Below, one piece after another: positions 1-64,000 of a stretch of DNA of 64,000 bases. Below the pieces are notes generated by a model, which was given only the letters and a program-made list of their open reading frames with translations, ran no database searches and was not told the DNA's origin. The number at the start of each line of letters is the position of its first letter. Within the stretch, counting starts at the first letter, position 1. Origin of the DNA: Enterobacter ludwigii (GTDB taxonomy: Bacteria > Pseudomonadota > Gammaproteobacteria > Enterobacterales > Enterobacteriaceae). Both the position numbers and the translations under genes were made by a program. The stretch covers positions 1-64,000 of the forward strand of contig CEFQ01000010.1 of assembly GCA_900068845.1 (NCBI GenBank), in the 5' to 3' direction.

Positions 1-66
1 TCAGTTGGTTAGAATACCTGCCTGTCACGCAGGGGGTCGCGGGTTCGAGCCCCGTCCGTTCCGCCA
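1..66 (+). tRNA. aspU: tRNA-Asp (GTC), 5'-truncated by window edge
   Basis: The 66 bases are identical to the last 66 bases of the complete tRNA-Asp at 8690-8766, so only the first 11 bases lie outside the window. The anticodon GTC is at 24-26 and the encoded CCA end is at 64-66. The neighbour dkgB matches the E. coli aspU-dkgB junction, where this tRNA closes an rRNA operon. A 5S rRNA just upstream is therefore expected but not visible. Confidence 0.97.
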
Positions 67-77
67 CTTAATTGATA

Positions 78-106
78 AGCCCTGACTGAAAAGTCAGGGC
101 TTTTTC
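78..106 (+). terminator. Rho-independent terminator after tRNA-Asp
   Basis: A 10-bp perfect stem (78-87 with 92-101) around a GAAA loop is followed by a run of T. It lies 12 bases after the tRNA CCA end and would end the rRNA/tRNA transcript before dkgB. Confidence 0.9.
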
Positions 107-235
107 ATGTCTATGATTTCACCATTATTGTTGATAAATAATCAAAATTCTTCTGCTTATAAGCGGATTTTTCAGCAACAATAAACCTGCCAGAATAGTT
201 CCCATCGAAACATAACGCTATACGATGAGGAAATC

Positions 236-1039
236 ATGACTATCCCCGCCTTTGGTTTAGGTACTTTTCGTCTGCAAGACGATGTTGTAATTCATTCAGT
301 TAAAAATGCTTTGGAACTTGGGTACCGCACTATTGATACCGCGCAAATCTACGAAAACGAAGCGGCTGTGGGGCAGGCAATCGCCGAGAGTGGTATAGCG
401 CGTAATGAGTTGTTCGTGACCACCAAAATATGGATTGAGAATCTTTCAGCTGAGAAGTTAATCCCCAGTTTAAAAGAGAGTCTGACAAAACTGCGCACCG
501 ATTATGTCGATCTTACATTGATCCACTGGCCTTCACCGGGATCTGCGGTGTCAGTCAAAGAGAGCATGTTGGCGTTGATGGCAGCAAAAGAAACCGGTAT
601 GACGCGTCAGATTGGTATCTCAAACTTCCCTATTGCCCTGATGAAACAGGCGATAGACGCGGTAGGTGTGGAAAATATTGCGACTAACCAGATTGAGCTG
701 CACCCTTTCCTGCAGAACCGCCAGGTGGTTGATTTCGCAAAACAGCAGGGTCTTCACATTACTTCTTACATGACGCTGGCTTATGGAGAGGCGCTAAAGG
801 ATGTGGTGATTAATACGATTGCACAGAAGCACAACGCTACTCCGGCTCAGGTTGTTCTGGCATGGGCAATGAAGTCAGGGTATGCGGTAATTCCGTCATC
901 CACTAAACGTGAAAACCTGGCCAGCAATATGGCTGCGGTTGACCTGCAACTGGATGATGCAGATATGGCAAGCATTGCAACACTGGATCGCCAACAGCGT
1001 TTAGTGAGTCCAGAAGGGCTGGCACCAAACTGGGATTAA
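236..1039 (+). CDS. dkgB: 2,5-diketo-D-gluconate reductase B (aldo-keto reductase)
   Basis: NADPH-dependent cytosolic aldo-keto reductase that reduces 2,5-diketo-D-gluconate and other small ketones and aldehydes such as methylglyoxal. The 267-residue length equals the E. coli protein. The AKR catalytic residues are visible: Asp34 and Tyr39 in the DTAQIY stretch, Lys64 in TTKIW and His97 in LIHWP. The ATG is preceded by GAGGAA. The gene follows tRNA-Asp and its terminator and converges on yafC, as in E. coli. Ketogluconate metabolism is prominent in Pantoea/Erwinia relatives, but the physiological substrate here is not shown by the sequence. Confidence 0.95.
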
Positions 1040-1052
1040 TCATGCTCATTAA

Positions 1053-1961
1053 TCAGCCCTGCACTCGCCAGGGCTGGTCTTTCACCCACTCACTCAGAAA
1101 GTCGATAAACGCCCTGACACGTTGGCTAACACCCAAGTCACTGTAATAGACCGCATTAAACGGCATCTCTACCGGAACACGCTGATCAGCCAATAGCTCA
1201 ATAAAGGTGCCATCCGCAATCTCTTTATCCACCATAAAGTCGGATAAACAAGCAATGCCTTGATCATTCAGAACCAACTGTTTAAGCGTTTCGCCGCTGT
1301 TTGAATACATTGTCGGAATGATGTCATAAAGATCGCCGCCTACTTCGGCGACAGGCCAGCGATTTAACCGTGGCGTCTCCACAAAGCCGAGGCATTCATG
1401 CTGTTTTAAATCAGCCACTGACGCAGGAAATCCATGCTTCGCTACATAAGCGGGTGTCGCTACTAACTTGCGATAGCTAATAAATAGCAGGCGAGCGCGC
1501 AGCGATGAATCCGCCAAATTGCCAGCGCGAATCGCAACGTCAACTTTGCGTTCAATGAGATTAATAAAGCTCTCGGAAGAAATCAGCGACAAGGTTACGT
1601 CTGGATAGCGTTCGCGAAAAGGTTTAATTATCGGCAGTAACAGATGCAAAATTACGGGTGTAGCTGCATCAATACGCAGTATGCCCTTTGGTGCCATTTG
1701 ACGCTCAACCAGCTCACTCTCGGCTGTAGACATCTCCTGCATCAACTTCTGCACGCGGCGAAAGTAATGCTCGCCTTCAAGAGTAAGCGCTAACTGGCGT
1801 GTAGTGCGCGTTAATAATGCGACACCCAGTTTATTCTCCAGCTTCTTAACAGTGCGGCTTACCGCTGAATTAGCCATCTGCAATTGTTCTGCTGCGCGGC
1901 TAAAGCTGCCACTTTCCACTACCGCGATAAACACCTTTAGCTCATCTGACGATGCTTTCAT
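1053..1961 (-). CDS. yafC: LysR-family transcriptional regulator YafC
   Basis: DNA-binding regulator of 302 residues. An N-terminal winged helix-turn-helix (about residues 3-60, with the [24 protein letters not shown] segment type) is followed by a LysR substrate-binding domain (about 90-295). It occupies the E. coli yafC position between dkgB and yafD. Here it is divergent from an MFS transporter gene that E. coli lacks at this site, with a 100-bp shared intergenic region. Regulation of that transporter is a reasonable inference. The ligand is unknown. Confidence 0.9.
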
Positions 1962-2061
1962 TATCCCTCCAAAAGCAAAAGTCTATTCTCACTTTGCATC
2001 TTTTTGTCATTAAAGCATGCGGCAATACTAACGCCCATCGAAACCTTATTGGGAGTTAATT

Positions 2062-3240
2062 ATGCCACTTGCACTTTGGGCGCTGACTATCAGTGCCTAT
2101 GCGATCGGAACGACAGAATTTGTCATTGTTGGACTGATCCCAACTATCGCTGAACAACTCAGTATTACGCTGCCTTCTGCGGGAATGCTGGTCTCAATTT
2201 ATGCTTTGGGTGTAGCCGTTGGCGCTCCGGTGTTGACTGCATTAACCGGCAAATTAGCGCGCAAACAATTACTGATGGGATTGATGGCACTCTTCACCGT
2301 CGGCAATCTGGTGGCCTGGCTGGCACCAAACTATGAAACGCTGGTAATAGCCCGATTGCTTACCGGCCTTGCTCACGGTGTGTTCTTCTCTGTCGGCTCG
2401 ACGATTGCGACCAGCCTCGTAAGCAAAGAGAAAGCGGCGAGTGCTATTGCCATCATGTTTGGCGGTTTGACCGTAGCATTAGTGACAGGGGTGCCGTTGG
2501 GTACGCTCATTGGGCAACACTTTGGCTGGCGTGAGAGTTTCCTGGCTGTGTCGCTACTCGGGGTCATTGCTTTAGTGGCAAGCCAACTGCTTATTCCGCG
2601 CAACATTACACAACCCTCCGCGACAACGCTGGCACAGCAGGCGCGTGTGATGATTAATCCTCGTCTACTGCTGATTTATGCCATTACTGCGCTGGGCTAT
2701 GGGGGCGTATTTACTGCTTTCACTTTCCTTGCGCCAATGATGCAGTCACTGGCTGGTTTCTCACCCACCGCGGTAAGCGTTATTCTGTTGGGTTATGGTG
2801 TCTCGGTCGCCGTCGGTAATATTTGGGGGGGAAAGCTAGCCGATCGTCGTGGTGCAGTTCCCGCTTTGACACTGATCTTTATGGCGCTGGCCCTTTTGCT
2901 AATGGTGTTCCAGTTCACTGCCAGCATGCACTTCATGTCAGTGGTAACAGTATTAATTATGGGCATCTTCGCCTTTGCTAACGTACCGGGTTTGCAGGTT
3001 TATGTGGTGCAGAAAGCTGAACACTATGCGCCAGGCGCGGTAGATGTTGCATCAGGCCTGAATATCGCGGCATTCAATATTGGTATTGCACTGGGTTCAA
3101 CGGTAGGTGGTTATATTGTTGAGCATTATGGACTGGCACAAACCCCTTGGGTTGGCGCGGTGATTGTATTGGGTGCGCTGCTGCTGGTGCGATTGAGTGG
3201 TCAACTTGATAAACCAAAGGCGGCGATGGCGATAGAATAA
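2062..3240 (+). CDS. MFS transporter, DHA1 family (AraJ/YdhP-like efflux)
   Basis: Predicted 12-TM inner-membrane proton antiporter of 392 residues. It starts directly with a hydrophobic helix containing the GTTEFVIVGLIP motif typical of the AraJ/YdhP branch of the drug:H+ antiporter-1 family. A second conserved region is the RLLTGLAHGVFFSVG segment in TM4. The ATG has a GGGAG ribosome site. Family members export arabinose derivatives, purine nucleosides or drugs, and the substrate here cannot be read from sequence. The gene is divergent from yafC and ends at a terminator. E. coli has no gene here, so this is an insertion into the backbone. Confidence 0.85.
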   Translation: MPLALWALTISAYAIGTTEFVIVGLIPTIAEQLSITLPSAGMLVSIYALGVAVGAPVLTALTGKLARKQLLMGLMALFTVGNLVAWLAPNYETLVIARLLTGLAHGVFFSVGSTIATSLVSKEKAASAIAIMFGGLTVALVTGVPLGTLIGQHFGWRESFLAVSLLGVIALVASQLLIPRNITQPSATTLAQQARVMINPRLLLIYAITALGYGGVFTAFTFLAPMMQSLAGFSPTAVSVILLGYGVSVAVGNIWGGKLADRRGAVPALTLIFMALALLLMVFQFTASMHFMSVVTVLIMGIFAFANVPGLQVYVVQKAEHYAPGAVDVASGLNIAAFNIGIALGSTVGGYIVEHYGLAQTPWVGAVIVLGALLLVRLSGQLDKPKAAMAIE

Positions 3241-3247
3241 TACGCAT

Positions 3248-3273
3248 AAAAGCCTGCCAACTGGCAGGCTTTT
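3248..3273 (+). terminator. Terminator after the MFS gene
   Basis: A stem of 8 GC-rich pairs (3251-3258 with 3263-3270) is extended by A-U pairs (AAA/TTT). It starts 8 bases after the MFS stop codon and separates this gene from yafD. Confidence 0.75.
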
Positions 3274-3388
3274 GCGTTGGTATGCTGTGAGGTGAATTCC
3301 GACAATCCAGAACACCAATTGAAACCCCGCGCTAAAATCCCTATAACAGTCAGGTGAAGTACGAGTCGTAAACCAGTCAGGCGGGAAA

Positions 3389-4192
3389 GTGCGGAAAAAA
3401 ACTTATTCAATGCGTTATGTAGCCGGTCAGCCAGCAGAGCGGATCTTTCAGCCGGGGGCAATGCTGCATTCTGGACAGGCATTGCCGCCTGGTGCACCCT
3501 TGCCAGCCGATCCCACTCTGCGGGTTTTAGTCTGGAATATCTTCAAGCAGCAGCGTGCAGAATGGATGTCGGTCCTGCAAGGTTTTGGCAAAGATGCCCA
3601 TCTTGTACTGCTGCAAGAGGCACAGGCAACGCCTGAACTGGTCAAATTCGCCACCAGTCACTATCTCGCGGCCGATCAGGTGCCAGCCTTTGTCTTACCG
3701 CAACATCCTTCTGGTGTCATGACGTTGGCGTCTGCGCATCCTGTTTACTGCTGCCCACTACGCGAGCGTGAGCCGTTGCTACGTTTGGCCAAATCTGCGC
3801 TGGTTACGGCTTATCCGTTGCCCACTGGCGAAATGCTAATGGTAGTAAATATTCACGCGGTGAATTTCAGCCTCGGTGTTGATGTCTACAGCAAACAGCT
3901 CGGACCGATTGGCGAACAGATTCAGCATCATCGTGGGCCAGTGATCATGGCGGGAGATTTCAACGCCTGGAGCCGACAGCGGATGAACGCGCTGTATCGC
4001 TTTGCACGTGAGATGTCACTGCGTGAGGTGAACTTCACCGATGATCATCGTCGCAAAGCCTTTGGTCGCCCACTGGATTTCGTCTTCTACCGCGACATGA
4101 AGGTCAGTGAAGCTTCTGTGCTGGTGACTCGCGCCTCCGACCACAATCCTCTGCTGGTTGAGTTCAACTCTCTGTACGGCATTGAGCGTTAA
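3389..4192 (+). CDS. yafD: Endonuclease/exonuclease/phosphatase family protein YafD
   Basis: This 267-residue protein is clearly orthologous to E. coli YafD. Conserved stretches include [11 protein letters not shown] near the N-terminus, the VLLQEAQ metal-binding Glu segment, the [10 protein letters not shown] Asp/Asn motif and the terminal [10 protein letters not shown] His motif of the DNase I-like fold. The start is GTG at 3389, chosen because the following residues match the E. coli N-terminus. The molecular substrate is not established; the fold binds divalent metal and hydrolyses phosphodiesters or phosphomonoesters. The E. coli neighbour yafE (a methyltransferase) is absent downstream. 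Confidence 0.92.
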
Positions 4193-4309
4193 GCAAATAC
4201 GCTCGAGCTCCCACCTCGCAACAATCAATGTTCATCTGAAGAGGGTGCTGCGAAGGGCAATAAGTACCTGAAGAAGGGATATGCAGAATTTAACGGAAGG
4301 AGAAAATGA

Positions 4310-4335
4310 AAAAGGCTGACAAAAGTCAGCCTTTT
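4310..4335 (-). terminator. Terminator of mltD (probably bidirectional)
   Basis: An 11-bp perfect stem (4310-4320 with 4325-4335) surrounds an AAAA loop, with AAAA and TTTT at the outer ends so it can work on both strands. It lies 7 bases beyond the mltD stop codon, between convergent yafD and mltD. Confidence 0.85.
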
Positions 4336-4342
4336 CGGGGCA

Positions 4343-5716
4343 TTAGGTATCAGGTGTTGCGCTATTATTCACAAACAGCGTGAGCTTGTCGCCCGGCTGA
4401 ATGTCTTTAGCCTCACTGTTCCAGCGCATAACGTCTTTGGTATTCACACCGTGACGTTTTGCAATACTGGCAAAAGAATCACCCTTACGTACACGGTAGG
4501 TGATGCTGTTGCCGTTATCAGCCAACTGCGTGCTCGCTTTGCCGCTGACGGTCAGAGTTTGACCGGTACGAACTGAAGCGCTGCGCAGATTGTTCTGCTG
4601 TTTCAGTGCACTGACGCTTACGCCAAGCTTGCTGGCAATACCAGACAAGGTGTCGCCTTTGCGTACCGTGTAGCTGTTTCCCGCCGCGCTGACTTTCGCC
4701 ATTTCGGTGGGCTGCACGGAGGCGATATCACCGGAAGCCAGTGAATCACGCAACTTAGCAACGTTGGACTTTGGCACCATAATGTAGTGCGGTCCATTTG
4801 GCGCAGTAGTACCGTTTTTATAACCGGCATTAAATGTCTTCAATTTACTCAGAGACATACCGGCCATATCGGCGGCCTGCGTCAGTTCAATCTGCTGTCC
4901 CACTTCAACGCGAGCCAATGCACGGCTTTCGTTCGGGGTCGGCAGTTTGATACCGTAACGCTTGTTGTTCTTGAGGATGTCACTCAAGGCCAACATTTTA
5001 GGTACATAAACCGTGGTCTCGCGTGGAAGCGATAAATTCCAGAAATCAGTGGGCTTACCGCGCGCCTTATTCTGTTTCATCGCCTTCAGCACACGCCCTT
5101 CACCGCTGTTATAGGCTGCAATGGTCAGTAACCAGTCACCGTCAAACATGCCGTTCAGACGCTGCATCATATCCAGCGCTACTTTGGTTGAGGCCACCAC
5201 ATCGCGGCGTCCGTCGTACCATTGGTTCTGTTTCAAACCATAGTTTTTGCCCGTTTGTGCAACGATCTGCCAGATGCCAGCGGCATTTGCAGAAGAGGTT
5301 GCGTGTGGGTCAAAAGCGCTCTCCACTATGGGTAGCAGTACCAGTTCCATCGGCATTTTACGTTTCTGTATCTGCTCGACTATCCAGTACATGTACGGCT
5401 CTGCCCGTAATGTTACATCGTGGAGATAGCTCTTATTTCTTAAAAATTTTGTTTTTTGTTCGCGGATCCGGCTGTTTTCCGGAATCCCCATCTTCAACTC
5501 GTCACTAATGTGATTCCAGAGATCGGTATCTTCTGCGAGGCTTGTTCCATCATCCTGCCATCGCGGCGACAACAATCGATCTCCGTACTTTCCATTTTCA
5601 CTTTGACCAGCTGAAGACAGACTCTGTGCATGCTGAACGGGGATATTGGCGTCATTCCTTGATGCCTGACATCCTACCAGCAAGACCGAGGCGAGTAAGA
5701 TCGCTTTAGCCTTCAT
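4343..5716 (-). CDS. mltD: Membrane-bound lytic murein transglycosylase D
   Basis: Outer-membrane lipoprotein that cleaves the MurNAc-GlcNAc bond of peptidoglycan. I place the start at the ATG giving MKAKAILLASVLLVGCQ, a lipoprotein signal with lipobox LVGC, and not at an upstream in-frame start 39 codons earlier. The result is 457 residues. The SLT domain lies around residues 100-250, with catalytic Glu in LPIVESAFDP and the AAGIWQI motif. Two LysM repeats are at the C-terminus (about 345-390 and 405-450), each with a YxVRKGD opening. It precedes the convergent terminator shared with yafD and lies downstream of gloB on the same strand. Confidence 0.95.
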   Translation of the reverse strand: MKAKAILLASVLLVGCQASRNDANIPVQHAQSLSSAGQSENGKYGDRLLSPRWQDDGTSLAEDTDLWNHISDELKMGIPENSRIREQKTKFLRNKSYLHDVTLRAEPYMYWIVEQIQKRKMPMELVLLPIVESAFDPHATSSANAAGIWQIVAQTGKNYGLKQNQWYDGRRDVVASTKVALDMMQRLNGMFDGDWLLTIAAYNSGEGRVLKAMKQNKARGKPTDFWNLSLPRETTVYVPKMLALSDILKNNKRYGIKLPTPNESRALARVEVGQQIELTQAADMAGMSLSKLKTFNAGYKNGTTAPNGPHYIMVPKSNVAKLRDSLASGDIASVQPTEMAKVSAAGNSYTVRKGDTLSGIASKLGVSVSALKQQNNLRSASVRTGQTLTVSGKASTQLADNGNSITYRVRKGDSFASIAKRHGVNTKDVMRWNSEAKDIQPGDKLTLFVNNSATPDT

Positions 5717-5787
5717 GTGTGTGTCAATAGTTCGCTTAAAAGACGAGCAACTATACGTGACGGTCTGGCACAACACAACCTCAAATA

Positions 5788-6543
5788 TTAAAAGCGGTCT
5801 TTCTTCTCGCGTAGATCGGCGAAAGTTTGCCATAACGCTGACGATGAGACATTAGCTCCTAAAGCCTGTTTTAAATCAGCATCTTGCGTGCGCAAAAATA
5901 AATTTATTTCCCGCTCTAAGGCCAGTTTTGTAGGTAAAGTAATGCGGTTTTCCGCGCGTAAGTCCTTAATTTGCTGATACCTTGCCAAAATTTTAGGGTC
6001 GTGAGGCAGAATAGCCGCAGCAAACTTCATATTGGATAAAGTGTACTCATGCGCACAGCAAATGAGGGTATCTTCAGGCAGCTGATTAAGCTTTTGAAAT
6101 GATTCAAACATTTGTTCTGCAGTGCCTTCAAATAAGCGTCCGCAGCCGCCAGAAAACATCGTGTCACCACAGAAAAGATAAGGGGAGCTGAAATATGAGA
6201 TATGTCCTAAAGTATGACCAGGCGTTGCGATGACGCGGAAGCTAAGCCCAAGCAGGGTAAATTCATCCCCCTCAGCCACAATGCGCTTTGCCCCTTTATC
6301 TGCCGTTTCCTGTGGACCGAAAACCTCCAAAGCGGGATAGTGCTGCAACAGTTCGTTCACGCCGCCGACATGATCGTGATGATGATGCGTCAGCAAAATC
6401 GCGACGGGTTGCCAGCGATTCGCCCTCAGTTTATCTAGCACTGGCTGCGCTTCGCCGGGATCGACAATCAGACATGTATTGTCATCGTCCGTCAGTGTCC
6501 AGATGTAGTTATCCTGCAATGCGGGAATACTGGTAAGATTCAT
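5788..6543 (-). CDS. gloB: Hydroxyacylglutathione hydrolase (glyoxalase II)
   Basis: Cytosolic metallo-beta-lactamase-fold enzyme that hydrolyses S-D-lactoylglutathione to D-lactate and glutathione, the second step of methylglyoxal detoxification. The metal motif [10 protein letters not shown] is near residues 50-60, with further ligands in [16 protein letters not shown] and CAHEYT. I use the ATG at 6543 (251 residues, the E. coli length), which has a GAGAGG ribosome site 5 bases upstream. A GTG two codons earlier is less likely. It is divergent from yafS across 40 bp. Confidence 0.95.
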
Positions 6544-6583
6544 AAACACCTCTCAGGTCGTAGAAAAAGGAAAATGGTAGAGC

Positions 6584-7318
6584 ATGAAGCCAGCTAAAAC
6601 GCGCCAAATCCTGACTGCACCGCGCTCCTGGCGCGATATGCCAATGGGGGACTATTTTCGCGACGCACTCACTCAGCAACTGCAGCCTTATCTCGGCAAG
6701 CTGTACGGCTTTCATATGCTTAAAATTGGTAGCCTAAGCGCAGAAATCAATACCAGCCAGTGTGCCATATCGCATCAGGTGAATGTGGGCATTGAGGGCG
6801 ATGAGCTACAAGTGATCGCCAATAACACGCAATTACCCTTTGAATCTAAATCCGTTGATGCCTGTTTACTCGCACATACCTTGTCCTGGAGCCAGGATCC
6901 GCATCGCGTGTTGCGCGAAGTAGATCGGGTGTTGATCGATGATGGCTGGATGATCATTAGCGGCTTCAATCCCTTCAGTCTATTAGGGATGAGCAAAGGC
7001 ATTCCGGGTTTGCATTCACGCGCGCCATGGAGTGGGCGCATGTTCAGCCAGGTGCGTTTGCTCGACTGGCTAAGTCTGCTGAATTATGAAGTGGTTTACC
7101 GCACGCGTTTTCAGGTGGTGCCGTGGCATCGGCAGGGAGGCAAGGTGATCAGCGCGCATCTGCCGGCGCTAGGCTGTCTGAACATTGTGGTGGCACGTAA
7201 ACGTACGTTCCCGTTAACGCCCACCAAAATGAAGAAGAATCTGAGTCAAAGCCAGCTACGTCAAACGGTTAACGTGACGCGCCAGTTTCGCGAAGTGAAG
7301 GATCAGGATTCAACCTGA
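6584..7318 (+). CDS. yafS: SAM-dependent methyltransferase-like protein YafS
   Basis: A 244-residue class I methyltransferase-fold protein in the conserved gloB-yafS-rnhA context. Visible elements are a degenerate SAM-binding region near [10 protein letters not shown], the [19 protein letters not shown] segment (motif II/III, residues about 86-105) and [20 protein letters not shown]. The glycine-rich motif I is weak, so SAM binding may be altered. The substrate is unknown. Its last 16 bases overlap the 3' end of convergent rnhA. Confidence 0.85.
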
Positions 7319-7770
7319 TAGCCGACATCATCCTGGGTAGGATTTCCCGCCGCGCTGCGCGCCAGTTCGTCGCAGCGTTCGTTCTCCGGATGCCCCGCGT
7401 GGCCTTTAACCCATTCCCACTTGATTTCATGGTTGCTGAGTGCCAGATCGAGCCGTTTCCACAGATCGACATTTTTCACCGGTTTCTTATCGGCGGTTTT
7501 CCAGCCGCGCTTCTTCCAGTTATGGATCCAGCTGGTGATACCCTGACGAACATATTGGCTGTCGGTGCTGATCACCACGTCACACGGCTGCGTTAAGGCT
7601 TCAAGTGCCACGATGGCGGCCATCAATTCCATGCGATTATTCGTGGTGAGGCGGTAACCGGTACTGAACAATTTTTCGTGTTCGCGATAGCGTAGAATGG
7701 CGCCGTAGCCGCCGGGACCGGGATTGCCCAGGCAGGATCCATCGGTGAATATTTCTACCTGTTTGCGCAT
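7303..7770 (-). CDS. rnhA: Ribonuclease HI
   Basis: Cytosolic endonuclease that cuts the RNA strand of RNA-DNA hybrids, removing R-loops and primers. The ATG at 7770 gives 155 residues, the E. coli length; an in-frame start 8 codons upstream is rejected. The catalytic residues Asp10, Glu48, Asp70 and Asp134 and His124 all align with the E. coli numbering. The gene is divergent from dnaQ with only 53 bp between, a conserved arrangement. Its 3' end overlaps yafS by 16 bp. Confidence 0.97.
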
Positions 7771-7823
7771 CTCTGGTAGACTTCCTTCTGACAAAACGCC
7801 AAGTCTGACATAAAACGAGTCCT

Positions 7824-8555
7824 ATGAGCACTGCAAATAACCGCCAGATCGTCCTCGATACCGAAACCACCGGCATGAACATGATCGGTGTGCATTATGA
7901 AGGACATCGCATCATTGAAATTGGTGCGGTTGAGGTGATCAACCGTCGCCTGACCGGCAACAACTTCCACATGTATCTGAAACCCGATCGGCTGGTGGAT
8001 CCGGAAGCGTTCGGCGTTCACGGTATCGCCGATGAATTCCTCGCCGATAAGCCGATTTTTGCCGATATCGCCGATGAGTTTCTTGAGTACATCCGTGGCG
8101 CGGAGCTGGTGATCCATAACGCATCGTTCGATATCGGCTTTATGGATTACGAATTCGGTATGCTGAAGCGGGATATCGGCAAAACCGAAACCTTCTGCCA
8201 GATTACCGATAGTCTGGCGATGGCGCGTAAGATGTATCCTGGCAAGCGCAACAGCCTTGATGCGTTGTGCAACCGTTATGAAATCGATAACAGCAAGCGT
8301 ACGTTGCACGGCGCACTGCTCGATGCCGAGATTCTGGCGGAAGTTTTCCTGATGATGACCGGCGGTCAAACCTCGCTGTCGTTTTCACTGGAGGGAGAAC
8401 AAAACAGCCAGGGCACGGGGGAAAGTATTCAGCGCATTGTACGTCCGAGTTCGGGTCTCCGCGTGGTCAGTGCCAGTGATGAAGAGATTATGGCGCATGA
8501 AGGGCGTCTGGATTTAGTGCAGAAGAAGGGCGGCAGTTGCCTGTGGCGCCTGTAA
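7824..8555 (+). CDS. dnaQ: DNA polymerase III epsilon subunit (proofreading exonuclease)
   Basis: 3'-5' exonuclease of the replicative polymerase core. At 243 residues it matches E. coli. The DEDDh residues are in the expected places: Asp12 and Glu14 (LDTETTG), Asp103 (NASFDIGF), His162 and Asp167 (LHGALLDAE). The clamp-binding motif QTSLSF is at about 182-187, followed by a flexible linker and the C-terminal alpha-binding region. It is divergent from rnhA and is followed by the second tRNA-Asp. Confidence 0.98.
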   Translation: MSTANNRQIVLDTETTGMNMIGVHYEGHRIIEIGAVEVINRRLTGNNFHMYLKPDRLVDPEAFGVHGIADEFLADKPIFADIADEFLEYIRGAELVIHNASFDIGFMDYEFGMLKRDIGKTETFCQITDSLAMARKMYPGKRNSLDALCNRYEIDNSKRTLHGALLDAEILAEVFLMMTGGQTSLSFSLEGEQNSQGTGESIQRIVRPSSGLRVVSASDEEIMAHEGRLDLVQKKGGSCLWRL

Positions 8556-8630
8556 AACGGCTGTTTTTGCCTGTAAAACCGACGTTAAGCTGAAAAAAAC
8601 GCCAAACGAAACATTCCCACAGAAAAAGCG

Positions 8631-8659
8631 TTGACGGGTACCAAAGCTGCTATTAATAT
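8631..8659 (+). promoter_or_regulatory. Sigma-70 promoter of tRNA-Asp with GC discriminator
   Basis: A -35 box TTGACG (8631-8636) and a -10 box TAATAT (8654-8659) are separated by 17 bp. They are followed by a GC-rich GCGCCTCG discriminator, the usual mark of stringently controlled stable-RNA promoters. The tRNA starts about 30 bp downstream. Confidence 0.85.
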
Positions 8660-8689
8660 GCGCCTCGTTCTCGACGGGGAACAAAGCGC

Positions 8690-8766
8690 GGAGCGGTAGT
8701 TCAGTTGGTTAGAATACCTGCCTGTCACGCAGGGGGTCGCGGGTTCGAGCCCCGTCCGTTCCGCCA
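8690..8766 (+). tRNA. aspV: tRNA-Asp (GTC)
   Basis: Complete 77-nt tRNA with a 7-bp acceptor stem, anticodon GTC at 8724-8726 and encoded CCA (8764-8766). It is identical over the shared 66 bases to the copy at the window start. In E. coli the equivalent aspV site is a hotspot for accessory DNA. Here the purine-ureide island begins directly downstream. It has its own promoter and terminator. Confidence 0.98.
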
Positions 8767-8779
8767 ATCTATTTAAAGA

Positions 8780-8808
8780 AGCCGATGCAGAAATGCATCG
8801 GCTTTTTG
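8780..8808 (+). terminator. Terminator after tRNA-Asp
   Basis: A 10-bp perfect stem (8780-8789 with 8794-8803) has a GAAA loop and is followed by TTTTG. It lies 13 bases after the tRNA. Confidence 0.9.
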
Positions 8809-8848
8809 CTTTTCCTGGCTGACATCAATGCCAGCCCTACACATCCTA

Positions 8849-8873
8849 CGTAGGGCCGCCATTCATGGCGACC
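8849..8873. repeat. Short intergenic palindromic repeat, type B copy 1
   Basis: A 25-bp unit, CGTAGGG followed by a (G)CCGCCATTCATGGCGACC-like hairpin, closely matches the copy at 34684-34708 between dinB and pepD. The core GCCATTCATGGC is self-complementary. It lies between the tRNA-Asp terminator and the 3' end of the permease gene. Confidence 0.75.
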
Positions 8874-8884
8874 ACATCACACCA

Positions 8885-10378
8885 TTAATCCTTCTGCACC
8901 GCCACCGTCGCGCGGTACCCCGCCACAGACGCTTCACGGTCAGCACGCGCCAGCCAGCGATAGCAACCCGCACCCAAAGCCACACCGATGAACCAGCTAA
9001 AGTTCGCCACGGCGTGGAGTGAGGGAATAAAGCTGATCACCAGGCCAATGCCCACTGACGGCAGCAGCGCCGCAATCGCTTTAGGATTGAAGCCGCCGCG
9101 ATACCAATAACGCCCTTTCGGCGTGTCATCAAACAGATCGTCCACGTACACCTTGCTGCGTTTAATCAGGTAGAAATCAGCAATCAGAATACCGAACAGC
9201 GGGCCGATAAAGGCACCCAGCACATCCAGCGTATAGTGGATCAACTCCGGTGACTGGAACAAATTCCACGGCGTCAGCAATACCGAGCCAACGGCGGCAA
9301 TCATGCCACCGGTACGGAAGCTGATTTTCTGTGGCGAGCAGTTAGAGAAGTCGAACGCTGGCGAGACAAAGTTCGCCACGATATTAATGCCGATGGTGGC
9401 AATAATCATAGTCAGCAGACCAATCGCCACCGCCACATCGTTACCGACCATGCTCACCGTCTCAATCGGATCGGTGATCATTCTGCCGAACAGCGACTGG
9501 GTGCCAGAAACAATCACCACGGTCACAATCGAGAACAGCAGGAAGTTGAACGGTAATCCCCAGCGGTTACCGCGACGAATTTCGCCCATGCTCTTACCGT
9601 AGCGCGAGAAGTCACCAAAGTTGAGCAGCGGACCGGAGAAGTAAGAGACCACCAGCGCGGTGGCGGTGATCATCTGCCAGGTTTGCTCGCCGGTGCTTAA
9701 CTGTTTGCTGGCCAGCGTGAAGGAGATGCCGTCAAAACCGGTTTTGTATACAATCCAGCCGGCCAGCGCCACCATCACCACGTATACCGCCGGACCGGCG
9801 ACATCGATAAAGCGTTTTATCGCACTCATCCCATGCCAGAACACCATCGCCTGCAGTAACCACATCACGCCGAAACAGCACCAGCCCAACTGCGATAAGC
9901 CGAGCCAGCTACTTTGCGTCATGCTACTGAGCGTTGGGAAGAACTTCAGCAGCACCAGCATCAGTGCGTTGGCTGCCAGATAAGTCTGGATGCCGTACCA
10001 CGCGAAAGCGATCAATCCGCGAATGATGGCCGGGATATTGGCACCGAACACACCAAACGCCTGACGCGAAATCACCGCATAGGGCACGCCCGCCATCTGG
10101 CTGGGTTTGGCCACCAGATTGGCGCAAAGCTGCACGATGCAGATGCCCACTAACAGGCACAGCAGCACCTGCCAGCTCGCCAGTCCTAAAGTAAAGAAGC
10201 TGGCGGCTACCACATAACCGCCCATGCTGTGCACATCGGACATCCAGAACGAAAAGATGTTGTACCACGACCAATTCTGGTCGCGCGTCGGCGCCAGATC
10301 GTCGTTACACAGGCGCGGACTGTATTGCGCGTTGGCTTCAGAGGCCACCCGCGAGGTCACTTCAGAATGATTTGGCAT
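8885..10378 (-). CDS. hpxC: NCS1-family permease, probable allantoin/purine importer
   Basis: Inner-membrane symporter of 497 residues with about 12 predicted TM helices. It belongs to the nucleobase:cation symporter-1 family (Mhp1/PucI/HyuP type). Typical features are the N-terminal NWSWYNIFSFWMSDVHS segment and the central GDFSRYGKS motif. It is divergent from the GntR-racemase-allantoinase operon, so allantoin is the most likely substrate; hydantoin or a purine base is possible. A sigma-54-type promoter lies upstream at 10432-10448. The symbol follows the Klebsiella hpx scheme and is given by context and family. Confidence 0.82.
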   Translation of the reverse strand: MPNHSEVTSRVASEANAQYSPRLCNDDLAPTRDQNWSWYNIFSFWMSDVHSMGGYVVAASFFTLGLASWQVLLCLLVGICIVQLCANLVAKPSQMAGVPYAVISRQAFGVFGANIPAIIRGLIAFAWYGIQTYLAANALMLVLLKFFPTLSSMTQSSWLGLSQLGWCCFGVMWLLQAMVFWHGMSAIKRFIDVAGPAVYVVMVALAGWIVYKTGFDGISFTLASKQLSTGEQTWQMITATALVVSYFSGPLLNFGDFSRYGKSMGEIRRGNRWGLPFNFLLFSIVTVVIVSGTQSLFGRMITDPIETVSMVGNDVAVAIGLLTMIIATIGINIVANFVSPAFDFSNCSPQKISFRTGGMIAAVGSVLLTPWNLFQSPELIHYTLDVLGAFIGPLFGILIADFYLIKRSKVYVDDLFDDTPKGRYWYRGGFNPKAIAALLPSVGIGLVISFIPSLHAVANFSWFIGVALGAGCYRWLARADREASVAGYRATVAVQKD

Positions 10379-10431
10379 GAAACCTGCTCCTCTCTACATC
10401 ATGGAAGAATAATCACAGCGTGAAACGGTAT

Positions 10432-10448
10432 TGCAGGATCCAGGCCAG
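10432..10448 (-). promoter_or_regulatory. Candidate sigma-54 promoter of the permease gene
   Basis: On the minus strand the sequence reads CTGGCCTGGATCCTGCA. It has the -24 GG and -12 GC dinucleotides separated by exactly 10 bases, as the sigma-54 consensus requires. The predicted transcription start is about 40 bases before the permease ATG. The -24 element departs from consensus after TGGC, so it is weaker than the promoter at 18395. Confidence 0.65.
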
Positions 10449-10458
10449 AATTGATTTC

Positions 10459-10489
10459 TTGTATACAAAAAATTAATTTCACGTATACG
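10459..10489. promoter_or_regulatory. Twin palindromic operator, probable GntR (HpxS) site
   Basis: Two related palindromes, TTGTATACAA (10459-10468) and CGTATACG (10482-10489), have centres 22 bp apart, about two helical turns. They lie in the divergent region between the permease and the GntR gene. FCD-type GntR proteins bind short palindromes of this kind, so autoregulation and control of both transcripts are likely. Confidence 0.65.
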
Positions 10490-10523
10490 ATGTGCAACAC
10501 ACAGTCACTTACCGGAGCAGGTA

Positions 10524-11246
10524 ATGAAGAGTGAAACAGGCCAGAAAACGGCTGCCGATCTGAACGATCGCGATGAACCTATCTATCAGGCGCTTCTTAC
10601 CGCCATCGTTGAGCATCAACTGCCGCCGGGCAGTAAATTGCCTGAAGAAGCGTTGTCAGATGTCTTCGGCGTGAGCCGCACCGGCATTCGCAAGGTGCTG
10701 CAACGCCTCGCCGCGGTGCAAATGATCACCTTGTCGCCCAGGCGTGGTGCACACGTGGCGACGCCGGGGGTGGATGAAGCACGCGACATCTTTGCCACCC
10801 GCAGTTTAGTGGAGTGCGCAAACTTACCTACGGTCATAGGTCACGTGCAGCCTCCGCACATCGCGGCATTGACGGCACTTATCGAGGAAGAACAGCAAGC
10901 ACACGATCAGCACGATGGTGCCGCAGCGATTCGTCTCTCCGCCGCTTTTCATATTCAGCTGCAGGCGATTTCTGGCAACGAAGTGCTTACCGATTTGGTG
11001 ACGCGCCTGACGCAGCGCTCGTCGCTGGTGATCGCGGCTTACGGTGCGCCCTGGCAGCGCGGCTGCCGTTGCGATCATCACGATCGGCTGGTGGATTTGC
11101 TGCGGAAAAAAGATCTGTCGGCGTTAACCGCCTCGCTGCAGCATCACTTCGAACACATTGTTGCCAGCCTGCACTTTGAGCGCAGCGGCGAAACCTTGCC
11201 TGATTTTTCCCGGTTATTTGCCGGTAACAAAGGAGCGGCATCATGA
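10524..11246 (+). CDS. hpxS: GntR-family (FCD domain) regulator of allantoin genes
   Basis: DNA-binding regulator of 240 residues. A GntR winged helix-turn-helix (about residues 15-80, LPEEALSDVFGVSRTGIRKVLQRL) is followed by an all-helical FCD effector domain (about 90-225). Its ATG has a GGAGCAGG ribosome site. It is the first gene of an operon with the racemase (4-bp ATGA overlap) and allantoinase, the same order as Klebsiella hpxSAB. The likely effector is a ureide intermediate; this is inference. Palindromes suited to it lie just upstream. Confidence 0.85.
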   Translation: MKSETGQKTAADLNDRDEPIYQALLTAIVEHQLPPGSKLPEEALSDVFGVSRTGIRKVLQRLAAVQMITLSPRRGAHVATPGVDEARDIFATRSLVECANLPTVIGHVQPPHIAALTALIEEEQQAHDQHDGAAAIRLSAAFHIQLQAISGNEVLTDLVTRLTQRSSLVIAAYGAPWQRGCRCDHHDRLVDLLRKKDLSALTASLQHHFEHIVASLHFERSGETLPDFSRLFAGNKGAAS

Positions 11247-11974
11247 GCCTGATTCAGGTGATCAATCCCAACACCAGCCTGGCGATGACCGAAACCATCG
11301 GTGCTGCCGCGCGTGCTGTTGCCGCACCGGGCACCGAGATTCTGGCGGTGTGCCCGAGCCACGGCGTGCCGTCGATTGAAGGCCATTTTGATGAAGCCAT
11401 TGCGGCGATTGGCGTACTGGAGCAAGTCAAACGCGGCAAAGCGCAAGGCGTCAGCGGCCATATCATTGCCTGCTTCGGCGATCCGGGTTTGCTGGCGGCG
11501 CGCGAACTGGCGAGCGGACCGGTGATCGGTATTGCAGAAGCGGCGATGCACACCGCCACGCTGGTGGCGACCCGCTTCTCGATCGTCACTACCCTGCCAC
11601 GAACGCTGGTGATTGCGCGGCATCTGCTGCAGCAATACGGCTTTACCCACCATTGTGCTGCGCTGCATGCCATCGATCTGCCGGTGCTGGCGCTGGAAGA
11701 CGGCAGCGGCGTGGCGCAGGAGAAAGTGCGTCAGCGCTGCATTCAGGCCAAACGCGAAGATGGCAGCGGCGCAATTGTATTGGGCTGCGGCGGCATGGCC
11801 GCGCTGGCGCAGGATCTCACCAAAGAACTGGGATTACCGGTGATCGACGGCGTCAGCGCCGCCGTAAAAATGGTGGAGTCGCTGGTGGCGTTAGGCTTTG
11901 GCACCAGCAAGCATGGCGATCTCGATTATCCCCTCGAAAAACCGCTCAGCGGCGCATTTCAGCACCTAAACTAA
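11243..11974 (+). CDS. hpxA: Allantoin racemase (Asp/Glu/hydantoin racemase family)
   Basis: Cytosolic racemase of 243 residues that interconverts allantoin enantiomers so that a stereospecific allantoinase can use both. The two catalytic cysteines expected for this family are Cys77 in the HIIACFGDPG segment and Cys182 in VLGCGGM. The N-terminal NPNTS motif is also typical. It overlaps the GntR gene by 4 bp and is followed 35 bp later by allantoinase. A hydantoin racemase is the alternative, but the neighbours favour allantoin. Confidence 0.88.
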   Translation: MSLIQVINPNTSLAMTETIGAAARAVAAPGTEILAVCPSHGVPSIEGHFDEAIAAIGVLEQVKRGKAQGVSGHIIACFGDPGLLAARELASGPVIGIAEAAMHTATLVATRFSIVTTLPRTLVIARHLLQQYGFTHHCAALHAIDLPVLALEDGSGVAQEKVRQRCIQAKREDGSGAIVLGCGGMAALAQDLTKELGLPVIDGVSAAVKMVESLVALGFGTSKHGDLDYPLEKPLSGAFQHLN

Positions 11975-12009
11975 GTGCTGGTTGAGGACTGACGACAGGA
12001 ACTTGCAGA

Positions 12010-12969
12010 ATGAATGATGTATCTGAAAAGAAAGAGTACAGCTTCAACAAAAACTATCCACGCGATCTAATCGGCTATGCCGGCAATCCGCCGCATGCGC
12101 AGTGGCCAGGCAAGGCGCGTGTTGCGGTGCAGTTTGTCCTCAATTACGAAGAGGGTGCCGAGAATAACGTGCTGCACGGCGACGCCGGTTCCGAGCAGTT
12201 TCTTTCCGATATCATTGGCGCCGCCAGCTACGCCGATCGCCATATGTCGATGGATTCGCTGTATGAATACGGCTCGCGCGCCGGTTTCTGGCGCATCCAT
12301 AATGAGTTTCAAAAGCGCGGTTTGCCGCTCACGGTGTTTGGCGTGGCGATGGCACTGGCGCGTCATCCGGACATCGTCGAGGCGATTAAAACGGCCGATT
12401 ACGACGTGGTAAGCCACGGCTGGCGCTGGATCCACTATCAAGCGATGGATGCCAAAACCGAGCGCCAGCATATGCAGCAGGCGGTGGACGTGTTGACCGA
12501 TTTGTTCGGCAAAGCGCCAACCGGCTGGTACACCGGCCGCGACAGCCCAAACACCCGACGTTTGGTGGTAGAGCAGGGCGGCTTCAGCTATGACAGCGAC
12601 TACTATGGCGACGACCTGCCGTTCTGGACGCAGGTCACCTGTCAGGATGGCACGGTTAAACCGCACCTGATCGTTCCCTACACCCTGGAGTGCAACGACA
12701 TGCGTTTCGCCTCGCCGCAGGGCTTTAATACGGCAGAGCAGTTCTTCACCTATCTGCGCGACACCTTTGATGTGCTGTACGAAGAGGGGGAAAGCGCGCC
12801 GAAGATGATGTCGATTGGTATGCACTGCCGCTTACTGGGACGGCCGGGGAAATTCCGTGGATTGCAGCGTTTTCTCGATCATATTCAGCAGCATGAGGAT
12901 GTGTGGGTGTGTACCCGGCAGCAAATTGCCGATCACTGGATTAAGACGCATCCCGCGCCGGATGCTTGA
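12010..12969 (+). CDS. puuE: Allantoinase PuuE (polysaccharide-deacetylase fold)
   Basis: Hydrolyses allantoin to allantoate. The 319-residue protein has the NodB-homology fold and not the dihydroorotase-type amidohydrolase fold of classical allantoinases. Characteristic stretches are NYEEGAENNVLHGD near residue 45, YEYGSRAGFWRI, VVSHGWRWIHY and SIGMHCRLLGRPGK. It is the third gene of the hpxSAB-like operon (hpxB in Klebsiella terms). After its stop lies the long inverted-repeat element. Confidence 0.92.
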   Translation: MNDVSEKKEYSFNKNYPRDLIGYAGNPPHAQWPGKARVAVQFVLNYEEGAENNVLHGDAGSEQFLSDIIGAASYADRHMSMDSLYEYGSRAGFWRIHNEFQKRGLPLTVFGVAMALARHPDIVEAIKTADYDVVSHGWRWIHYQAMDAKTERQHMQQAVDVLTDLFGKAPTGWYTGRDSPNTRRLVVEQGGFSYDSDYYGDDLPFWTQVTCQDGTVKPHLIVPYTLECNDMRFASPQGFNTAEQFFTYLRDTFDVLYEEGESAPKMMSIGMHCRLLGRPGKFRGLQRFLDHIQQHEDVWVCTRQQIADHWIKTHPAPDA

Positions 12970-12987
12970 GGGGCGCTGGCGGGCTGC

Positions 12988-13620
12988 CAGACTGCTTTTA
13001 AAGGCTTAAAGGCTTAAAGGCAACTTCAAGGTCAAGGGCGGTTTCGATTGTCCTGCGGACAACCGACCCAGGGGAGGCAGTCGCCCCTCCCCTGGGGACC
13101 CGGTCTCTTTGTCGGCAGAATTGCCGCTACGCGGTCCCCTCACTTCAGGTGAATTCCTGACGGACCGGCTGCGATTCGCTCCTGCTCAGCGCAGCCTCTC
13201 GCCGCCGTCCTGGCGGCTCATCCTGGAATCCCCCCTCCGTTCGGCAATTCTGACGACACCCACCCAGCTGACAAACCTCTGCCCTAAAAAAAGATCGCAT
13301 CGCGATAAGCTTGTTTGATTTTATTAAATTTATTACAGCGGGGGGGTTGAGTCGGCATCACTCTCGCCGAGGAGAAGCCTGCTTCCAGGATGAGCCGCCA
13401 GGACGGCGGCGAAAGGGCCTGTTGAGCCAGGATGGCGAATCAGGGCCGGTCCGTCAGGAAGTGGGATTTGACGAGGGAACCCGCGTAGCGGGCGAGTGTG
13501 CTGCCGAAAAGCCCGGGTTCCCAGGGGAGGGGCGACTGCCTCCCCTGGTCGGTCGGCTGAAAGCCGAACGAAACCGCCCTTGACCTTGCACTTGAAGTTG
13601 AAGTTGAAAGCAGCAGTCTG
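12988..13620. repeat. 633-bp imperfect inverted-repeat element
   Basis: The region between convergent puuE and hpxZ is a large inverted repeat. The left arm runs from about 12988 to 13230 and the right arm from about 13384 to 13620, with some 150 bp between them. Both outer ends are CAGACTGCT / AGCAGTCTG. Shared inner blocks include AAGGTCAAGGGCGGTTTCG, GGGGAGGCAGTCGCCCCTCC, TCCTGACGGACCGGC and CGCCGTCCTGGCGGCTCATC. Several blocks are palindromic themselves. The arms are GC-rich and the centre (13290-13340) is AT-rich. Reading frames inside have no recognisable domain. It may be a non-autonomous mobile element or a large structured RNA/terminator. Confidence 0.85.
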
Positions 13621-13649
13621 TTTGCCAATCAAGGCGAAACGCTGCGCCC

Positions 13650-14033
13650 TCAGCTCATCAAGCTAACCTGCGCTGCCACGATTCTCCAGCCGCCAGGCAT
13701 CTTCACCCACGTCTGTTGTTGACGCCCAATCTTCTCCACACCCTCACGCGTAAACTCAGTACTGCACACCGCATAATCATCACCAAAAGTGGTGATCACC
13801 GTATTGCGCAGCGTACGATCCAGGCCCTTTGACGGGCGCGCGGCGCGAAACGCGCGGATTTCGTCGATGCCATACAGATTCTCGCCTGCGCCGAGGCGCA
13901 CGGTGCGTTGATCGTGCCAGAACAGTTCATCCAGCACCTCAACATCATTGCCGATCAGCGCTTGTTCGTAACGGTAAAAGGCGGCGGTGACTTCGGCGAG
14001 TACCGCCGGACGATCGATATCTTCAGATGTCAT
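13650..14033 (-). CDS. hpxZ: Oxalurate catabolism protein HpxZ
   Basis: Small cytosolic protein of 127 residues of the HpxZ (DUF3225, NTF2/SnoaL-like) family. It is found only with hpxW/hpxX/hpxY in oxalurate-degrading clusters. Recognisable stretches are FWHDQRTVRLG and YGIDEIRAFRAARP. It is the last gene of the minus-strand operon, 2 bp after hpxY. Its biochemical role is unclear; an accessory function for the amidase is inferred from strict co-occurrence. Confidence 0.9.
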   Translation of the reverse strand: MTSEDIDRPAVLAEVTAAFYRYEQALIGNDVEVLDELFWHDQRTVRLGAGENLYGIDEIRAFRAARPSKGLDRTLRNTVITTFGDDYAVCSTEFTREGVEKIGRQQQTWVKMPGGWRIVAAQVSLMS

Positions 14034-14035
14034 TC

Positions 14036-15433
14036 TCAGGCGTCCATTAAGGTAGTTTGTGGCAGCGTCAGCCCTTGCTGTTGCAGCGCCCAGGCGGCGC
14101 GCAGTGCCAGATGTTCTTTAAACGGTGCCGCGATCAATTGCAAACCGATGGGCAAGCCGCTGGCGGTGTGCAGCGGCACGGTACAGACCGGCAGCCCGAG
14201 GAAAGAAATCGGCTGGGTCAGCATGCCCATGTTGGCGCGCGTCGGCAAATCCTGGCCGTTAATATGAATGGTTTCCTGGCCGATGGTGGTGGCAGTGCAC
14301 GGCGTGGCAGGCGCAATCAGCACGTCGAACTGATCAAACAGCGGCAGCACCTGCTGCTGGAAGTGACGACGGAAACGCTGTGCCTGCACGTACCATGCTG
14401 ATGGCAGCATCGCACCGGCCAGCAGACGCTCGTGCGAATTAGGCTCGAACTGTTCCGGCTGGCTACGCAGCAGTGGCAAGTAGTGATTACCACCTTCTGC
14501 GGCGGTCATGATAAAGGCTGCCGATCGCGCGATTTCAGCATTGGGTAAGCTGACTTCCTCCACGGCATTTAACGCTTTGGCGACAACCGCCACGGCGGCG
14601 CGCGCTTCATCGCTGCACCAGGTTGAGAAGAACCCGCCAAGTACCGCGCTGCGCACACCTTCTGCACCCATGCTTAGCCCTGCGCTGACCGGCGCAACCG
14701 GCTGCGCGGCCTGGAAGGCATCGCTGGCATCGGCACCTTGTAAAGTGTCATACACCAGACTCAAATCTTCTACCGAACGGGCAAACGGGCCGATGTGATC
14801 AAGGCTAGCGACAAACGGGTGGCTGCCGCTGCGCGACAGGCGACCAAAGGTCGGCTTTAGACCGAAGATACCACACAGTGAAGCGGGCACGCGGATCGAG
14901 CCGTTGGTGTCAGTGCCGAGTGAAAAATGCACCAAACCGGCTGCAACCGCCGCCGCCGAACCGCCTGACGATCCGCCCGCCACGCGGGTGACATCACGCG
15001 GATTGTGCGTCGCGCCGTAATGGGTATTTTCGGTGGTAAAGCCGTAGGCGTAGGCATCCATATTCAGCATGCCGGAGAGCAGCGCGCCGGATTGACGCAG
15101 TTTGTTCACCGCCCACGCATCATCGCGTGCCGCCGCGCGTTCGCTGAACAGGCTGGCACCGGCCAGGGTGCTGTGTCCGGCGACATCAAACAGGTTTTTC
15201 ACCGCATAGGGAATGCCGGCCAATGGCGGCAAGCTCTCGCCACGCTGGCGCTGCTGATCGATCTGATCGGCTTCGCGCAGCATGCGCTGGCCGGTGACTT
15301 CGGTCCAGGCGTTGATGGCCGGGTTGTGTTGCTCAATCGCCGCCAGCGTAGTTTGCGCGATATCGCGGGCGCTGATCTCGCCCTGACTCAGCGCCTGCTG
15401 CAGGGCGTTAATCGATAATGATGACAGCTTCAT
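14036..15433 (-). CDS. hpxY: Amidase-signature hydrolase (AtzE/HpxY type)
   Basis: Cytosolic amidase-signature enzyme of 465 residues, related to AtzE and GatA. The Ser-cisSer-Lys triad is intact: Lys79 (PYAVKNLFD), Ser155 (GGSSGGS) and nucleophile Ser179 ([11 protein letters not shown]). Its start overlaps the hpxX stop by 4 bp. In hpx clusters this gene is assigned to oxalurate breakdown, and the small partner HpxX resembles the AtzG/GatC-like partners of such amidases. The exact reaction is inferred from family and context. Confidence 0.88.
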
Positions 15434-15615
15434 GGATGAAAGACTCCCGCCACTTCCAGGCGATCGTCGAGTGGCAGCGCCATCAGCGGCTCGGCCATCG
15501 CGGCGATGCGGTTGAACTGCGTCAGCAGCTCGGCGCGGCGCGCATCATCCAGCTCCAGCGCCAGAATCTGCTCCATTTGGGCGATGTAGGTGGCCCAGTC
15601 CGGTTGTGAACTCAT
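15430..15615 (-). CDS. hpxX: Oxalurate catabolism protein HpxX (GatC/AtzG-like)
   Basis: A 61-residue DUF4089 protein. It is predicted to be mostly helical and to partner the amidase HpxY as AtzG partners AtzE. The C-terminal [14 protein letters not shown] segment is typical. It is coupled translationally to hpxY by a 4-bp overlap, supporting equimolar synthesis and complex formation. It lies 12 bp downstream of hpxW. Confidence 0.88.
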   Translation of the reverse strand: MSSQPDWATYIAQMEQILALELDDARRAELLTQFNRIAAMAEPLMALPLDDRLEVAGVFHP

Positions 15616-15627
15616 GATTACTCTCCG

Positions 15628-17214
15628 TTAGAAACCGGCGGCGCTGCCGTTGCTGCGCGGATCGAATGCGCCTTCCAGCATGCCGTTGTTGTGTCGAACG
15701 ATCGCACCCGCATGGCCGACCACTTCGCTGAAATCGGGCAGCAGTTCAACCTCATGGCCGAGCGCGCGCAGCTGCTGTACCGTTTCCGGTGCGATGCGCG
15801 CTTCAAGCTTGAGGGAATCGGATGATTGTCCCCACGTCCGGCCCAGCAGCCAGCGCGGCGCGCTCACCGCCTGTTGCAGCGGATGCCCCTGAATCACGTG
15901 ACGGGTGAAAATTGCTGCCTGGGTTTGTGGTTGGCCGTCGCCGCCCATCGATCCATAAACCATGGTGCGGCCATCTTTCAGGCGTGCGGCAGCAGGATTA
16001 AGGGTGTGGAACGGTTGTTTGCCCGGCTGCAGCGTCAGTAAGTGGTCGGGTTGCAGGCTGAAGGCGGCGCCACGGTTTTGCCAGGTGATGCCGGTGCCCG
16101 GCAATACCACGCCGCTGCCGAATTCGTGATAAATGCTCTGGATAAAGGAAACCGCCAGCCCGCTGCTGTCCATCACGCCCATCCACACGGTGTCGCCAGG
16201 TCCGCGCCCGGTACCCCATGACGCGGCGTGTTGGTCATCCACCTGCGCCGCCAGCGTGCTGAGATGCTCAGCATCCAGCAGACTTTGAACATCGATGTCG
16301 ATGTGGCGCGGATCGGTAATGTGCTTGTCGCGCAGCGCGAAGGCTTTTTTGGTGGCTTCGACGATGCGGTGCACGGTTTGCGCTTCATCGGCGTCTGCCA
16401 TTGCGAGCCGATCGGTAATGCCGAGGATCGCCAGCGACACCAAACCCTGCGTCGGTGGCGTCATGTTCCAGATATCGCCTTCACTGTGCGCCAGATGCAG
16501 CGGCGTGCAGCGCCGAGCGTGGTGCGTCTGCAAATCTTCCAGCGTGATCGGCATCCCCAGCGCGGTCATTTCGCGTGCCAGATGATGCGCCAGTTCACCG
16601 CGATAAAAACTTTCCAGCCCCTGTTCGCACAGCATGCTCAGCGTATTTGCCAACGCGGGTTGGGTAAAACGGCTACCGGCGATCGGCACGCTGCCGTCCG
16701 GCAGGAAGGTGGCGGCAAAACCGGGTTGATGCTGTAACTCGTGCTGCTTGGCGGCGGTGGCAGCGGCTTGCGAGGCGGTGACCGGGATACCATCGGCGGC
16801 ATAGCGAATCGCATCGCGTAGCAGGCGGGTTAACGGCAGCGGCGTCGCGCCGAGTTCCTGCGCCAGCGTCAACGCTTCCTGCCAGCCGCTCACGGTGCCC
16901 GCGACGGTTAATGCGGCTTTCGGTCCGCGATGCGGAATATGGGTTTCACCGTGATAGAAATCGACATGAGCGAGCGTTCCGGCAGCGCCGCTGGCGTCAA
17001 TGGCGATGGGATCGCCGTTGGGCGGCACCACCAGCCAGAAGCCATCGCCACCCAAACCGTTCATGTGCGGATAAACCACGGCGATAGTCGCGGCGGCGGC
17101 CACCATTGCTTCCAGCGCATTGCCGCCTTCGCGCAGCACGGCTAGCGCACTTTCGCTGGCGAGATGATGTGGCGTAACGGCCATGCCTAACGGCGCCATG
17201 TTGCTCTGTATCAT
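15628..17214 (-). CDS. hpxW: Oxamate amidohydrolase (gamma-glutamyltransferase family)
   Basis: Ntn-hydrolase of 528 residues in the gamma-glutamyltransferase family. The Klebsiella homologue HpxW hydrolyses oxamate to oxalate and ammonia. The protein should self-cleave before the nucleophilic Thr, which I place at about residue 342 in the GDTVWMGVMD motif. The start is the ATG at 17214, with AAGAGAAGAA upstream; an in-frame start 17 codons earlier is less likely. No signal peptide is seen, unlike periplasmic GGTs, which supports a cytosolic role. First gene of hpxWXYZ, with a sigma-54-type promoter and a perfect palindrome in its leader. Confidence 0.88.
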   Translation of the reverse strand: MIQSNMAPLGMAVTPHHLASESALAVLREGGNALEAMVAAAATIAVVYPHMNGLGGDGFWLVVPPNGDPIAIDASGAAGTLAHVDFYHGETHIPHRGPKAALTVAGTVSGWQEALTLAQELGATPLPLTRLLRDAIRYAADGIPVTASQAAATAAKQHELQHQPGFAATFLPDGSVPIAGSRFTQPALANTLSMLCEQGLESFYRGELAHHLAREMTALGMPITLEDLQTHHARRCTPLHLAHSEGDIWNMTPPTQGLVSLAILGITDRLAMADADEAQTVHRIVEATKKAFALRDKHITDPRHIDIDVQSLLDAEHLSTLAAQVDDQHAASWGTGRGPGDTVWMGVMDSSGLAVSFIQSIYHEFGSGVVLPGTGITWQNRGAAFSLQPDHLLTLQPGKQPFHTLNPAAARLKDGRTMVYGSMGGDGQPQTQAAIFTRHVIQGHPLQQAVSAPRWLLGRTWGQSSDSLKLEARIAPETVQQLRALGHEVELLPDFSEVVGHAGAIVRHNNGMLEGAFDPRSNGSAAGF

Positions 17215-17259
17215 AGTAATTTCTTCTCTTGTTCTTATGTGAGTACGCTGTTTAATCCC

Positions 17260-17309
17260 CCGCACATTCCGTAGCGGCGCGATTTATCGCGCCGCTACGG
17301 AATGTGCGG
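17260..17309. repeat. GTAGCGGCGC palindromic repeat, type A copy 1
   Basis: A perfect 23-bp inverted repeat (17260-17282 with 17287-17309) around a TTTA loop. The core is GTAGCGGCGCGA. It lies in the untranslated leader of hpxW, between the candidate sigma-54 promoter and the start codon. Four other copies of the core are in this window. Confidence 0.9.
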
Positions 17310-17344
17310 ATTTATACGCACCTGGTAGATACTGCACAAATCTA

Positions 17345-17361
17345 AGCAAGAGCTGTTCCAG
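17345..17361 (-). promoter_or_regulatory. Candidate sigma-54 promoter of hpxWXYZ
   Basis: On the minus strand the sequence reads CTGGAACAGCTCTTGCT, which matches TGG at -24 and TTGC at -12 with 10 bases between GG and GC. The predicted start near 17333 would give a leader of about 120 nt containing the 23-bp palindrome. I see no clear NtrC dyad upstream. Confidence 0.65.
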
Positions 17362-17430
17362 TTTTGGTCGGACATCAATCTGGATCGATTTATGCTAGCT
17401 TGTGGTGAAACGAAAGTTACAGGACCGATG

Positions 17431-18270
17431 ATGAAACAACTTGATGAACGCCTTCGTAGTCACTACCCGCAACTGTCGCCGCAGGAGCAGCGCATTGCCG
17501 ACTTCGTGTTTGACCATTTTGATGACCTGATCAGCTACAACAGCGCCGAGCTGGCGCGGCTGAGCGGCGTCTCAAAGGCCACGGTCAGCCGTTTGTTCAA
17601 GCGTCTCGGTTACGAGAAATACAAGGATATGCGCGATGAGCTGCGCATCCTGCGCCAGAGCGGTATGCCGCTCACCGACAACCGCGATGCGGTGCAGGGC
17701 AACACGCTGCTGTCACGCCACTATAAGCAAGAGATGGCGAACCTGACACAATGGGTGAACAGCATCGATCCACAGCAGTTTGGCGACGTGATCACCGCGC
17801 TGGGCACGGCTAAACGGGTGTTTATCATTGGTATGCGTAACGCCTATCCGGTGGCGCTGCACCTGCGTCAGCAGCTGATGCAGGCGCGTCCGCAGGTGCA
17901 TGTGCTGCCACAGCCGGGCCAGACGCTGGGCGAAGAGCTGGTGGATATCACGCCCGACGATATTGTCGTGGTGATGGCGTTTCGCCGCCGTCCACGCATC
18001 ATTCGCCCTTTAATGCAGCAACTGCAGCAGAGCAACATTCCGGTGCTGGCGCTGTGTGAGCCGCAGGCGCAGGGCATCATTACGCTGGCGCGCTGGCAAC
18101 TGTGCGCGCCACTCGACAGCGTTTCCGCCTTTGATAGCTATGCTTCCGCCATGAGCCTGATTAACCTGCTGGCCAACGCCTTACTGCACGAAATGTTGTC
18201 GCAAGGGCGTCAACGTATCCACCAAATCGCCGATCTCTATCAGCATCTTGATGAGCTCGAACACCGTTAG
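17431..18270 (+). CDS. MurR/RpiR-family transcriptional regulator
   Basis: Regulator of 279 residues. An N-terminal RpiR helix-turn-helix (about 1-80, LARLSGVSKATVSRLFKRLGY) is followed by a SIS domain (about 125-260), the fold that senses phosphosugars in other members. Two adjacent ATG codons (17428, 17431) are possible; AGGA at 17421-17424 fits the second better. It lies between the hpxWXYZ and ABC/hpxJK operons and is divergent from hpxW, so control of one or both is likely. A terminator follows. Confidence 0.85.
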   Translation: MKQLDERLRSHYPQLSPQEQRIADFVFDHFDDLISYNSAELARLSGVSKATVSRLFKRLGYEKYKDMRDELRILRQSGMPLTDNRDAVQGNTLLSRHYKQEMANLTQWVNSIDPQQFGDVITALGTAKRVFIIGMRNAYPVALHLRQQLMQARPQVHVLPQPGQTLGEELVDITPDDIVVVMAFRRRPRIIRPLMQQLQQSNIPVLALCEPQAQGIITLARWQLCAPLDSVSAFDSYASAMSLINLLANALLHEMLSQGRQRIHQIADLYQHLDELEHR

Positions 18271-18273
18271 CGG

Positions 18274-18288
18274 GCGCCATAATGGTGC
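18274..18288. promoter_or_regulatory. NtrC-like enhancer site
   Basis: The sequence GCGCCATAATGGTGC matches the NtrC dyad GCACC-N5-GGTGC with one mismatch. It is centred about 140 bp upstream of the expected start of the sigma-54 promoter at 18395-18411, a normal enhancer distance. A reversed half-site palindrome (GTGCAATGCAC) overlaps its right side. Confidence 0.6.
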
Positions 18289-18315
18289 AATGCACTATTT
18301 TAGATCGTTAATTCT

Positions 18316-18338
18316 AACGGGCTTGATGCCCGTTTTTG
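18316..18338 (+). terminator. Terminator after the RpiR gene
   Basis: A 7-bp stem, AACGGGC (18316-18322) with GCCCGTT (18328-18334), has a TTGAT loop and is followed by T residues. It ends 125 bases before the binding-protein ATG and insulates the next operon. Confidence 0.75.
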
Positions 18339-18394
18339 CTGCCTCCTGCTAAGAAAAACCCCGCTTTTTCCCCTTTCATTTATCGGCACTGCGG

Positions 18395-18411
18395 TTGGCA
18401 CATTAGTTGCA
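18395..18411 (+). promoter_or_regulatory. Sigma-54 promoter of the hpx transport/catabolic operon
   Basis: The sequence TTGGCACATTAGTTGCA is a near-perfect match to the -24/-12 consensus TTGGCAC-N5-TTGCA. The start is expected near 18422, about 40 bases before the binding-protein ATG. With the NtrC-like site at 18274-18288 it implies induction under nitrogen limitation. Confidence 0.85.
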
Positions 18412-18462
18412 GAATGATTCATCAAGAATCTTTTGTTTCACGTAAACTCACCGGGGTGCATA

Positions 18463-19248
18463 ATGAAAAAAGTATTATTGGCGGTAGCGGGCGCGGCATT
18501 GCTGATGGCGCAGGTCGGGAGTGCGATGGCCGATCAGTTGCAGGATATTCAGAAGCGCGGCGTGATCCGTGTCGCCGTCCCGCAAGACTTCCCGCCGTTC
18601 GGTTCCGTTGGTACTGACCTGCAACCGCAGGGCTACGATATTGACATGGCGAAGTATCTGGCCAAACAGATGAAACTGAAGTTACAGCTGGTGCCGGTTT
18701 CCAGTGCCAACCGTGTGCCGTATCTGCAAACCGATAAAGTCGATCTGGTGATCTCCAGCATGGGTAAAAATGCTGAGCGCGAAAAAGTGATCGATTTCAC
18801 CCGCGCTTATGCGCCGTTCTTCCTCGGCGTGTTTGGCCCGAAAGGTGAAACGCTGAAAGATGCGGCGGCGCTGAGCGGCAAATCCATTGGCGTAACGCGC
18901 GGTGCGGTAGAAGACATGGTGTTAAGCGATATCGCCCCGAAAGAGGCGCAGGTGAAGCGTTATGAAGATAACAACACCACGCTGTCGGCCTACCTCTCTG
19001 GCCAGGTGCAGTACGTTGCCACTGGCAACCTGGTGGTGGCAGCGATTGCGCGTCAGAACGCCGAAAAAGCGCCGGTGGCCCAGTTCATGCTGAAAGATTC
19101 GCCGTGCTATATCGGCCTGAAAAAAGGTGAGCCGGCACTGAAAGACAAAGTGAATGCGCTGATTGAGCAAGGCATCAAAGACGGCACGCTGAACACGCTG
19201 TCGGAAGAGTGGCTGAAAGCGCCGCTGCCAGCCAATCTCGGCGCATAA
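18463..19248 (+). CDS. ABC transporter periplasmic binding protein (polar amino acid/ureide type)
   Basis: Periplasmic solute-binding protein of 261 residues, family 3 (HisJ/GlnH type). The ATG at 18463 gives a signal peptide MKKVLLAVAGAALLMAQVGSAMA with cleavage after AMA; an upstream in-frame start is rejected. Ligand-pocket elements are PPFGSVG and the DLVISSMGKNAER segment. It heads an eight-gene operon with two permeases, an ATPase and allantoate-degrading enzymes. A ureide or a nitrogen-rich purine breakdown product is therefore a likelier ligand than an amino acid; this is inference. Confidence 0.87.
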   Translation: MKKVLLAVAGAALLMAQVGSAMADQLQDIQKRGVIRVAVPQDFPPFGSVGTDLQPQGYDIDMAKYLAKQMKLKLQLVPVSSANRVPYLQTDKVDLVISSMGKNAEREKVIDFTRAYAPFFLGVFGPKGETLKDAAALSGKSIGVTRGAVEDMVLSDIAPKEAQVKRYEDNNTTLSAYLSGQVQYVATGNLVVAAIARQNAEKAPVAQFMLKDSPCYIGLKKGEPALKDKVNALIEQGIKDGTLNTLSEEWLKAPLPANLGA

Positions 19249-19251
19249 AAC

Positions 19252-19917
19252 ATGGGGCAACTTAATTTTGCAGATCTCTGGCCGCACTGGCCAGAGTTGC
19301 TGGCCGGGCTGTGGGTCACGATTCAGATCACCGTGCTCGCCACTGTCGGCGGTGTCAGCCTCGGCATTCTCGGCGCGGCGCTGCGCAGCGGCAAACCGAG
19401 CTGGGCGAGCCGCATCTGGGGCGTGTATGTCGAGCTGATCCGTAATACGCCATTTGTGGTGCAGCTGTTTTTTATCGTCTTTGGTTTGCCCAATCTGGGT
19501 CTGAAACTGACGGCGGGCGAAGCCGCGCTGTTGGCGATGTTGATTAATCTGGGAGCGTACAGCACCGAAATCATTCGAGCCGGGATTCAGGTGACGCCGC
19601 GCGGTCAGTGGGAAGCAGGGCGCGTGCTGGGATTAACCCGCACGCAAACCTTTATCCGCGTGGTGCTGCCGCCGTCGCTGCAGCGCATTTATCCGGCGCT
19701 GGTCAGCCAATGCATCATTGTGATGCTCGGCTCATCGGTGGTGTCGCAAGTGTCGTACGAAGAGTTGACCTTCGCCGCCAACCTGATTCAGTCGCGTACC
19801 TTTTTGAGTTTTGAGGTCTATTTCGTGACCACGCTGATCTATCTGGCGTTGTCGATTGCCATGCGCCAACTGCTGCTGGCGCTGGGACGTAAATGGTTGG
19901 GAGCGCAGCCGGCATGA
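19252..19917 (+). CDS. ABC transporter permease (HisM/GlnP family), first subunit
   Basis: Inner-membrane permease of 221 residues with about five TM helices and the His/Glu/Gln/Arg/opine family signature. The ELIRNTPFVVQLFF and EAGRVLGLTRTQTFIRVVLPPSLQRI (EAA loop) regions are visible at residues about 62-75 and 119-144. It follows the binding protein by 3 bp, and its stop overlaps the next permease start (ATGA). It likely forms a heterodimer with the second permease. Confidence 0.9.
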   Translation: MGQLNFADLWPHWPELLAGLWVTIQITVLATVGGVSLGILGAALRSGKPSWASRIWGVYVELIRNTPFVVQLFFIVFGLPNLGLKLTAGEAALLAMLINLGAYSTEIIRAGIQVTPRGQWEAGRVLGLTRTQTFIRVVLPPSLQRIYPALVSQCIIVMLGSSVVSQVSYEELTFAANLIQSRTFLSFEVYFVTTLIYLALSIAMRQLLLALGRKWLGAQPA

Positions 19918-20570
19918 CGACTTTTACCGACTGGGACATCCTGCGTAACCTGCTGCTGGCAGCGCGCTGGACAATTTTACTCTCGCTGGTGGCGTTTTTT
20001 GGCGGCACGTTGGTGACTTTGCCGCTGCTGTTTATGCGCTTGCTGAAGCGTAAATGGCCGATGCGCCTGGTGCGCGCTTACACCGAGCTGTTTCAGGGTA
20101 CGCCGCTGCTGATGCAGCTGTTTCTCGCCTTCTTCGGTGTTGGCTTATTTGGCATCGATGTGGCGCCCTGGACTGCCGCCTCGCTGGCCTTGACGCTCTA
20201 CACCAGCGCGTTTCTGGTGGATATCTGGTACGGCAGCATTCGCGCCCTGCCAAAAGGGCAGTGGGAAGCATCGCGCTGTCTTGGCCTGACCTTTGGTCAA
20301 ACGCTGTTCCGCGTGGTGGCACCGCAGGCGATTCGTATTGCCATTGCACCCACCGTGGGTTTTGCCGTGCAGGTGATCAAAGGCACTGCGCTGGCCTCGA
20401 TTATCGGTTTCGTCGAGCTGACTAAAGCCGGCACCATTTTGAATAACGTGACCTATGAGCCGTTCAAGGTTTTTGGCCTGGTGGCGCTCGGTTATTTCCT
20501 GATGTGTTATCCGCTGTCGCGTTACAGCCAGTACCTGGAGAAAAAATTCAATGCCGCTCATCACCATTAA
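19914..20570 (+). CDS. ABC transporter permease (HisM/GlnP family), second subunit
   Basis: Inner-membrane permease of 218 residues, paralogous to the preceding gene. It has the ELFQGTPLLMQLFLAF signature and an EAA loop at EASRCLGLTFGQTLFRVV. The start is the ATG overlapping the previous stop codon. Its 3' end overlaps the ATPase gene by 20 bp, which indicates translational coupling in the transporter module. Confidence 0.9.
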   Translation: MTTFTDWDILRNLLLAARWTILLSLVAFFGGTLVTLPLLFMRLLKRKWPMRLVRAYTELFQGTPLLMQLFLAFFGVGLFGIDVAPWTAASLALTLYTSAFLVDIWYGSIRALPKGQWEASRCLGLTFGQTLFRVVAPQAIRIAIAPTVGFAVQVIKGTALASIIGFVELTKAGTILNNVTYEPFKVFGLVALGYFLMCYPLSRYSQYLEKKFNAAHHH

Positions 20571-21282
20571 TCAGGTACAGAAGTACTACGGCGACAACCA
20601 TGTGCTGAAAGGGGTCGATCTCGATGTCGATCACGGCGAAGTGATCTCGATTATCGGCCGCAGCGGATCGGGCAAAAGTACCTTGCTACGCTGCATGAAC
20701 GGGCTGGAAGGCTATCAGGATGGCAGCATCAAACTCGGTGGCATGACCATCACCGATCGTGAATCGCAAGCGCGTGAAATTAGCCGCTCGGTCGGCATGG
20801 TGTTCCAGAACTTCAACCTTTTCCCGCACATGACGGCGTTGGAAAACGTGATGCTGGCACCACGTCGCGTGCTGAAGAAAAGCGAAGCCGAATGCCGCGC
20901 ACTGGCGACACAGATGCTGGAGAAAGTCGGCCTCGGTGAGCGCATCAATTATTACCCGGCCAATCTGTCTGGCGGCCAGCAGCAGCGCGTAGCGATTGCC
21001 CGTGCGCTGGCGATGCAGCCTAAAGTTTTACTCTGTGATGAGATCACCTCAGCGCTCGATCCCGAGTTGGTGGGCGAAGTGCTGAAAGTGCTGGAGCAAT
21101 TAGCCGCCGAAGGCATGACGCTGATTCTCGTCACCCATGAAATGAACTTCGCCCGCGACGTGGGCGATCGTGTGGTCTTTATGCATCAGGGGCGCGTCTG
21201 GGAGCAGGGCGACAGCAAAACGCTGTTCGCCAATCCGCAAACCGCGGAGCTGAAACAGTTTATCTCGACGGTGCGTCTGTAA
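20551..21282 (+). CDS. ABC transporter ATP-binding protein (GlnQ/HisP type)
   Basis: Cytosolic ATPase of 243 residues that powers the two permeases. Walker A is GRSGSGKST, the signature is LSGGQQQRVAIARAL and Walker B is VLLCDEIT. The usual Walker B Pro after Asp-Glu is replaced by Ile-Thr-Ser-Ala-Leu-Asp, common in this subfamily. The H-loop is VTHEM. It overlaps the upstream permease by 20 bp and is 21 bp from hpxJ. Confidence 0.92.
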   Translation: MPLITINQVQKYYGDNHVLKGVDLDVDHGEVISIIGRSGSGKSTLLRCMNGLEGYQDGSIKLGGMTITDRESQAREISRSVGMVFQNFNLFPHMTALENVMLAPRRVLKKSEAECRALATQMLEKVGLGERINYYPANLSGGQQQRVAIARALAMQPKVLLCDEITSALDPELVGEVLKVLEQLAAEGMTLILVTHEMNFARDVGDRVVFMHQGRVWEQGDSKTLFANPQTAELKQFISTVRL

Positions 21283-21303
21283 ACGAATAACAAGGAAACC
21301 CTC

Positions 21304-22539
21304 ATGGATATCAGCCAGTTTTCGCAAATCAATCCGCCACAGCGTCTGCTGATGGGACCGGGCCCGATCAACGCCGATCCGCGCGTGCTGCGCGCCATGT
21401 CGAGCCAGTTGGTTGGTCAGTACGATCCGGCGATGACGCACTACATGAACGAAGTGATGGCGCTATACCGTGGCGTATTCCGCACTGAAAACCGCTGGAC
21501 GATGCTGATCGACGGCACTTCACGCGCCGGTATCGAGGCGATTCTGCTGTCGGCGATTCGTCCAGGCGACAAAGTGCTGGTGCCCGTGTTTGGCCGCTTC
21601 GGTCATCTGCTGTGTGAAATTGCCCGCCGCTGCCGCGCGGAAGTGCATACCATCGACGTGCCGTGGGGCGAAGTGTTCACGCCGGATCAGATTGAAGATG
21701 CGATCAAGAAAGTGCAGCCGCGCCTGCTGCTGACGGTGCAGGGCGATACGTCCACCACCATGTTGCAGCCGCTGGAAGAGCTGGGCGCCATTTGCCAGAA
21801 ATATGGCGTGCTGTTCTATACCGATGCCACCGCCTCGCTCGGTGGTAATGCGTTGGAAACCGATGCGTGGGGCCTCGATGCGGTCTCTGCCGGGATGCAG
21901 AAGTGCCTTGGCGGACCGTCCGGCACCTCGCCGATCACGCTGAGCCCGCAGATGGAAGCGGTGATCCGCAAGCGCAAATGCGTGGAAGAGGGCATCCGCA
22001 CCGCCGAACATCAGGATGGCGACGACGAGATGATCTACTCCAACTATTTTGATCTTGGCATGATCATGGATTACTGGGGTCCGGAACGCCTTAATCACCA
22101 TACCGAAGCCACTACCGCGCTGTTTGGCGCGCGTGAATGTGCGCGCCTGATGATGCAGGAAGGACTGGATAACGGCATCGCGCGCCATAAACTGCACGGC
22201 GAGGCGCTGCTGAAAGGGATTCAGGGCATGGGCCTGGAAACCTTCGGCGATCTTAAACACAAAATGAATAACGTGCTCGGCGTGGTGATCCCGCAGGGCG
22301 TAAATGGCGATCAGGTGCGTAAGTTGGTGCTGGAGGATTTCGGCATTGAAATCGGCACCTCGTTTGGTCCGCTGCATGGCAAAGTGTGGCGCATCGGCAC
22401 CATGGGCTACAACGCGCGCAAAGATTGCGTGATGCAAACCTTAAGCGCGCTGGAAGCGGTGCTGAATCATGTTGGCTTCCGCACCACGCAAGGTGCGGCG
22501 ATGCAGGCGGCATGGGATCTCTACGGGAGCCGCGCATGA
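21304..22539 (+). CDS. hpxJ: (S)-ureidoglycine-glyoxylate aminotransferase
   Basis: PLP enzyme of 411 residues, class V aminotransferase family, close to HpxJ/PucG. It transfers the amino group of ureidoglycine to glyoxylate, giving oxalurate and glycine. The N-terminal LLMGPGPINADPRVL motif and the PLP lysine at about Lys200 (SAGMQKCLGGPSG) are visible. An alanine-glyoxylate aminotransferase is the family alternative, but direct coupling to allantoate amidohydrolase (overlapping ATGA) favours the ureide role. Its product feeds hpxWXYZ. Confidence 0.9.
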   Translation: MDISQFSQINPPQRLLMGPGPINADPRVLRAMSSQLVGQYDPAMTHYMNEVMALYRGVFRTENRWTMLIDGTSRAGIEAILLSAIRPGDKVLVPVFGRFGHLLCEIARRCRAEVHTIDVPWGEVFTPDQIEDAIKKVQPRLLLTVQGDTSTTMLQPLEELGAICQKYGVLFYTDATASLGGNALETDAWGLDAVSAGMQKCLGGPSGTSPITLSPQMEAVIRKRKCVEEGIRTAEHQDGDDEMIYSNYFDLGMIMDYWGPERLNHHTEATTALFGARECARLMMQEGLDNGIARHKLHGEALLKGIQGMGLETFGDLKHKMNNVLGVVIPQGVNGDQVRKLVLEDFGIEIGTSFGPLHGKVWRIGTMGYNARKDCVMQTLSALEAVLNHVGFRTTQGAAMQAAWDLYGSRA

Positions 22540-23795
22540 ATCAAAGCCTGATGACTGCCAGCGAGGCGCAAATTGCCGCCGCTCGCGTCATGGCGCGCTG
22601 TGACGCCCTCGCGGAGATCAGCGAAAGCGAAGACGGCCTGACGCGCGTTTATCTGTCACCGGAACAGCTGCGTGCCAACGCGCGCGTCGGCGAATGGATG
22701 CAGGCCGCAGGCATGACGACGTGGCAGGATGCGGTGGGCAATATTTGTGGCCGCTATGAAGCGGCACAGTCGGGCGCGCAGGCGCTGCTGCTCGGTTCGC
22801 ATCTGGATACGGTGCGTAATGCCGGTCGCTATGACGGCATGCTCGGCGTGTTAAGCGCCATCGAAACCGTTCAGTGGCTGCACGATCGTCAACAGCGCTT
22901 GCCACTGGCGATTGAGATTGTGGGCTTTGGCGACGAAGAGGGCACGCGCTTCGGCATCACGCTGCTCGGCAGTCGTGGCATTACCGGCAGCTGGCCCGAC
23001 AGCTGGGTAACGCATCCCGATGGCAACGGCATCACCGTGGCGGAAGCGATGCAGGATGTCGGTTTCGATGCGGCAAAAATTCGTGATGCAGCGCGCGATG
23101 TGAATGACATCGCTGCCTATCTGGAGCTGCATATTGAGCAAGGTCCGTGTCTTGAACAGGAAGATTTAGCGCTCGGCGTGGTCACGGCGATCAATGGCGC
23201 GCGTCGTCTTAACTGCAGTTTTATCGGAGAAGCCGGTCACGCCGGTACCGTGCCGATGATGCATCGCAAAGATGCGCTGGCCGCCGCCGCCGAATGGATG
23301 GTGTTTATCGAACACACCACCGCCGAGCACGACCCGCAGCTGGTGGCGACGGTCGGTACGCTGAGCTGTTTACCGGGCGCGGTCAACGTGATTCCCGGCG
23401 AAGTGCAGCTGTCGCTTGACGTACGCGGCCCGCAGGATGAGCCGCTGGAGCGCTTGCTCTCCACGCTGCTCACCCAGGCACAGGCGATTGCACTGCGTCG
23501 CGGACTCACTTTTAATGCCAATGAGTATTACCACATTGCCGCCACTGCCTGTGATGCGCGCTTACAGCAGGCGCTGAGTCACGCGGTGGAAATGGTGCAG
23601 GGGCGCAGTCTGTCGCTACCGAGCGGCGCGGGCCACGATGCGATTGCCATCGCCGAGCGCTGGCCGGTCGGCATGCTGTTTGTGCGCAACCATCGCGGTA
23701 TCAGCCATCATCCGGCGGAGTCGGTGCAGGCGGACGATGTGGCGCTGGGCGTGCAGGCCTATCTGCAAGCGGTTTGCGACATCGCCCGTGCTTAA
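22536..23795 (+). CDS. hpxK: Allantoate amidohydrolase
   Basis: Zinc or manganese enzyme of 419 residues, M20 amidohydrolase family. It converts allantoate to ureidoglycine, CO2 and ammonia. Metal ligands are seen in GSHLDTV, YDGMLG, GDEEGTRFG and LELHIEQGP. The ATG at 22536 overlaps the hpxJ stop; longer in-frame starts inside hpxJ are rejected. Relatives include ureidoglycolate hydrolases and N-carbamoyl-L-amino-acid hydrolases, but context supports allantoate. Confidence 0.92.
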   Translation: MNQSLMTASEAQIAAARVMARCDALAEISESEDGLTRVYLSPEQLRANARVGEWMQAAGMTTWQDAVGNICGRYEAAQSGAQALLLGSHLDTVRNAGRYDGMLGVLSAIETVQWLHDRQQRLPLAIEIVGFGDEEGTRFGITLLGSRGITGSWPDSWVTHPDGNGITVAEAMQDVGFDAAKIRDAARDVNDIAAYLELHIEQGPCLEQEDLALGVVTAINGARRLNCSFIGEAGHAGTVPMMHRKDALAAAAEWMVFIEHTTAEHDPQLVATVGTLSCLPGAVNVIPGEVQLSLDVRGPQDEPLERLLSTLLTQAQAIALRRGLTFNANEYYHIAATACDARLQQALSHAVEMVQGRSLSLPSGAGHDAIAIAERWPVGMLFVRNHRGISHHPAESVQADDVALGVQAYLQAVCDIARA

Positions 23796-23807
23796 AGGAA
23801 GCGAAAT

Positions 23808-24302
23808 ATGGATCTGGTAAGTTTTAATCAGCTCTCACCGCAAGCCGCGCAGGCGACCATTGCGCACTGTGTGGCGATTCCAGCGTGGCAACAGGCGCTG
23901 GTGGCGGCACGGCCTTTTGCCGACATCGCGGCGTTACAGGCCGAAGCCGATCGCCTGGGTCAGTTGTGGCAAGCCGATGATCTGGCGCAGGCGCTGAGCG
24001 CCCATCCACGCATTGGCGACAAGGTGGCGGGTGCGGACAAGGAAGCGGCGTTGTCGCGCAGTGAGCAGTCGGCGATGCAGCGGGCGGACGGCGCGCTCCA
24101 GCTGGCGATGCTGGCCGGCAATCAAACCTACGAGCAGCGTTTTGGTCAGGTATTTTTGATTCGCGCGAAAGGGCGTAGCGGCGAGGAGATGCTGGCGGAA
24201 TTGCAGCGTCGTCTCAATAACGATGCACAGACTGAACAGCGTGAAGCGCTGACGCAGCTGCGTGAAATCACCCTGTTACGGCTGAAGGAGAGCATCACAT
24301 GA
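23808..24302 (+). CDS. uraD: OHCU decarboxylase
   Basis: Cytosolic enzyme of 164 residues that decarboxylates 2-oxo-4-hydroxy-4-carboxy-5-ureidoimidazoline to S-allantoin (HpxQ in Klebsiella). The catalytic His66 lies in the family motif SAHPRIGDK. The AMQRADGALQLAMLAGNQTYEQRFGQVF region is the conserved substrate helix. It overlaps uraH by 4 bp. Placing it downstream of allantoate genes means one operon carries early and late steps. Confidence 0.93.
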   Translation: MDLVSFNQLSPQAAQATIAHCVAIPAWQQALVAARPFADIAALQAEADRLGQLWQADDLAQALSAHPRIGDKVAGADKEAALSRSEQSAMQRADGALQLAMLAGNQTYEQRFGQVFLIRAKGRSGEEMLAELQRRLNNDAQTEQREALTQLREITLLRLKESIT

Positions 24303-24634
24303 GCACTATTACGACGCATATTCTCGATACCGCGCTGGGTAAACCGGCGATTGGCGTGGCGGTTTCGCTGGAGCAGAACAGCCCGGAAGGGTGGCTGCCG
24401 CTGGTGGAAGGCAAAACTGACAGCGACGGGCGTATCAAAGATCTGACGCCCGAGCCGCTCGCGCCGGGTCATTATCGTTTGACGGCGGAGATCGGCGACT
24501 ACTTTGCCGCTGAAGGGCGCGATGCGCTGTATGTCAGTGCGCAGATTGATTTCGTGATTGCTGCCACGGGCAGCCATTATCATCTGCCGTTTCTCATCTC
24601 GCCGTGGTCGTGGTCAACCTATCGCGGTAGCTGA
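24299..24634 (+). CDS. uraH: 5-hydroxyisourate hydrolase
   Basis: Transthyretin-like tetrameric hydrolase of 111 residues that opens 5-hydroxyisourate to OHCU (HpxT in Klebsiella). The N-terminal THILDTALGKPA signature and the C-terminal YRGS tetrapeptide, which marks true HIU hydrolases, are both present. No N-terminal export signal is seen, so it is cytosolic. Last gene of the operon, followed by a type A palindrome. The urate oxidase/hydroxylase that makes its substrate is not in this window. Confidence 0.95.
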   Translation: MSTITTHILDTALGKPAIGVAVSLEQNSPEGWLPLVEGKTDSDGRIKDLTPEPLAPGHYRLTAEIGDYFAAEGRDALYVSAQIDFVIAATGSHYHLPFLISPWSWSTYRGS

Positions 24635-24652
24635 TTCATCTCCCTCGCACCG

Positions 24653-24721
24653 GTCGTAGCGGCGCGATTTATCGCGCATTCCATCGCGAATAGGATGCGC
24701 AATAAATTGCGCCGCTACGAC
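24653..24721. repeat. GTAGCGGCGC palindromic repeat, type A copy 2
   Basis: Inverted repeat with 13-bp perfect outer arms (24653-24665 with 24709-24721). Inside are further complementary pieces (GCGATTTATCGCGC and GCGCAATAAATTGC). It lies 18 bp after the uraH stop, where it could protect or end the operon transcript. Confidence 0.85.
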
Positions 24722-24744
24722 AGATGCGTTTAATAAACCTAAAA

Positions 24745-24760
24745 TGTGGCTTACATCACA
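24745..24760. promoter_or_regulatory. Candidate CRP site upstream of katG
   Basis: TGTGGCTTACATCACA matches the CRP consensus TGTGA-N6-TCACA with one mismatch. It lies 123 bp before the katG ATG. A matching promoter cannot be placed with confidence, and no clear OxyR dyad was found in the same region. Confidence 0.4.
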
Positions 24761-24864
24761 CGGCTGCGCTTGAAAGCCAGCAACTATCAAAACCTTCGGT
24801 TCATCCAAATATATTCTTGTCTAAAGTGCGGCTAATCTTAGTCGCATATTAGAAAGTAATGTGA

Positions 24865-27081
<2,217 letters not shown>

Positions 27082-27096
27082 TTCATCAAGGAAAAA

Positions 27097-27125
27097 TAAA
27101 CCCCGGCTTGCCGGGGTTTTTTTAT
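27097..27125 (+). terminator. Terminator of katG
   Basis: An 8-bp stem AACCCCGG/CCGGGGTT with a CTTG loop (27099-27118) is followed by a T-run. It begins about 18 bp after the katG stop and separates it from convergent ybdL. Confidence 0.9.
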
Positions 27126-27142
27126 TACTTCAAAGACAATGT

Positions 27143-28303
27143 TTAAAGCTGAGTCAGACGCTCCGCAGCAGCGTCAAGCGTGGCTTCCTGTTTGGCAAAG
27201 CACAGACGAATCAGCTTATGCGGGAAGGGATCGGCGCAGAATACCGAGAGCGGAATGGCTGCCACACCCACTTCTTTGGTCAACAGCTGACAGAAACTCA
27301 CGTCATCCAAATCGGAAATCGCGCTGTAATCCACCAGCAGGAAATAGGTGCCTTCACAGGGCAGCACCTTAAAACGGCTGGTGGAGAGCGCCTGAACAAA
27401 GCGGTCGCGGCGTGCGCGGTAAAATTCCGGCAGTTCGCGGTAGTGCTCTGGCTCCTGACGCAGCATATCGGCAATCGCCAACTGCGCCGGCGTATTGACC
27501 GAAAAGGTCAGATACTGATGCACTTTGCGGATTTCAGCGCTGATTGCAGCAGGCGCGATGCAGTAACCTACTTTCCAGCCAGTCATATGGAAAGTTTTAC
27601 CAAATGACGCCACCGCAACCGAACGCTGTCGCAGTTCGGCATGGGCTAACACGCTGGCATGGCCTTCTGCGGAGAAGCAGATGTGCTCGTACACTTCATC
27701 ACTCAGCACATAGATTTCCTGCTCCGCAATTGCCTGCCACAGCTCGGCATAATCGCTTTTGCGCCACACGGTGGCGGAAGGATTGTGCGGCGTATTCAGA
27801 ATCACTAAGCGGGTTTTGCTGCTCAGCAGGCTGCGGAATTCGCTCCAGTCCACGCGGAAACCCGGCGGCTGCAAGGCGATGCGTTTCAATACGCCACCCG
27901 CCAGCTGCACGGCAGGCGCGTAGCTGTCATAGCTTGGGTCGAAGCAGATCACTTCGTCACCCTCACGTACCAGCGCGGTAATCGCGGCGTACAGCGCTTC
28001 AGTCGCGCCGGTTGTCACGGTGACGTCACTGTTGACGTCGGGCGTGTGACCATACAGCTCAGCGGTTTTCTCTACAATAGCTTCACGCAGCGGCAGTACG
28101 CCGATCATCGGCGCATATTGGTTGGCGCCCTGGCTAACGTGATAGGCCAGACGTTCTTGCAAATAGCGCGGACCGTCGAAATCGGGGAAGCCTTGCGAAA
28201 GGTTAATGGCGTTGTGTTGCTGCGCCAGTGCGCTCATTTGCGTGAAAATAGTGGTGCCGAGCGCCGGTAATTTGCTCTCGGGGATCAGGTTGGGCTGCGT
28301 CAT
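27143..28303 (-). CDS. ybdL: Methionine aminotransferase YbdL
   Basis: PLP-dependent class I/II aminotransferase of 386 residues, the same length as E. coli YbdL and very similar along its length. YbdL prefers methionine, histidine and phenylalanine and can act in methionine salvage. The PLP lysine is in SFGKTFHMTGWKVGY (about residue 236), and NTPHNPSATVW contains the conserved Asn. It is convergent to katG. Two met boxes lie upstream (28389-28404), suggesting MetJ repression. Confidence 0.93.
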   Translation of the reverse strand: MTQPNLIPESKLPALGTTIFTQMSALAQQHNAINLSQGFPDFDGPRYLQERLAYHVSQGANQYAPMIGVLPLREAIVEKTAELYGHTPDVNSDVTVTTGATEALYAAITALVREGDEVICFDPSYDSYAPAVQLAGGVLKRIALQPPGFRVDWSEFRSLLSSKTRLVILNTPHNPSATVWRKSDYAELWQAIAEQEIYVLSDEVYEHICFSAEGHASVLAHAELRQRSVAVASFGKTFHMTGWKVGYCIAPAAISAEIRKVHQYLTFSVNTPAQLAIADMLRQEPEHYRELPEFYRARRDRFVQALSTSRFKVLPCEGTYFLLVDYSAISDLDDVSFCQLLTKEVGVAAIPLSVFCADPFPHKLIRLCFAKQEATLDAAAERLTQL

Positions 28304-28388
28304 TGTTTATGGCCTTAAGCACGAATGTCGTTGCGAAGTCACCTCATGTCGTTGTCACTATAAACAGGATGAGAATATAGGGCAATCC

Positions 28389-28412
28389 AGACGCTTAGAG
28401 GTCTAAACAGAT
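28389..28412. promoter_or_regulatory. Candidate MetJ operator (tandem met boxes)
   Basis: Tandem 8-mers AGACGCTT (6/8) and AGAGGTCT (7/8) match the met box AGACGTCT. A third poor box, AAACAGAT (4/8), follows. The array lies 86 bp upstream of ybdL. The ybdL promoter region in E. coli is also reported to be under MetJ, consistent with a methionine-related aminotransferase. Confidence 0.6.
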
Positions 28413-28431
28413 CGACACGTTGAAAACTAAA

Positions 28432-28460
28432 CGAAAAAAAAGCCTCCAGAAGGAGGCTTT
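28432..28460 (-). terminator. Terminator of fadE
   Basis: A 9-bp stem AAAGCCTCC/GGAGGCTTT (28439-28447 with 28452-28460) is flanked by eight A residues on the plus strand, giving a strong T-run on the minus strand. It is 7 bp past the fadE stop. Confidence 0.88.
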
Positions 28461-28466
28461 AGTGTT

Positions 28467-30911
28467 TTACGCGGCTTCGTTTGTTCGCGCGGTGGGCTTA
28501 CCTTGCGGCTTTGGCACTGCCAGTGCTTCCGGTGCAAAATCATCCACGTTAATCGCTTTCAGGCGGCTGGCTTCAGCGCGGATCAGCACCTGCGCTTCAT
28601 TCTGATCAATCCAGCCTTCTTTCAATGCACGCTGTGCCAGTGCATCCAGCCGGGTGAACGACAGGTGCTTTTTCTGCTGCTGGCACAGACGATCGTGAAT
28701 CACTTCGGCTGCCATCACGTCCTGTAATGCTTGCTCCAATTGACCTGCAGGATTATGCGCGCTGGGTGCCAGATACTGGCCGCGGCCCAAACGGGTGCGT
28801 GTTGCAGAGGGCAGCTGCAGCAGTTTCGCCAGTTTGTGATCCAGTTTATCGGACGGCGCCGGGCTGTGATGACCACCAGCGAAAATCACACATCGCAGCG
28901 CACCGGCAACCATGCGATTCGGGAAGTTACGCAGCAGGTCATCCATCGCCACTTCGGCCTGATGCAGCGCATCCTGCACGCCCCAATGTACCAGCGGCAA
29001 ATCGGCTTCGTTACGACCTTCATCGTCATAGCGCTTCAGGGTGGCGGAGGCCAGATACATCTGACTTAACACATCGCCGAGACGTGCCGAGATGCGCTCA
29101 CGACGCTTCAGGCTGCCACCCAATACCGCCATCGACACATCTGACAGCAGCGCGAGGTTCGCGCTCAAACGGTTAAGGTGCTGATAGTAGCGGCGCGTCG
29201 CGTCGCGGGTTGGCGCGGCGCTGGTGCGACCGCCGGTCAAGCCCAGCCACAGGCTGCGTACTTTATTACTGCCCACGTGGCCGATATGGCTGAAGAGTGC
29301 GCGGTCAAAGGCCAATACATCGTTTTTCGCGGCGGCATTCATCTCTTCCAGCACCCACGGATGGCAGCGGATCGCGCCCTGGCCGAAGATGATCATGCTG
29401 CGCGTCAGGATATTGGCGCCTTCCACGGTGATGGCAATGGGCGCCCCCTGATAAGCCCGCGCCAGGAAGTTGTTTTCGCCCAGCATAATGCCTTTCCCAC
29501 CGGCGATATCCATGGCGTCAATAATGGTGCGCTGACCGCGATGGGTACAGTGATACTTCACAATCGCCGACAGCACCGCCGGTTTTTCACCAAGCATGAT
29601 ACCGCTAGTGATCAGCGTAGCGGCGGCATCCATCACGTAAGCATTACCGGCAATGCGTGCCAGCGGTTCTTCGATACCTTCCATCTTGCCGATGGAGACT
29701 TTGAACTGACGACGGATATGCGCATACGCACCGGTCGCCAGCGCAATGCTTTTCACGCTGCCGGTTGAGTTCGATGGCAGCGTAATACCGCGACCGACCG
29801 ACAAACACTCCACCAGCATGCGCCAGCCCTGGCCGGCCATCGAAGGGCCGCCAATAATGAAATCAATCGGTACGAAAATATCCTGGCCGCGCGTCGGGCC
29901 GTTCTGGAAGGGCACGTTGAGCGGGAAGTGGCGCTGGCCGATCTCCACACCCGGTGTCTGGGTTGGGATCAATGCGCAGGTGATGCCGAGTTCTTCAGTA
30001 TCGCCCAGCAGATGATCCGGATCGGAGAGTTTAAACGCCAGCCCAAGCACGGTGGCAATCGGTGCCAGCGTGATATAGCGTTTGTTCCAGGTAAGACGCA
30101 TGCCCAACACTTGCTGACCTTGCCACTCGCCCATGCACACCACGCCGATATCGGGAATTGCGCCAGCATCAGAACCCGCTTCCGGGCTGGTCAACGCAAA
30201 GCAAGGAATCTCATCACCGCGCGCCAGGCGGGGCAGATAATGATCTTTCTGCTCATCGGTACCGTAATGTTGCAGCAGTTCGCCTGGGCCAAGTGAGTTA
30301 GGTACGCCGACGGTGATGGCCAGAATACCGGACACGCCCGCCAGCTTCTGCAGCACACGCGCCTGCGCATAGGCTGAGAATTCCAGGCCGCCATACTCTT
30401 TCTTAATGATCATGGCGAAGAAGCGATGCTGTTTCAGATATGCCCACAGCTCCGGCGGCAGATCGGCCATTTCATGAGTGATTTCGAAGTCATTCGCCAT
30501 GCGGCAGGCTTCTTCAACCGGGCCATCAATAAAGGCTTGCTCCTCTTCAGTCAGGCGCGGCTGCGGGTAATTGTGCAGCTTCTGCCAATCCGGTTTGCCG
30601 CGGAACAGATCGCCTTCCCACCACGTGGTACCGGCGTCGATCGCCTCTTTTTCGGTGCGCGACATCGGCGGCATCACTTTCTGGAAACTGTGCAGCGCCG
30701 GTTTAGAGAACAGGCTGCGGCGCATCACGGGCAGGTTAAACGGCAGCAGAATGATCGCCAGCGGCAGTAACATCCATGGCGTCCACACGCCCGCCGCGGC
30801 CAGCGCGCCGGTCCACAGCAGTAAGATGACACTGCTGAGTTGCAGTGAAATCTGGTGGTAGAACAAAACGCTAAGCAGAATCAGCGTCGCAACGATTGAG
30901 GCAACCAACAT
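28467..30911 (-). CDS. fadE: Acyl-CoA dehydrogenase FadE
   Basis: FAD enzyme of fatty-acid beta-oxidation that makes trans-2-enoyl-CoA. With the start at 30911 the protein is 814 residues, the E. coli length. That start has GGAG nine bases upstream; an ATG five codons earlier (30926) has a weaker site. Two N-terminal hydrophobic helices (about 1-65) suggest membrane attachment. The acyl-CoA dehydrogenase core follows ([37 protein letters not shown]). A long FadE-specific C-terminal domain ends the protein. A FadR-like operator sits just upstream. Confidence 0.95.
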
Positions 30912-30934
30912 AATGAACCACTCCATAAGTAGTA

Positions 30935-30950
30935 AGAGGTCTGACCTGTT
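30935..30950. promoter_or_regulatory. Candidate FadR operator of fadE
   Basis: AGAGGTCTGACCTGTT contains the palindrome AGGTCTGACCT and matches the FadR core GGTCNGACC. It lies 24 bp upstream of the fadE start, where it would block the promoter until long-chain acyl-CoA is present. Confidence 0.7.
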
Positions 30951-31154
30951 ATGGGTGTAGGTTTAGAATATGGGATAAAATTTATCAATCTGTTTACATC
31001 GCAATTACAACGCATCTCACAAATTCGTTGCAGGATGCGCAACAACTGCCAAACTTCCTCGAGACGCCGCGCTTTTCCTTATTGCGGGCGCTTTGCGGCT
31101 TACTCCCATTCCGTTAAACTTGCCGGGTCAATCTTTCCTCTAAAGGACATCTCT

Positions 31155-31736
31155 ATGTATCAGGACATTATTCGCTCAGAACTCAATGAAGCAGCCGATA
31201 CGCTCAATACGTTCCTGAGTGACGAAGCCAATATTCACGCGATTCAGCGCGCCGCCGTTCTGCTGGCCGATAGCTTTAAAGCGGGCGGTAAAGTGCTCTC
31301 CTGCGGTAACGGCGGCTCGCACTGCGATGCGATGCATTTTGCTGAAGAGTTAACTGGCCGCTATCGTGAAAACCGTCCTGGCTACCCGGCGATTGCCATT
31401 TCTGATGTCAGCCATCTCTCTTGCGTCAGCAACGATTTTGGTTACGACTACGTGTTCTCACGCTATATCGAAGCGGTAGGGCGCGAAGGTGATGTGCTGT
31501 TGGGGCTGTCCACCTCCGGTAACTCAGCCAACATCATTAAAGCCGTTGAAGCGGCACGCGCGAAGGGGATGAAAGTGATCACCCTGACCGGTAAAGATGG
31601 GGGCAAAATGGCAGGTTCAGCGGATATTGAAATTCGTGTACCGCACTTTGGCTATGCCGATCGCATTCAGGAGATCCACATTAAAGTGATCCATATCCTG
31701 ATGCTGTTGATTGAAAAAGAGATGGTTAAGTCATGA
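31155..31736 (+). CDS. gmhA: Phosphoheptose isomerase (sedoheptulose-7-phosphate isomerase)
   Basis: Tetrameric SIS-fold enzyme of 193 residues. It makes D-glycero-D-manno-heptose 7-phosphate, the first step to the ADP-heptose of the LPS inner core. The start [14 protein letters not shown] is the ATG at 31155 with AAAGGA upstream; the reading frame extends further but without support. Motifs are [22 protein letters not shown] and [10 protein letters not shown]. It is divergent from fadE and 48 bp before yafJ, as in E. coli. Confidence 0.96.
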
Positions 31737-31784
31737 TGCGTTCCTCTCGCCGCGCGTGAGAGGTGCTAACTTAAGGCGGTTGCT

Positions 31785-32552
31785 ATGTGCGAATTGCTCG
31801 GGATGAGCGCCAATGTCCCAACGGACATCTGTTTCAGTTTTACCGGTCTGGTGCAGCGTGGCGGTGGAACCGGGCCGCACAAAGATGGGTGGGGCATTAC
31901 TTTTTACGAAGGTAAAGGCTGCCGCACCTTTAAAGATCCGCAGCCGAGCTATAACTCACCGATTGCCCGTTTGGTGCAGGAATATCCGATCAAATCGCAT
32001 TCGGTAGTCGCGCATATCCGCCAGGCGAATCGTGGTGAAGTGTCGCTGGAAAATACCCATCCGTTCACGCGTGAGCTGTGGGGCCGTAACTGGACCTATG
32101 CGCACAATGGCCAGCTCAAAGGATATCGACAACTGGATACCGGACCTTTCCGCCCCATCGGTGAAACTGACAGCGAGAAGGCCTTCTGCTGGATGCTGCA
32201 TAAACTCACCGAGCGCTATCCACGCACGCCGGGCAACTGGCCAGCGGTGTTCCGCTATATTGCCGAGCTGGCAGCGGAAATGCGTGGGAAGGGCGTGTTC
32301 AACATGCTGTTATCAGACGGGCGCTACTTAATGGCGTTTTGCTCGACCAATCTCTATTGGATTACGCGTCGCGCGCCGTTTGGCAAAGCCACGCTGCTCG
32401 ATCAAGATGTGGAGATTGATTTTCAGCAGCAGACCACGCCAAAAGATGTGGTGACGGTGATTGCCACGCAACCGCTGACGGGAAATGAAACCTGGCACCG
32501 GATAGTGCCAGGCGAGTGGGCATTATTTTGTCTGGGTGAGCGCCAGGAATGA
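31785..32552 (+). CDS. yafJ: Class II glutamine amidotransferase YafJ
   Basis: A 255-residue Ntn-hydrolase with Cys2 as the predicted nucleophile after Met removal. The glutaminase elements [18 protein letters not shown] and [10 protein letters not shown] are visible. Length and sequence match E. coli YafJ, whose acceptor substrate is unknown. Its 3' end overlaps convergent yafK by 30 bp. Confidence 0.92.
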
Positions 32553-33266
32553 TTTCGAGGCAGCATCCAGCGTCGAGATCGCTGGCGTGTTGTTCACCGC
32601 ATATTGACCGGTTGCCGTCACGTTCACGGTGGGCGGCACCCGGTACTTCGCAAAGTAGGCATAGCCCGGCTGCAGTTCACGCCAGAAGGTAATGTAAGTC
32701 GAATAACGGTGGCGCTGCATGTTGCTGTCTGTCATGCGGAATGGATAGATGTTGACCTGAATCTCCTGCTGACCATTACGCAGTGCGGCGTTGGTGTAGT
32801 TGAAGATCTCATCCATTGACGCATTGGTCATCGCGTAGCAACCAATCGATACGCAATCACCGTGAATCATTAAATAGTTACCGTCATAGCCTTTGGCGCG
32901 ATCGTATTGGTTGGGAAAACCGGTATTAATGGCGCGATAAAAACGGCTATCAGGTTTTAACTGGTTTAGCTTGACGTTATAAAAGCCTTCCGGACTTTTG
33001 AAATCGCCCTGACGACGTTTAGGCCCTAAACCGCCAGAGAAATTACAGATGCGATAGCTGTCCAGCAAACGGTATTCATTGCCGATTTTGCCGTACAGTT
33101 CCAGCGTACGCTCTTCCTTGAAAATCTGAATAAATACAGGTGTACCAATTAATTGTTTCTTTAACTCTTTGCTCACCGGAGCCAGCGGTTGCGTAGGCTC
33201 GGGGTTAATTGCCCAGCTAAGGGCTGGCATAAGAATCATCGCAAGCAATAATGCGATTCTGCCCAT
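32523..33266 (-). CDS. dpaA: YkuD-domain murein amidase YafK/DpaA (releases Lpp from peptidoglycan)
   Basis: Periplasmic L,D-transpeptidase-fold protein of 247 residues. The signal peptide is [19 protein letters not shown]. The YkuD catalytic motif is seen as [14 protein letters not shown] with His135 and Cys143. The E. coli orthologue (YafK, also LdtF or DpaA) cleaves the bond between Braun lipoprotein and diaminopimelate. It is divergent from dinB and overlaps yafJ by 30 bp at its 3' end. Confidence 0.92.
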
Positions 33267-33477
33267 TCTGTAGATACCTTGAAGTGAAGAGAGACGATGA
33301 CGCTAAGCGTCCGGGTATTGCATTATCGGAAATATCCGCTATCGCAGCGCAACATTAACATTGTCTGGCTTTTAATCAAGCCGATGTCTTAGAAAATGGC
33401 GCGTTCCTAAAAGGAATACGACCCAATATTTGTAAACTTTAATCTCTCACTCAACAATTATTGCCGATATTTTTATC

Positions 33478-33497
33478 TACTGTATACTTACCCAGTA
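33478..33497. promoter_or_regulatory. LexA box of dinB
   Basis: TACTGTATACTTACCCAGTA fits the SOS box TACTGTATATATATACAGTA closely, with both CTGT and CAG half-sites. It ends 12 bp before the dinB ATG, as expected for direct repression. Confidence 0.9.
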
Positions 33498-33509
33498 TTC
33501 GGAGGGCGT

Positions 33510-34565
33510 ATGCGCAAAATTATTCATGTCGATATGGACTGCTTTTATGCAGCGGTTGAGATGCGCGACGATCCCTCTTTACGTGATATTCCTATCGCTA
33601 TCGGTGGTAGCCGTGTGCAACGTGGGGTAATCAGTACCGCCAATTATCCGGCACGCAAATATGGCGTGCGCAGCGCGATGCCAACGGGCATGGCGCTCAA
33701 ACTCTGTCCGCATCTGCGGCTGCTGCCTGGCCGTTTTGATGCGTATAAAGAAGCTTCCCATCAGATCCGTGACATCTTCTCGCGTTACACTTCGCTGATT
33801 GAACCGCTGTCGCTGGATGAAGCCTATCTGGATGTTACCGATAGCCTGCACTGTCATGGTTCGGCCACGCTGATGGCGCAGGCGATTCGCGCCGATATCC
33901 TGCGTGAAACCGGCTTAACCGCTTCCGCGGGTATTGCGCCGATTAAGTTCCTCGCCAAAATCGCTTCCGATCTCAACAAACCCGATGGGCAATATGTGAT
34001 TACACCGGACGCGATGGCCGATTTTTTACTGACGTTGCCACTGAGCAAAATTCCTGGCGTAGGTAAAGTCGCAACCAAAAAGCTGGAAGAGATGGGGTTG
34101 CGCACCTGCGCCGATGTGCAGCGTACCGATCTGGTACTGCTACTTAAACGCTTTGGCAAATTTGGCCGCATCTTGTGGGAACGCAGCAACGGCATTGACG
34201 AGCGAAATGTGGTGGTCGAGCGTGAGCGCAAATCGCTCGGCGTTGAGCGCACGCTGATGGAAGACATCCATAGCTGGGAACAGTGTCTGGAAATTATTGA
34301 TTTTCTTTATGCTGAGTTGGAGCGCCGTTTAACGGCCATCAAGCCGGATAAACAGATCGCAAGGCAAGGCGTAAAGCTGAAGTTCAACGACTTCCAGCAA
34401 ACCACACAGGAACATGTTTGGCCGGTACTGAATAAAGACGACATTATTGCGGTAGCGCGTCAGGCGTGGGATGAGCGTCGGGCAGGGCGCGGCGTACGGC
34501 TGGTGGGATTGCATGTCACGATGGTTGATCCGCAGCTGGAGCGGCAGTTGGTGTTGGGATTATGA
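33510..34565 (+). CDS. dinB: DNA polymerase IV (DinB)
   Basis: Y-family translesion polymerase of 351 residues, the E. coli length. The catalytic acidic residues Asp8 (HVDMD), Asp103 and Glu104 (SLDEAYLDV) are present. The C-terminal clamp motif QLVLGL closes the protein. GGAGG lies 4 bp before the ATG, and a strong LexA box overlaps the promoter. The E. coli neighbours yafN-O-P and dinJ-yafQ are absent here. Confidence 0.97.
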
Positions 34566-34640
34566 AAATGCGGCATCAATAAAAAAACCGACCGAAGCCG
34601 TAATGCCGCTCACATAAGCAATAAATCGACGATATATGCT

Positions 34641-34708
34641 GGTGCGCATGAATGCGCACCCTACGAAAACTCAGCGAATTAAACGTAGGGTCGCCATTCA
34701 TGGCGACC
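34641..34708. repeat. Short intergenic palindromic repeat, type B copy 2 (inverted pair)
   Basis: Two related 25-bp hairpin units face each other: GGTGCGCATGAATGCGCACC plus CTACG (34641-34665), and CGTAGGGTCGCCATTCATGG plus CGACC (34684-34708). The second matches the unit at 8849-8873. The pair fills the gap between convergent dinB and pepD and could act as a bidirectional terminator. Confidence 0.8.
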
Positions 34709-34726
34709 AATCAACAAAGCATAAAT

Positions 34727-36190
34727 TTACGCTTTTTCGGGCACCACGCTCAGCAGCCCGGTCAGCAGTTTCCAGTACAGACCGACGCTCTCGATGTGTA
34801 CCTGCTCATCCGGTGAGTGCGGGCCGGTGATGGTTGGACCGATCGAAACCATATCCATATTCGGATACGGCTTTTTGAACAGACCACACTCCAGACCGGC
34901 GTGAATCACCTGAATGTTTGGCGTTTTGCCAAACAGCGCTTCATAGGTTTTACGCGTCAGCGCCATCACCGGTGAATCGGCATCGGGCTGCCAGCCAGGA
35001 TAGCCGCCTTTTGGTGCGCTTTTTGCGCCCGCCAGCTCGGCCAGCGAAGTCAGAACTTCCACTACCCAATCTTTGCCGGTATCAATCAGTGAACGAATCA
35101 GGCAGATGATTTCGGCATTGTCGCGATCCATGGTCACTACGCCAACGTTCAGCGAGGTTTCCACCACGCCTTTGGCGACGTCGGAGTTACGGATCACACC
35201 GTTTGGCGTGGCGTTCAGCAGATTGAGGAAACGATCGCGGCTATCTGCATTAAGTGCCTGGCCTTGATGCGCCAGCGACTCGGTGACCACAGCGATATTC
35301 TTCTCTTTAATGCCCAGCTCGTTCAGCAGCGTCGCCTGGAAATGTGCCGCAGCAGATTTCAGCGCGTCTACTTTATGGCTGTCGATCGCCAGCGTAGCGA
35401 AAGCTTCACGCGGGATGGCGTTACGCAGCGTACCGCCGGTGAATTCGATCAGACGTACATCGAGTTCACGCGCATGCAGCGCCAGGAAACGTGCCAGCAG
35501 TTTGTTGGCGTTGCCCAGACCATGATGAATGTCGGCACCAGAGTGGCCGCCTTTCAGGCCTTTCAGCGTCAGCTTCAGCGTTTCATAACCAGCCGGAATC
35601 GCTTCACGGGTCAGCGGCAGGGTGGTGATGAAGTCGATACCACCGGCGCAACCCATATAGATCTCACCTTCCTCTTCAGAGTCGGTGTTGATCAGAATGT
35701 CAGCCTGCAACCAGTTCGGCTGTAAACCAAATGCACCGTCCATGCCCGACTCTTCGGTCATGGTCAGCAGCACTTCCAGCGGGCCGTGAATCAGGCTGTT
35801 GTCAGCCAGTACTGCCAGCGCTGAAGCCATACCAATGCCGTTATCCGCGCCCAGCGTGGTGCCGCGCGCTTTCACCCATTCGCCATCAACGTACGGCTGA
35901 ATCGGATCGGTGGTGAAGTCGTGCACCGTGTCATTGTTCTTCTGCGGCACCATATCAAGGTGCGCCTGCAGCGCCACCGGCGTGCGTTTTTCCATGCCAG
36001 CGGTCGCGGGTTTACGAATCAGGATGTTGCCAACCTGATCGCGCTCAACCCAAAAACCCTGCTCTTTTGCCCAGCCTACAACGTGTTCGGCCAGCGCTTC
36101 TTCGTGGTAAGAAGGGTGTGGAATGGAACAGATTTTGGCAAAAATATCCCACAGCGGTTGGGGTGAAAGTTGCGACAATTCAGACACCAT
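34727..36190 (-). CDS. pepD: Cytosol nonspecific dipeptidase (peptidase D)
   Basis: M20-family zinc aminoacyl-histidine dipeptidase of 487 residues that hydrolyses Xaa-His and many other dipeptides in the cytosol. Metal-binding stretches are LQAHLDMVPQK, TTLGADNGIGMASALA, TEESGMDGAFGL and DSEEEGEIYMGCAGG. The ATG has AGGAG six bases upstream. It encodes one extra Val after Met compared with E. coli. It is divergent from gpt and convergent with dinB. Confidence 0.96.
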   Translation of the reverse strand: MVSELSQLSPQPLWDIFAKICSIPHPSYHEEALAEHVVGWAKEQGFWVERDQVGNILIRKPATAGMEKRTPVALQAHLDMVPQKNNDTVHDFTTDPIQPYVDGEWVKARGTTLGADNGIGMASALAVLADNSLIHGPLEVLLTMTEESGMDGAFGLQPNWLQADILINTDSEEEGEIYMGCAGGIDFITTLPLTREAIPAGYETLKLTLKGLKGGHSGADIHHGLGNANKLLARFLALHARELDVRLIEFTGGTLRNAIPREAFATLAIDSHKVDALKSAAAHFQATLLNELGIKEKNIAVVTESLAHQGQALNADSRDRFLNLLNATPNGVIRNSDVAKGVVETSLNVGVVTMDRDNAEIICLIRSLIDTGKDWVVEVLTSLAELAGAKSAPKGGYPGWQPDADSPVMALTRKTYEALFGKTPNIQVIHAGLECGLFKKPYPNMDMVSIGPTITGPHSPDEQVHIESVGLYWKLLTGLLSVVPEKA

Positions 36191-36372
36191 GCATCTCCTG
36201 TGTCAGCGTGGCGGACAGACCGCACGCACGCGGGTTTCCAGTGAAAATCGTCGTCAGAAAATCTGACGTGATGGGCCTGAGAATATCACTGTTTCTCGCC
36301 GGGTGCGCAATCAGGCGCGCTAAAAACCTGCAACCAGTAAGACAGGTGCTGGTTTTTAAGGCGTCAGATCCT

Positions 36373-36378
36373 TATAAT
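36373..36378 (+). promoter_or_regulatory. -10 box of the gpt promoter
   Basis: A consensus TATAAT lies 65 bp before the gpt ATG. The -35 region (TGGTTT at 36350-36355, 17-bp spacing) is poor. A degenerate PurR-like sequence (GCGCAACCTTTTCCCC) just downstream has three mismatches and is not claimed. Confidence 0.5.
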
Positions 36379-36442
36379 CTCGCGCAACCTTTTCCCCCTT
36401 GCATATTTTTTAAGCCAAGTTTCTTGGCCGGGATTCCTTTAT

Positions 36443-36901
36443 ATGAGCGAAAAATACGTCGTAACCTGGGACATGTTGCAAATCCATGCCCGTAAACTGG
36501 CCCAGCGCCTGCTTCCTGTGGAACAGTGGAAAGGTATCATCGCGGTAAGCCGTGGTGGTCTGGTTCCGGCATCGCTGCTGGCACGTGAACTGGGTATTCG
36601 CTATGTCGATACCGTGTGCATCTCCAGCTACGATCACGATCATCAGCGCGAAATGAAAGTGCTGAAGCGTGCCGAAGGCGACGGTGAAGGCTTCATCGTA
36701 ATTGACGACCTGGTTGATACCGGCGGCACCGCGCAGGCGATCCGCGACATGTATCCCAAAGCGCGCTTCTGCACCATCTTCGCCAAGCCCGCCGGCCGTG
36801 CGTTAGTGGACGACTACATTGTCGATATCCCGCAGAATACCTGGATCGAGCAGCCTTGGGACATGGGCGTGGTGTACATCCCGCCTATCGTTAAAAGCTA
36901 A
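36443..36901 (+). CDS. gpt: Xanthine-guanine phosphoribosyltransferase
   Basis: Purine salvage enzyme of 152 residues, identical in length to E. coli Gpt, which attaches phosphoribose to xanthine, guanine and less well hypoxanthine. The PRPP-binding motif [15 protein letters not shown] is at about residues 84-98. It lies between pepD and frsA as in E. coli. It competes for the purine bases that the hpx pathway would catabolise. Confidence 0.97.
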
Positions 36902-36915
36902 TTGATGCATCGCAA

Positions 36916-36942
36916 ACAACGCCCGGTTATGCCGGGCGTTGT
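36916..36942 (+). terminator. Hairpin after gpt
   Basis: An 11-bp stem ACAACGCCCGG/CCGGGCGTTGT surrounds a TTATG loop, 14 bp after the gpt stop. The following T-run is interrupted (GCTTTCTG), so termination may be partial. Confidence 0.6.
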
Positions 36943-37022
36943 GCTTTCTGCGCCTCGCGCACGTATGACGGGTGCAGTACACTCTTAGCCATCGCCACGT
37001 TGTTGGCAGGAGAATAGCTGAG

Positions 37023-38270
37023 ATGTCGGATAAAAACCTGAGCGAAGAACTTTTCAAACCGCGTTTTAAACACCCGGAAACCTCCTCATTAGTACACCGC
37101 CAGCATCACGCGCCGGTGCAGGTGCATAACGCCCTCGAAGGCGATACGCAGCGCGGCTGGTATCGCATGCTGAACAAACTGCTGTGGACATGGCGCGGTT
37201 TGTTGCCGCAGGAGATCAGCGAAGTGCTGGCGCGTATTGCGGTGAGCGACTTCGAACGCACCAATGAGGCTTTGCTTGATACCGTGATTGGCTATCGCGG
37301 CGGCAACTGGAATTATGAGTGGTCAAAGCAGGCGGCCATCTGGCAGCAGCGCGCATTGGAAAGCGCGAACCATGACGAGGCGGGACAACACTGGCTGCAT
37401 GCCGCCAACCTGTTCAGCCTCGCGGCGTATCCGTATATCAAGGGCGACGAGCTGGCCGATCAGGCCCAGGTGCTGGCCAATCGCGCCTACGAAGAGGCCA
37501 CGCAGCGTCTGCCGGGTGAACTGAAATCCCTGACCTTCCCGATGAGCGGTGGCAGTCCGGTTACCGGCTTCCTGCACATGCCAGCGCAGGCGGAAGCGCC
37601 GTATCCCACGGTGTTGCTGTGCGGCGGTCTTGATTCGCTGCAGAGCGATCACTATCGCCTGTTCCATGACTATCTCGCCCCGCGCGGCATTGCCATGCTG
37701 ACGCTGGATATGCCGTCAGTCGGATTCAGCAGTAAATGGACACTCAATCAGGACACCAGCCAGGTACATCAACAGGTGCTGCGCGAGTTGAGCAATGTGC
37801 CGTGGATCGATCACACGCGTGTGGCGCTGCTGGGTTATCGTTTTGGCGCCAACGTTGCAACACGTTTGGCTTATCTGGAAGTGCCGCGGGTGCGTGCGGT
37901 TGCGACGCTGGGGGCGATGGTGCATAGCGTGTTTGTGGATGCGCAACAGCAGCAGCAGTTGCCGGACATGTACATGGATATGCTGGCGAGCCGTCTTGGC
38001 ATGTCGTCCACTTCCGACAGTAATCTGCGCACGGAGCTCAATCGCTATTCCCTTAAAGTGCAAGGTTTGCTGGGACGCCGCACGCCAACGCCCATGCTGG
38101 CGGCATACTGGCCGGACGATATTTTCGGTCCGGAAGCGGATGCCCAGTTGATTGCTAATTCATCCTCGCAGGGCAAGACGCTGGCGATTCCTGCTAAGCC
38201 GGTGTTTGCCAGTTTTGACAAAGCCTTGAATCAAATTTGTGACTGGATTGAAAAACAGTTGAAAAACTAA
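37023..38270 (+). CDS. frsA: Fermentation-respiration switch esterase FrsA
   Basis: Cytosolic alpha/beta-hydrolase-like protein of 415 residues (E. coli 414). E. coli FrsA binds unphosphorylated EIIA-Glc and shifts metabolism to fermentation; esterase activity is reported. The N-terminal [12 protein letters not shown], the [17 protein letters not shown] strand and the [11 protein letters not shown] segment are conserved. I use the ATG at 37023 and reject an upstream extension into the gpt spacer. Position between gpt and crl matches E. coli. Confidence 0.94.
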
Positions 38271-38371
38271 CTGGCTAAACGACACAGCTCTGCTACAACT
38301 AATACCCGGGATTTTCCATTTTTTGTTAATGGAAAGCTGGAAGTGCCATTTAAAGGGTTAAGGGAAACGAG

Positions 38372-38773
38372 ATGACATTACCGAGTGGTCACCCCCGTAG
38401 TCGCCTGCTTAAGCGCTTCACCGAATTGGGGCCGTATATCCGTGAAGGCAAATGTGAAGAGACACGCTTCTTCTTCGATTGCCTGGCAGCGTGTGTCAAT
38501 GTTAAGCCTGCGCCAGAACTGCGTGAGTTTTGGGGCTGGTGGATGACGCTGGAAGCCTATGAAGATCACTTCACTTACGAATATCATTTTGGCCTGTTTG
38601 ATAAAGCGGGTGATTGGGGCGCTGCAACGATCAAAGGCAAAGAGAACAATGCCAAAGTGGAAAGCACGCTGCGTAATTTCCATGAGCGTCTGAAAGCGAT
38701 GCTGTTGGAACAGAAACTCGATCTGCGACCGGCGGAAGGCTTTAAAGAAGAGCCGGTGAAACTGAGCGCCTGA
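38372..38773 (+). CDS. crl: Sigma factor-binding protein Crl
   Basis: Small protein of 133 residues, the E. coli length. It binds RpoS and promotes assembly of the sigma-S holoenzyme, aiding stationary-phase and curli genes. Conserved features are [24 protein letters not shown] at the N-terminus (positions 3-26) and the [20 protein letters not shown] region. It converges on the porin gene, with a shared terminator. Confidence 0.96.
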
Positions 38774-38798
38774 TAGGTATTTAAGGGTTTAAAAAGAG

Positions 38799-38828
38799 AA
38801 GAGCCGGTGATGAGCCGGCTCTTTTTTT
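38799..38828 (+). terminator. Terminator of crl
   Basis: A 9-bp stem AAGAGCCGG/CCGGCTCTT (38799-38807 with 38815-38823) has a 7-nt loop and is followed by T residues. It lies between convergent crl and phoE. Confidence 0.88.
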
Positions 38829-38857
38829 ATCGACACATTAAGGGTAAAGCCAACGTC

Positions 38858-39976
38858 TTAGAACTGGTAAGTCAGACCAACGGCTACAACATCATCGTTG
38901 TTGAGTGACAGACGGTTGTCGTCACTCAACTGGTTGATTTTGTAATCAACAAAGGTCGACATGTTTTTGTTGAAGTAGTAAGTCGCGCCCACATCGATGT
39001 ATTTGACCAGGTCCGCATCGCCGATACCTTCGATGTCTTTGCCCTTGGTCTGAACGTAACCGATAGAAGGACGCAGGCCGAAGTCGAACTGATACTGAGC
39101 AACCAATTCGATGTTCTGCGCTTTGTTCGCCGCACCTGATACTGATGCGCCGGTCGCTGTGTCCGTGCCACTGATTGGCGTCATGTTACGGGTTTCGGTG
39201 TAGATGGCCGCCAGGTAAACGCTGTTAGCATCATATTTGATGCCCGCGCCCCATGAATCCGCTTTATCACCTGAACCGTATGCGCGCGCTTGCTGCTGAT
39301 TAGTACGATCGGAAGAGGTGAGGGCGGACATCACGCTGATGCCGGTATCACCAATGGTGTAGCCCAGAGATGCGCCGTAACCGTCGCCGTTCTGGCGAGA
39401 CGTATCGGTAGCGCTACCGCGTGCGTTGGCGCTGGTGGAATCGTTTTTGCCCTGGTATTGCAGCGCGAAGCGCAGGCCATCAACCAGACCAAAGAAGTTG
39501 CTATTGCGGTAAGTTGCCACGCCGGTGGCACGTGCAGTCATGAAGTTATCGGTACGCGCCGTACCGTCGCCGCCGAATTCTGGGAAGACGTCCGTCCAGG
39601 CTTCTACGTCGTACAGTACGCCGTAGTTACGCCCATAGTCGAATGAACCGTATTGACCGAATTTCAGACCGGCAAAGCCCAGACGGGTTTTGTTGCCGTT
39701 GTTGGCATCAGAACCTTCAGAGTTATTCACGTTGTACTGATATTCCCACTGACCGTAACCGGTCATCAGGTCATTAATCTGCGTCTGGCCTTTGAAACCG
39801 ATACGCACATAAGATTTGTCGCCGTCGCTTGACGCGTTATCGCTGAAGTAATGTTCAGCTTTAACACGGCCGTAGAAGTCCAGTTTATTACCATCTTTGT
39901 TATAAACTTCTGCAGCGTTTGCGGTGGAAGCCAGTGCCAGCGCTGATACAACGAATGCCAGTGTGCTCTTCTTCAT
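38858..39976 (-). CDS. phoE: Outer-membrane trimeric porin (PhoE position)
   Basis: General porin of 372 residues. A 21-residue signal peptide (ending STANA) precedes [16 protein letters not shown], the usual start of the OmpC/OmpF/PhoE family. The protein ends in an aromatic residue (VGLTYQF) as BAM substrates do. The loop 3 region EFGGDGT is present. Gene order crl-phoE-proB and a Pho box upstream support phoE over ompC/ompF, although porin paralogues are hard to tell apart by sequence alone. Confidence 0.85.
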
Positions 39977-40055
39977 TTTGCTATCAATCCCAATGAGTAA
40001 AATTTGTTGTACCCGTGAAAGGTTTGGTAAAACACGGACTTTTTACCGGTTGGCG

Positions 40056-40073
40056 ATGAATGTTTTATGACAG
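40056..40073 (-). promoter_or_regulatory. Candidate Pho box of the porin gene
   Basis: On the minus strand CTGTCATAAAACATTCAT matches the 18-bp PhoB site CTGTCATAAATCTGTCAT at 15 positions. A TAAAAA -10-like hexamer follows 10 bp downstream, the distance typical of Pho promoters. It lies 80 bp from the porin ATG. Confidence 0.75.
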
Positions 40074-40221
40074 TTTTACGGATTTCTTGTTAATTGCGAA
40101 CTTTTGGTCTAGCGCATTGTCCGGGGATTTTTGTGCTTTTCCCCTTGCTGTTGTTGGCTTCCTTGCTCACTCCTGATAAAACGTCCCTTCGCAGATTTTT
40201 TTCTTATATGGCAGGAAAAAC

Positions 40222-41325
40222 ATGAGTGGCAGTCAGACCCTTGTGGTCAAGTTGGGTACTAGCGTCCTCACCGGCGGTTCACGTCGGCTGAATCGGGCGC
40301 ACATGGTGGAGTTGGTGCGTCAGTGTGCGCAGTTGCACGCCGCGGGCCATCGCATTGTTATCGTCACCTCTGGCGCGATTGCGGCCGGACGCGAACACCT
40401 TGGTTACCCCGAACTGCCGCCCACCATCGCCTCAAAGCAGCTGTTGGCTGCGGTGGGGCAGAGCCGTTTGATTCAGCTGTGGGAACAACTGTTTTCTATT
40501 TACGGTATTCATATCGGTCAGATGCTACTGACGCGCGCCGATATGGAAGATCGTGAACGCTTCCTTTACGCGCGTGACATGCTGCGCGCGCTGCTCGACA
40601 ACCACATCGTGCCGGTGATTAACGAAAACGATGCGGTGGCAACTGCAGAAATCAAAGTGGGCGACAACGACAACCTGTCGGCGCTGGCGGCAATGCTCGG
40701 CGGCGCCGATAAACTGCTGCTGCTGACCGATCAGCAAGGGCTGTTCACTGCCGATCCGCGCACCAATCCTGAAGCGGAGTTGATCAGCGACGTGCACCAG
40801 ATCGACGACGCATTGCGCACCCTTGCAGGGGGCAGCGTGTCTGGCCTGGGAACGGGCGGCATGGCGACCAAGCTGCAAGCGGCGGACGTGGCGTGCCGCG
40901 CGGGGATCGATGTGATCATCGCCGCTGGCAGTCGTCCGGACGTGATTAGCGACGTGTTGTATGGCAAACCGGTTGGCACGCGCTTCCACGCGCAGCAGTC
41001 ACCGCTGGAAAACCGTAAACGCTGGATCTTTGGCGCACCGCCCGCGGGTGAAATCACCATTGATGATGGCGCACTGGCCGCCATGTTAGAGCGCGGCAGC
41101 TCGCTGCTGCCAAAAGGCATCCGTGAGGTGCAGGGCAACTTCTCACGCGGTGAAGTGATCCGCATTCGTAGCCTGCAGGGGCGCGATATTGCCCACGGTG
41201 TGACGCGCTATAACAGCGATGCCATGCGCATGATTGCCGGACATCACAGCCAGGAAATCGGCGAGATTCTCGGTTACGAATATGGTCCGGTCGCCGTGCA
41301 CCGCGACGACATGATCGTCAGTTAA
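40222..41325 (+). CDS. proB: Glutamate 5-kinase
   Basis: First enzyme of proline synthesis; phosphorylates glutamate and is feedback-inhibited by proline. The 367-residue length equals E. coli. The N-terminal amino-acid kinase domain ([47 protein letters not shown]) is followed by a C-terminal PUA domain (about 275-367). It is followed 10 bp later by proA, giving the usual proBA operon. Confidence 0.97.
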
Positions 41326-41335
41326 GGAGCGGATG

Positions 41336-42589
41336 ATGTTAGAAGAGATGGGTAAAGCGGCGCGTGCTGCGTCGTACAAACTGGCTGCACTCTCCACCGA
41401 ACAAAAAAATCAGGTGCTACTCAGCATCGCCGATCGTCTGGAAGCGGAAAGCGCCGACATTCTGGCGGCAAACGCGCAGGATCTGGCGGATGCGCGCCAA
41501 CATGGCATGAGCGAAGCGCTGCTCGATCGCCTGACGCTCAATCCGCAGCGCCTGAAGGGCATTGCGGATGACGTACGTCAGGTGTGTCGCCTTGCGGATC
41601 CGGTCGGTCAGTTGATGGATGGCGGCCAGCTTGATAGCGGCTTACGCATCGAACGTCGTCGTGTGCCGCTGGGTGTTGTCGGTGTGATTTATGAAGCGCG
41701 CCCGAATGTCACCGTTGATGTCGCGTCGCTGTGCCTGAAAACCGGTAACGCGGCGATTCTGCGTGGCGGCAAAGAAACCTACCGCACCAACGCGGCCACG
41801 GTGCGCGTGATCCAAAATGCGCTGACCCAGCACGGTTTACCGGCGGGTGCCGTGCAGGCGATTGAAAACCCGGATCGTGAACTGGTCAATCAGCTGCTGA
41901 AGCTCGATCGCTACGTCGATATGCTGATCCCGCGCGGCGGCGCAGGTTTGCACAAACTGTGTCGCGAGAATTCGACGATTCCGGTGATCACCGGCGGCAT
42001 CGGCGTATGTCATCTTTATCTCGATGAAACCATGGAGACAGAGGCGGCGCTGGCGGTGATCGTCAACGCGAAGAAGCAGCGCCCAAGCGCCTGCAACTCG
42101 CTTGAAACGCTGCTGATCCATAACGATCAAGCCGATCGCTTTATTCCTGCATTCCTGCAACGTATGGCGCAAGAGAACATTGCGCTGCACGCCGACGAAA
42201 ATGTGCTGGCGCTGCTGCAAAACGGTGCCGCCGAAGTGGTCGCGGTGCAGGCGGAAAATTATGATGACGAATGGTTGTCCAACGATCTTAACGTCAAGCT
42301 GGTGGCAGATATCGATGAAGCCATCGCGCATATCCGTGAGCACGGCACGCAGCATTCTGATGGCATTCTGACGCGCAGCATTGGTAACGCCAATCGCTTC
42401 GTCAACCAGGTTGACTCATCCGCGGTATACGTTAATGCCAGCACGCGCTTCACCGACGGCGGCCAGTTTGGCCTCGGCGCCGAAGTGGCGGTCAGTACGC
42501 AGAAGCTGCACGCGCGAGGTCCGATGGGACTTGAGGCGCTCACCACCTATAAATGGATAGGGTGGGGCGACGATACGCTACGTCGCTAA
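41336..42589 (+). CDS. proA: Gamma-glutamyl phosphate reductase
   Basis: NADPH-dependent aldehyde-dehydrogenase-fold enzyme of 417 residues that makes glutamate semialdehyde. The catalytic Cys is in [24 protein letters not shown] and [20 protein letters not shown] are conserved. Of two tandem ATG codons I choose 41336, because AAGGAG is six bases upstream and the length equals E. coli. In E. coli thrW and an integrated prophage follow; here a terminator and then a phage-derived cassette follow, with no tRNA. Confidence 0.97.
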
Positions 42590-42607
42590 TATTCGCTCCT
42601 GCATGAC

Positions 42608-42637
42608 AATGGGCACCGAAAACGGTGCCCATTTTTT
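42608..42637 (+). terminator. Terminator of proBA
   Basis: An 11-bp stem (42608-42618 with 42623-42633) has an AAAA loop and runs into a T-run. It marks the end of the conserved backbone before the phage-derived cassette. The 305 bp from here to the repressor ATG hold no gene I can support. Confidence 0.92.
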
Positions 42638-42909
42638 TCGCTTTCGATCCAGTTATTCTAAGAGCTTTTTGATTTATTTCTGTCATCTATGGCGGGCTCG
42701 CTGCTTTTCCCCCATTTTTTCCTTTAGATGCTGGTCTTACTGCTACAGAACAATCCTGAAAACCCCTGTGAGAACAAGCGATATGGCAATGATCACTGGT
42801 TTCGGCCTACCCGAAAGGGATAATGATTGTCCAGCTTCATTGATAAAAGCGGTTGGGTAGTAAACTGCCGGTAATATAAAATGAACTGGTAGCAAAAATG
42901 AAAATAACA

Positions 42910-42926
42910 TTCAGTCTTTTACTGAA
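42910..42926. promoter_or_regulatory. Dyad operator before the repressor gene
   Basis: TTCAGTCTTTTACTGAA is a 17-bp inverted repeat (6-bp arms, 5-bp spacer) ending 16 bp before the repressor ATG. Its position suits autoregulation. Binding by the adjacent repressor is inferred from position. Confidence 0.5.
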
Positions 42927-42942
42927 GGCAGATTATTAACTG

Positions 42943-43671
42943 ATGGTTAAAAAAGAAAGTACGAGACAAGCATTCACTGCCAGGCTGATTGCCGCGTGCG
43001 AAAGCGCGGGAATTATCGGACATGGACGGAACAAACAGGTTGCGCTTGCGCTGCAAGAGAGGGGATGCAAGATCTCAACGCCGGGGGTGTGGAAATGGTT
43101 TAACGGACAATCGATACCCGATGATAACAATTTACTGGCGCTCAGCCAGTTACTCGACGTGCGTGTTGAGTGGCTGCAATTTGGTATGGAAAAACCGGCC
43201 GCCCTGCTGACGCAGCGAAGTTTGGTTAATCCACAGCATCTGTTTCGCGTAGAGAGTCTGGATATCGGTCAACACGGTGTGCGCAGCAGCACGCGCGATG
43301 AACTGGTAGAAACCATTCAAGCCATTGAATATGGGCTGGAAGAGGCGCGCGTGTTGTTTAATGGCCGCCCGGCCGAAAATATTCGCCTCATCGCGCTGAA
43401 CAGCGATTCGATGGCGGGCACCTTTGCGCCGCGCGATCAGCTGTTCGTCGATATCAGCGTGCATCGCTTTGATGGCGATGGCATCTATCTCTTCACGCTT
43501 GACGATCAGCTCTATCTCAAACGCCTGCAGCTGCAGCACAAAAAGGTCGCGGTGATCTCAGATAACAAGCGCTATGAAACCTGGTATTTAACCCTGGAAG
43601 AAGCCAGGACGCTGCAGGTGGTGGCGCGGGTGATCATGAGCCAGGCGCGGGATTATCAAATCCTGGGTTGA
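42943..43671 (+). CDS. Phage-type repressor with S24 (LexA-like) domain
   Basis: CI-like regulator of 242 residues. A helix-turn-helix spans about 10-75 (NKQVALALQERG...STPGVWKWFNG). A C-terminal S24 domain has Ser156 (NSDSMAGTF) and Lys193 (YLKRLQ), 37 residues apart as in LexA. The linker (about 85-150) has no Ala-Gly or Cys-Gly pair, so RecA-stimulated self-cleavage is doubtful. Unlike lambda, it is co-oriented with and directly upstream of the lysis genes. The ribosome site is weak. It is the likely controller of the cassette. Confidence 0.85.
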   Translation: MVKKESTRQAFTARLIAACESAGIIGHGRNKQVALALQERGCKISTPGVWKWFNGQSIPDDNNLLALSQLLDVRVEWLQFGMEKPAALLTQRSLVNPQHLFRVESLDIGQHGVRSSTRDELVETIQAIEYGLEEARVLFNGRPAENIRLIALNSDSMAGTFAPRDQLFVDISVHRFDGDGIYLFTLDDQLYLKRLQLQHKKVAVISDNKRYETWYLTLEEARTLQVVARVIMSQARDYQILG

Positions 43672-43749
43672 TCACAAAACGCCAGAATGCGGTAAAAAAA
43701 TATTTTGGCTGAAATCATAAATTTAACTGACGGTAAATAAAAAATTAAC

Positions 43750-43787
43750 CATTGGTGTTTGCCAATGCATTAGAACCTGTTAATAAT
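43750..43787 (+). promoter_or_regulatory. Candidate promoter/operator of the lysis cassette
   Basis: The dyad CATTGGTGTTTGCCAATG (43750-43767) overlaps a possible -35 box TTGCCA (43759-43764). A -10-like TAATAA follows after 16 bp (43781-43786). A repressor bound to the dyad would cover the -35 element. The dyad differs in sequence from the one before the repressor gene. Confidence 0.45.
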
Positions 43788-43794
43788 TTGAGCA

Positions 43795-44085
43795 TGGATG
43801 GACAACATACCTGCTCACGGACGAGCCCGCTCTTAAACAATTGAGGCGCTGCACAAGCGCGATACATACCATCCAAAGTTAGTGAACTTTGGGATGGGGT
43901 GGATACGCACTTTGCAGCGTTGTCAGTTGCCCTCTGTTTTCACTCTCCTCTACTTCACCCTGGCCGCGAATGCAGCCGGGCGAGTTGACGTCGAGTATTT
44001 TCCAGAGGAACAGCGAACGCTTCGGCTTCAGCCGAATCGCCGTGCCTGCCACCCCATCGCCAAAGACTCATTAACAGGAGGAGTT
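43795..44085 (+). other. Structured untranslated leader of the lysis cassette
   Basis: About 290 bases with no supported gene but several hairpins. The clearest pairs CCATCCAAAGTT (43869-43880) with AACTTTGGGATGG (43885-43897), with one bulged base. Others are a GCGCTGCACAAGCGC hairpin near 43847 and CTTCGGCTTCAGCCGAA near 44018. It ends at an AGGAGGAG ribosome site. An antitermination leader, riboregulator or small RNA are all possible. Confidence 0.45.
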
Positions 44086-44364
44086 ATGGCGATTATCCAG
44101 TACGGGAAGTCAGTATTTTCAGGCAATGCACGCACGCGCCGCCATCGGCGACGCCAGTCCCTCAGTCGCCTCAAGCGCAGCATCGACAACGCGCTCGGCA
44201 TCGAATACGAAAACGTTACATTGCGCACCGCTGAACGCATCTGTCAGCGCCAAACGCACTCACGCATTGACTGCGCGGTGTTAGCGCCTGTTCGCGTTCA
44301 GCCGGCACAAGCGAGTTTCGATAACTGCTGTTTACCCCATGTCTATTTGTACGCCGTGCGCTAA
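44086..44364 (+). CDS. Small arginine-rich protein of unknown function
   Basis: A 92-residue protein that I do not recognise. The ATG has an excellent AGGAGGAG ribosome site five bases upstream, the best evidence that it is translated. Residues 16-31 are strongly basic (RTRRHRRRQSLSRLKR), which suits nucleic-acid binding. The C-terminal part has three cysteines and no obvious membrane segment. It lies between the repressor and the endolysin, the place where phages often carry late antiterminators. A regulatory role is inference only. Confidence 0.65.
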   Translation: MAIIQYGKSVFSGNARTRRHRRRQSLSRLKRSIDNALGIEYENVTLRTAERICQRQTHSRIDCAVLAPVRVQPAQASFDNCCLPHVYLYAVR

Positions 44365-44548
44365 ATCTTTCTCCCCTTTCCCCAGTTTTAAGCGGAACGT
44401 TTTATAGATGCTCAGTGTTTAACCATCCTTGAGCGTTTCGCTTATCAAACAATGCGCTGAGATCAGGAAACGATCAGCGAGATTTATGTGTTTTTACCGC
44501 TTTGCGCAGCCATTTTCAGGCTGTCGCGCCCGTCTAAGAGGAATTTCT

Positions 44549-45016
44549 ATGAGTCAGATTATTGCCATCCTGAATTTTGAAGAGGGTTACCGCGAAGCGC
44601 CTTACCTCGACACCCTGGGTTTCCCTACGGTGGCGGGGGGGATTCGCATCGGCCCGAAAGGGGCCTCACTCAGCAACTACATCTTCCAGGTGCCGCGTCC
44701 GGTGGGCGATGTGTGGAAGCAGTGCATTGTCGAGGGCAAGGTGCAGCAGATGCATCAGCGTGCGCTGGTGCAGCAGGCGCTGGCCAAATGCAATGAGGCG
44801 CGCTGCGATGTGCTGATCAGTATGGGTTATCAACTGGGTGTGGATGGGCTGGCGATGTTTCGCGGCATGCTCACCGCCATCACTCAGGGCGATTTCAACA
44901 GCGCAGCCAACGCCATGCTCGACAGTTTGTGGGCTCGCCAAACCTCGGGCCGCGCCCGGCGGCATGCCGAAGTGATGCGCAGCGGCACGTATGACATCTA
45001 TCGGGGGCTGCTATGA
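44549..45016 (+). CDS. T4-type lysozyme endolysin (GH24)
   Basis: Phage endolysin of 155 residues that cleaves MurNAc-GlcNAc bonds. The catalytic triad Glu12-Asp21-Thr27 has the T4 lysozyme spacing (11-20-26). The C-terminal half keeps T4-like features (SLWARQTSGRARRHAEVMRSGTYDIY). I start at the ATG with AGAGGA six bases upstream and reject an in-frame extension of 40 codons. There is no signal or SAR anchor, so it needs the holin for release. Its stop overlaps the holin start by 4 bp. Confidence 0.9.
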   Translation: MSQIIAILNFEEGYREAPYLDTLGFPTVAGGIRIGPKGASLSNYIFQVPRPVGDVWKQCIVEGKVQQMHQRALVQQALAKCNEARCDVLISMGYQLGVDGLAMFRGMLTAITQGDFNSAANAMLDSLWARQTSGRARRHAEVMRSGTYDIYRGLL

Positions 45017-45363
45017 ATCTGAAACTGCTGATTTTTGTCACCGCAGTGCTGGCGGTAATCGTGGTGGTGATGGTGATGCAGCGCTTCACCACGCTGGAAT
45101 TTGTTAAACATGCGCGGCTGTTATTCAAAACCTGGTCAGTGTGGCTGGCGTCACTCGGTTCGATGCTCAGCGCGTGGGTGCAATCGTTTCCCACCGCTGC
45201 GCTTGATGCATGGAACAGCATGCCGCCGGATGTGAAAGCGATTCTGCCGCACAACTATCTCGGGTTGATTGGCGCTTTCATGGTGGCGATGGGCGTCATT
45301 GCCCAATTCGTTCGCCAGAAAGGCCTCAACCAGCAAAAAACGGCGATGGAGGAAAAAGCATGA
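45013..45363 (+). CDS. Holin, three predicted TM segments
   Basis: Inner-membrane protein of 116 residues with TM segments at about 3-22, 43-60 and 81-102 and a basic C-terminal tail, the class I holin layout. The QSFPTAALDAWNSMPPDVKAILP loop type recurs in enterobacterial prophage holins. Overlaps on both sides (4 bp with the endolysin, 4 bp with the inner spanin) show a tightly coupled lysis operon. It would form the pores that release the endolysin. Confidence 0.85.
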   Translation: MNLKLLIFVTAVLAVIVVVMVMQRFTTLEFVKHARLLFKTWSVWLASLGSMLSAWVQSFPTAALDAWNSMPPDVKAILPHNYLGLIGAFMVAMGVIAQFVRQKGLNQQKTAMEEKA

Positions 45364-45653
45364 CACTTATCACCACATTGCTTGGCGGCAGCTGGCACTG
45401 GCTCGCCGCCCTGGCAGGCGTCATCGCCGCGTTAGCGGCCAGCTACTTCGGTGGCAAGAAAATCGGCAAGGTGCAGCAACAATCCAAATCCGCCGTCGAG
45501 CGCGCCGATCAAGCCGCGGCGCAAGCGGTAGCCGTTAACCAGCAGCAGCAACAGCTGCGTGAGGAGGCCAAACGTGTGGAAGCCAGCAACCTTAATCTTG
45601 ATGACGCTGCTGCTCGTGACAAGCTGCAGCAGTCGAAATACCACCAGCCCTGA
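45360..45653 (+). CDS. Inner-membrane spanin (Rz-like)
   Basis: A 97-residue protein with one N-terminal TM helix (about 11-30) followed by a long Gln/Ala-rich periplasmic coiled coil. This is the Rz architecture. The ATG overlaps the holin stop. Its last third overlaps, in another frame, a lipoprotein gene with Rz1 features. Together they would join inner and outer membranes after the wall is cut. Sequence families of spanins diverge widely, so the call rests on architecture and position. Confidence 0.82.
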   Translation: MTLITTLLGGSWHWLAALAGVIAALAASYFGGKKIGKVQQQSKSAVERADQAAAQAVAVNQQQQQLREEAKRVEASNLNLDDAAARDKLQQSKYHQP

Positions 45654-45804
45654 AGCCCCCGTCGTCATCGACTCAGCCTGTACCCTGTTTTCCCCGATTT
45701 ATACCCACGGCAATGACGCCGCGCGCATGGACGTTCGCACCGTGCGCGCCATCAACAATCACAACGATCTTTGGGATCAGCACTGCGGTCAACCGGCCCA
45801 GTAA
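45574..45804 (+). CDS. Outer-membrane spanin lipoprotein (Rz1-like)
   Basis: A 76-residue lipoprotein read in the +1 frame relative to the Rz-like gene, overlapping it by 80 bp. The start is GTG at 45574, with GAGGAGG six bases upstream; a GTG five codons earlier is less likely. The signal sequence ends in lipobox LVTSC (Cys at about residue 18), followed by SSRNTTSPEAP. Unlike lambda Rz1 it is not fully embedded and is longer. It completes the four-gene lysis set. Confidence 0.8.
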   Translation: MWKPATLILMTLLLVTSCSSRNTTSPEAPVVIDSACTLFSPIYTHGNDAARMDVRTVRAINNHNDLWDQHCGQPAQ

Positions 45805-45855
45805 CGCTGCTCTCACGCATTTGCATTACCTACCCGAAAAGCCGAGGAGGCTATA

Positions 45856-47601
45856 ATGATCGAAGTTAACTCTTATGCAGAACTGCGTACCACCGTACCG
45901 GCCAAAAACGGCGATCTGGCATTCTTACGTCGCTACAACGCTGACTCCACCTTCCACGGCGGCGGTGATTTTACCGGCTTTATCGGTACCACGACCGCGG
46001 TAGAAGATGGCGGTACGCTGGTGATCGGTAACGGTTTTTACTGGAAACGTGTGATTAACGATCCAAAGGACATCAACCTTTATCACTTCGGTGCTAAAGG
46101 CGATGGTTACGCCAACGATACGGAGGCGTTCAACCGTATGCTGGCATGGACGCAAAGCTACTCCGGTAACATTACCGCGTTACCGGTGCGTTTCCCTGGC
46201 GGTAAATTCCTGATCAGCCCGATCGACATCAGCGGTACCGAGCGCGCCTTTTTTGGCTTGCAAGGTGATGATGTCGAACTGGGTTCGCTGCCGCGTACCA
46301 CCATCATTTCCGACAAAAGTGCCAACACGGTATTCAAGGTGAAGGCGCGTCGTACCTCAATCAGAGGGATCGCGTGGAATGGCCAGGCATCAGCGGATAT
46401 CACCACCAACAAAAGCACTATCACCTCCGATATGTGCAGCAACGTGCAGCCCTTCTTCGAAAACACCTGTATCGAAGGCACCACCGTCAATATCTACTGT
46501 TTCCGCGCGCAGAATAACGGCGGTACGGTGATCAAAGTGTTGGATACCCTCGACAGTAAATTCGACCAGATTTACACCCTGTATACCTACGGACGCGTGT
46601 TTGATGTTGGCTGGTCGAACTCGCCGAAAGGCGCCTGGGATCACTCCACCGCCATTGAGCTGTGTAACTGTAACTTCCAGACCGGTTACGGTGACGCCAC
46701 ACTCTACATGCCGCGTGTGACGCAGGGGATTATCCGCAACGTGTGGATTGAGCACACGCGCAATCCGGGCGACCTGTCGGATGGCGGCTGGACGGTGGAT
46801 ACGCTGAATATTGAAGATTGCGGTACGCCGTTGAATCTCAACAATGCACGCGTGGTGATCCGTCAGCTCAACCTGCAGTCTGGCGCCAAACTGAGTCTTG
46901 ATGCAGCTGCTGGGCGCTGGTTATCCACCTTTGAATACGGTTATCGCCGCGACGAGAACTACGGCACCTTTATGACCGGGTCGCTACGCGCGGGCTATTT
47001 TAGCGGCTACAAAATTACCAATAATACTGAAACCGATAACTGGTATCGCGTCGGGCAGTTGTTCTTCCCGAACGCCAACCAGCAGTGGGTGATGGAGTTT
47101 ATTGGTAAGGCGGATGCCACACAGCCAACCGGCACCGCTGGCTCACCGGTCAATGTGGCGGCGACCGGTAAAACCTGGGTCAACCTGCAGCGTCTGGAAA
47201 CGGTATGGGCGGATGCTTATCACATGGGGCAGCCAGCGGTGCTGGATATCCGCTACAGCCGCGTGGGGACCACTTATGCGGCGGTGTGGGTAAAACTGCG
47301 CGCCAACAGTGGTGACACCATGATGAACCTGAAATGCACCGGTCCAACGCGTTTCGATACCGGTTCTTGCTCGCTGTTCCAGCAGGACTTCTCTGTGGTG
47401 ACCGATACCACCAAACTGGGCGGTTTCAAACCGGCGGCGCGCTTCGGGCTGCATAACGGTTTGGCCGGTATTGGTGCCAACGAGAAAGGGGTGCTCACCG
47501 TCGCGACGGCGGCCGGCACACCGACCAACAAAACCGCGCCTACGGGCTTTGTGCTGGTCAACATTAACGGTGTCGATCGTAAACTTCCTTATTACGATTG
47601 A
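45856..47601 (+). CDS. Tailspike-like exopolysaccharide glycanase (AmsF/WceF type)
   Basis: A 581-residue right-handed beta-helix protein. A short N-terminal domain (1-70, MIEVNSYAELRTTVPAKNGD) leads to the pectate-lyase-3 motif HFGAKGDGYANDTEAF (about 76-91). The helix core extends to about 350, with a C-terminal beta-rich part after that. It resembles AmsF of Erwinia amylovora and WceF of Pantoea stewartii, tailspike-like glycanases of amylovoran/stewartan clusters, and phage depolymerases. No signal peptide is seen, so the adjacent lysis genes may release it. An unlinked phage tailspike remnant is the alternative. A strong terminator follows. Confidence 0.82.
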   Translation: MIEVNSYAELRTTVPAKNGDLAFLRRYNADSTFHGGGDFTGFIGTTTAVEDGGTLVIGNGFYWKRVINDPKDINLYHFGAKGDGYANDTEAFNRMLAWTQSYSGNITALPVRFPGGKFLISPIDISGTERAFFGLQGDDVELGSLPRTTIISDKSANTVFKVKARRTSIRGIAWNGQASADITTNKSTITSDMCSNVQPFFENTCIEGTTVNIYCFRAQNNGGTVIKVLDTLDSKFDQIYTLYTYGRVFDVGWSNSPKGAWDHSTAIELCNCNFQTGYGDATLYMPRVTQGIIRNVWIEHTRNPGDLSDGGWTVDTLNIEDCGTPLNLNNARVVIRQLNLQSGAKLSLDAAAGRWLSTFEYGYRRDENYGTFMTGSLRAGYFSGYKITNNTETDNWYRVGQLFFPNANQQWVMEFIGKADATQPTGTAGSPVNVAATGKTWVNLQRLETVWADAYHMGQPAVLDIRYSRVGTTYAAVWVKLRANSGDTMMNLKCTGPTRFDTGSCSLFQQDFSVVTDTTKLGGFKPAARFGLHNGLAGIGANEKGVLTVATAAGTPTNKTAPTGFVLVNINGVDRKLPYYD

Positions 47602-47617
47602 GGTCCAGCACCTTTTT

Positions 47618-47646
47618 GGCGAGGCCTTTGGCCTCGCCTTTTTTTG
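47618..47646 (+). terminator. Terminator of the lysis-glycanase cassette
   Basis: An 8-bp GC-rich stem GGCGAGGC/GCCTCGCC (47618-47625 with 47631-47638) has a CTTTG loop and a T-run to 47645. It begins 16 bp after the glycanase stop. Confidence 0.92.
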
Positions 47647-47714
47647 TTTGTGGGATAGGTGTTTATTGGTTTTATGCCGATCTCTTATACGCTGTAATTA
47701 ATGCTCGCACATTC

Positions 47715-47756
47715 CGTAGCGGCGCGATTTATCGCGCAATAAATTGCGCCGCTACG
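47715..47756. repeat. GTAGCGGCGC palindromic repeat, type A copy 3
   Basis: 11-bp perfect outer arms (47715-47725 with 47746-47756) enclose GATTTATCGCGCAATAAATT. It lies between the cassette terminator and the convergent ABC ATPase gene. Confidence 0.88.
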
Positions 47757-47794
47757 ATGCCTGCACCCTGTGATATTAGCGACCTCCCGGCAAA

Positions 47795-48865
47795 TCACCC
47801 TTTCGGGAAAATCCACACATGGTTTTCCGGCAACGCCAGATGGCAATGTTGCGGATCACGCACGTCGCTGCCGTAGGCGCGAATCACAAAATCATCACCC
47901 ACGGTGCGGAACAAGTATTCCCAGCGGTCGCCAAGGTACATGCTGGTGAGTAGCGGCAGTTCCAGCTGGTTTTCGCCCGGCGCATCGACCACGTTTACAC
48001 GTTCGACGCGAATCACCGCCGTGGCTTCCTGGCCGTTTTGCACGCCTTCGCCTGCCCGTCCCCATAACGCCCAGCCTTTGCCCTCAATACGCGCTTTGCC
48101 GTCGCGCAGCTCGGTGATTTTACCGTGCAATCGGTTGTTGCTGCCCATGAACTCGGCGGTAAACAGGGTTTTCGGCGAGCCGTACATCTCTTGCGGCGTG
48201 CCTTGCTGTTCGATTTTGCCGTTATTGAGCAGCAAAATGCGGTCGGAAATCGCCATCGCCTCATTTTGGTCGTGCGTTACCATCAGCGCGGATAAGCCTA
48301 ACTTGATAATCAGCTCACGCAGGAACACGCGCGCCTCTTCGCGCAGTTTGGCATCCAGATTCGATAACGGTTCATCAAGCAAGATCACCGGCGGGTTATA
48401 AACCAGCGCACGACCAATTGCCACGCGCTGCTGCTGTCCGCCGGAAAGCTGGTGCGGATGACGCTTGCCGAGATGACCCAAACCTAACTGCACCAACACA
48501 TCTTGTACGCGTTGGGTGATCTCCGCAGAGGGCACTTTGCGCAGCTTTAATGGATAAGCCACATTCTCAAACACGGTTTTGTGCGGCCACAGCGCATAGG
48601 ACTGGAACACCAATCCCAGATTACGTTCTTCCGCTGGAATCTCACTGCGCGGCGTACCCGCGTACACCGTGTTGCTGCCAATCACGATGGTGCCCTGAGT
48701 CGGTTTCTCCAGCCCGGCGACCGCACGCAGCAGCGTGGTTTTACCGCTGCCGGACGGGCCAAGCAGAGAAACCACTTCGCCTCGCTGCAAATTCATCGAC
48801 ACGCCTTTCAGCACCGGGTTGTCGCCATAAGTTAAGTGCAGATTTTCCACCGATAATTCAATCAT
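47795..48865 (-). CDS. ABC transporter ATP-binding protein (FbpC/PotA type)
   Basis: Cytosolic ATPase of 356 residues. Walker A is GPSGSGKTT, the signature LSGGQQQRVAIGRAL and Walker B VILLDEPLSNLDAKLRE. A C-terminal TOBE-type regulatory domain covers about 240-356. The ATG at 48865 is chosen over an upstream in-frame codon because MIELSVENLHLTYGD is the natural start. It overlaps the permease gene by 8 bp. It energises the import system encoded just upstream. Confidence 0.92.
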   Translation of the reverse strand: MIELSVENLHLTYGDNPVLKGVSMNLQRGEVVSLLGPSGSGKTTLLRAVAGLEKPTQGTIVIGSNTVYAGTPRSEIPAEERNLGLVFQSYALWPHKTVFENVAYPLKLRKVPSAEITQRVQDVLVQLGLGHLGKRHPHQLSGGQQQRVAIGRALVYNPPVILLDEPLSNLDAKLREEARVFLRELIIKLGLSALMVTHDQNEAMAISDRILLLNNGKIEQQGTPQEMYGSPKTLFTAEFMGSNNRLHGKITELRDGKARIEGKGWALWGRAGEGVQNGQEATAVIRVERVNVVDAPGENQLELPLLTSMYLGDRWEYLFRTVGDDFVIRAYGSDVRDPQHCHLALPENHVWIFPKG

Positions 48866-50627
48866 GTAATTTGACTCCAAATCGCAGGGCAATACCCAAA
48901 CCGACGACGACCAGCAGGATGTTAATAAAGGAGAGTGCGGCAACAATATCAATCGCGCCCGCCGCCCACAGGGAAACCAGCATGGAGCCGATGGTTTCCG
49001 TACCGGGCGACAGCAGATACACGCCGGTGGAATATTCGCGCTCGAAAATCAGGAACATCAGCAGCCATGAGCCAATCAGGCCGTAACGGGATAATGGAAT
49101 GGTAACGTGACGCGTAATTTGTCCACGCGTGGCGCCGGTGCTACGCGCCGCTTCTTCCAGTTCCGGCCCTACTTGCAAGAGCGTTGAGGAGATCAAGCGC
49201 AGGCCATAGGCCATCCACACCACCGTATACGCCAGCCAGACGCTGAAGATGGTGCTGCGCAGCGAACGCAGCCAGACGACCAGGTTATCGCGCAGCCACT
49301 GCGACCAGGCGAAATCGGAGAGCCAGCCCGATTTGAGTGCGTTATCCAGCCACATCGGCAGGAACAGGAATACCCAAAGAAACGCCAGACCGGCCAGCAA
49401 GCCCGGTACCGCACGCGGCACTAATACGCTGTAGTCGAGGAAGCGCGTAGTGTTATCCGGTTTACGGTGCATGGCGATGCCGATAAACAGATAACACACC
49501 ACCGCCAACGCGCCGCCGATCACGCCAATCGCCATCGAGTTGACGATAGCGCGCAGCAGGTTGGGCTGCGCCCAGATGGTCTGGAAGGTTTTGATCGACA
49601 ACTCATCCCACAGTGAGACACCAACGCCCCAGTTAGAGATGAACGCGCGCAGCACCACGCCCAGCAGCGGCACGCCAATGGTCACCGTCAGCCAGAACGC
49701 CACCACGGCACCGGCCACCCAGCGCCATTTGCCCAGCGGCAACGCACGCGCCTGCGAGGCTTTGCCTTTTACCGTGACAAAGCGGTTGGCTGTACGCATC
49801 AGACGGCGTTGCAGCATGACTAACGGAATGGTGATACAAATCAGTACCACGGCCACCGCAGCCATCAGGTGATAGGACGGCGTGCCGAGCTTATTCGTTA
49901 ACTGATAGAGATAGGTGGCCAGCACCATGTTGCCTTCGGGATCGCCCAGCACCAGCATCAGGCCGAACACTTCCAGCCCGAGGAAGAACAGCAGCACGGT
50001 GGCATACAGCATCGAAGGACGTACCATCGGCAAGCTCACCGACGTCATCACCTGCAACGGTGAGGCACCGGCAATACGCGCCGCTTCTTCCACATCCGAT
50101 CCTACGCTGCGCAGGGCCGATGAAATATACAGATAGGCGTGCGGTACGTGCGTCAGACCAGCAATCACCACGATGCTCGACATGTCGTAGATATTCCACG
50201 GCACAAACCCGAGCAGTGATTGCGCCCACAGCGAGAAGAATCCCACTGGACCGGCGGCCACCACATAACCAAATCCCAGCACCATCGGCGAGACAAAAAT
50301 GGGCACGAGGATCAGCGGCTCAATAAGGCGTCTGCCCGGTAGATCGGTACGCACCATTAAGAACGCCAGAATGCCGCCCAGCGGAATGGCGATGATCACC
50401 AACCCGAAGGCGAGAATAAATCCGCTGCGCAACGCTTTATAGAAATCGGGATCGGTGAAAATAAATTCAAACGATTCCAGGCTCCACGCTTTCGACGGCG
50501 CAAAGAATGGCGCGGATAAGAAACTTTGAATAACAATAAACGACAGCGGAATGTAGATAACCAGCGTGGTTATCAGCACCACAATGCCGCGCGGCAGGCT
50601 TTGCCACTTTCTCTGCAATGCACGCAT
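48858..50627 (-). CDS. ABC transporter permease, fused two-domain (FbpB type)
   Basis: Inner-membrane permease of 589 residues with two tandem permease domains, about 12 TM helices in all. Each half has an EAA loop: EEAARIAGASPLQVMTSVSLPMVRP (about 180-205) and EEAARSTGATRGQITRHVTIPLSRY near residue 510. Fused permeases of this kind occur in ferric-iron, thiamine, phosphoglycerate and hexose-phosphate importers. It lies between its binding protein and ATPase genes. Confidence 0.9.
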   Translation of the reverse strand: MRALQRKWQSLPRGIVVLITTLVIYIPLSFIVIQSFLSAPFFAPSKAWSLESFEFIFTDPDFYKALRSGFILAFGLVIIAIPLGGILAFLMVRTDLPGRRLIEPLILVPIFVSPMVLGFGYVVAAGPVGFFSLWAQSLLGFVPWNIYDMSSIVVIAGLTHVPHAYLYISSALRSVGSDVEEAARIAGASPLQVMTSVSLPMVRPSMLYATVLLFFLGLEVFGLMLVLGDPEGNMVLATYLYQLTNKLGTPSYHLMAAVAVVLICITIPLVMLQRRLMRTANRFVTVKGKASQARALPLGKWRWVAGAVVAFWLTVTIGVPLLGVVLRAFISNWGVGVSLWDELSIKTFQTIWAQPNLLRAIVNSMAIGVIGGALAVVCYLFIGIAMHRKPDNTTRFLDYSVLVPRAVPGLLAGLAFLWVFLFLPMWLDNALKSGWLSDFAWSQWLRDNLVVWLRSLRSTIFSVWLAYTVVWMAYGLRLISSTLLQVGPELEEAARSTGATRGQITRHVTIPLSRYGLIGSWLLMFLIFEREYSTGVYLLSPGTETIGSMLVSLWAAGAIDIVAALSFINILLVVVGLGIALRFGVKLHD

Positions 50628-50700
50628 ATTGAGACCCTGAATGGCGAATCAGATAACAGAAAGAGAAGCGCGCCGCAGTAGACGCGCTGCAGTAATGCCG

Positions 50701-51789
50701 TTATTTACCGGCGGCTGTGCGCCACTGTTTGATGTAATCCAGACGTTTTTTCGGTTGCAGATATTCCAGCAGGCTTTCATCAACCGGGATCGGTTTCAGC
50801 GCGGTGCCTAACATTTTGGTCATGCCATCAATGTCGTTTTTGCCTTCAATATCATTGCGCAGGGAAGGGATGTCGGCCTGATTGGCCAGAATGCTTTGCC
50901 CTTTTTCAGACAGCACATAATCCAGCCACAGTTTTGCTGCATTGCTGTTACTGGCTTGCTGGCTGATGAACGAGACGCGAGACAGCACCAGCGTGTAATC
51001 CTTCGGATAAGAGATGCCCAGCGATGGATCGGTTTTTGCGCGGGCTTCGGCATAGGAACCGAGGATGTTGAAGCCGATCAGGTTTTCGCCGGACGACACC
51101 CTTTCCATCATGGTGCCAGTGGATGACTGCACGGCTAAACCGCCTTTCGCCACGTCAGCCAGCGTTTTGAAGTAGTTGGGATCGGCTTTGGCATCCTGCA
51201 CCGAGAGCATGAAGCCGAGGCCTGATTTCTCAATATCGTAGGTGGTGACTTTGCTCTTGAATTTGTCGGTCTGGCTGGCGATCAGCTTGGCCAGTGCGGT
51301 GTGCGAATCGGGTACGTCAGCGGCGGGTATCAGGCGTTTGTTATAGATGAACACCACCGGTTCGTAGGTGGTGCCATAGGCTTTGTTGTTCCACACCGCC
51401 CACTTCGGCAGTTGCGCCAGTTCGGGAGATTTATATTCCTGCGCGTAGTCGGTCGCCAGCTTCAGGCCGGTATCCATGGAGGAGCTCCAGACTACATCAC
51501 CGCTGGTGCCGCCCGAGGCTTGTTCACTGATAAAACGGTTGTACAGCTCGGTGCTGTTCATATCGTTATATTCAACTTTGATGCCGGGATACGTGGTTTC
51601 GAAGCCCTTAATCAGCGGCCCGGCGGCTTTGGTGTCGGTGGTGGAATAGATCACCACTTTGCCTTCCTTGGTCGCGGCATCAATAACACTTTGGTAATCC
51701 GCCGGATAACCCTGCGGCGGAGCGGAAAGGGCAGAACAAGAGATCAGTACAGTCGCGGCAACCAGAGAGAGTGGGAATTTGTTCGACAT
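50701..51789 (-). CDS. ABC transporter periplasmic binding protein (FutA/AfuA/PgtC-like)
   Basis: Periplasmic family-1 binding protein of 362 residues. The signal peptide MSNKFPLSLVAATVLISCSALSA supports the ATG at 51789. A lipobox is not convincing, although ISCSA is present. Family elements are KVVIYSTTDTKAAGPLIKGFE and SGDVVWSSSMD. Relatives bind Fe(III), phosphosugars, phosphoglycerate or aminoethylphosphonate. The neighbouring CitA-type kinase makes a carboxylate-bearing ligand plausible. The substrate is unassigned. Confidence 0.85.
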   Translation of the reverse strand: MSNKFPLSLVAATVLISCSALSAPPQGYPADYQSVIDAATKEGKVVIYSTTDTKAAGPLIKGFETTYPGIKVEYNDMNSTELYNRFISEQASGGTSGDVVWSSSMDTGLKLATDYAQEYKSPELAQLPKWAVWNNKAYGTTYEPVVFIYNKRLIPAADVPDSHTALAKLIASQTDKFKSKVTTYDIEKSGLGFMLSVQDAKADPNYFKTLADVAKGGLAVQSSTGTMMERVSSGENLIGFNILGSYAEARAKTDPSLGISYPKDYTLVLSRVSFISQQASNSNAAKLWLDYVLSEKGQSILANQADIPSLRNDIEGKNDIDGMTKMLGTALKPIPVDESLLEYLQPKKRLDYIKQWRTAAGK

Positions 51790-51959
51790 TATAATTAACC
51801 TTTTAGTTACATTTGAGGAACTAATGGTCAACATAGCCGATCGCCTTTCCCACACAAGAGGTGACGGATTGTTATCTTCACGAAGTGTGATTGTTGGCGC
51901 TGTTTAGGCAATTAACACCATAAAAACCACAACAGGCGACGCGCAGCATTTGCGCGGGA

Positions 51960-52652
51960 TCACAGGATTTTGCGGTACAGCCGACGCGGATGGCCGATGT
52001 TACCGTACTGCATCTCAACGCCAATAAAGCCGATCTCCACACAATATTCCAGGTAACGGCGGCCGGTGGTTTTGCTGATGCCGACGTTTTCCACGACCTG
52101 TTCGACCGACCAACAGCGGTCTGGCGCAGCACTAAAAAACGCTTTCACCCGATCCAGCGTAATGGATTCAATCCCTTTACTGGACGGTGCCGAAGGCGCA
52201 TCACTGGTCGGCAGATTGAACAGCATATCCAGCGCCTGCTGATCGACGTTCTTCATTTGGCGCATCGTCTGTACCAGCCGCATAAAGCGTTCCAGCGACG
52301 CGCGCAGGCGATGGAAAAACACCGGCTTCAGCAGATAGTCGAATGCGCCGCTGCGTATCGCGTGGCTACAGGTTTGCATGTCGCTGGCAGCGGTGATGAA
52401 AATCACCGAACACTCAAAACGCTTTAACAGCGGATCGTCAATCAATGTCACGCCCTGACCATCCGGCAAAAAGTTGTCGAGCAGCAGCAGCCGTGGCTGA
52501 TGCAATGCAATCAATTCACGCGCCTGCGCCAACGTGGCGGCAATGCCCACCACGCGCAGATGGAAGTTCTGCTCAATATATTCACGGTGCAAATCGGCCA
52601 GATGCGGCTCATCTTCCACAATCACCACATCAAGTGGCTTAGCATTATTCAT
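51960..52652 (-). CDS. Response regulator, CitB/DpiA type
   Basis: Cytosolic response regulator of 230 residues. The receiver domain (about 7-125) has the acidic pair in VIVEDEPHL, phosphoacceptor Asp59 (LLLDNFLPDGQG) and Lys108 (YLLKPV). A helix-turn-helix output domain (about 165-225, VENVGISKTTGRRYLEYC) follows. It overlaps the sensor kinase gene by 8 bp. It lies 170 bp upstream of the ABC binding-protein gene on the same strand, so control of that transporter is likely. Confidence 0.9.
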   Translation of the reverse strand: MNNAKPLDVVIVEDEPHLADLHREYIEQNFHLRVVGIAATLAQARELIALHQPRLLLLDNFLPDGQGVTLIDDPLLKRFECSVIFITAASDMQTCSHAIRSGAFDYLLKPVFFHRLRASLERFMRLVQTMRQMKNVDQQALDMLFNLPTSDAPSAPSSKGIESITLDRVKAFFSAAPDRCWSVEQVVENVGISKTTGRRYLEYCVEIGFIGVEMQYGNIGHPRRLYRKIL

Positions 52653-54285
52653 GGGAAAGTCCTGTTAACGCGGCGGGCTGGAACGGAATAAACACCGAGA
52701 AGATAGTGCCCTGCGGCGAGTTGTCGCTGATCTCAATGCTGCCGCCCGCCTGCTGCACGTAACCCGCAGCCAGATAGAGACCGATGCCGTGTTCTGAACC
52801 GAGCATGTCGTCGTCGCTGGACGGCTTGCTGGTCACGCCTTGTTCAAACAGATTCGGTTTGATGCTGTCATCCACGCCGCAGCCCTGATCGGCCACTTCG
52901 ATGAGCAGTTCCTGATTACGACCAGAAATATACACTTCAATAGGTGCCGCGGGCGTTCTGGCATTCAGCGTGGCGTCCACTGCATTATCCAGCAGATTGC
53001 CGATCACCGACATCAACGCCGTTTCGCTCAACGCAGCAGGAATGCGGCTCAGCTGGCAGGCCGGATCGAATTGCAGCTCAACGCCTTTTTCCCGTGCGCT
53101 AACATATTTCCCCAGCAGCAGCCCGCACAGCGCGGGCGAGGTGAAGCGCGCCGAGACAAAATCCAGCACCTGCTGCGCCCCGGCAGATTGGGCATGGATA
53201 TAGCGCATCGCGTCATCGTAACGCTGCATCTGTAACAAACCGACCAGGGTGGCGGTCCAGTTCAACTGTTCATGGCGCATGATGCGCAAATTATCCGCAT
53301 AGCGTTTAACCTGGCTCAGCTGGCTACTCAGCGTATTAATGTCGTTTTTATCGCGGAAGCTGCAGACCCAGCCGCCGGGTTCGCCGGGTTCCAGCTCGAT
53401 CGCCACCCGATTCGCGATCACTTGACGCTGATTGAGCACGGTGATGTGGTCGTGGGTTTTCACCTCATGCTGATTTAAAAACGCCGGATGGATCTGCAGG
53501 ACAGCATCAAGCGGTTTCCCCAGCAGCTCACTTTCACTCTGCTGAATTTCCAGCAACTCTCTCGCCGCGCGGTTGATAAGAATCAGCTGCCGCTCCGCGT
53601 TTACCGCAAACACGCCTTCATACATCGCTTCCAGCAGCGCTTTTTGCTGCAGAACCAGCAGCGCGATATCTTTCGGCTCCAGCCAGAACATCTGTTTTTT
53701 CAGGTTGCGGCTAAATACCCAGGAGAAAATAAACAGCAGCAGCAACAGCGCCACGCCATACAAGCTGGCCTGCCACAGCAGGCTGACGTTGATATTGGCA
53801 ATATAGGAGGTGAGATACCCCACCGAGACAATGCCAATCACCTGATGCTGCGCATCAACGATCGGCGCTTTGCTGCGAAGCGACACGCCGATGCCGCCTT
53901 TGCGCACGGAAATAATGGTTTTCCCCTGTAGCACTTCCGCATTGTCGCCGCCAATCATGGGTAAATTGAGGCGCTCCGGTGATTCCGAGTGATAGAGATG
54001 TTGTTCTTGCGTGTCACCAATCACGATGTAACTGGCATCGCTTTGATTGCGTAAGGGCTGAATCAGCGCGGCGATGCCGGCGATATCACGGCTCGCTACT
54101 TTCTCCGCCAGACCGGGCATCAGCGCAATCTCACTGGCCTGCACCCGCGCGCGCTGTCCCAGATCGTGATGCAACTGGCGGTCAATGAAATGAAACAAAA
54201 TGGTGCCCAGCAAGGCGAGTAGCAGGCAGGAAAACAGCACCAGCGACAGGAAGAGTTTTACCTGGAAAGATAATCTGCGTTTCAT
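52645..54285 (-). CDS. Sensor histidine kinase, CitA/DpiB/DcuS type
   Basis: Inner-membrane kinase of 546 residues. TM1 (about 11-33) and TM2 (about 172-193) flank a periplasmic PAS-like domain with the CitA-type ERLNLPMIGGDN and SLRSKAPIVD segments. A cytoplasmic PAS (about 210-310), a DHp helix with the phospho-His in RIMRHEQLNW and an HATPase domain (NLLDNAVDA, GCGVDD, GIGLYLA) complete it. Family members sense citrate or C4-dicarboxylates. The ATG at 54285 is chosen over an earlier in-frame codon. Confidence 0.9.
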   Translation of the reverse strand: MKRRLSFQVKLFLSLVLFSCLLLALLGTILFHFIDRQLHHDLGQRARVQASEIALMPGLAEKVASRDIAGIAALIQPLRNQSDASYIVIGDTQEQHLYHSESPERLNLPMIGGDNAEVLQGKTIISVRKGGIGVSLRSKAPIVDAQHQVIGIVSVGYLTSYIANINVSLLWQASLYGVALLLLLFIFSWVFSRNLKKQMFWLEPKDIALLVLQQKALLEAMYEGVFAVNAERQLILINRAARELLEIQQSESELLGKPLDAVLQIHPAFLNQHEVKTHDHITVLNQRQVIANRVAIELEPGEPGGWVCSFRDKNDINTLSSQLSQVKRYADNLRIMRHEQLNWTATLVGLLQMQRYDDAMRYIHAQSAGAQQVLDFVSARFTSPALCGLLLGKYVSAREKGVELQFDPACQLSRIPAALSETALMSVIGNLLDNAVDATLNARTPAAPIEVYISGRNQELLIEVADQGCGVDDSIKPNLFEQGVTSKPSSDDDMLGSEHGIGLYLAAGYVQQAGGSIEISDNSPQGTIFSVFIPFQPAALTGLSHE

Positions 54286-55035
54286 ACAACCTGCAGTAAA
54301 GGAAAACTGGAGAGAGGCATGGCTGGAGACTAGCACGCGAAAATGCGGGCCGTGACAGCCTAACGCCAGAGTTGTGAGCTGGCTTCACTCTCAGCAAGGC
54401 TTAGACGCGGGTTTCTGTTGGCACGATGTCATCGATATTCCGATCTTATTCCTGGTATTCGCCTGCTGCGACGCTAATCAATGCACTAAAAACCTCTTCA
54501 TCACGGCTAATCAATGCGCAGTTATTTAATCCATCCTTTCTCTGAGTAAATTCCGGTTTGGCCTGGCAACCATTGACCTTATAACCCCGAGTGGTGAGAA
54601 TGCTGGGAAAAGTTTTGAATTAGATCGCAAATTTTGGGCATAAAGCCTGTTGCAGTGCGACTGCGAGAGCCGCACTGAATTAACGCCACTTGCACTTATC
54701 GGACAGCCAAAGACGCGCCGGATTAATAAAAGTGCAGGGCATACAGCAAATATCGTTAATGTCGTGACGTTCGTTGAGAAGGCCCGTCTTTTGATGCACC
54801 TTCTCAGCCCCGGTCGGCATGTCTTGTTTTCGGTAATGGGCGTGATAAAGACGCCAGGTTTTTTTAACTCTCATTACTGAAAGATAAAAAATTTAATTTA
54901 AGTACGTCGTGAAAGCCGTGGTGACGGCATTGGCTCAATCACCCAAAGAAAAAAACGTAACTGGCTGAAAATTAACTGAACTCTTATGGGTGCAGCGCAG
55001 CCTCTTTACGCCTAAAAAGTGGATTTCTGCGTAGT
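54286..55035. other. Non-coding stretch before the glycan operon
   Basis: About 750 bp between the divergent sensor-kinase gene and the JUMPstart element. I see no convincing gene. It is AT-richer than its surroundings. A hairpin TGAGAAGG/CCTTCTCA (54775-54782 with 54799-54806) and a GGTTTTTTT run near 54858 are the only clear structures. The promoter of the glycan operon should lie in its right half. Confidence 0.5.
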
Positions 55036-55080
55036 CAGTAAACAGGTAGCTGCAAGCCTGGGGCGGTAGCCTGCCTGATT
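55036..55080 (+). promoter_or_regulatory. JUMPstart element with ops (RfaH recruitment)
   Basis: The block holds GGTAGCTG and CAAGCCTGGGGCGGTAGC in the order and spacing of the 39-bp JUMPstart consensus of polysaccharide operons. The ops core GGCGGTAGCCTG is at 55062-55073, differing from GGCGGTAGCGTG at one base. Transcribing polymerase would pause there and recruit RfaH to read through the following operon. Confidence 0.85.
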
Positions 55081-55309
55081 TACCTGAAGAAAACAGAATA
55101 AATCTGCACGGTTTATTTGGCGATTATCTTATTCAGTCATCTTTTTAGAGAGAATTAAAGGCCAATTTTAGTTGACCTGAGGAAACTCTGAAATAAACAG
55201 GCAATAAATGTTAAGCCGGGCGCAAGCAACGCGCAGCGTTAATCGCAGCAATGTTCAGCGATTACTTTTTCCGCCCGCAACTTTTACTTCGACAGAGTCC
55301 AGAGGTTAT

Positions 55310-56287
55310 ATGCAAAATCCCGTTAACGACGTTTTAATCAGCGTCATCGTGCCGGTGTATAATGCCGCGGCGTATCTGGAGCGATGCATTGATAGCCTGC
55401 TAAAGCAGGAAGAAAGCCGTTTTGAAGTGATTTTTATTAACGACGGTTCCAGCGATAATTCGCTCGCGATATTACAGAACTACGCCCATTACCCGCATTT
55501 CCACATCATCGACAAAACCAATGGTGGCGTCTCGTCGGCGCGCAATCAGGGCATTCGCGCTTCACGCGGCAAACTGCTGTGTTTTTTAGACGCCGATGAT
55601 TTTTTGCCTGCTAGCGCGTTTGCCACCTATGTGCGGTTGATGCAAAACCCGGTGGCGATGGTGGTGGGGGCATCTCAGCACTTCACGCCGCAAGGCGAGC
55701 CGCTCGATTTCCCGGCGAACACCACTGACACTCGCCAGTTGGCGGCGTCGGCGGCAATCAATGATCTGCTCTATTTCAATCCGCGTCACGGCATCTGCGA
55801 TAAGGTGTTTCGCGGCGACGTCATTCGCCAGCATCAACTCAGTTTTAACGAAGAGATTTACAACTTCGAAGATCTGCTGTTTGTGATCAATTACCTGCAT
55901 CTGCAACAGGATCGTCAGGTGATCTTCACCCAGCAGGTGGTTTATCACTACGTGGTATCCACCAACTCGGCCACACGGTCGGCGTTACGTGAAAAGCATT
56001 TCTCATTTGCGCGTTCGTTTAATGGCATGCAGGCGTTTTTATCCGCGCAGCATAGTCGCTGTTATTACCACCTCTATTTAAAAGTCACCTCGTCCTATAT
56101 CTATAAAGCCCTGCACAGCGACGGATTCAGTCGCGCCTTTATTGATGAATATATTTCGCTCTACCGTCGCAGCTTTAAGTCCTATTTCACCTCTGGATTG
56201 ATGCTCAATCCGTGGAGCCTGTACTTTGCGCTGTTTTTTGTCAGTCCACGACTGGTATCGCGTCTGCGCCGACTGGCACAGAAATAA
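55310..56287 (+). CDS. Family 2 glycosyltransferase
   Basis: GT-A fold inverting glycosyltransferase of 325 residues. The N-terminal ISVIVPVYNAAAYLERCIDSL, FINDGSSDNS and the metal/nucleotide DXD-type motif FLDADDF (about residue 95) are typical. The likely start is the ATG at 55310 with AGAGG upstream; a longer in-frame start exists but adds no conserved sequence. First gene of a three-gene operon behind a JUMPstart element. Donor and acceptor sugars are unknown. Confidence 0.88.
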   Translation: MQNPVNDVLISVIVPVYNAAAYLERCIDSLLKQEESRFEVIFINDGSSDNSLAILQNYAHYPHFHIIDKTNGGVSSARNQGIRASRGKLLCFLDADDFLPASAFATYVRLMQNPVAMVVGASQHFTPQGEPLDFPANTTDTRQLAASAAINDLLYFNPRHGICDKVFRGDVIRQHQLSFNEEIYNFEDLLFVINYLHLQQDRQVIFTQQVVYHYVVSTNSATRSALREKHFSFARSFNGMQAFLSAQHSRCYYHLYLKVTSSYIYKALHSDGFSRAFIDEYISLYRRSFKSYFTSGLMLNPWSLYFALFFVSPRLVSRLRRLAQK

Positions 56288-56303
56288 ACGCTGAGGTTGA
56301 GTT

Positions 56304-57611
56304 GTGAAAGATAAATTAAAAAATTCCATGTGGATGATCGCTGAAAAGCTGATTGCGGTATTTGGCCTGATATTCGTCACCTCCTATGTGGCGAAATATA
56401 TTGGGCCAACCACCTTCGGCATTATTTCGATCTCGATGCTGGTATTTCAGTTCATCCAGAGCATCGCGCTGATGGGCAGCGATGTGATTCTGTTGAAACG
56501 CCTGTCGCAAAATCATCACTCCGGCATGCGCTTAATGATGGCAACGTTTCTGTTGGTGTTGCTGATTTATGGCGTGCTGGCGGCAAGCGGCATGCTGATT
56601 ATGGGAGAAGAGTGGCGTGCTGAAGCGCGGGTATTTATCTGCGCAGCGGCAATTGCCTGCCTGTTTTCCTCACTCGATTTGGTGAATATCTACAACGAGG
56701 CGAGGCTCAATGCGCGCCTGAATGTGATTGCCAATCTGGCGGGGCTGGCCATCAGTTTAACCGTGCGCTTCTTTATCTCTTATTACGGCCTGGACCCGCA
56801 GCTATTGTCGATTCCGATCGTATTGGCAACCTTTATTCCGTTTGCTATCAAGCTGGTGATTTTCCTTAAATACCATCGCCAGGTGCCGATTCCGGCACTG
56901 CGCCAGATGAAAAAATATTCACGCTATATGGTGGCATCGGGTATTTCCCTGGTGTTTTCAGTGATTGCTGTGGCGATCTATACCCGCGTGAACCAACTCA
57001 GCGTCTCTTATTTCCTTGGTGTAAAAGAGGCGGGCATTTTCACCGTTGCGCTGACACTCGCCACTGCATGGGTCTTTTTACCCAATGCGTTACTGGCTTC
57101 CTTTTTTCCAGCATTTTTTGCCGAGCGTGATGATAAGCAGTCAATTATCAAAGCGCAGAAATTACATCTGCTGGTGATTGGCGTCTCCTCGCTGGTGATT
57201 CTGACGATTTGGTTATTGTCCGGATGGTTTATTCGCAACTTCTACGGGGCGGATTATCTCGATGCCGTAGCGCCAACGCTGTTACTCAGCGTGGGTGCGA
57301 TGTGTGCAGTGCTCAGCAGTGTTATGGACCGTTTTATTATTAAGTACAACGGATATCGTTACTTAGTTAAGAAAACCTTCGTAGTGTTATTAATTTGCGT
57401 GGCGTCCTCTTTATTATTGGTTCCTTATTTTGGTTTAAACGGCGCGGCCATGAGCGTGGTATTAACCGAGTTCTTATCGTTCTCCCTGCTTAATTATTTT
57501 TTCCCTGCTCAACCTGTCATGCGTATTCACCAGGTATTTATCAACCCCAGGAAACTATGGCTGTTATTTAACAATATCAAAACCTCAGACAGTAAAGAGA
57601 GTTTATCATGA
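56304..57611 (+). CDS. Polysaccharide flippase (Wzx/MATE-like)
   Basis: Polytopic membrane protein of 435 residues with about 12 TM helices, of the O-antigen/EPS flippase type. The start is GTG at 56304 with GAGG seven bases upstream. The opening MKDKLKNSMWMIAEKLIAVFG and VAKYIGPTTFGIISI segment is the usual Wzx N-terminus. It would move a lipid-linked glycan across the inner membrane. Its stop overlaps the next gene's start by 4 bp. No Wzy polymerase gene is in the operon. Confidence 0.88.
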   Translation: MKDKLKNSMWMIAEKLIAVFGLIFVTSYVAKYIGPTTFGIISISMLVFQFIQSIALMGSDVILLKRLSQNHHSGMRLMMATFLLVLLIYGVLAASGMLIMGEEWRAEARVFICAAAIACLFSSLDLVNIYNEARLNARLNVIANLAGLAISLTVRFFISYYGLDPQLLSIPIVLATFIPFAIKLVIFLKYHRQVPIPALRQMKKYSRYMVASGISLVFSVIAVAIYTRVNQLSVSYFLGVKEAGIFTVALTLATAWVFLPNALLASFFPAFFAERDDKQSIIKAQKLHLLVIGVSSLVILTIWLLSGWFIRNFYGADYLDAVAPTLLLSVGAMCAVLSSVMDRFIIKYNGYRYLVKKTFVVLLICVASSLLLVPYFGLNGAAMSVVLTEFLSFSLLNYFFPAQPVMRIHQVFINPRKLWLLFNNIKTSDSKESLS

Positions 57612-58603
57612 ATGAAAAAACACTATTTAGTCTTATCATTCCCGTCTATAACGCACAAAAAACCGTTAAACGTACCTTGCAGAGCGTGCTTCAACAGACG
57701 TTCAGCAGTTATGAGGTTATTGTGGTCAATGATGGCAGCAGCGATTCAACCGCGAAAATACTGGAGGAGTTTAGCGCTTATTCACAGGTCACGGTCATTA
57801 ACCAGATTAATGCCGGTGTCAGCGCCGCCCGTAATAATGGAATGCAGCACGCCAGCGGCGAATATGTGTTATTCCTCGATGCGGATGATTGGGTGGACGA
57901 TAATTTCCTCATGATCTTCAAACAACATCTTGATGCCTGGCCAGCGGAATCTGTCGATTTGATGGTAGGAAACCTCAACGACAACCGCGTAGGGAAAGTG
58001 TCTCAGGCGGGCTTCTTCAGCCAGGAGGACATTCCTTACGTGCTGGGTGAACTGGAGATGAGTGATAACATCGGCTATCTCCATAACAAATGTTATCGCC
58101 GTCAGATTATTGAGGAACTGAATCTGCGCTTCCTGGAAGGTATTTCAATGAGCGAGGATTTGCTGTTTAACCTTAAATTCTTCAGCTGCATTAGCAATTT
58201 CCTGGTGACGCCGGGTGCGGCTTATCATTATGAAGACGTGGAGGGTTCATTATCGAAGCGTAAAGTGCAATACAGTGAACTGAAAGTGCGTAAACAGTTT
58301 CTCACCGCGCTTTATGATTCGATCATTAGTAAATATCAATCCAGCGATCTCGACTATTTCCTCAAAGGCATCTCCAAACGTGTGCTCGCGCTGGATATGC
58401 AGATCGTGACCGCTATGTATCACGCTTCGTTTTCACCTGCGGATATTGCCCAGGAAATTAATGAAATAAAGCGGGGTAAATACTCAAAAGGTATTTTCAT
58501 CCTGCTGAATAAAAATGAAAAATTGAAGTACATGATTATGAATTTGAATACACTTACAGCGTACTATTTTCTTTATGCATTATACAGAATGCGTGCATTC
58601 TAA
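57608..58603 (+). CDS. Family 2 glycosyltransferase
   Basis: A second GT-A glycosyltransferase of 331 residues, paralogous to the first gene of the operon (FSLIIPVYNAQKTVKRTL, VVNDGSSDSTAKI, FLDADDW). The AISMSEDLLFNLKFF-like acceptor region at about 180 is typical of capsule/LPS GT2 enzymes. It is coupled to the flippase by an ATGA overlap and ends the operon. Two transferases and a flippase suffice for a short oligosaccharide side chain or repeat unit. Confidence 0.88.
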   Translation: MNEKTLFSLIIPVYNAQKTVKRTLQSVLQQTFSSYEVIVVNDGSSDSTAKILEEFSAYSQVTVINQINAGVSAARNNGMQHASGEYVLFLDADDWVDDNFLMIFKQHLDAWPAESVDLMVGNLNDNRVGKVSQAGFFSQEDIPYVLGELEMSDNIGYLHNKCYRRQIIEELNLRFLEGISMSEDLLFNLKFFSCISNFLVTPGAAYHYEDVEGSLSKRKVQYSELKVRKQFLTALYDSIISKYQSSDLDYFLKGISKRVLALDMQIVTAMYHASFSPADIAQEINEIKRGKYSKGIFILLNKNEKLKYMIMNLNTLTAYYFLYALYRMRAF

Positions 58604-58619
58604 TTAAATTCTCCCGGTG

Positions 58620-58678
58620 TTAGCCTCTGGACGCATTTGCTGTTTCAGAGGCTAATTATCGGGGGAGTTTCCCCCGAT
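58620..58678 (+). terminator. Hairpins after the glycan operon
   Basis: Two hairpins follow the last glycosyltransferase: TTAGCCTCTG/CAGAGGCTAA (58620-58629 with 58646-58655) and ATCGGGGG/CCCCCGAT (58658-58665 with 58671-58678). There is no T-run after the second, so they may act with Rho or as transcript protection. Confidence 0.5.
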
Positions 58679-58787
58679 GTTATCAACCTACCCGTTGCCG
58701 CACCTTTCCACTTTCCTCACGCCTTTCTGCTGACTGCCCATTACTCCTTCTTGCACTCATCCCGCGTCTCATGTCAAATAGCGCCCC

Positions 58788-58803
58788 ATGCAATCGATTG
58801 CGC
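58788..58803. promoter_or_regulatory. Candidate PurR box upstream of sdaC
   Basis: ATGCAATCGATTGCGC agrees with the PurR pattern ANGCAANCGNTTNCNT at all fixed positions except the last. It holds the perfect palindrome GCAATCGATTGC. It overlaps a possible -35 (TTGCGC, 58798-58803). It lies 164 bp before the sdaC ATG; the remainder of this 363-bp gap holds nothing else I recognise. Confidence 0.55.
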
Positions 58804-58966
58804 GCATGTTTCGTGCATTTTATGCGGCACAGAACATCAGGATGCGTGAATTTCATCTCATGAAGCGTCATCCTTTGCGTTCCGGCCGGGCGGAGCCGCC
58901 CACGCCATGATTGGCAGCCATCATTGTGGCTGCATGTTGATAAAGCTTGAAATTCTGGAGAGACAG

Positions 58967-60256
58967 ATGGACAACTCACAAACCGGTACGCTTGGCACCG
59001 TAGAAACGGCGGCGAAGGGCTGGCGCAAGAGTGATACCGTGTGGATGCTGGGTCTTTACGGTACGGCGATTGGTGCGGGCGTACTTTTCCTGCCGATTAA
59101 CGCCGGGGCAGGCGGGCTGATTCCGCTGATTATCATGGCGATCCTTGCCTTCCCGATGACCTATTACGCCCATCGCGCGCTGACGCGCTTTGTGCTCTCC
59201 GGTAAAAATCCCGGCGAAGATATTACCGAAGTGGTTGAAGAGCATTTTGGTGTGGGTGCCGGCAAAATCATCACCTTGCTCTACTTCTTTGCCATCTATC
59301 CGATCCTGCTGATGTACAGCGTGGCGATTACCAATACCGTTGATAGCTTTATCGTGCATCAGCTAGGTCTGGTTTCGCCGCCGCGTGCGCTGCTGTCGCT
59401 GATGCTGATTATCGGCATGATGACGGTGGTGCGCTTCGGTGAGCAGATGATTGTGAAAGCGATGAGCGTGCTGGTGTTCCCATTTGTGGCGGTGCTGATG
59501 CTATTGGCGGCTTATCTGGTACCGCATTGGCATGGCGCGGCGTTGGAAACCTTGTCGCTGAGCCAGAGCGTCAGCGGTCACGGCATCCTGATGACGCTGT
59601 GGCTGGCAATTCCGGTAATGGTGTTCTCCTTCAACCACTCGCCGATCATTTCGTCGTTTGCTGTCGCCAAGCGCGATGAATACGGTGCTGGCGCCGAGAA
59701 AAAGTGTTCACGCATTCTGGCGAACGCCCATTTGTTGATGGTGGTGACGGTGATGTTCTTTGTGTTCAGCTGCGTGCTGAGCCTGTCGCCAGCCGATCTG
59801 CAGGCGGCGAAAGATCAGAACATCACCATTCTGTCTTACTTAGCTAACCACTTTAATGTGCCGATGATTGCGTGGATGGGCCCGATTGTCGCGATGGTGG
59901 CGATCACCAAATCGTTCCTTGGGCATTATCTGGGGGCGCGTGAAGGTTTTAACGGCATTGTGGTGAAGTCGTTGCGCAGCCGTGGTAAAACCGTCACGCC
60001 GCAGCGCCTGAATCGTCTAACCACCGGCTTTATGTTGCTGACCACCTGGCTGGTGGCGACGCTGAATCCAAGCATTCTGGGGATGATTGAAACCCTGGGT
60101 GGGCCGATTATTGCGATGATTCTGTTCCTGATGCCGATGTACGCCATCCAGAAAGTGCCGGCGATGCGGCAGTACAGCGGGAAGATCAGTAATCTGTTTG
60201 TGGTGATTGTTGGCGTGCTGGCGATTTCGTCGATTGCGTATTCGCTGATGAATTAA
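58967..60256 (+). CDS. sdaC: Serine:H+ symporter SdaC
   Basis: Inner-membrane transporter of 429 residues, the E. coli SdaC length, with about 11 TM helices of the hydroxy/aromatic amino acid permease family. Highly conserved stretches are MLGLYGTAIGAGVLFLPINAG, GKNPGEDITEVVEEHFG and SFNHSPIISSFAVAKR. The ATG at 58967 has GGAG upstream; an in-frame start 20 codons earlier is rejected. The E. coli partner sdaB (serine deaminase) does not follow. It converges on a chemoreceptor gene. Confidence 0.93.
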   Translation: MDNSQTGTLGTVETAAKGWRKSDTVWMLGLYGTAIGAGVLFLPINAGAGGLIPLIIMAILAFPMTYYAHRALTRFVLSGKNPGEDITEVVEEHFGVGAGKIITLLYFFAIYPILLMYSVAITNTVDSFIVHQLGLVSPPRALLSLMLIIGMMTVVRFGEQMIVKAMSVLVFPFVAVLMLLAAYLVPHWHGAALETLSLSQSVSGHGILMTLWLAIPVMVFSFNHSPIISSFAVAKRDEYGAGAEKKCSRILANAHLLMVVTVMFFVFSCVLSLSPADLQAAKDQNITILSYLANHFNVPMIAWMGPIVAMVAITKSFLGHYLGAREGFNGIVVKSLRSRGKTVTPQRLNRLTTGFMLLTTWLVATLNPSILGMIETLGGPIIAMILFLMPMYAIQKVPAMRQYSGKISNLFVVIVGVLAISSIAYSLMN

Positions 60257-60271
60257 CACCCGCACTAAACC

Positions 60272-60311
60272 GTAGCGGCGCGATTTATCGCGCGATGAAT
60301 CGCGCCGCTAC
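60272..60311. repeat. GTAGCGGCGC palindromic repeat, type A copy 4
   Basis: 13-bp perfect arms GTAGCGGCGCGAT/ATCGCGCCGCTAC (60272-60284 with 60299-60311) around a short loop. It sits between convergent sdaC and the chemoreceptor gene. Confidence 0.9.
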
Positions 60312-60332
60312 AATGTGATCGCCGTTGGGGAA

Positions 60333-61889
60333 TTACACCGCCGCGGTTTTAAACACGCTCATCGACTGCGCTAAACGATCCGCCTGCTCCTGCAACGCCT
60401 GCGACGCTGCTGAGGCTTCCTGCACCAGTGCTGCGTTCTGTTGCGTCACCGCTTCCATCTGGGTTATCGCCGAGTTAATCTCGCTAATCCCGCTGCTCTG
60501 TTCGCTGCTGGCGATGGTGATTTCACTCATGATATCCGCCACGCTTTTCACGCTGCTAACCACTTCACCAATGGTGGAACCGGCGTGCGTCACCAGGCGG
60601 CTGCCTTCATCGACCTGTGCCACAGAATCCTCGATTAACACCTTGATCTCTTTTGCGGCAGAAGCAGAACGTGCCGCCAGATTACGCACTTCGGTCGCCA
60701 CCACGGCAAAACCACGGCCTTGCTCACCGGCGCGTGCGGCTTCGACCGCGGCGTTAAGTGAAAGAATATTGGTCTGGAAGGCAATCGAATCGATTACGCT
60801 GATAATATCGACGATCTTCTTCGAAGAGAGCGTAATGGCTTCCATCTTCTCGATCACCTGTTCCATTACCACGCCGCCCTGTTTCGCCACGTTGGAGGTA
60901 TTCGCCACCAGTTGATTGGCTTCACGCGCGTTCTCGGCATTGTGTTTCACGGTGGCGGTCATCTGCTCCATCGCTGAAGCGGTCTCTTCCAGCGAGCTGG
61001 CTTGCTGTTCGGTACGCGAAGAGAGATCGATGTTGCCGCTGGAGATCTGATTCGATGCGACGGCGATAGTATCGGATCCCGCGCGCACATCGGAAACGAT
61101 GGTCAGCAGGTTGTCGTTCATCGCCTGCAGCGCCTGCATCAGTACGGCGGTTTCATCTTTGCCGCTGATTTCAATGTGTGAACTGAGGTCACCTGCCGCC
61201 ACTTTCCCGGCGATTTCTACCGCTTCGTTGAGTGGGCGCACAATCGAATGTGTCAGCATAAAGCCCAATACAATTGCGGCCGCAATCGCAATGGCAGAGA
61301 AAATCAGTGTCATCTCAATCGCAGATGAGCCGTTTTCAATGATTCTTGCGCCTTCTTGCTGCAGTTGCTGCGATTGTGAATCGGCAAAGGCGACCGCGCT
61401 CGCCAGGAAGGCGTTTTGCGTATCGGTGATGGATTTCAGCACATAGGTGCTGGCGGCTTCGGCATCGCCGGCACGCACCAGGCCAATCAGCTGATTTTTC
61501 TCGGCTTCAAACTTTTCGCTGGCCGCCAGCAGGCCAGCAATTTTCTTTTTACCCACTTCGGTTACCTGCAGCGCTTTGATTTTATTCATTGCGTTATTGG
61601 TATGTTCGGTGGCTTCAGCCAGCTGCTGATAGCGTTTTTCGTTGTACTGCGGGCGCGTGGTATCAATCACGATGCCGCGCAGATATTTGATTTGATCGTT
61701 AACCCCGTCGCGTACGTCAAAACCGAGACGGACTTTTACGTAGCGATCTTCAACAATCGAAGTGATGCCGGTTTTGATATTGTTGATTTTGCTAATCGAC
61801 GTCACGCCGACGATAACTAACAGTGCGACCACTAAACCAAAAGCGATGCCCAGACGGACGCCGACCTTCATATTCTTTAAGCTCAACAT
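60333..61889 (-). CDS. Methyl-accepting chemotaxis protein
   Basis: Inner-membrane chemoreceptor of 518 residues. TM1 (about 10-30), a periplasmic four-helix-bundle domain (about 35-185), TM2 (about 190-212) and HAMP come first. The signalling domain follows with the highly conserved hairpin tip [38 protein letters not shown]. The C-terminus ([10 protein letters not shown]) lacks the NWETF pentapeptide for CheR/CheB, so this is a low-abundance-type receptor. The start at 61889 has GGGGAG upstream. A FliA-type promoter lies upstream. The ligand is unknown. Confidence 0.92.
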
Positions 61890-62034
61890 TGGTTCTCCCC
61901 GTAATACCAGAAATTGATGTTTCAAGACGGAAAAGCAGGCAAGGCGCCCGCATCAGGTTGATGTTTTCTAAGATGAAAATTCGTTACGCAGCGTGACAAA
62001 TCTGGTATGGCAGTTGCGGCGCAAGCGCTTTCTG

Positions 62035-62061
62035 TTATCGGTTATTAATGTTTTAACTTTA
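62035..62061 (-). promoter_or_regulatory. FliA (sigma-28) promoter of the chemoreceptor gene
   Basis: On the minus strand TAAAGTTA, 11 bases, then ACCGATAA matches the sigma-28 consensus TAAAGTTT-N11-GCCGATAA at 14 of 16 positions. It lies about 145 bp before the receptor ATG. Confidence 0.85.
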
Positions 62062-62135
62062 ATTTTTAGAGCTAGGTCACAGAATGGTTAACGGTATTGA
62101 CGTGCGAGGTTTGAGAAAGTAATGCCCGCAGAAAC

Positions 62136-62227
62136 CGTAGCGGCGCAATTTATTGCGCATACAGTAAGCGGGCATTTAGTTTGGAGGAATTATAAGTCAA
62201 TACAGCGCGATAAATCGCGCCGCTACG
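62136..62227. repeat. GTAGCGGCGC palindromic repeat, type A copy 5
   Basis: Outer arms CGTAGCGGCGC (62136-62146) and GCGCCGCTACG (62217-62227) are separated by about 70 bp, with inner pieces AATTTATTGCGC and GCGCGATAAATCGCGC. It lies between cheV and the chemoreceptor promoter. Confidence 0.85.
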
Positions 62228-62247
62228 AAAGCTGCAAACAATGAACG

Positions 62248-63210
62248 TTAACGTGGTTTTTTCAGTACGCCGTGGATCACGCTGGAGAGTTCGTTAATTT
62301 CGAATTTCGCCACGTAACCGTCGGCACCGACTTTACGCACGTGATCTTCGTTGGCGCTACCGGAGAGCGAGGAGTGGATCACCACCGGAATCTGGCGCAG
62401 ATTGTTATCGCGCTTGATGTTACGCGTTAAGGTAAAGCCATCCATTTCTGGCATTTCGAGATCGGTCAGCACCAGGGCGATCTTGTCATGGATCGATTCA
62501 CCGTTGGCTGCGGCTTCTTTCTGCATCTCGTTAATCTTGATCCAGGCTTCCAGACCGGTGTTATGCATAATCGCCGGGATGCCCATGCTTTTCAGCCCTT
62601 GCTCCAGCAGCTGACGCGCCACTTTGGAATCTTCCGCAACAATCGCCACCTGACCCGGCTTAAGATTGAAATCTTTGGCGGTTTCGGCGCTCGGCTCAAC
62701 GCCACGTACTGAAGGGATGATGTCATACAGAATCTGCTCAACATCCAGCACCATCGCCAGATTGTTGCTCTGACCGTCGGTATCCAGACAGGCGATGCTG
62801 GTGATGTTACGGCTGCCGATGCCCGCTTCCGCGGTATGCACTTGGCTCCAGTCGAGACGCACAATGTTCTCCACCGATTCCACCGCAAACGCCTGAGTAC
62901 TGCGCGCATACTCCGTCACCAGCAGCAGGTTAAGGCCGGTTTCCGGTTTGCAGCCGGTGACAGCCGGCAGATCGATAACCGGAATAAACTGACCGCGAAT
63001 ACTCGCCATGCCCAACAGCGGCGATTGCATACCCGCGGCGCGGGTGATGGTTGGCATCGGCACGATTTCGCGCAGTTTAAACACGTTGATGCCGTACAGC
63101 TCAGATTTGCCTTTCAGCTGATCGGAACCCAGTCGGAACAACAGCAGTTCGAATTTATTGGAAAGCGCAAGGTTGGCGCGTTCATCGATCTCTTTCTGAA
63201 AATTATCCAT
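62248..63210 (-). CDS. cheV: Chemotaxis coupling protein CheV
   Basis: Cytosolic protein of 320 residues that joins a CheW domain (about 15-165, GINVFKLREIVPMP, SIRGQFIPVIDL) to a receiver domain (about 185-315, phosphoacceptor Asp in LVLTDLEMPEMDG). It couples receptors to CheA and can be phosphorylated. Of two tandem ATG codons the second (63210) has better spacing to GAGG. E. coli lacks cheV, but Salmonella and many Erwiniaceae have it. A FliA-type promoter is upstream. Confidence 0.94.
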   Translation of the reverse strand: MDNFQKEIDERANLALSNKFELLLFRLGSDQLKGKSELYGINVFKLREIVPMPTITRAAGMQSPLLGMASIRGQFIPVIDLPAVTGCKPETGLNLLLVTEYARSTQAFAVESVENIVRLDWSQVHTAEAGIGSRNITSIACLDTDGQSNNLAMVLDVEQILYDIIPSVRGVEPSAETAKDFNLKPGQVAIVAEDSKVARQLLEQGLKSMGIPAIMHNTGLEAWIKINEMQKEAAANGESIHDKIALVLTDLEMPEMDGFTLTRNIKRDNNLRQIPVVIHSSLSGSANEDHVRKVGADGYVAKFEINELSSVIHGVLKKPR

Positions 63211-63269
63211 CATGGCCTCGGAGCAGATCTGGGCAGGGAAAAGGGCAGGGCAAAATCGCCATGATTAAC

Positions 63270-63296
63270 TTATCGGCAGAAGAGAAAAAAAATGAA
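63270..63296 (-). promoter_or_regulatory. FliA (sigma-28) promoter of cheV
   Basis: On the minus strand a perfect -10 GCCGATAA is preceded by 11 bases and a partial -35 TTCATTTT (5 of 8). It lies 60 bp before the cheV ATG. Confidence 0.75.
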
Positions 63297-63350
63297 GGGG
63301 AGATAACGGAAATTTTAGCGTGAGAGCGATCGCCCTCACGCTTACACATC

Positions 63351-64000
63351 TTACTTCAGCAGAATGGCGCGCACGCTTTTGCCTTTGATCTTGCCCTCTT
63401 TCAGCTTGATCAGGGCTTTCTTCGCCAGAGCGGCGTCGATGGCAACATAAGCGTGCGTGGCGGTCATATCGATCTTGCCGATCTGATCGCCATTGAATCC
63501 GGCTTCACCGGTCAGCGCGCCAAGGATATCGCCCGGACGGATTTTGGCTTTGCGGCCGCCATCAATGCACAGCGTCATTTTGGTCGCCGGCAGCGATTTG
63601 GCGCTAATGCCTTTCAGCGTACTGGAAGCGATCCAGTTGAGCTTCTGCTGCAGATACTCTTCCAGCGCATTGGCGCGCACCATTTCGTCTGGGGCAACAA
63701 AGCTCACCGCCAGTCCTTTTTCACCGGCGCGACCGGTACGCCCGATGCGGTGGATGTGTACTTCCGGATCCCACGCCAGCTGGAAATTCACCACTAACGC
63801 CAGCGATTTGATATCCAGGCCGCGTGCAGCCACATCGGTGGCGATCAGTACGCGGATGCTGCCGTTGGCGAAGCGAATTAACACGCGCTCGCGATCGCGC
63901 TGTTCCAGATCGCCATGCAGCGCTAACGCACTGATATCACGTTCATTTAATGCAGCGGCGACGTCATCACACTCGCGCTTAGTGTTACAGAACACCACGC
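63351..64000 (-). CDS. dbpA: ATP-dependent RNA helicase DbpA, C-terminal part
   Basis: The 5' end lies beyond the window; about 215 C-terminal residues are visible. They include helicase domain 2 (VLIATDVAARGLD, HIHRIGRTGRAG) and the DbpA-type RRM-like RNA-binding domain (IRPGDILGALTGEAGFNGDQIGKIDM). In E. coli DbpA this domain binds hairpin 92 of 23S rRNA and directs 50S subunit maturation. It lies upstream of cheV on the same strand. The lack of the N-terminal half is due to the window edge only. Confidence 0.93.
   Translation of the reverse strand, partial: VVFCNTKRECDDVAAALNERDISALALHGDLEQRDRERVLIRFANGSIRVLIATDVAARGLDIKSLALVVNFQLAWDPEVHIHRIGRTGRAGEKGLAVSFVAPDEMVRANALEEYLQQKLNWIASSTLKGISAKSLPATKMTLCIDGGRKAKIRPGDILGALTGEAGFNGDQIGKIDMTATHAYVAIDAALAKKALIKLKEGKIKGKSVRAILLK

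Follow-up and report, generated by a model that had tools for sequence, protein, structure and literature searches.

Genes and features of the locus 3′ of proA

Our analyses of a 64-kb window (64,000 nucleotides, the whole stretch of DNA that was analysed) have identified a cassette on the + strand, located 3′ of proA within positions 42943-47646, in which genes for a CI-like repressor, an N antiterminator, a T4-type lysozyme, a holin, two overlapping spanins and a glycanase lie head to tail and are followed by a terminator. All of the genes named beforehand in an earlier, sequence-only reading of this DNA were found, and the nine genes from proB to the glycanase were matched in the same order in 35/35 loci, a sample that was itself collected by searching for the glycanase and is biased toward close relatives. 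The conserved left neighbour, proA (41333..42589, +), has a terminator of its own (42608-42633) and lies outside the operon. As had been claimed earlier, family searches identified no integrase, replication or virion proteins among the tested proteins between proA and the cassette terminator, and the gene set of a functional prophage (viz. integrase, replication, packaging and virion genes) is absent from the cassette proteins. NCBIfam gave no match above its cut-offs, Rfam gave three matches over the end of the operon, all below gathering scores, and the plasmid comparison returned one record covering 6% of the query. The quality of the ribosome sites of the cassette genes was judged by eye only.

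The T4-type lysozyme or endolysin (44549-45016, +) matches phrog_7 endolysin (E 6.8e-11) and scores 21.6 bits against the Pfam family Phage_lysozyme, just below the cut-off of 22.3; its residues E12, D21 and T27 are retained in 34/35 loci. The holin (45013-45363, +; DUF7940, phrog_1356) contains two hydrophobic stretches and is followed by the inner spanin (45360-45653, +; phrog_1026) and by the outer spanin (45559-45804, +; phrog_1275), a lipoprotein with the lipobox LLVTSC whose gene overlaps that of the inner spanin. The outer spanin starts with GTG in the window; among the 33 loci in which this start could be aligned, 18 have a non-start codon at that place, and translation may therefore begin at a more internal position.

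The last gene (45856-47601, +) encodes a homologue of WceF and of EPS depolymerases that lacks a signal peptide, both as the sequence-only reading had proposed. The protein matches phrog_4250 EPS depolymerase (E 6.6e-169), its residues 3-580 are homologous to WceF (PDB 6tgf, E 3.5e-102), and a simple hydropathy scan found no hydrophobic N-terminal stretch. AlphaFold gave an unusable model of this protein (mean pLDDT 36), and the homology to 6tgf stands on sequence. Eleven acidic residues are common to the glycanase, the WceF-like protein of its own genome and the enzyme of phage phiEaP8, and from its homology the cassette protein is predicted to have depolymerase activity. It begins at the position that corresponds to WceF residue 169. 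We considered whether the lack of a head-binding domain reflects bacterial adaptation, and abandoned this view because the phiEaP8 phage enzyme likewise aligns from its first residue. The operon ends, as previously claimed, at an intrinsic terminator (47618..47646, +; hairpin 47618-47638) located 3′ of the glycanase gene, and the same kind of hairpin is found at this place in 32/35 loci, the exceptions being L010, which has none, and L034 and L035, in which the scans started inside a broken gene.

The repressor, nut site and N

The first gene of the cassette encodes a CI-like S24 repressor (42943-43671, +; Peptidase_S24, phrog_4). Three operator-like sites, which carry no strand assignment, have the top three scores in the 64-kb window with a matrix built from other species, and they are conserved beside diverging DNA. 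The best of these, TTTAACTGACGGTAAA (43722..43737), lies 3′ of the repressor gene; the second best, ATTAACTGATGGTTAA (42935..42950), lies over the repressor start and recurs in related loci; and the third, ATTAACCATTGGTGTT (43744..43759), touches the -35 hexamer of a pL-like promoter (TTGCCA-17-AATAAT, 43759..43787, +). This promoter is the sole site returned by a promoter scan whose yield is not above chance (3.5 sites expected by chance, one found), and it is located in a conserved block.

Beyond the promoter are found a boxA, CGCTCTTAAACA (43828..43839, +), and a boxB hairpin, GCGCTGCACAAGCGC (43846..43860, +), which together form a nut site that is nearly invariant next to variable DNA. 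The exact nut pattern has a single occurrence in each of 49/61 Pantoea genomes, compared with 0 for a reversed control. The boxB loop is GCACA in the cassette vs. GACAA in two prophages. The next gene encodes the N antiterminator (44086-44364, +; Pfam N_peptide E 4.1e-20; phrog_271, N-like), for which a comparison with the phage collection gave no match at E 1e-5. Its leader is structured (43829..44094, +; z -5.6) and pairs the ribosome site of N. In a leader alignment of 24 of the 31 prepared loci plus the window (L013, L027, L029 and L034 having been left out beforehand), the consensus of the stem around this ribosome site is nearly invariant and shows no two-sided changes, and there is therefore no covariation support for it. 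The sequence thus contains two of the elements by which lambdoid N antitermination is recognised, namely an arginine-rich N and a boxA with a boxB hairpin in the N leader; a third would be a downstream terminator for N to override. The arginine-rich protein noted in the sequence-only reading, which had overlooked N, the nut site and the operators, is indeed present, and its description has changed: since this protein is an N antiterminator and its nut site is conserved, the control of the cassette is a phage switch. Between N and the lysozyme no intrinsic terminator-like site is found in 30/31 loci (there is one in L032), and our guess is that N may override Rho-dependent termination.

The repressor hinge in the window reads GQHGVRS, without the Ala-Gly cleavage pair, which is absent from 25/34 and present in 9/34 repressor sequences; phage relatives of the repressor carry SAGPG. 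The serine of the Ser-Lys dyad is found in 31/34 of these sequences and the lysine in 34/34, the catalytic serine being missing in 3/34. An SOS-inducible CI has both Ala-Gly and the Ser-Lys dyad, a combination that the window repressor does not possess, and the frequent loss of Ala-Gly makes simple SOS induction of the cassette doubtful. No LexA-like box was found in the control regions, apart from one CTG-N10-CAG within the N leader.

Distribution, descent and selection

N and the lysozyme were each matched in 54/61 Pantoea genomes. The sequence-only reading had named decay of the genes in relatives as evidence that would count against it, and such decay is seen in part: a cassette gene is broken in 7/35 loci, N is missing in 7/61 genomes of the genus, and there is loss in one clade. 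One genome has no spanin match, and in another a different tailspike replaces the spanins and the glycanase. A tree of the cassette (28/35 loci plus the window) is not in conflict with the proBA tree at supported splits. The median omega (dN/dS) per cassette gene is 0.077-0.278, calculated by the Nei-Gojobori method from only those pairs with dS 0.1-1.5 (146/528 pairs for N and 220/561 for the repressor), from sets that include the frameshifted L024 lysozyme and the L029 repressor (match 201/242 residues), both of which pass the length filter, and, for the spanins, from overlapping genes. The glycanase, with an omega of 0.110, is under as much constraint as the lysis genes. The earlier reading had recommended a search for these genes next to proA and a measurement of the selection on them, and this check gave a positive outcome; the marks of a domesticated gene set (viz. 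the same site, vertical descent and purifying selection) are all observed. Domestication is therefore supported by the lack of virion genes in the cassette, the agreement with the proBA tree and the purifying selection.

The broken genes and the loss in one clade could also indicate a functionless prophage remnant carried beside proBA. Such a remnant should have an omega near 1 and a drifting nut site; the opposite was found, both in the omega values and in the nut and operator-like sites, which have been conserved while the neighbouring DNA diverged, and we give this reading scarcely any credence. We also consider it very unlikely that the locus provides lysis for a tailocin or gene transfer agent whose genes lie at another place in the genome. 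Such particles require lysis genes, and sheath genes (37/61 genomes) and HK97 portal genes (42/61) occur above cut-off, but the cassette's own genome has neither of them, nor do 10 genomes with N. The test covered these two families, sheath and HK97 portal, and by its result the tailocin and gene transfer agent readings are weakened.

The constraint on the glycanase also bears on the suggestion that the cassette is a phage defence, in which the repressor would confer immunity to related lambdoid phages, inactivation of the repressor by an infecting phage would cause early lysis of the infected cell, and the depolymerase would be a by-product or would hinder phage spread. The full immunity-type module, with operators flanking the repressor on both sides, is consistent with this, and the lack of Ala-Gly in most of the repressors fits a repressor that is relieved by an anti-repressor of a phage and not through RecA. 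However, a constraint equal to that of the lysis genes is left unexplained, and PADLOC gave weak matches only, none of which convincingly names a known system; we regard defence as an unlikely, though arguable, function.

Parallel cassettes, with CI and Q, are found in two other genera at a different site, beside a GGDEF gene.

Comparison with known systems and proposed function

The left operon of lambda and P22 is laid out as cI - oL/pL - nutL - N, with boxA, boxB, an arginine-rich N and a structured N leader. In the cassette the genes have the same order and direction, and there are likewise operator-like sites, a boxA, a boxB hairpin, an arginine-rich N and a structured leader; the cassette differs in that N leads straight into lysis and depolymerase genes and in that integration, recombination and virion genes are absent.

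Type 10 systems, or domesticated lysis cassettes, are represented by Serratia ChiWXYZ, Salmonella ChiA and the release of Tc by Yersinia entomophaga. The cassette shares with them a holin, a peptidoglycan hydrolase and spanins that do not belong to a phage, with an adjoining cargo that has no export signal. It differs from these systems in its control by a repressor, an N and a nut site of phage type, in having a T4-type lysozyme as hydrolase, and in its cargo, an EPS depolymerase. By analogy, the cassette may work like a type 10 system. One alternative is non-lytic export, with slow EPS trimming by glycanase that leaks in a holin-dependent manner without cell death. Holin transport without lysis has been proposed (PMC9527704); against it, the lysozyme and both spanins are also retained, and the Yersinia type 10 system was shown to act through lysis for release (PMC10847048). 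Export of this kind thus appears distinctly improbable to us.

The cassette protein resembles the tailspike-like EPS glycanases WceF and AmsF in its homology to 6tgf, but unlike WceF, which has a Tat signal and a head domain (PMC7949094), it is encoded with lysis genes. A lyz-hol-dpo block with lysozyme, holin and EPS depolymerase in cassette order is found in the Erwinia phage phiEa100, as well as in five viral contigs (L069-L071, L073 and L074). Unlike the cassette, phiEa100 is a whole phage, whose dpo aligns with the glycanase over part of its length at 28.7% identity, and no cI-nut-N head was seen with the block in phiEa100 or these contigs. The block of lysis genes and depolymerase is an older phage property, and hence bacteria did not invent this adjacency as such. 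Of the earlier proposal, domestication is retained, and release by lysis and a benefit to kin or against rivals stay as hypotheses.

Judged from its sequence, a lambda-type cI-operator-nut-N module that heads lysis genes and a depolymerase, without virion genes, is a domesticated operon, and we think it probable that this lambdoid operon is one whose lysis would free the depolymerase. For operator binding, antitermination, lysis, release, substrate and benefit we infer the following course. By occupying the operators over the start of its gene and at the pL-like promoter, the repressor would silence the operon. Once repression is lost, transcription would pass the nut site, and the N then made would bind boxB and allow RNA polymerase to continue into the lysozyme, holin, spanin and depolymerase genes. 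N would make the response strong and self-reinforcing, so that a firing cell would lyse. The depolymerase, made without an export signal in the lysing cell, would be freed and could shorten the exopolysaccharide around surviving kin. The cassette has probably been retained because it lets a small number of cells burst and thereby release the enzyme.

Domesticated lysis cassettes are already known; for a lambda-type switch (repressor, operator-like sites, N, nut site and N leader) that most of a bacterial genus retains as an operon of its own, our literature search found no description. It appears to us an even chance that blocks of phage lysis genes and EPS depolymerase repeatedly became host operons with their phage switches kept, as cI-nut-N beside proA in Pantoea, as CI with Q beside GGDEF in the two other genera, and as further variants at other sites. 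If true, bacteria would possess in lambda-type antitermination a permanent circuit that controls altruistic lysis and the remodelling of slime. Two questions can be tested directly with the cassette: whether bacteria achieve all-or-none altruistic lysis through antitermination, and whether enzyme set free by sacrificed cells remodels the EPS slime of plant-associated bacteria.

Gene content and conservation of the cassette

The cassette adjoining proA in the window (42943–47646, + strand) is a real, conserved and domesticated phage operon. It consists of seven same-direction genes between proA and a strong terminator, which encode, in order, a CI-like S24 repressor, an N-type antiterminator, a T4-type lysozyme, a holin, an inner spanin, an outer spanin, and an EPS-depolymerase homologue (the glycanase). 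The sequence-only reading had described this head-to-tail set, and all seven genes were confirmed; the one that it had termed an Arg-rich protein is a real gene, now identified as an N antiterminator (Pfam N_peptide, E 4.1e-20). Its motif NARTRRHRRRQ is similar to the NAKTRRHERRR and NAKTRRHARRR of N proteins from two prophages, and also to P22 N.

A genome scan with the glycanase as the query identified 35 distinct loci (L001–L035), the majority of which are named Pantoea. The gene set that had been expected beside proA in relatives was found in all 35 of these glycanase-selected loci, where proB, proA, repressor, N, lysozyme, holin, both spanins and glycanase are matched in that order. Matches to N are present in 54 of the 61 genomes of the genus (3 of them fragmentary), and lysozyme matches are likewise found in 54/61 within a search of 147 relatives. 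All seven cassette genes are intact by reading frame in 28 of the 35 loci, including L020 and L021, where the holin of the window is unaligned over roughly a fifth to a quarter of its length. Broken genes occur in L013, L024, L027, L029, L031, L034 and L035, and proB or proA is likewise broken in L013, L027 and L029. The single broken gene is a frameshifted lysozyme in L024 (a P. stewartii subsp. stewartii record) and a split glycanase in L031 and L035 (P. eucrina LMG 5346 and P. ananatis LMG 2665 records), which may be sequencing errors. A transposase pair, IS3-like by eye, sits between N and lysozyme in L012 (7168–8700). A tRNA-Thr(CGT) is located 3' of the glycanase in 21/35 loci, and ARAGORN detected none in the window. 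Matches to the ABC transporter genes that follow the cassette (window 47795–50627) were obtained in only 3 of the 35 loci (L001, L002, and L028), and hence its right flank is variable.

Descent, apparent loss and selection

Trees based on proBA and on the cassette (28 loci and the window) have 19 of 26 splits in common. The cassette tree recovers each of the 18 proBA splits supported at 0.9 or more, and supported splits do not conflict between the two. The median omega (dN/dS) is 0.037 for proB and 0.084 for proA. Within the cassette it is lowest for the repressor (0.077), followed by the glycanase (0.110), lysozyme (0.127), N (0.129), holin (0.147) and inner spanin (0.177), and highest for the outer spanin (0.278). 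Domestication, as claimed by the sequence-only reading, is upheld by the gene order in 35/35 loci, the agreement of the trees and these omega values (0.077–0.278), and is nearly certain. Two virion families were searched for as a check on rival readings: a phage tail sheath above the cut-off is found in 37/61 genus genomes and an HK97 portal in 42/61, neither of which was detected in the window's own genome, and ten N-bearing genomes lack both.

N is unmatched in seven of the 61 genus genomes: G401, G402, G419, G420, G428, and two small ones, G429 and G367. The loci of the first five (L046–L050) are placed inside the genus in the proBA tree, which suggests a loss. Among these loci in the tree, L045 (G435) retains the repressor, N, lysozyme and holin; where the spanins and glycanase are expected (5873–8657) it carries a tRNA-Thr together with another tailspike gene, an apparent exchange of cargo. 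No spanin match was found in L053 (G415). Beyond the genus scan, an N-like match is present in 18/392 sampled family genomes, 14 of them outside Pantoea, and the whole cassette lies beside proBA in G020, from another genus (one of three non-Pantoea genomes with an N-like match examined).

The control region

Control of the cassette by N is very likely. A boxA pattern followed by boxB (the nut site) is present in the N leader of 33/35 loci, and the same site with a C to T change at the first base of boxA is found in the other two (L010 and L012), in L045, and in L040 from another genus, which has additional differences in the spacer and after boxB. The exact pattern occurs once in each of 49/61 genus genomes and its reversed control in none of the 61. 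In a 25-row alignment, boxA to boxB is invariant except for two columns, and much of the DNA beyond varies. The boxB folds into a hairpin with 5 bp in the stem and 5 nt in the loop; the loop is GCACA in the cassette and GACAA at two prophage N genes elsewhere. Counting against a simple antitermination reading, no intrinsic terminator-like site lies between N and lysozyme in 30/31 loci.

Three operator-like sites, one over the repressor start and two by a pL-like promoter, are the top three in the 64-kb window for a matrix derived from sites in other species; the next distinct site (13.8) is inside the range of the maxima of six shuffles (11.5–16.2). The promoter scan found 1 site against a chance expectation of 3.5, and the promoter call therefore rests on its conserved surroundings. 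The N leader is unusually stable (z -5.6), with the N ribosome site paired within it; in lambda, RNase III relieves a leader of a similar kind. Two-sided changes are seen in 6 of 55 consensus leader pairs, none of the 6 at the ribosome site. The repressor retains its lysine in 34/34 sequences and its serine in 31/34; an Ala-Gly pair in the hinge is present in only 9/34 and is absent from the window's repressor. SAGPG, serine and lysine are all present in two phage relatives. From these residues, self-cleavage is questionable for the lineage of the window, and other lineages may be capable of it.

Phage origin and probable function

The prophage L060 contains a related lysozyme (74%), holin (45%) and spanins (56%), followed by terminase- and portal-like genes (by eye). 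The glycanase occurs at 26 viral-contig loci. One of these, L067, is none other than the proBA cassette of Pantoea, and the nut pattern is present in no other viral contig; five further loci carry lysozyme and holin ahead of a 55–64% identical glycanase, with both spanins (L069, L073, L074) or without spanins (L070, L071). Phage phiEa100 has the order lyz-hol-ORF-dpo. These arrangements indicate that the effector block (lysis genes and depolymerase) pre-existed in phages; new here is that it is coupled to cI-nut-N in the absence of virion genes. Searches of open-licence PMC papers found no description of this cassette.

A second kind of cassette, with CI and Q beside a GGDEF-like gene, was observed in L097, L099, L101, L069, L073 and L074. 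In genomes G222, G353 and G171 and in L069, L073 and L074, CI is on one strand and Q, lysozyme, holin, spanins and glycanase are on the other, with the GGDEF-like gene adjoining. These three genomes, from two other genera, are among the 8 of 392 family genomes (4 genera) whose glycanase matches that of L069 at E <=1e-120. L073, L097, L099 and L101 have an N-like match on the far side of CI, and the median omega of the six CI-Q loci is 0.09–0.27 (6 to 14 usable pairs, high dS). Terminase matches in the records of L069 (E 1.3e-39) and L073 (E 1.3e-6), and portal-like genes upstream in L073 (by eye), count against independence from phages; the records of L070 and L074 gave no terminase match. The arrangement differs at other sites: L098 combines holins with CI, lysozyme and holin, L100 has holins plus the glycanase, L102 has just CI and the glycanase, and in L103 other small ORFs accompany CI. 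Glycanase relatives accompanied by two other holins (phrog_198, phrog_217), with a DinI-like gene nearby (by eye), occur in L098, L100 and the viral contigs L068, L070, L071 and L072; L098 and L070 additionally have CI, lysozyme and holin, and the L070 repressor has Ala-Gly, Ser and Lys.

Lysozyme E12, D21 and T27, the counterparts of catalytic residues in T4 lysozyme, are identical in 34/35 sequences. The glycanase matches WceF (PDB 6tgf) over 3–580 (E 3.5e-102), and 34 sequences, among them a WceF-like protein of the own genome and the phiEaP8 enzyme, share eleven invariant acidic residues. WceF is a stewartan-cleaving enzyme that carries a Tat signal (PMC7949094). The WceF-like protein (736 aa) is encoded amid apparent glycosyltransferase genes (by eye). 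A third relative in this genome (G000:C8:422758-424392, L064) is 30–32% identical, with no lysis genes within the 14 kb read. The cassette would most likely function in the lysis-mediated release of its glycanase.
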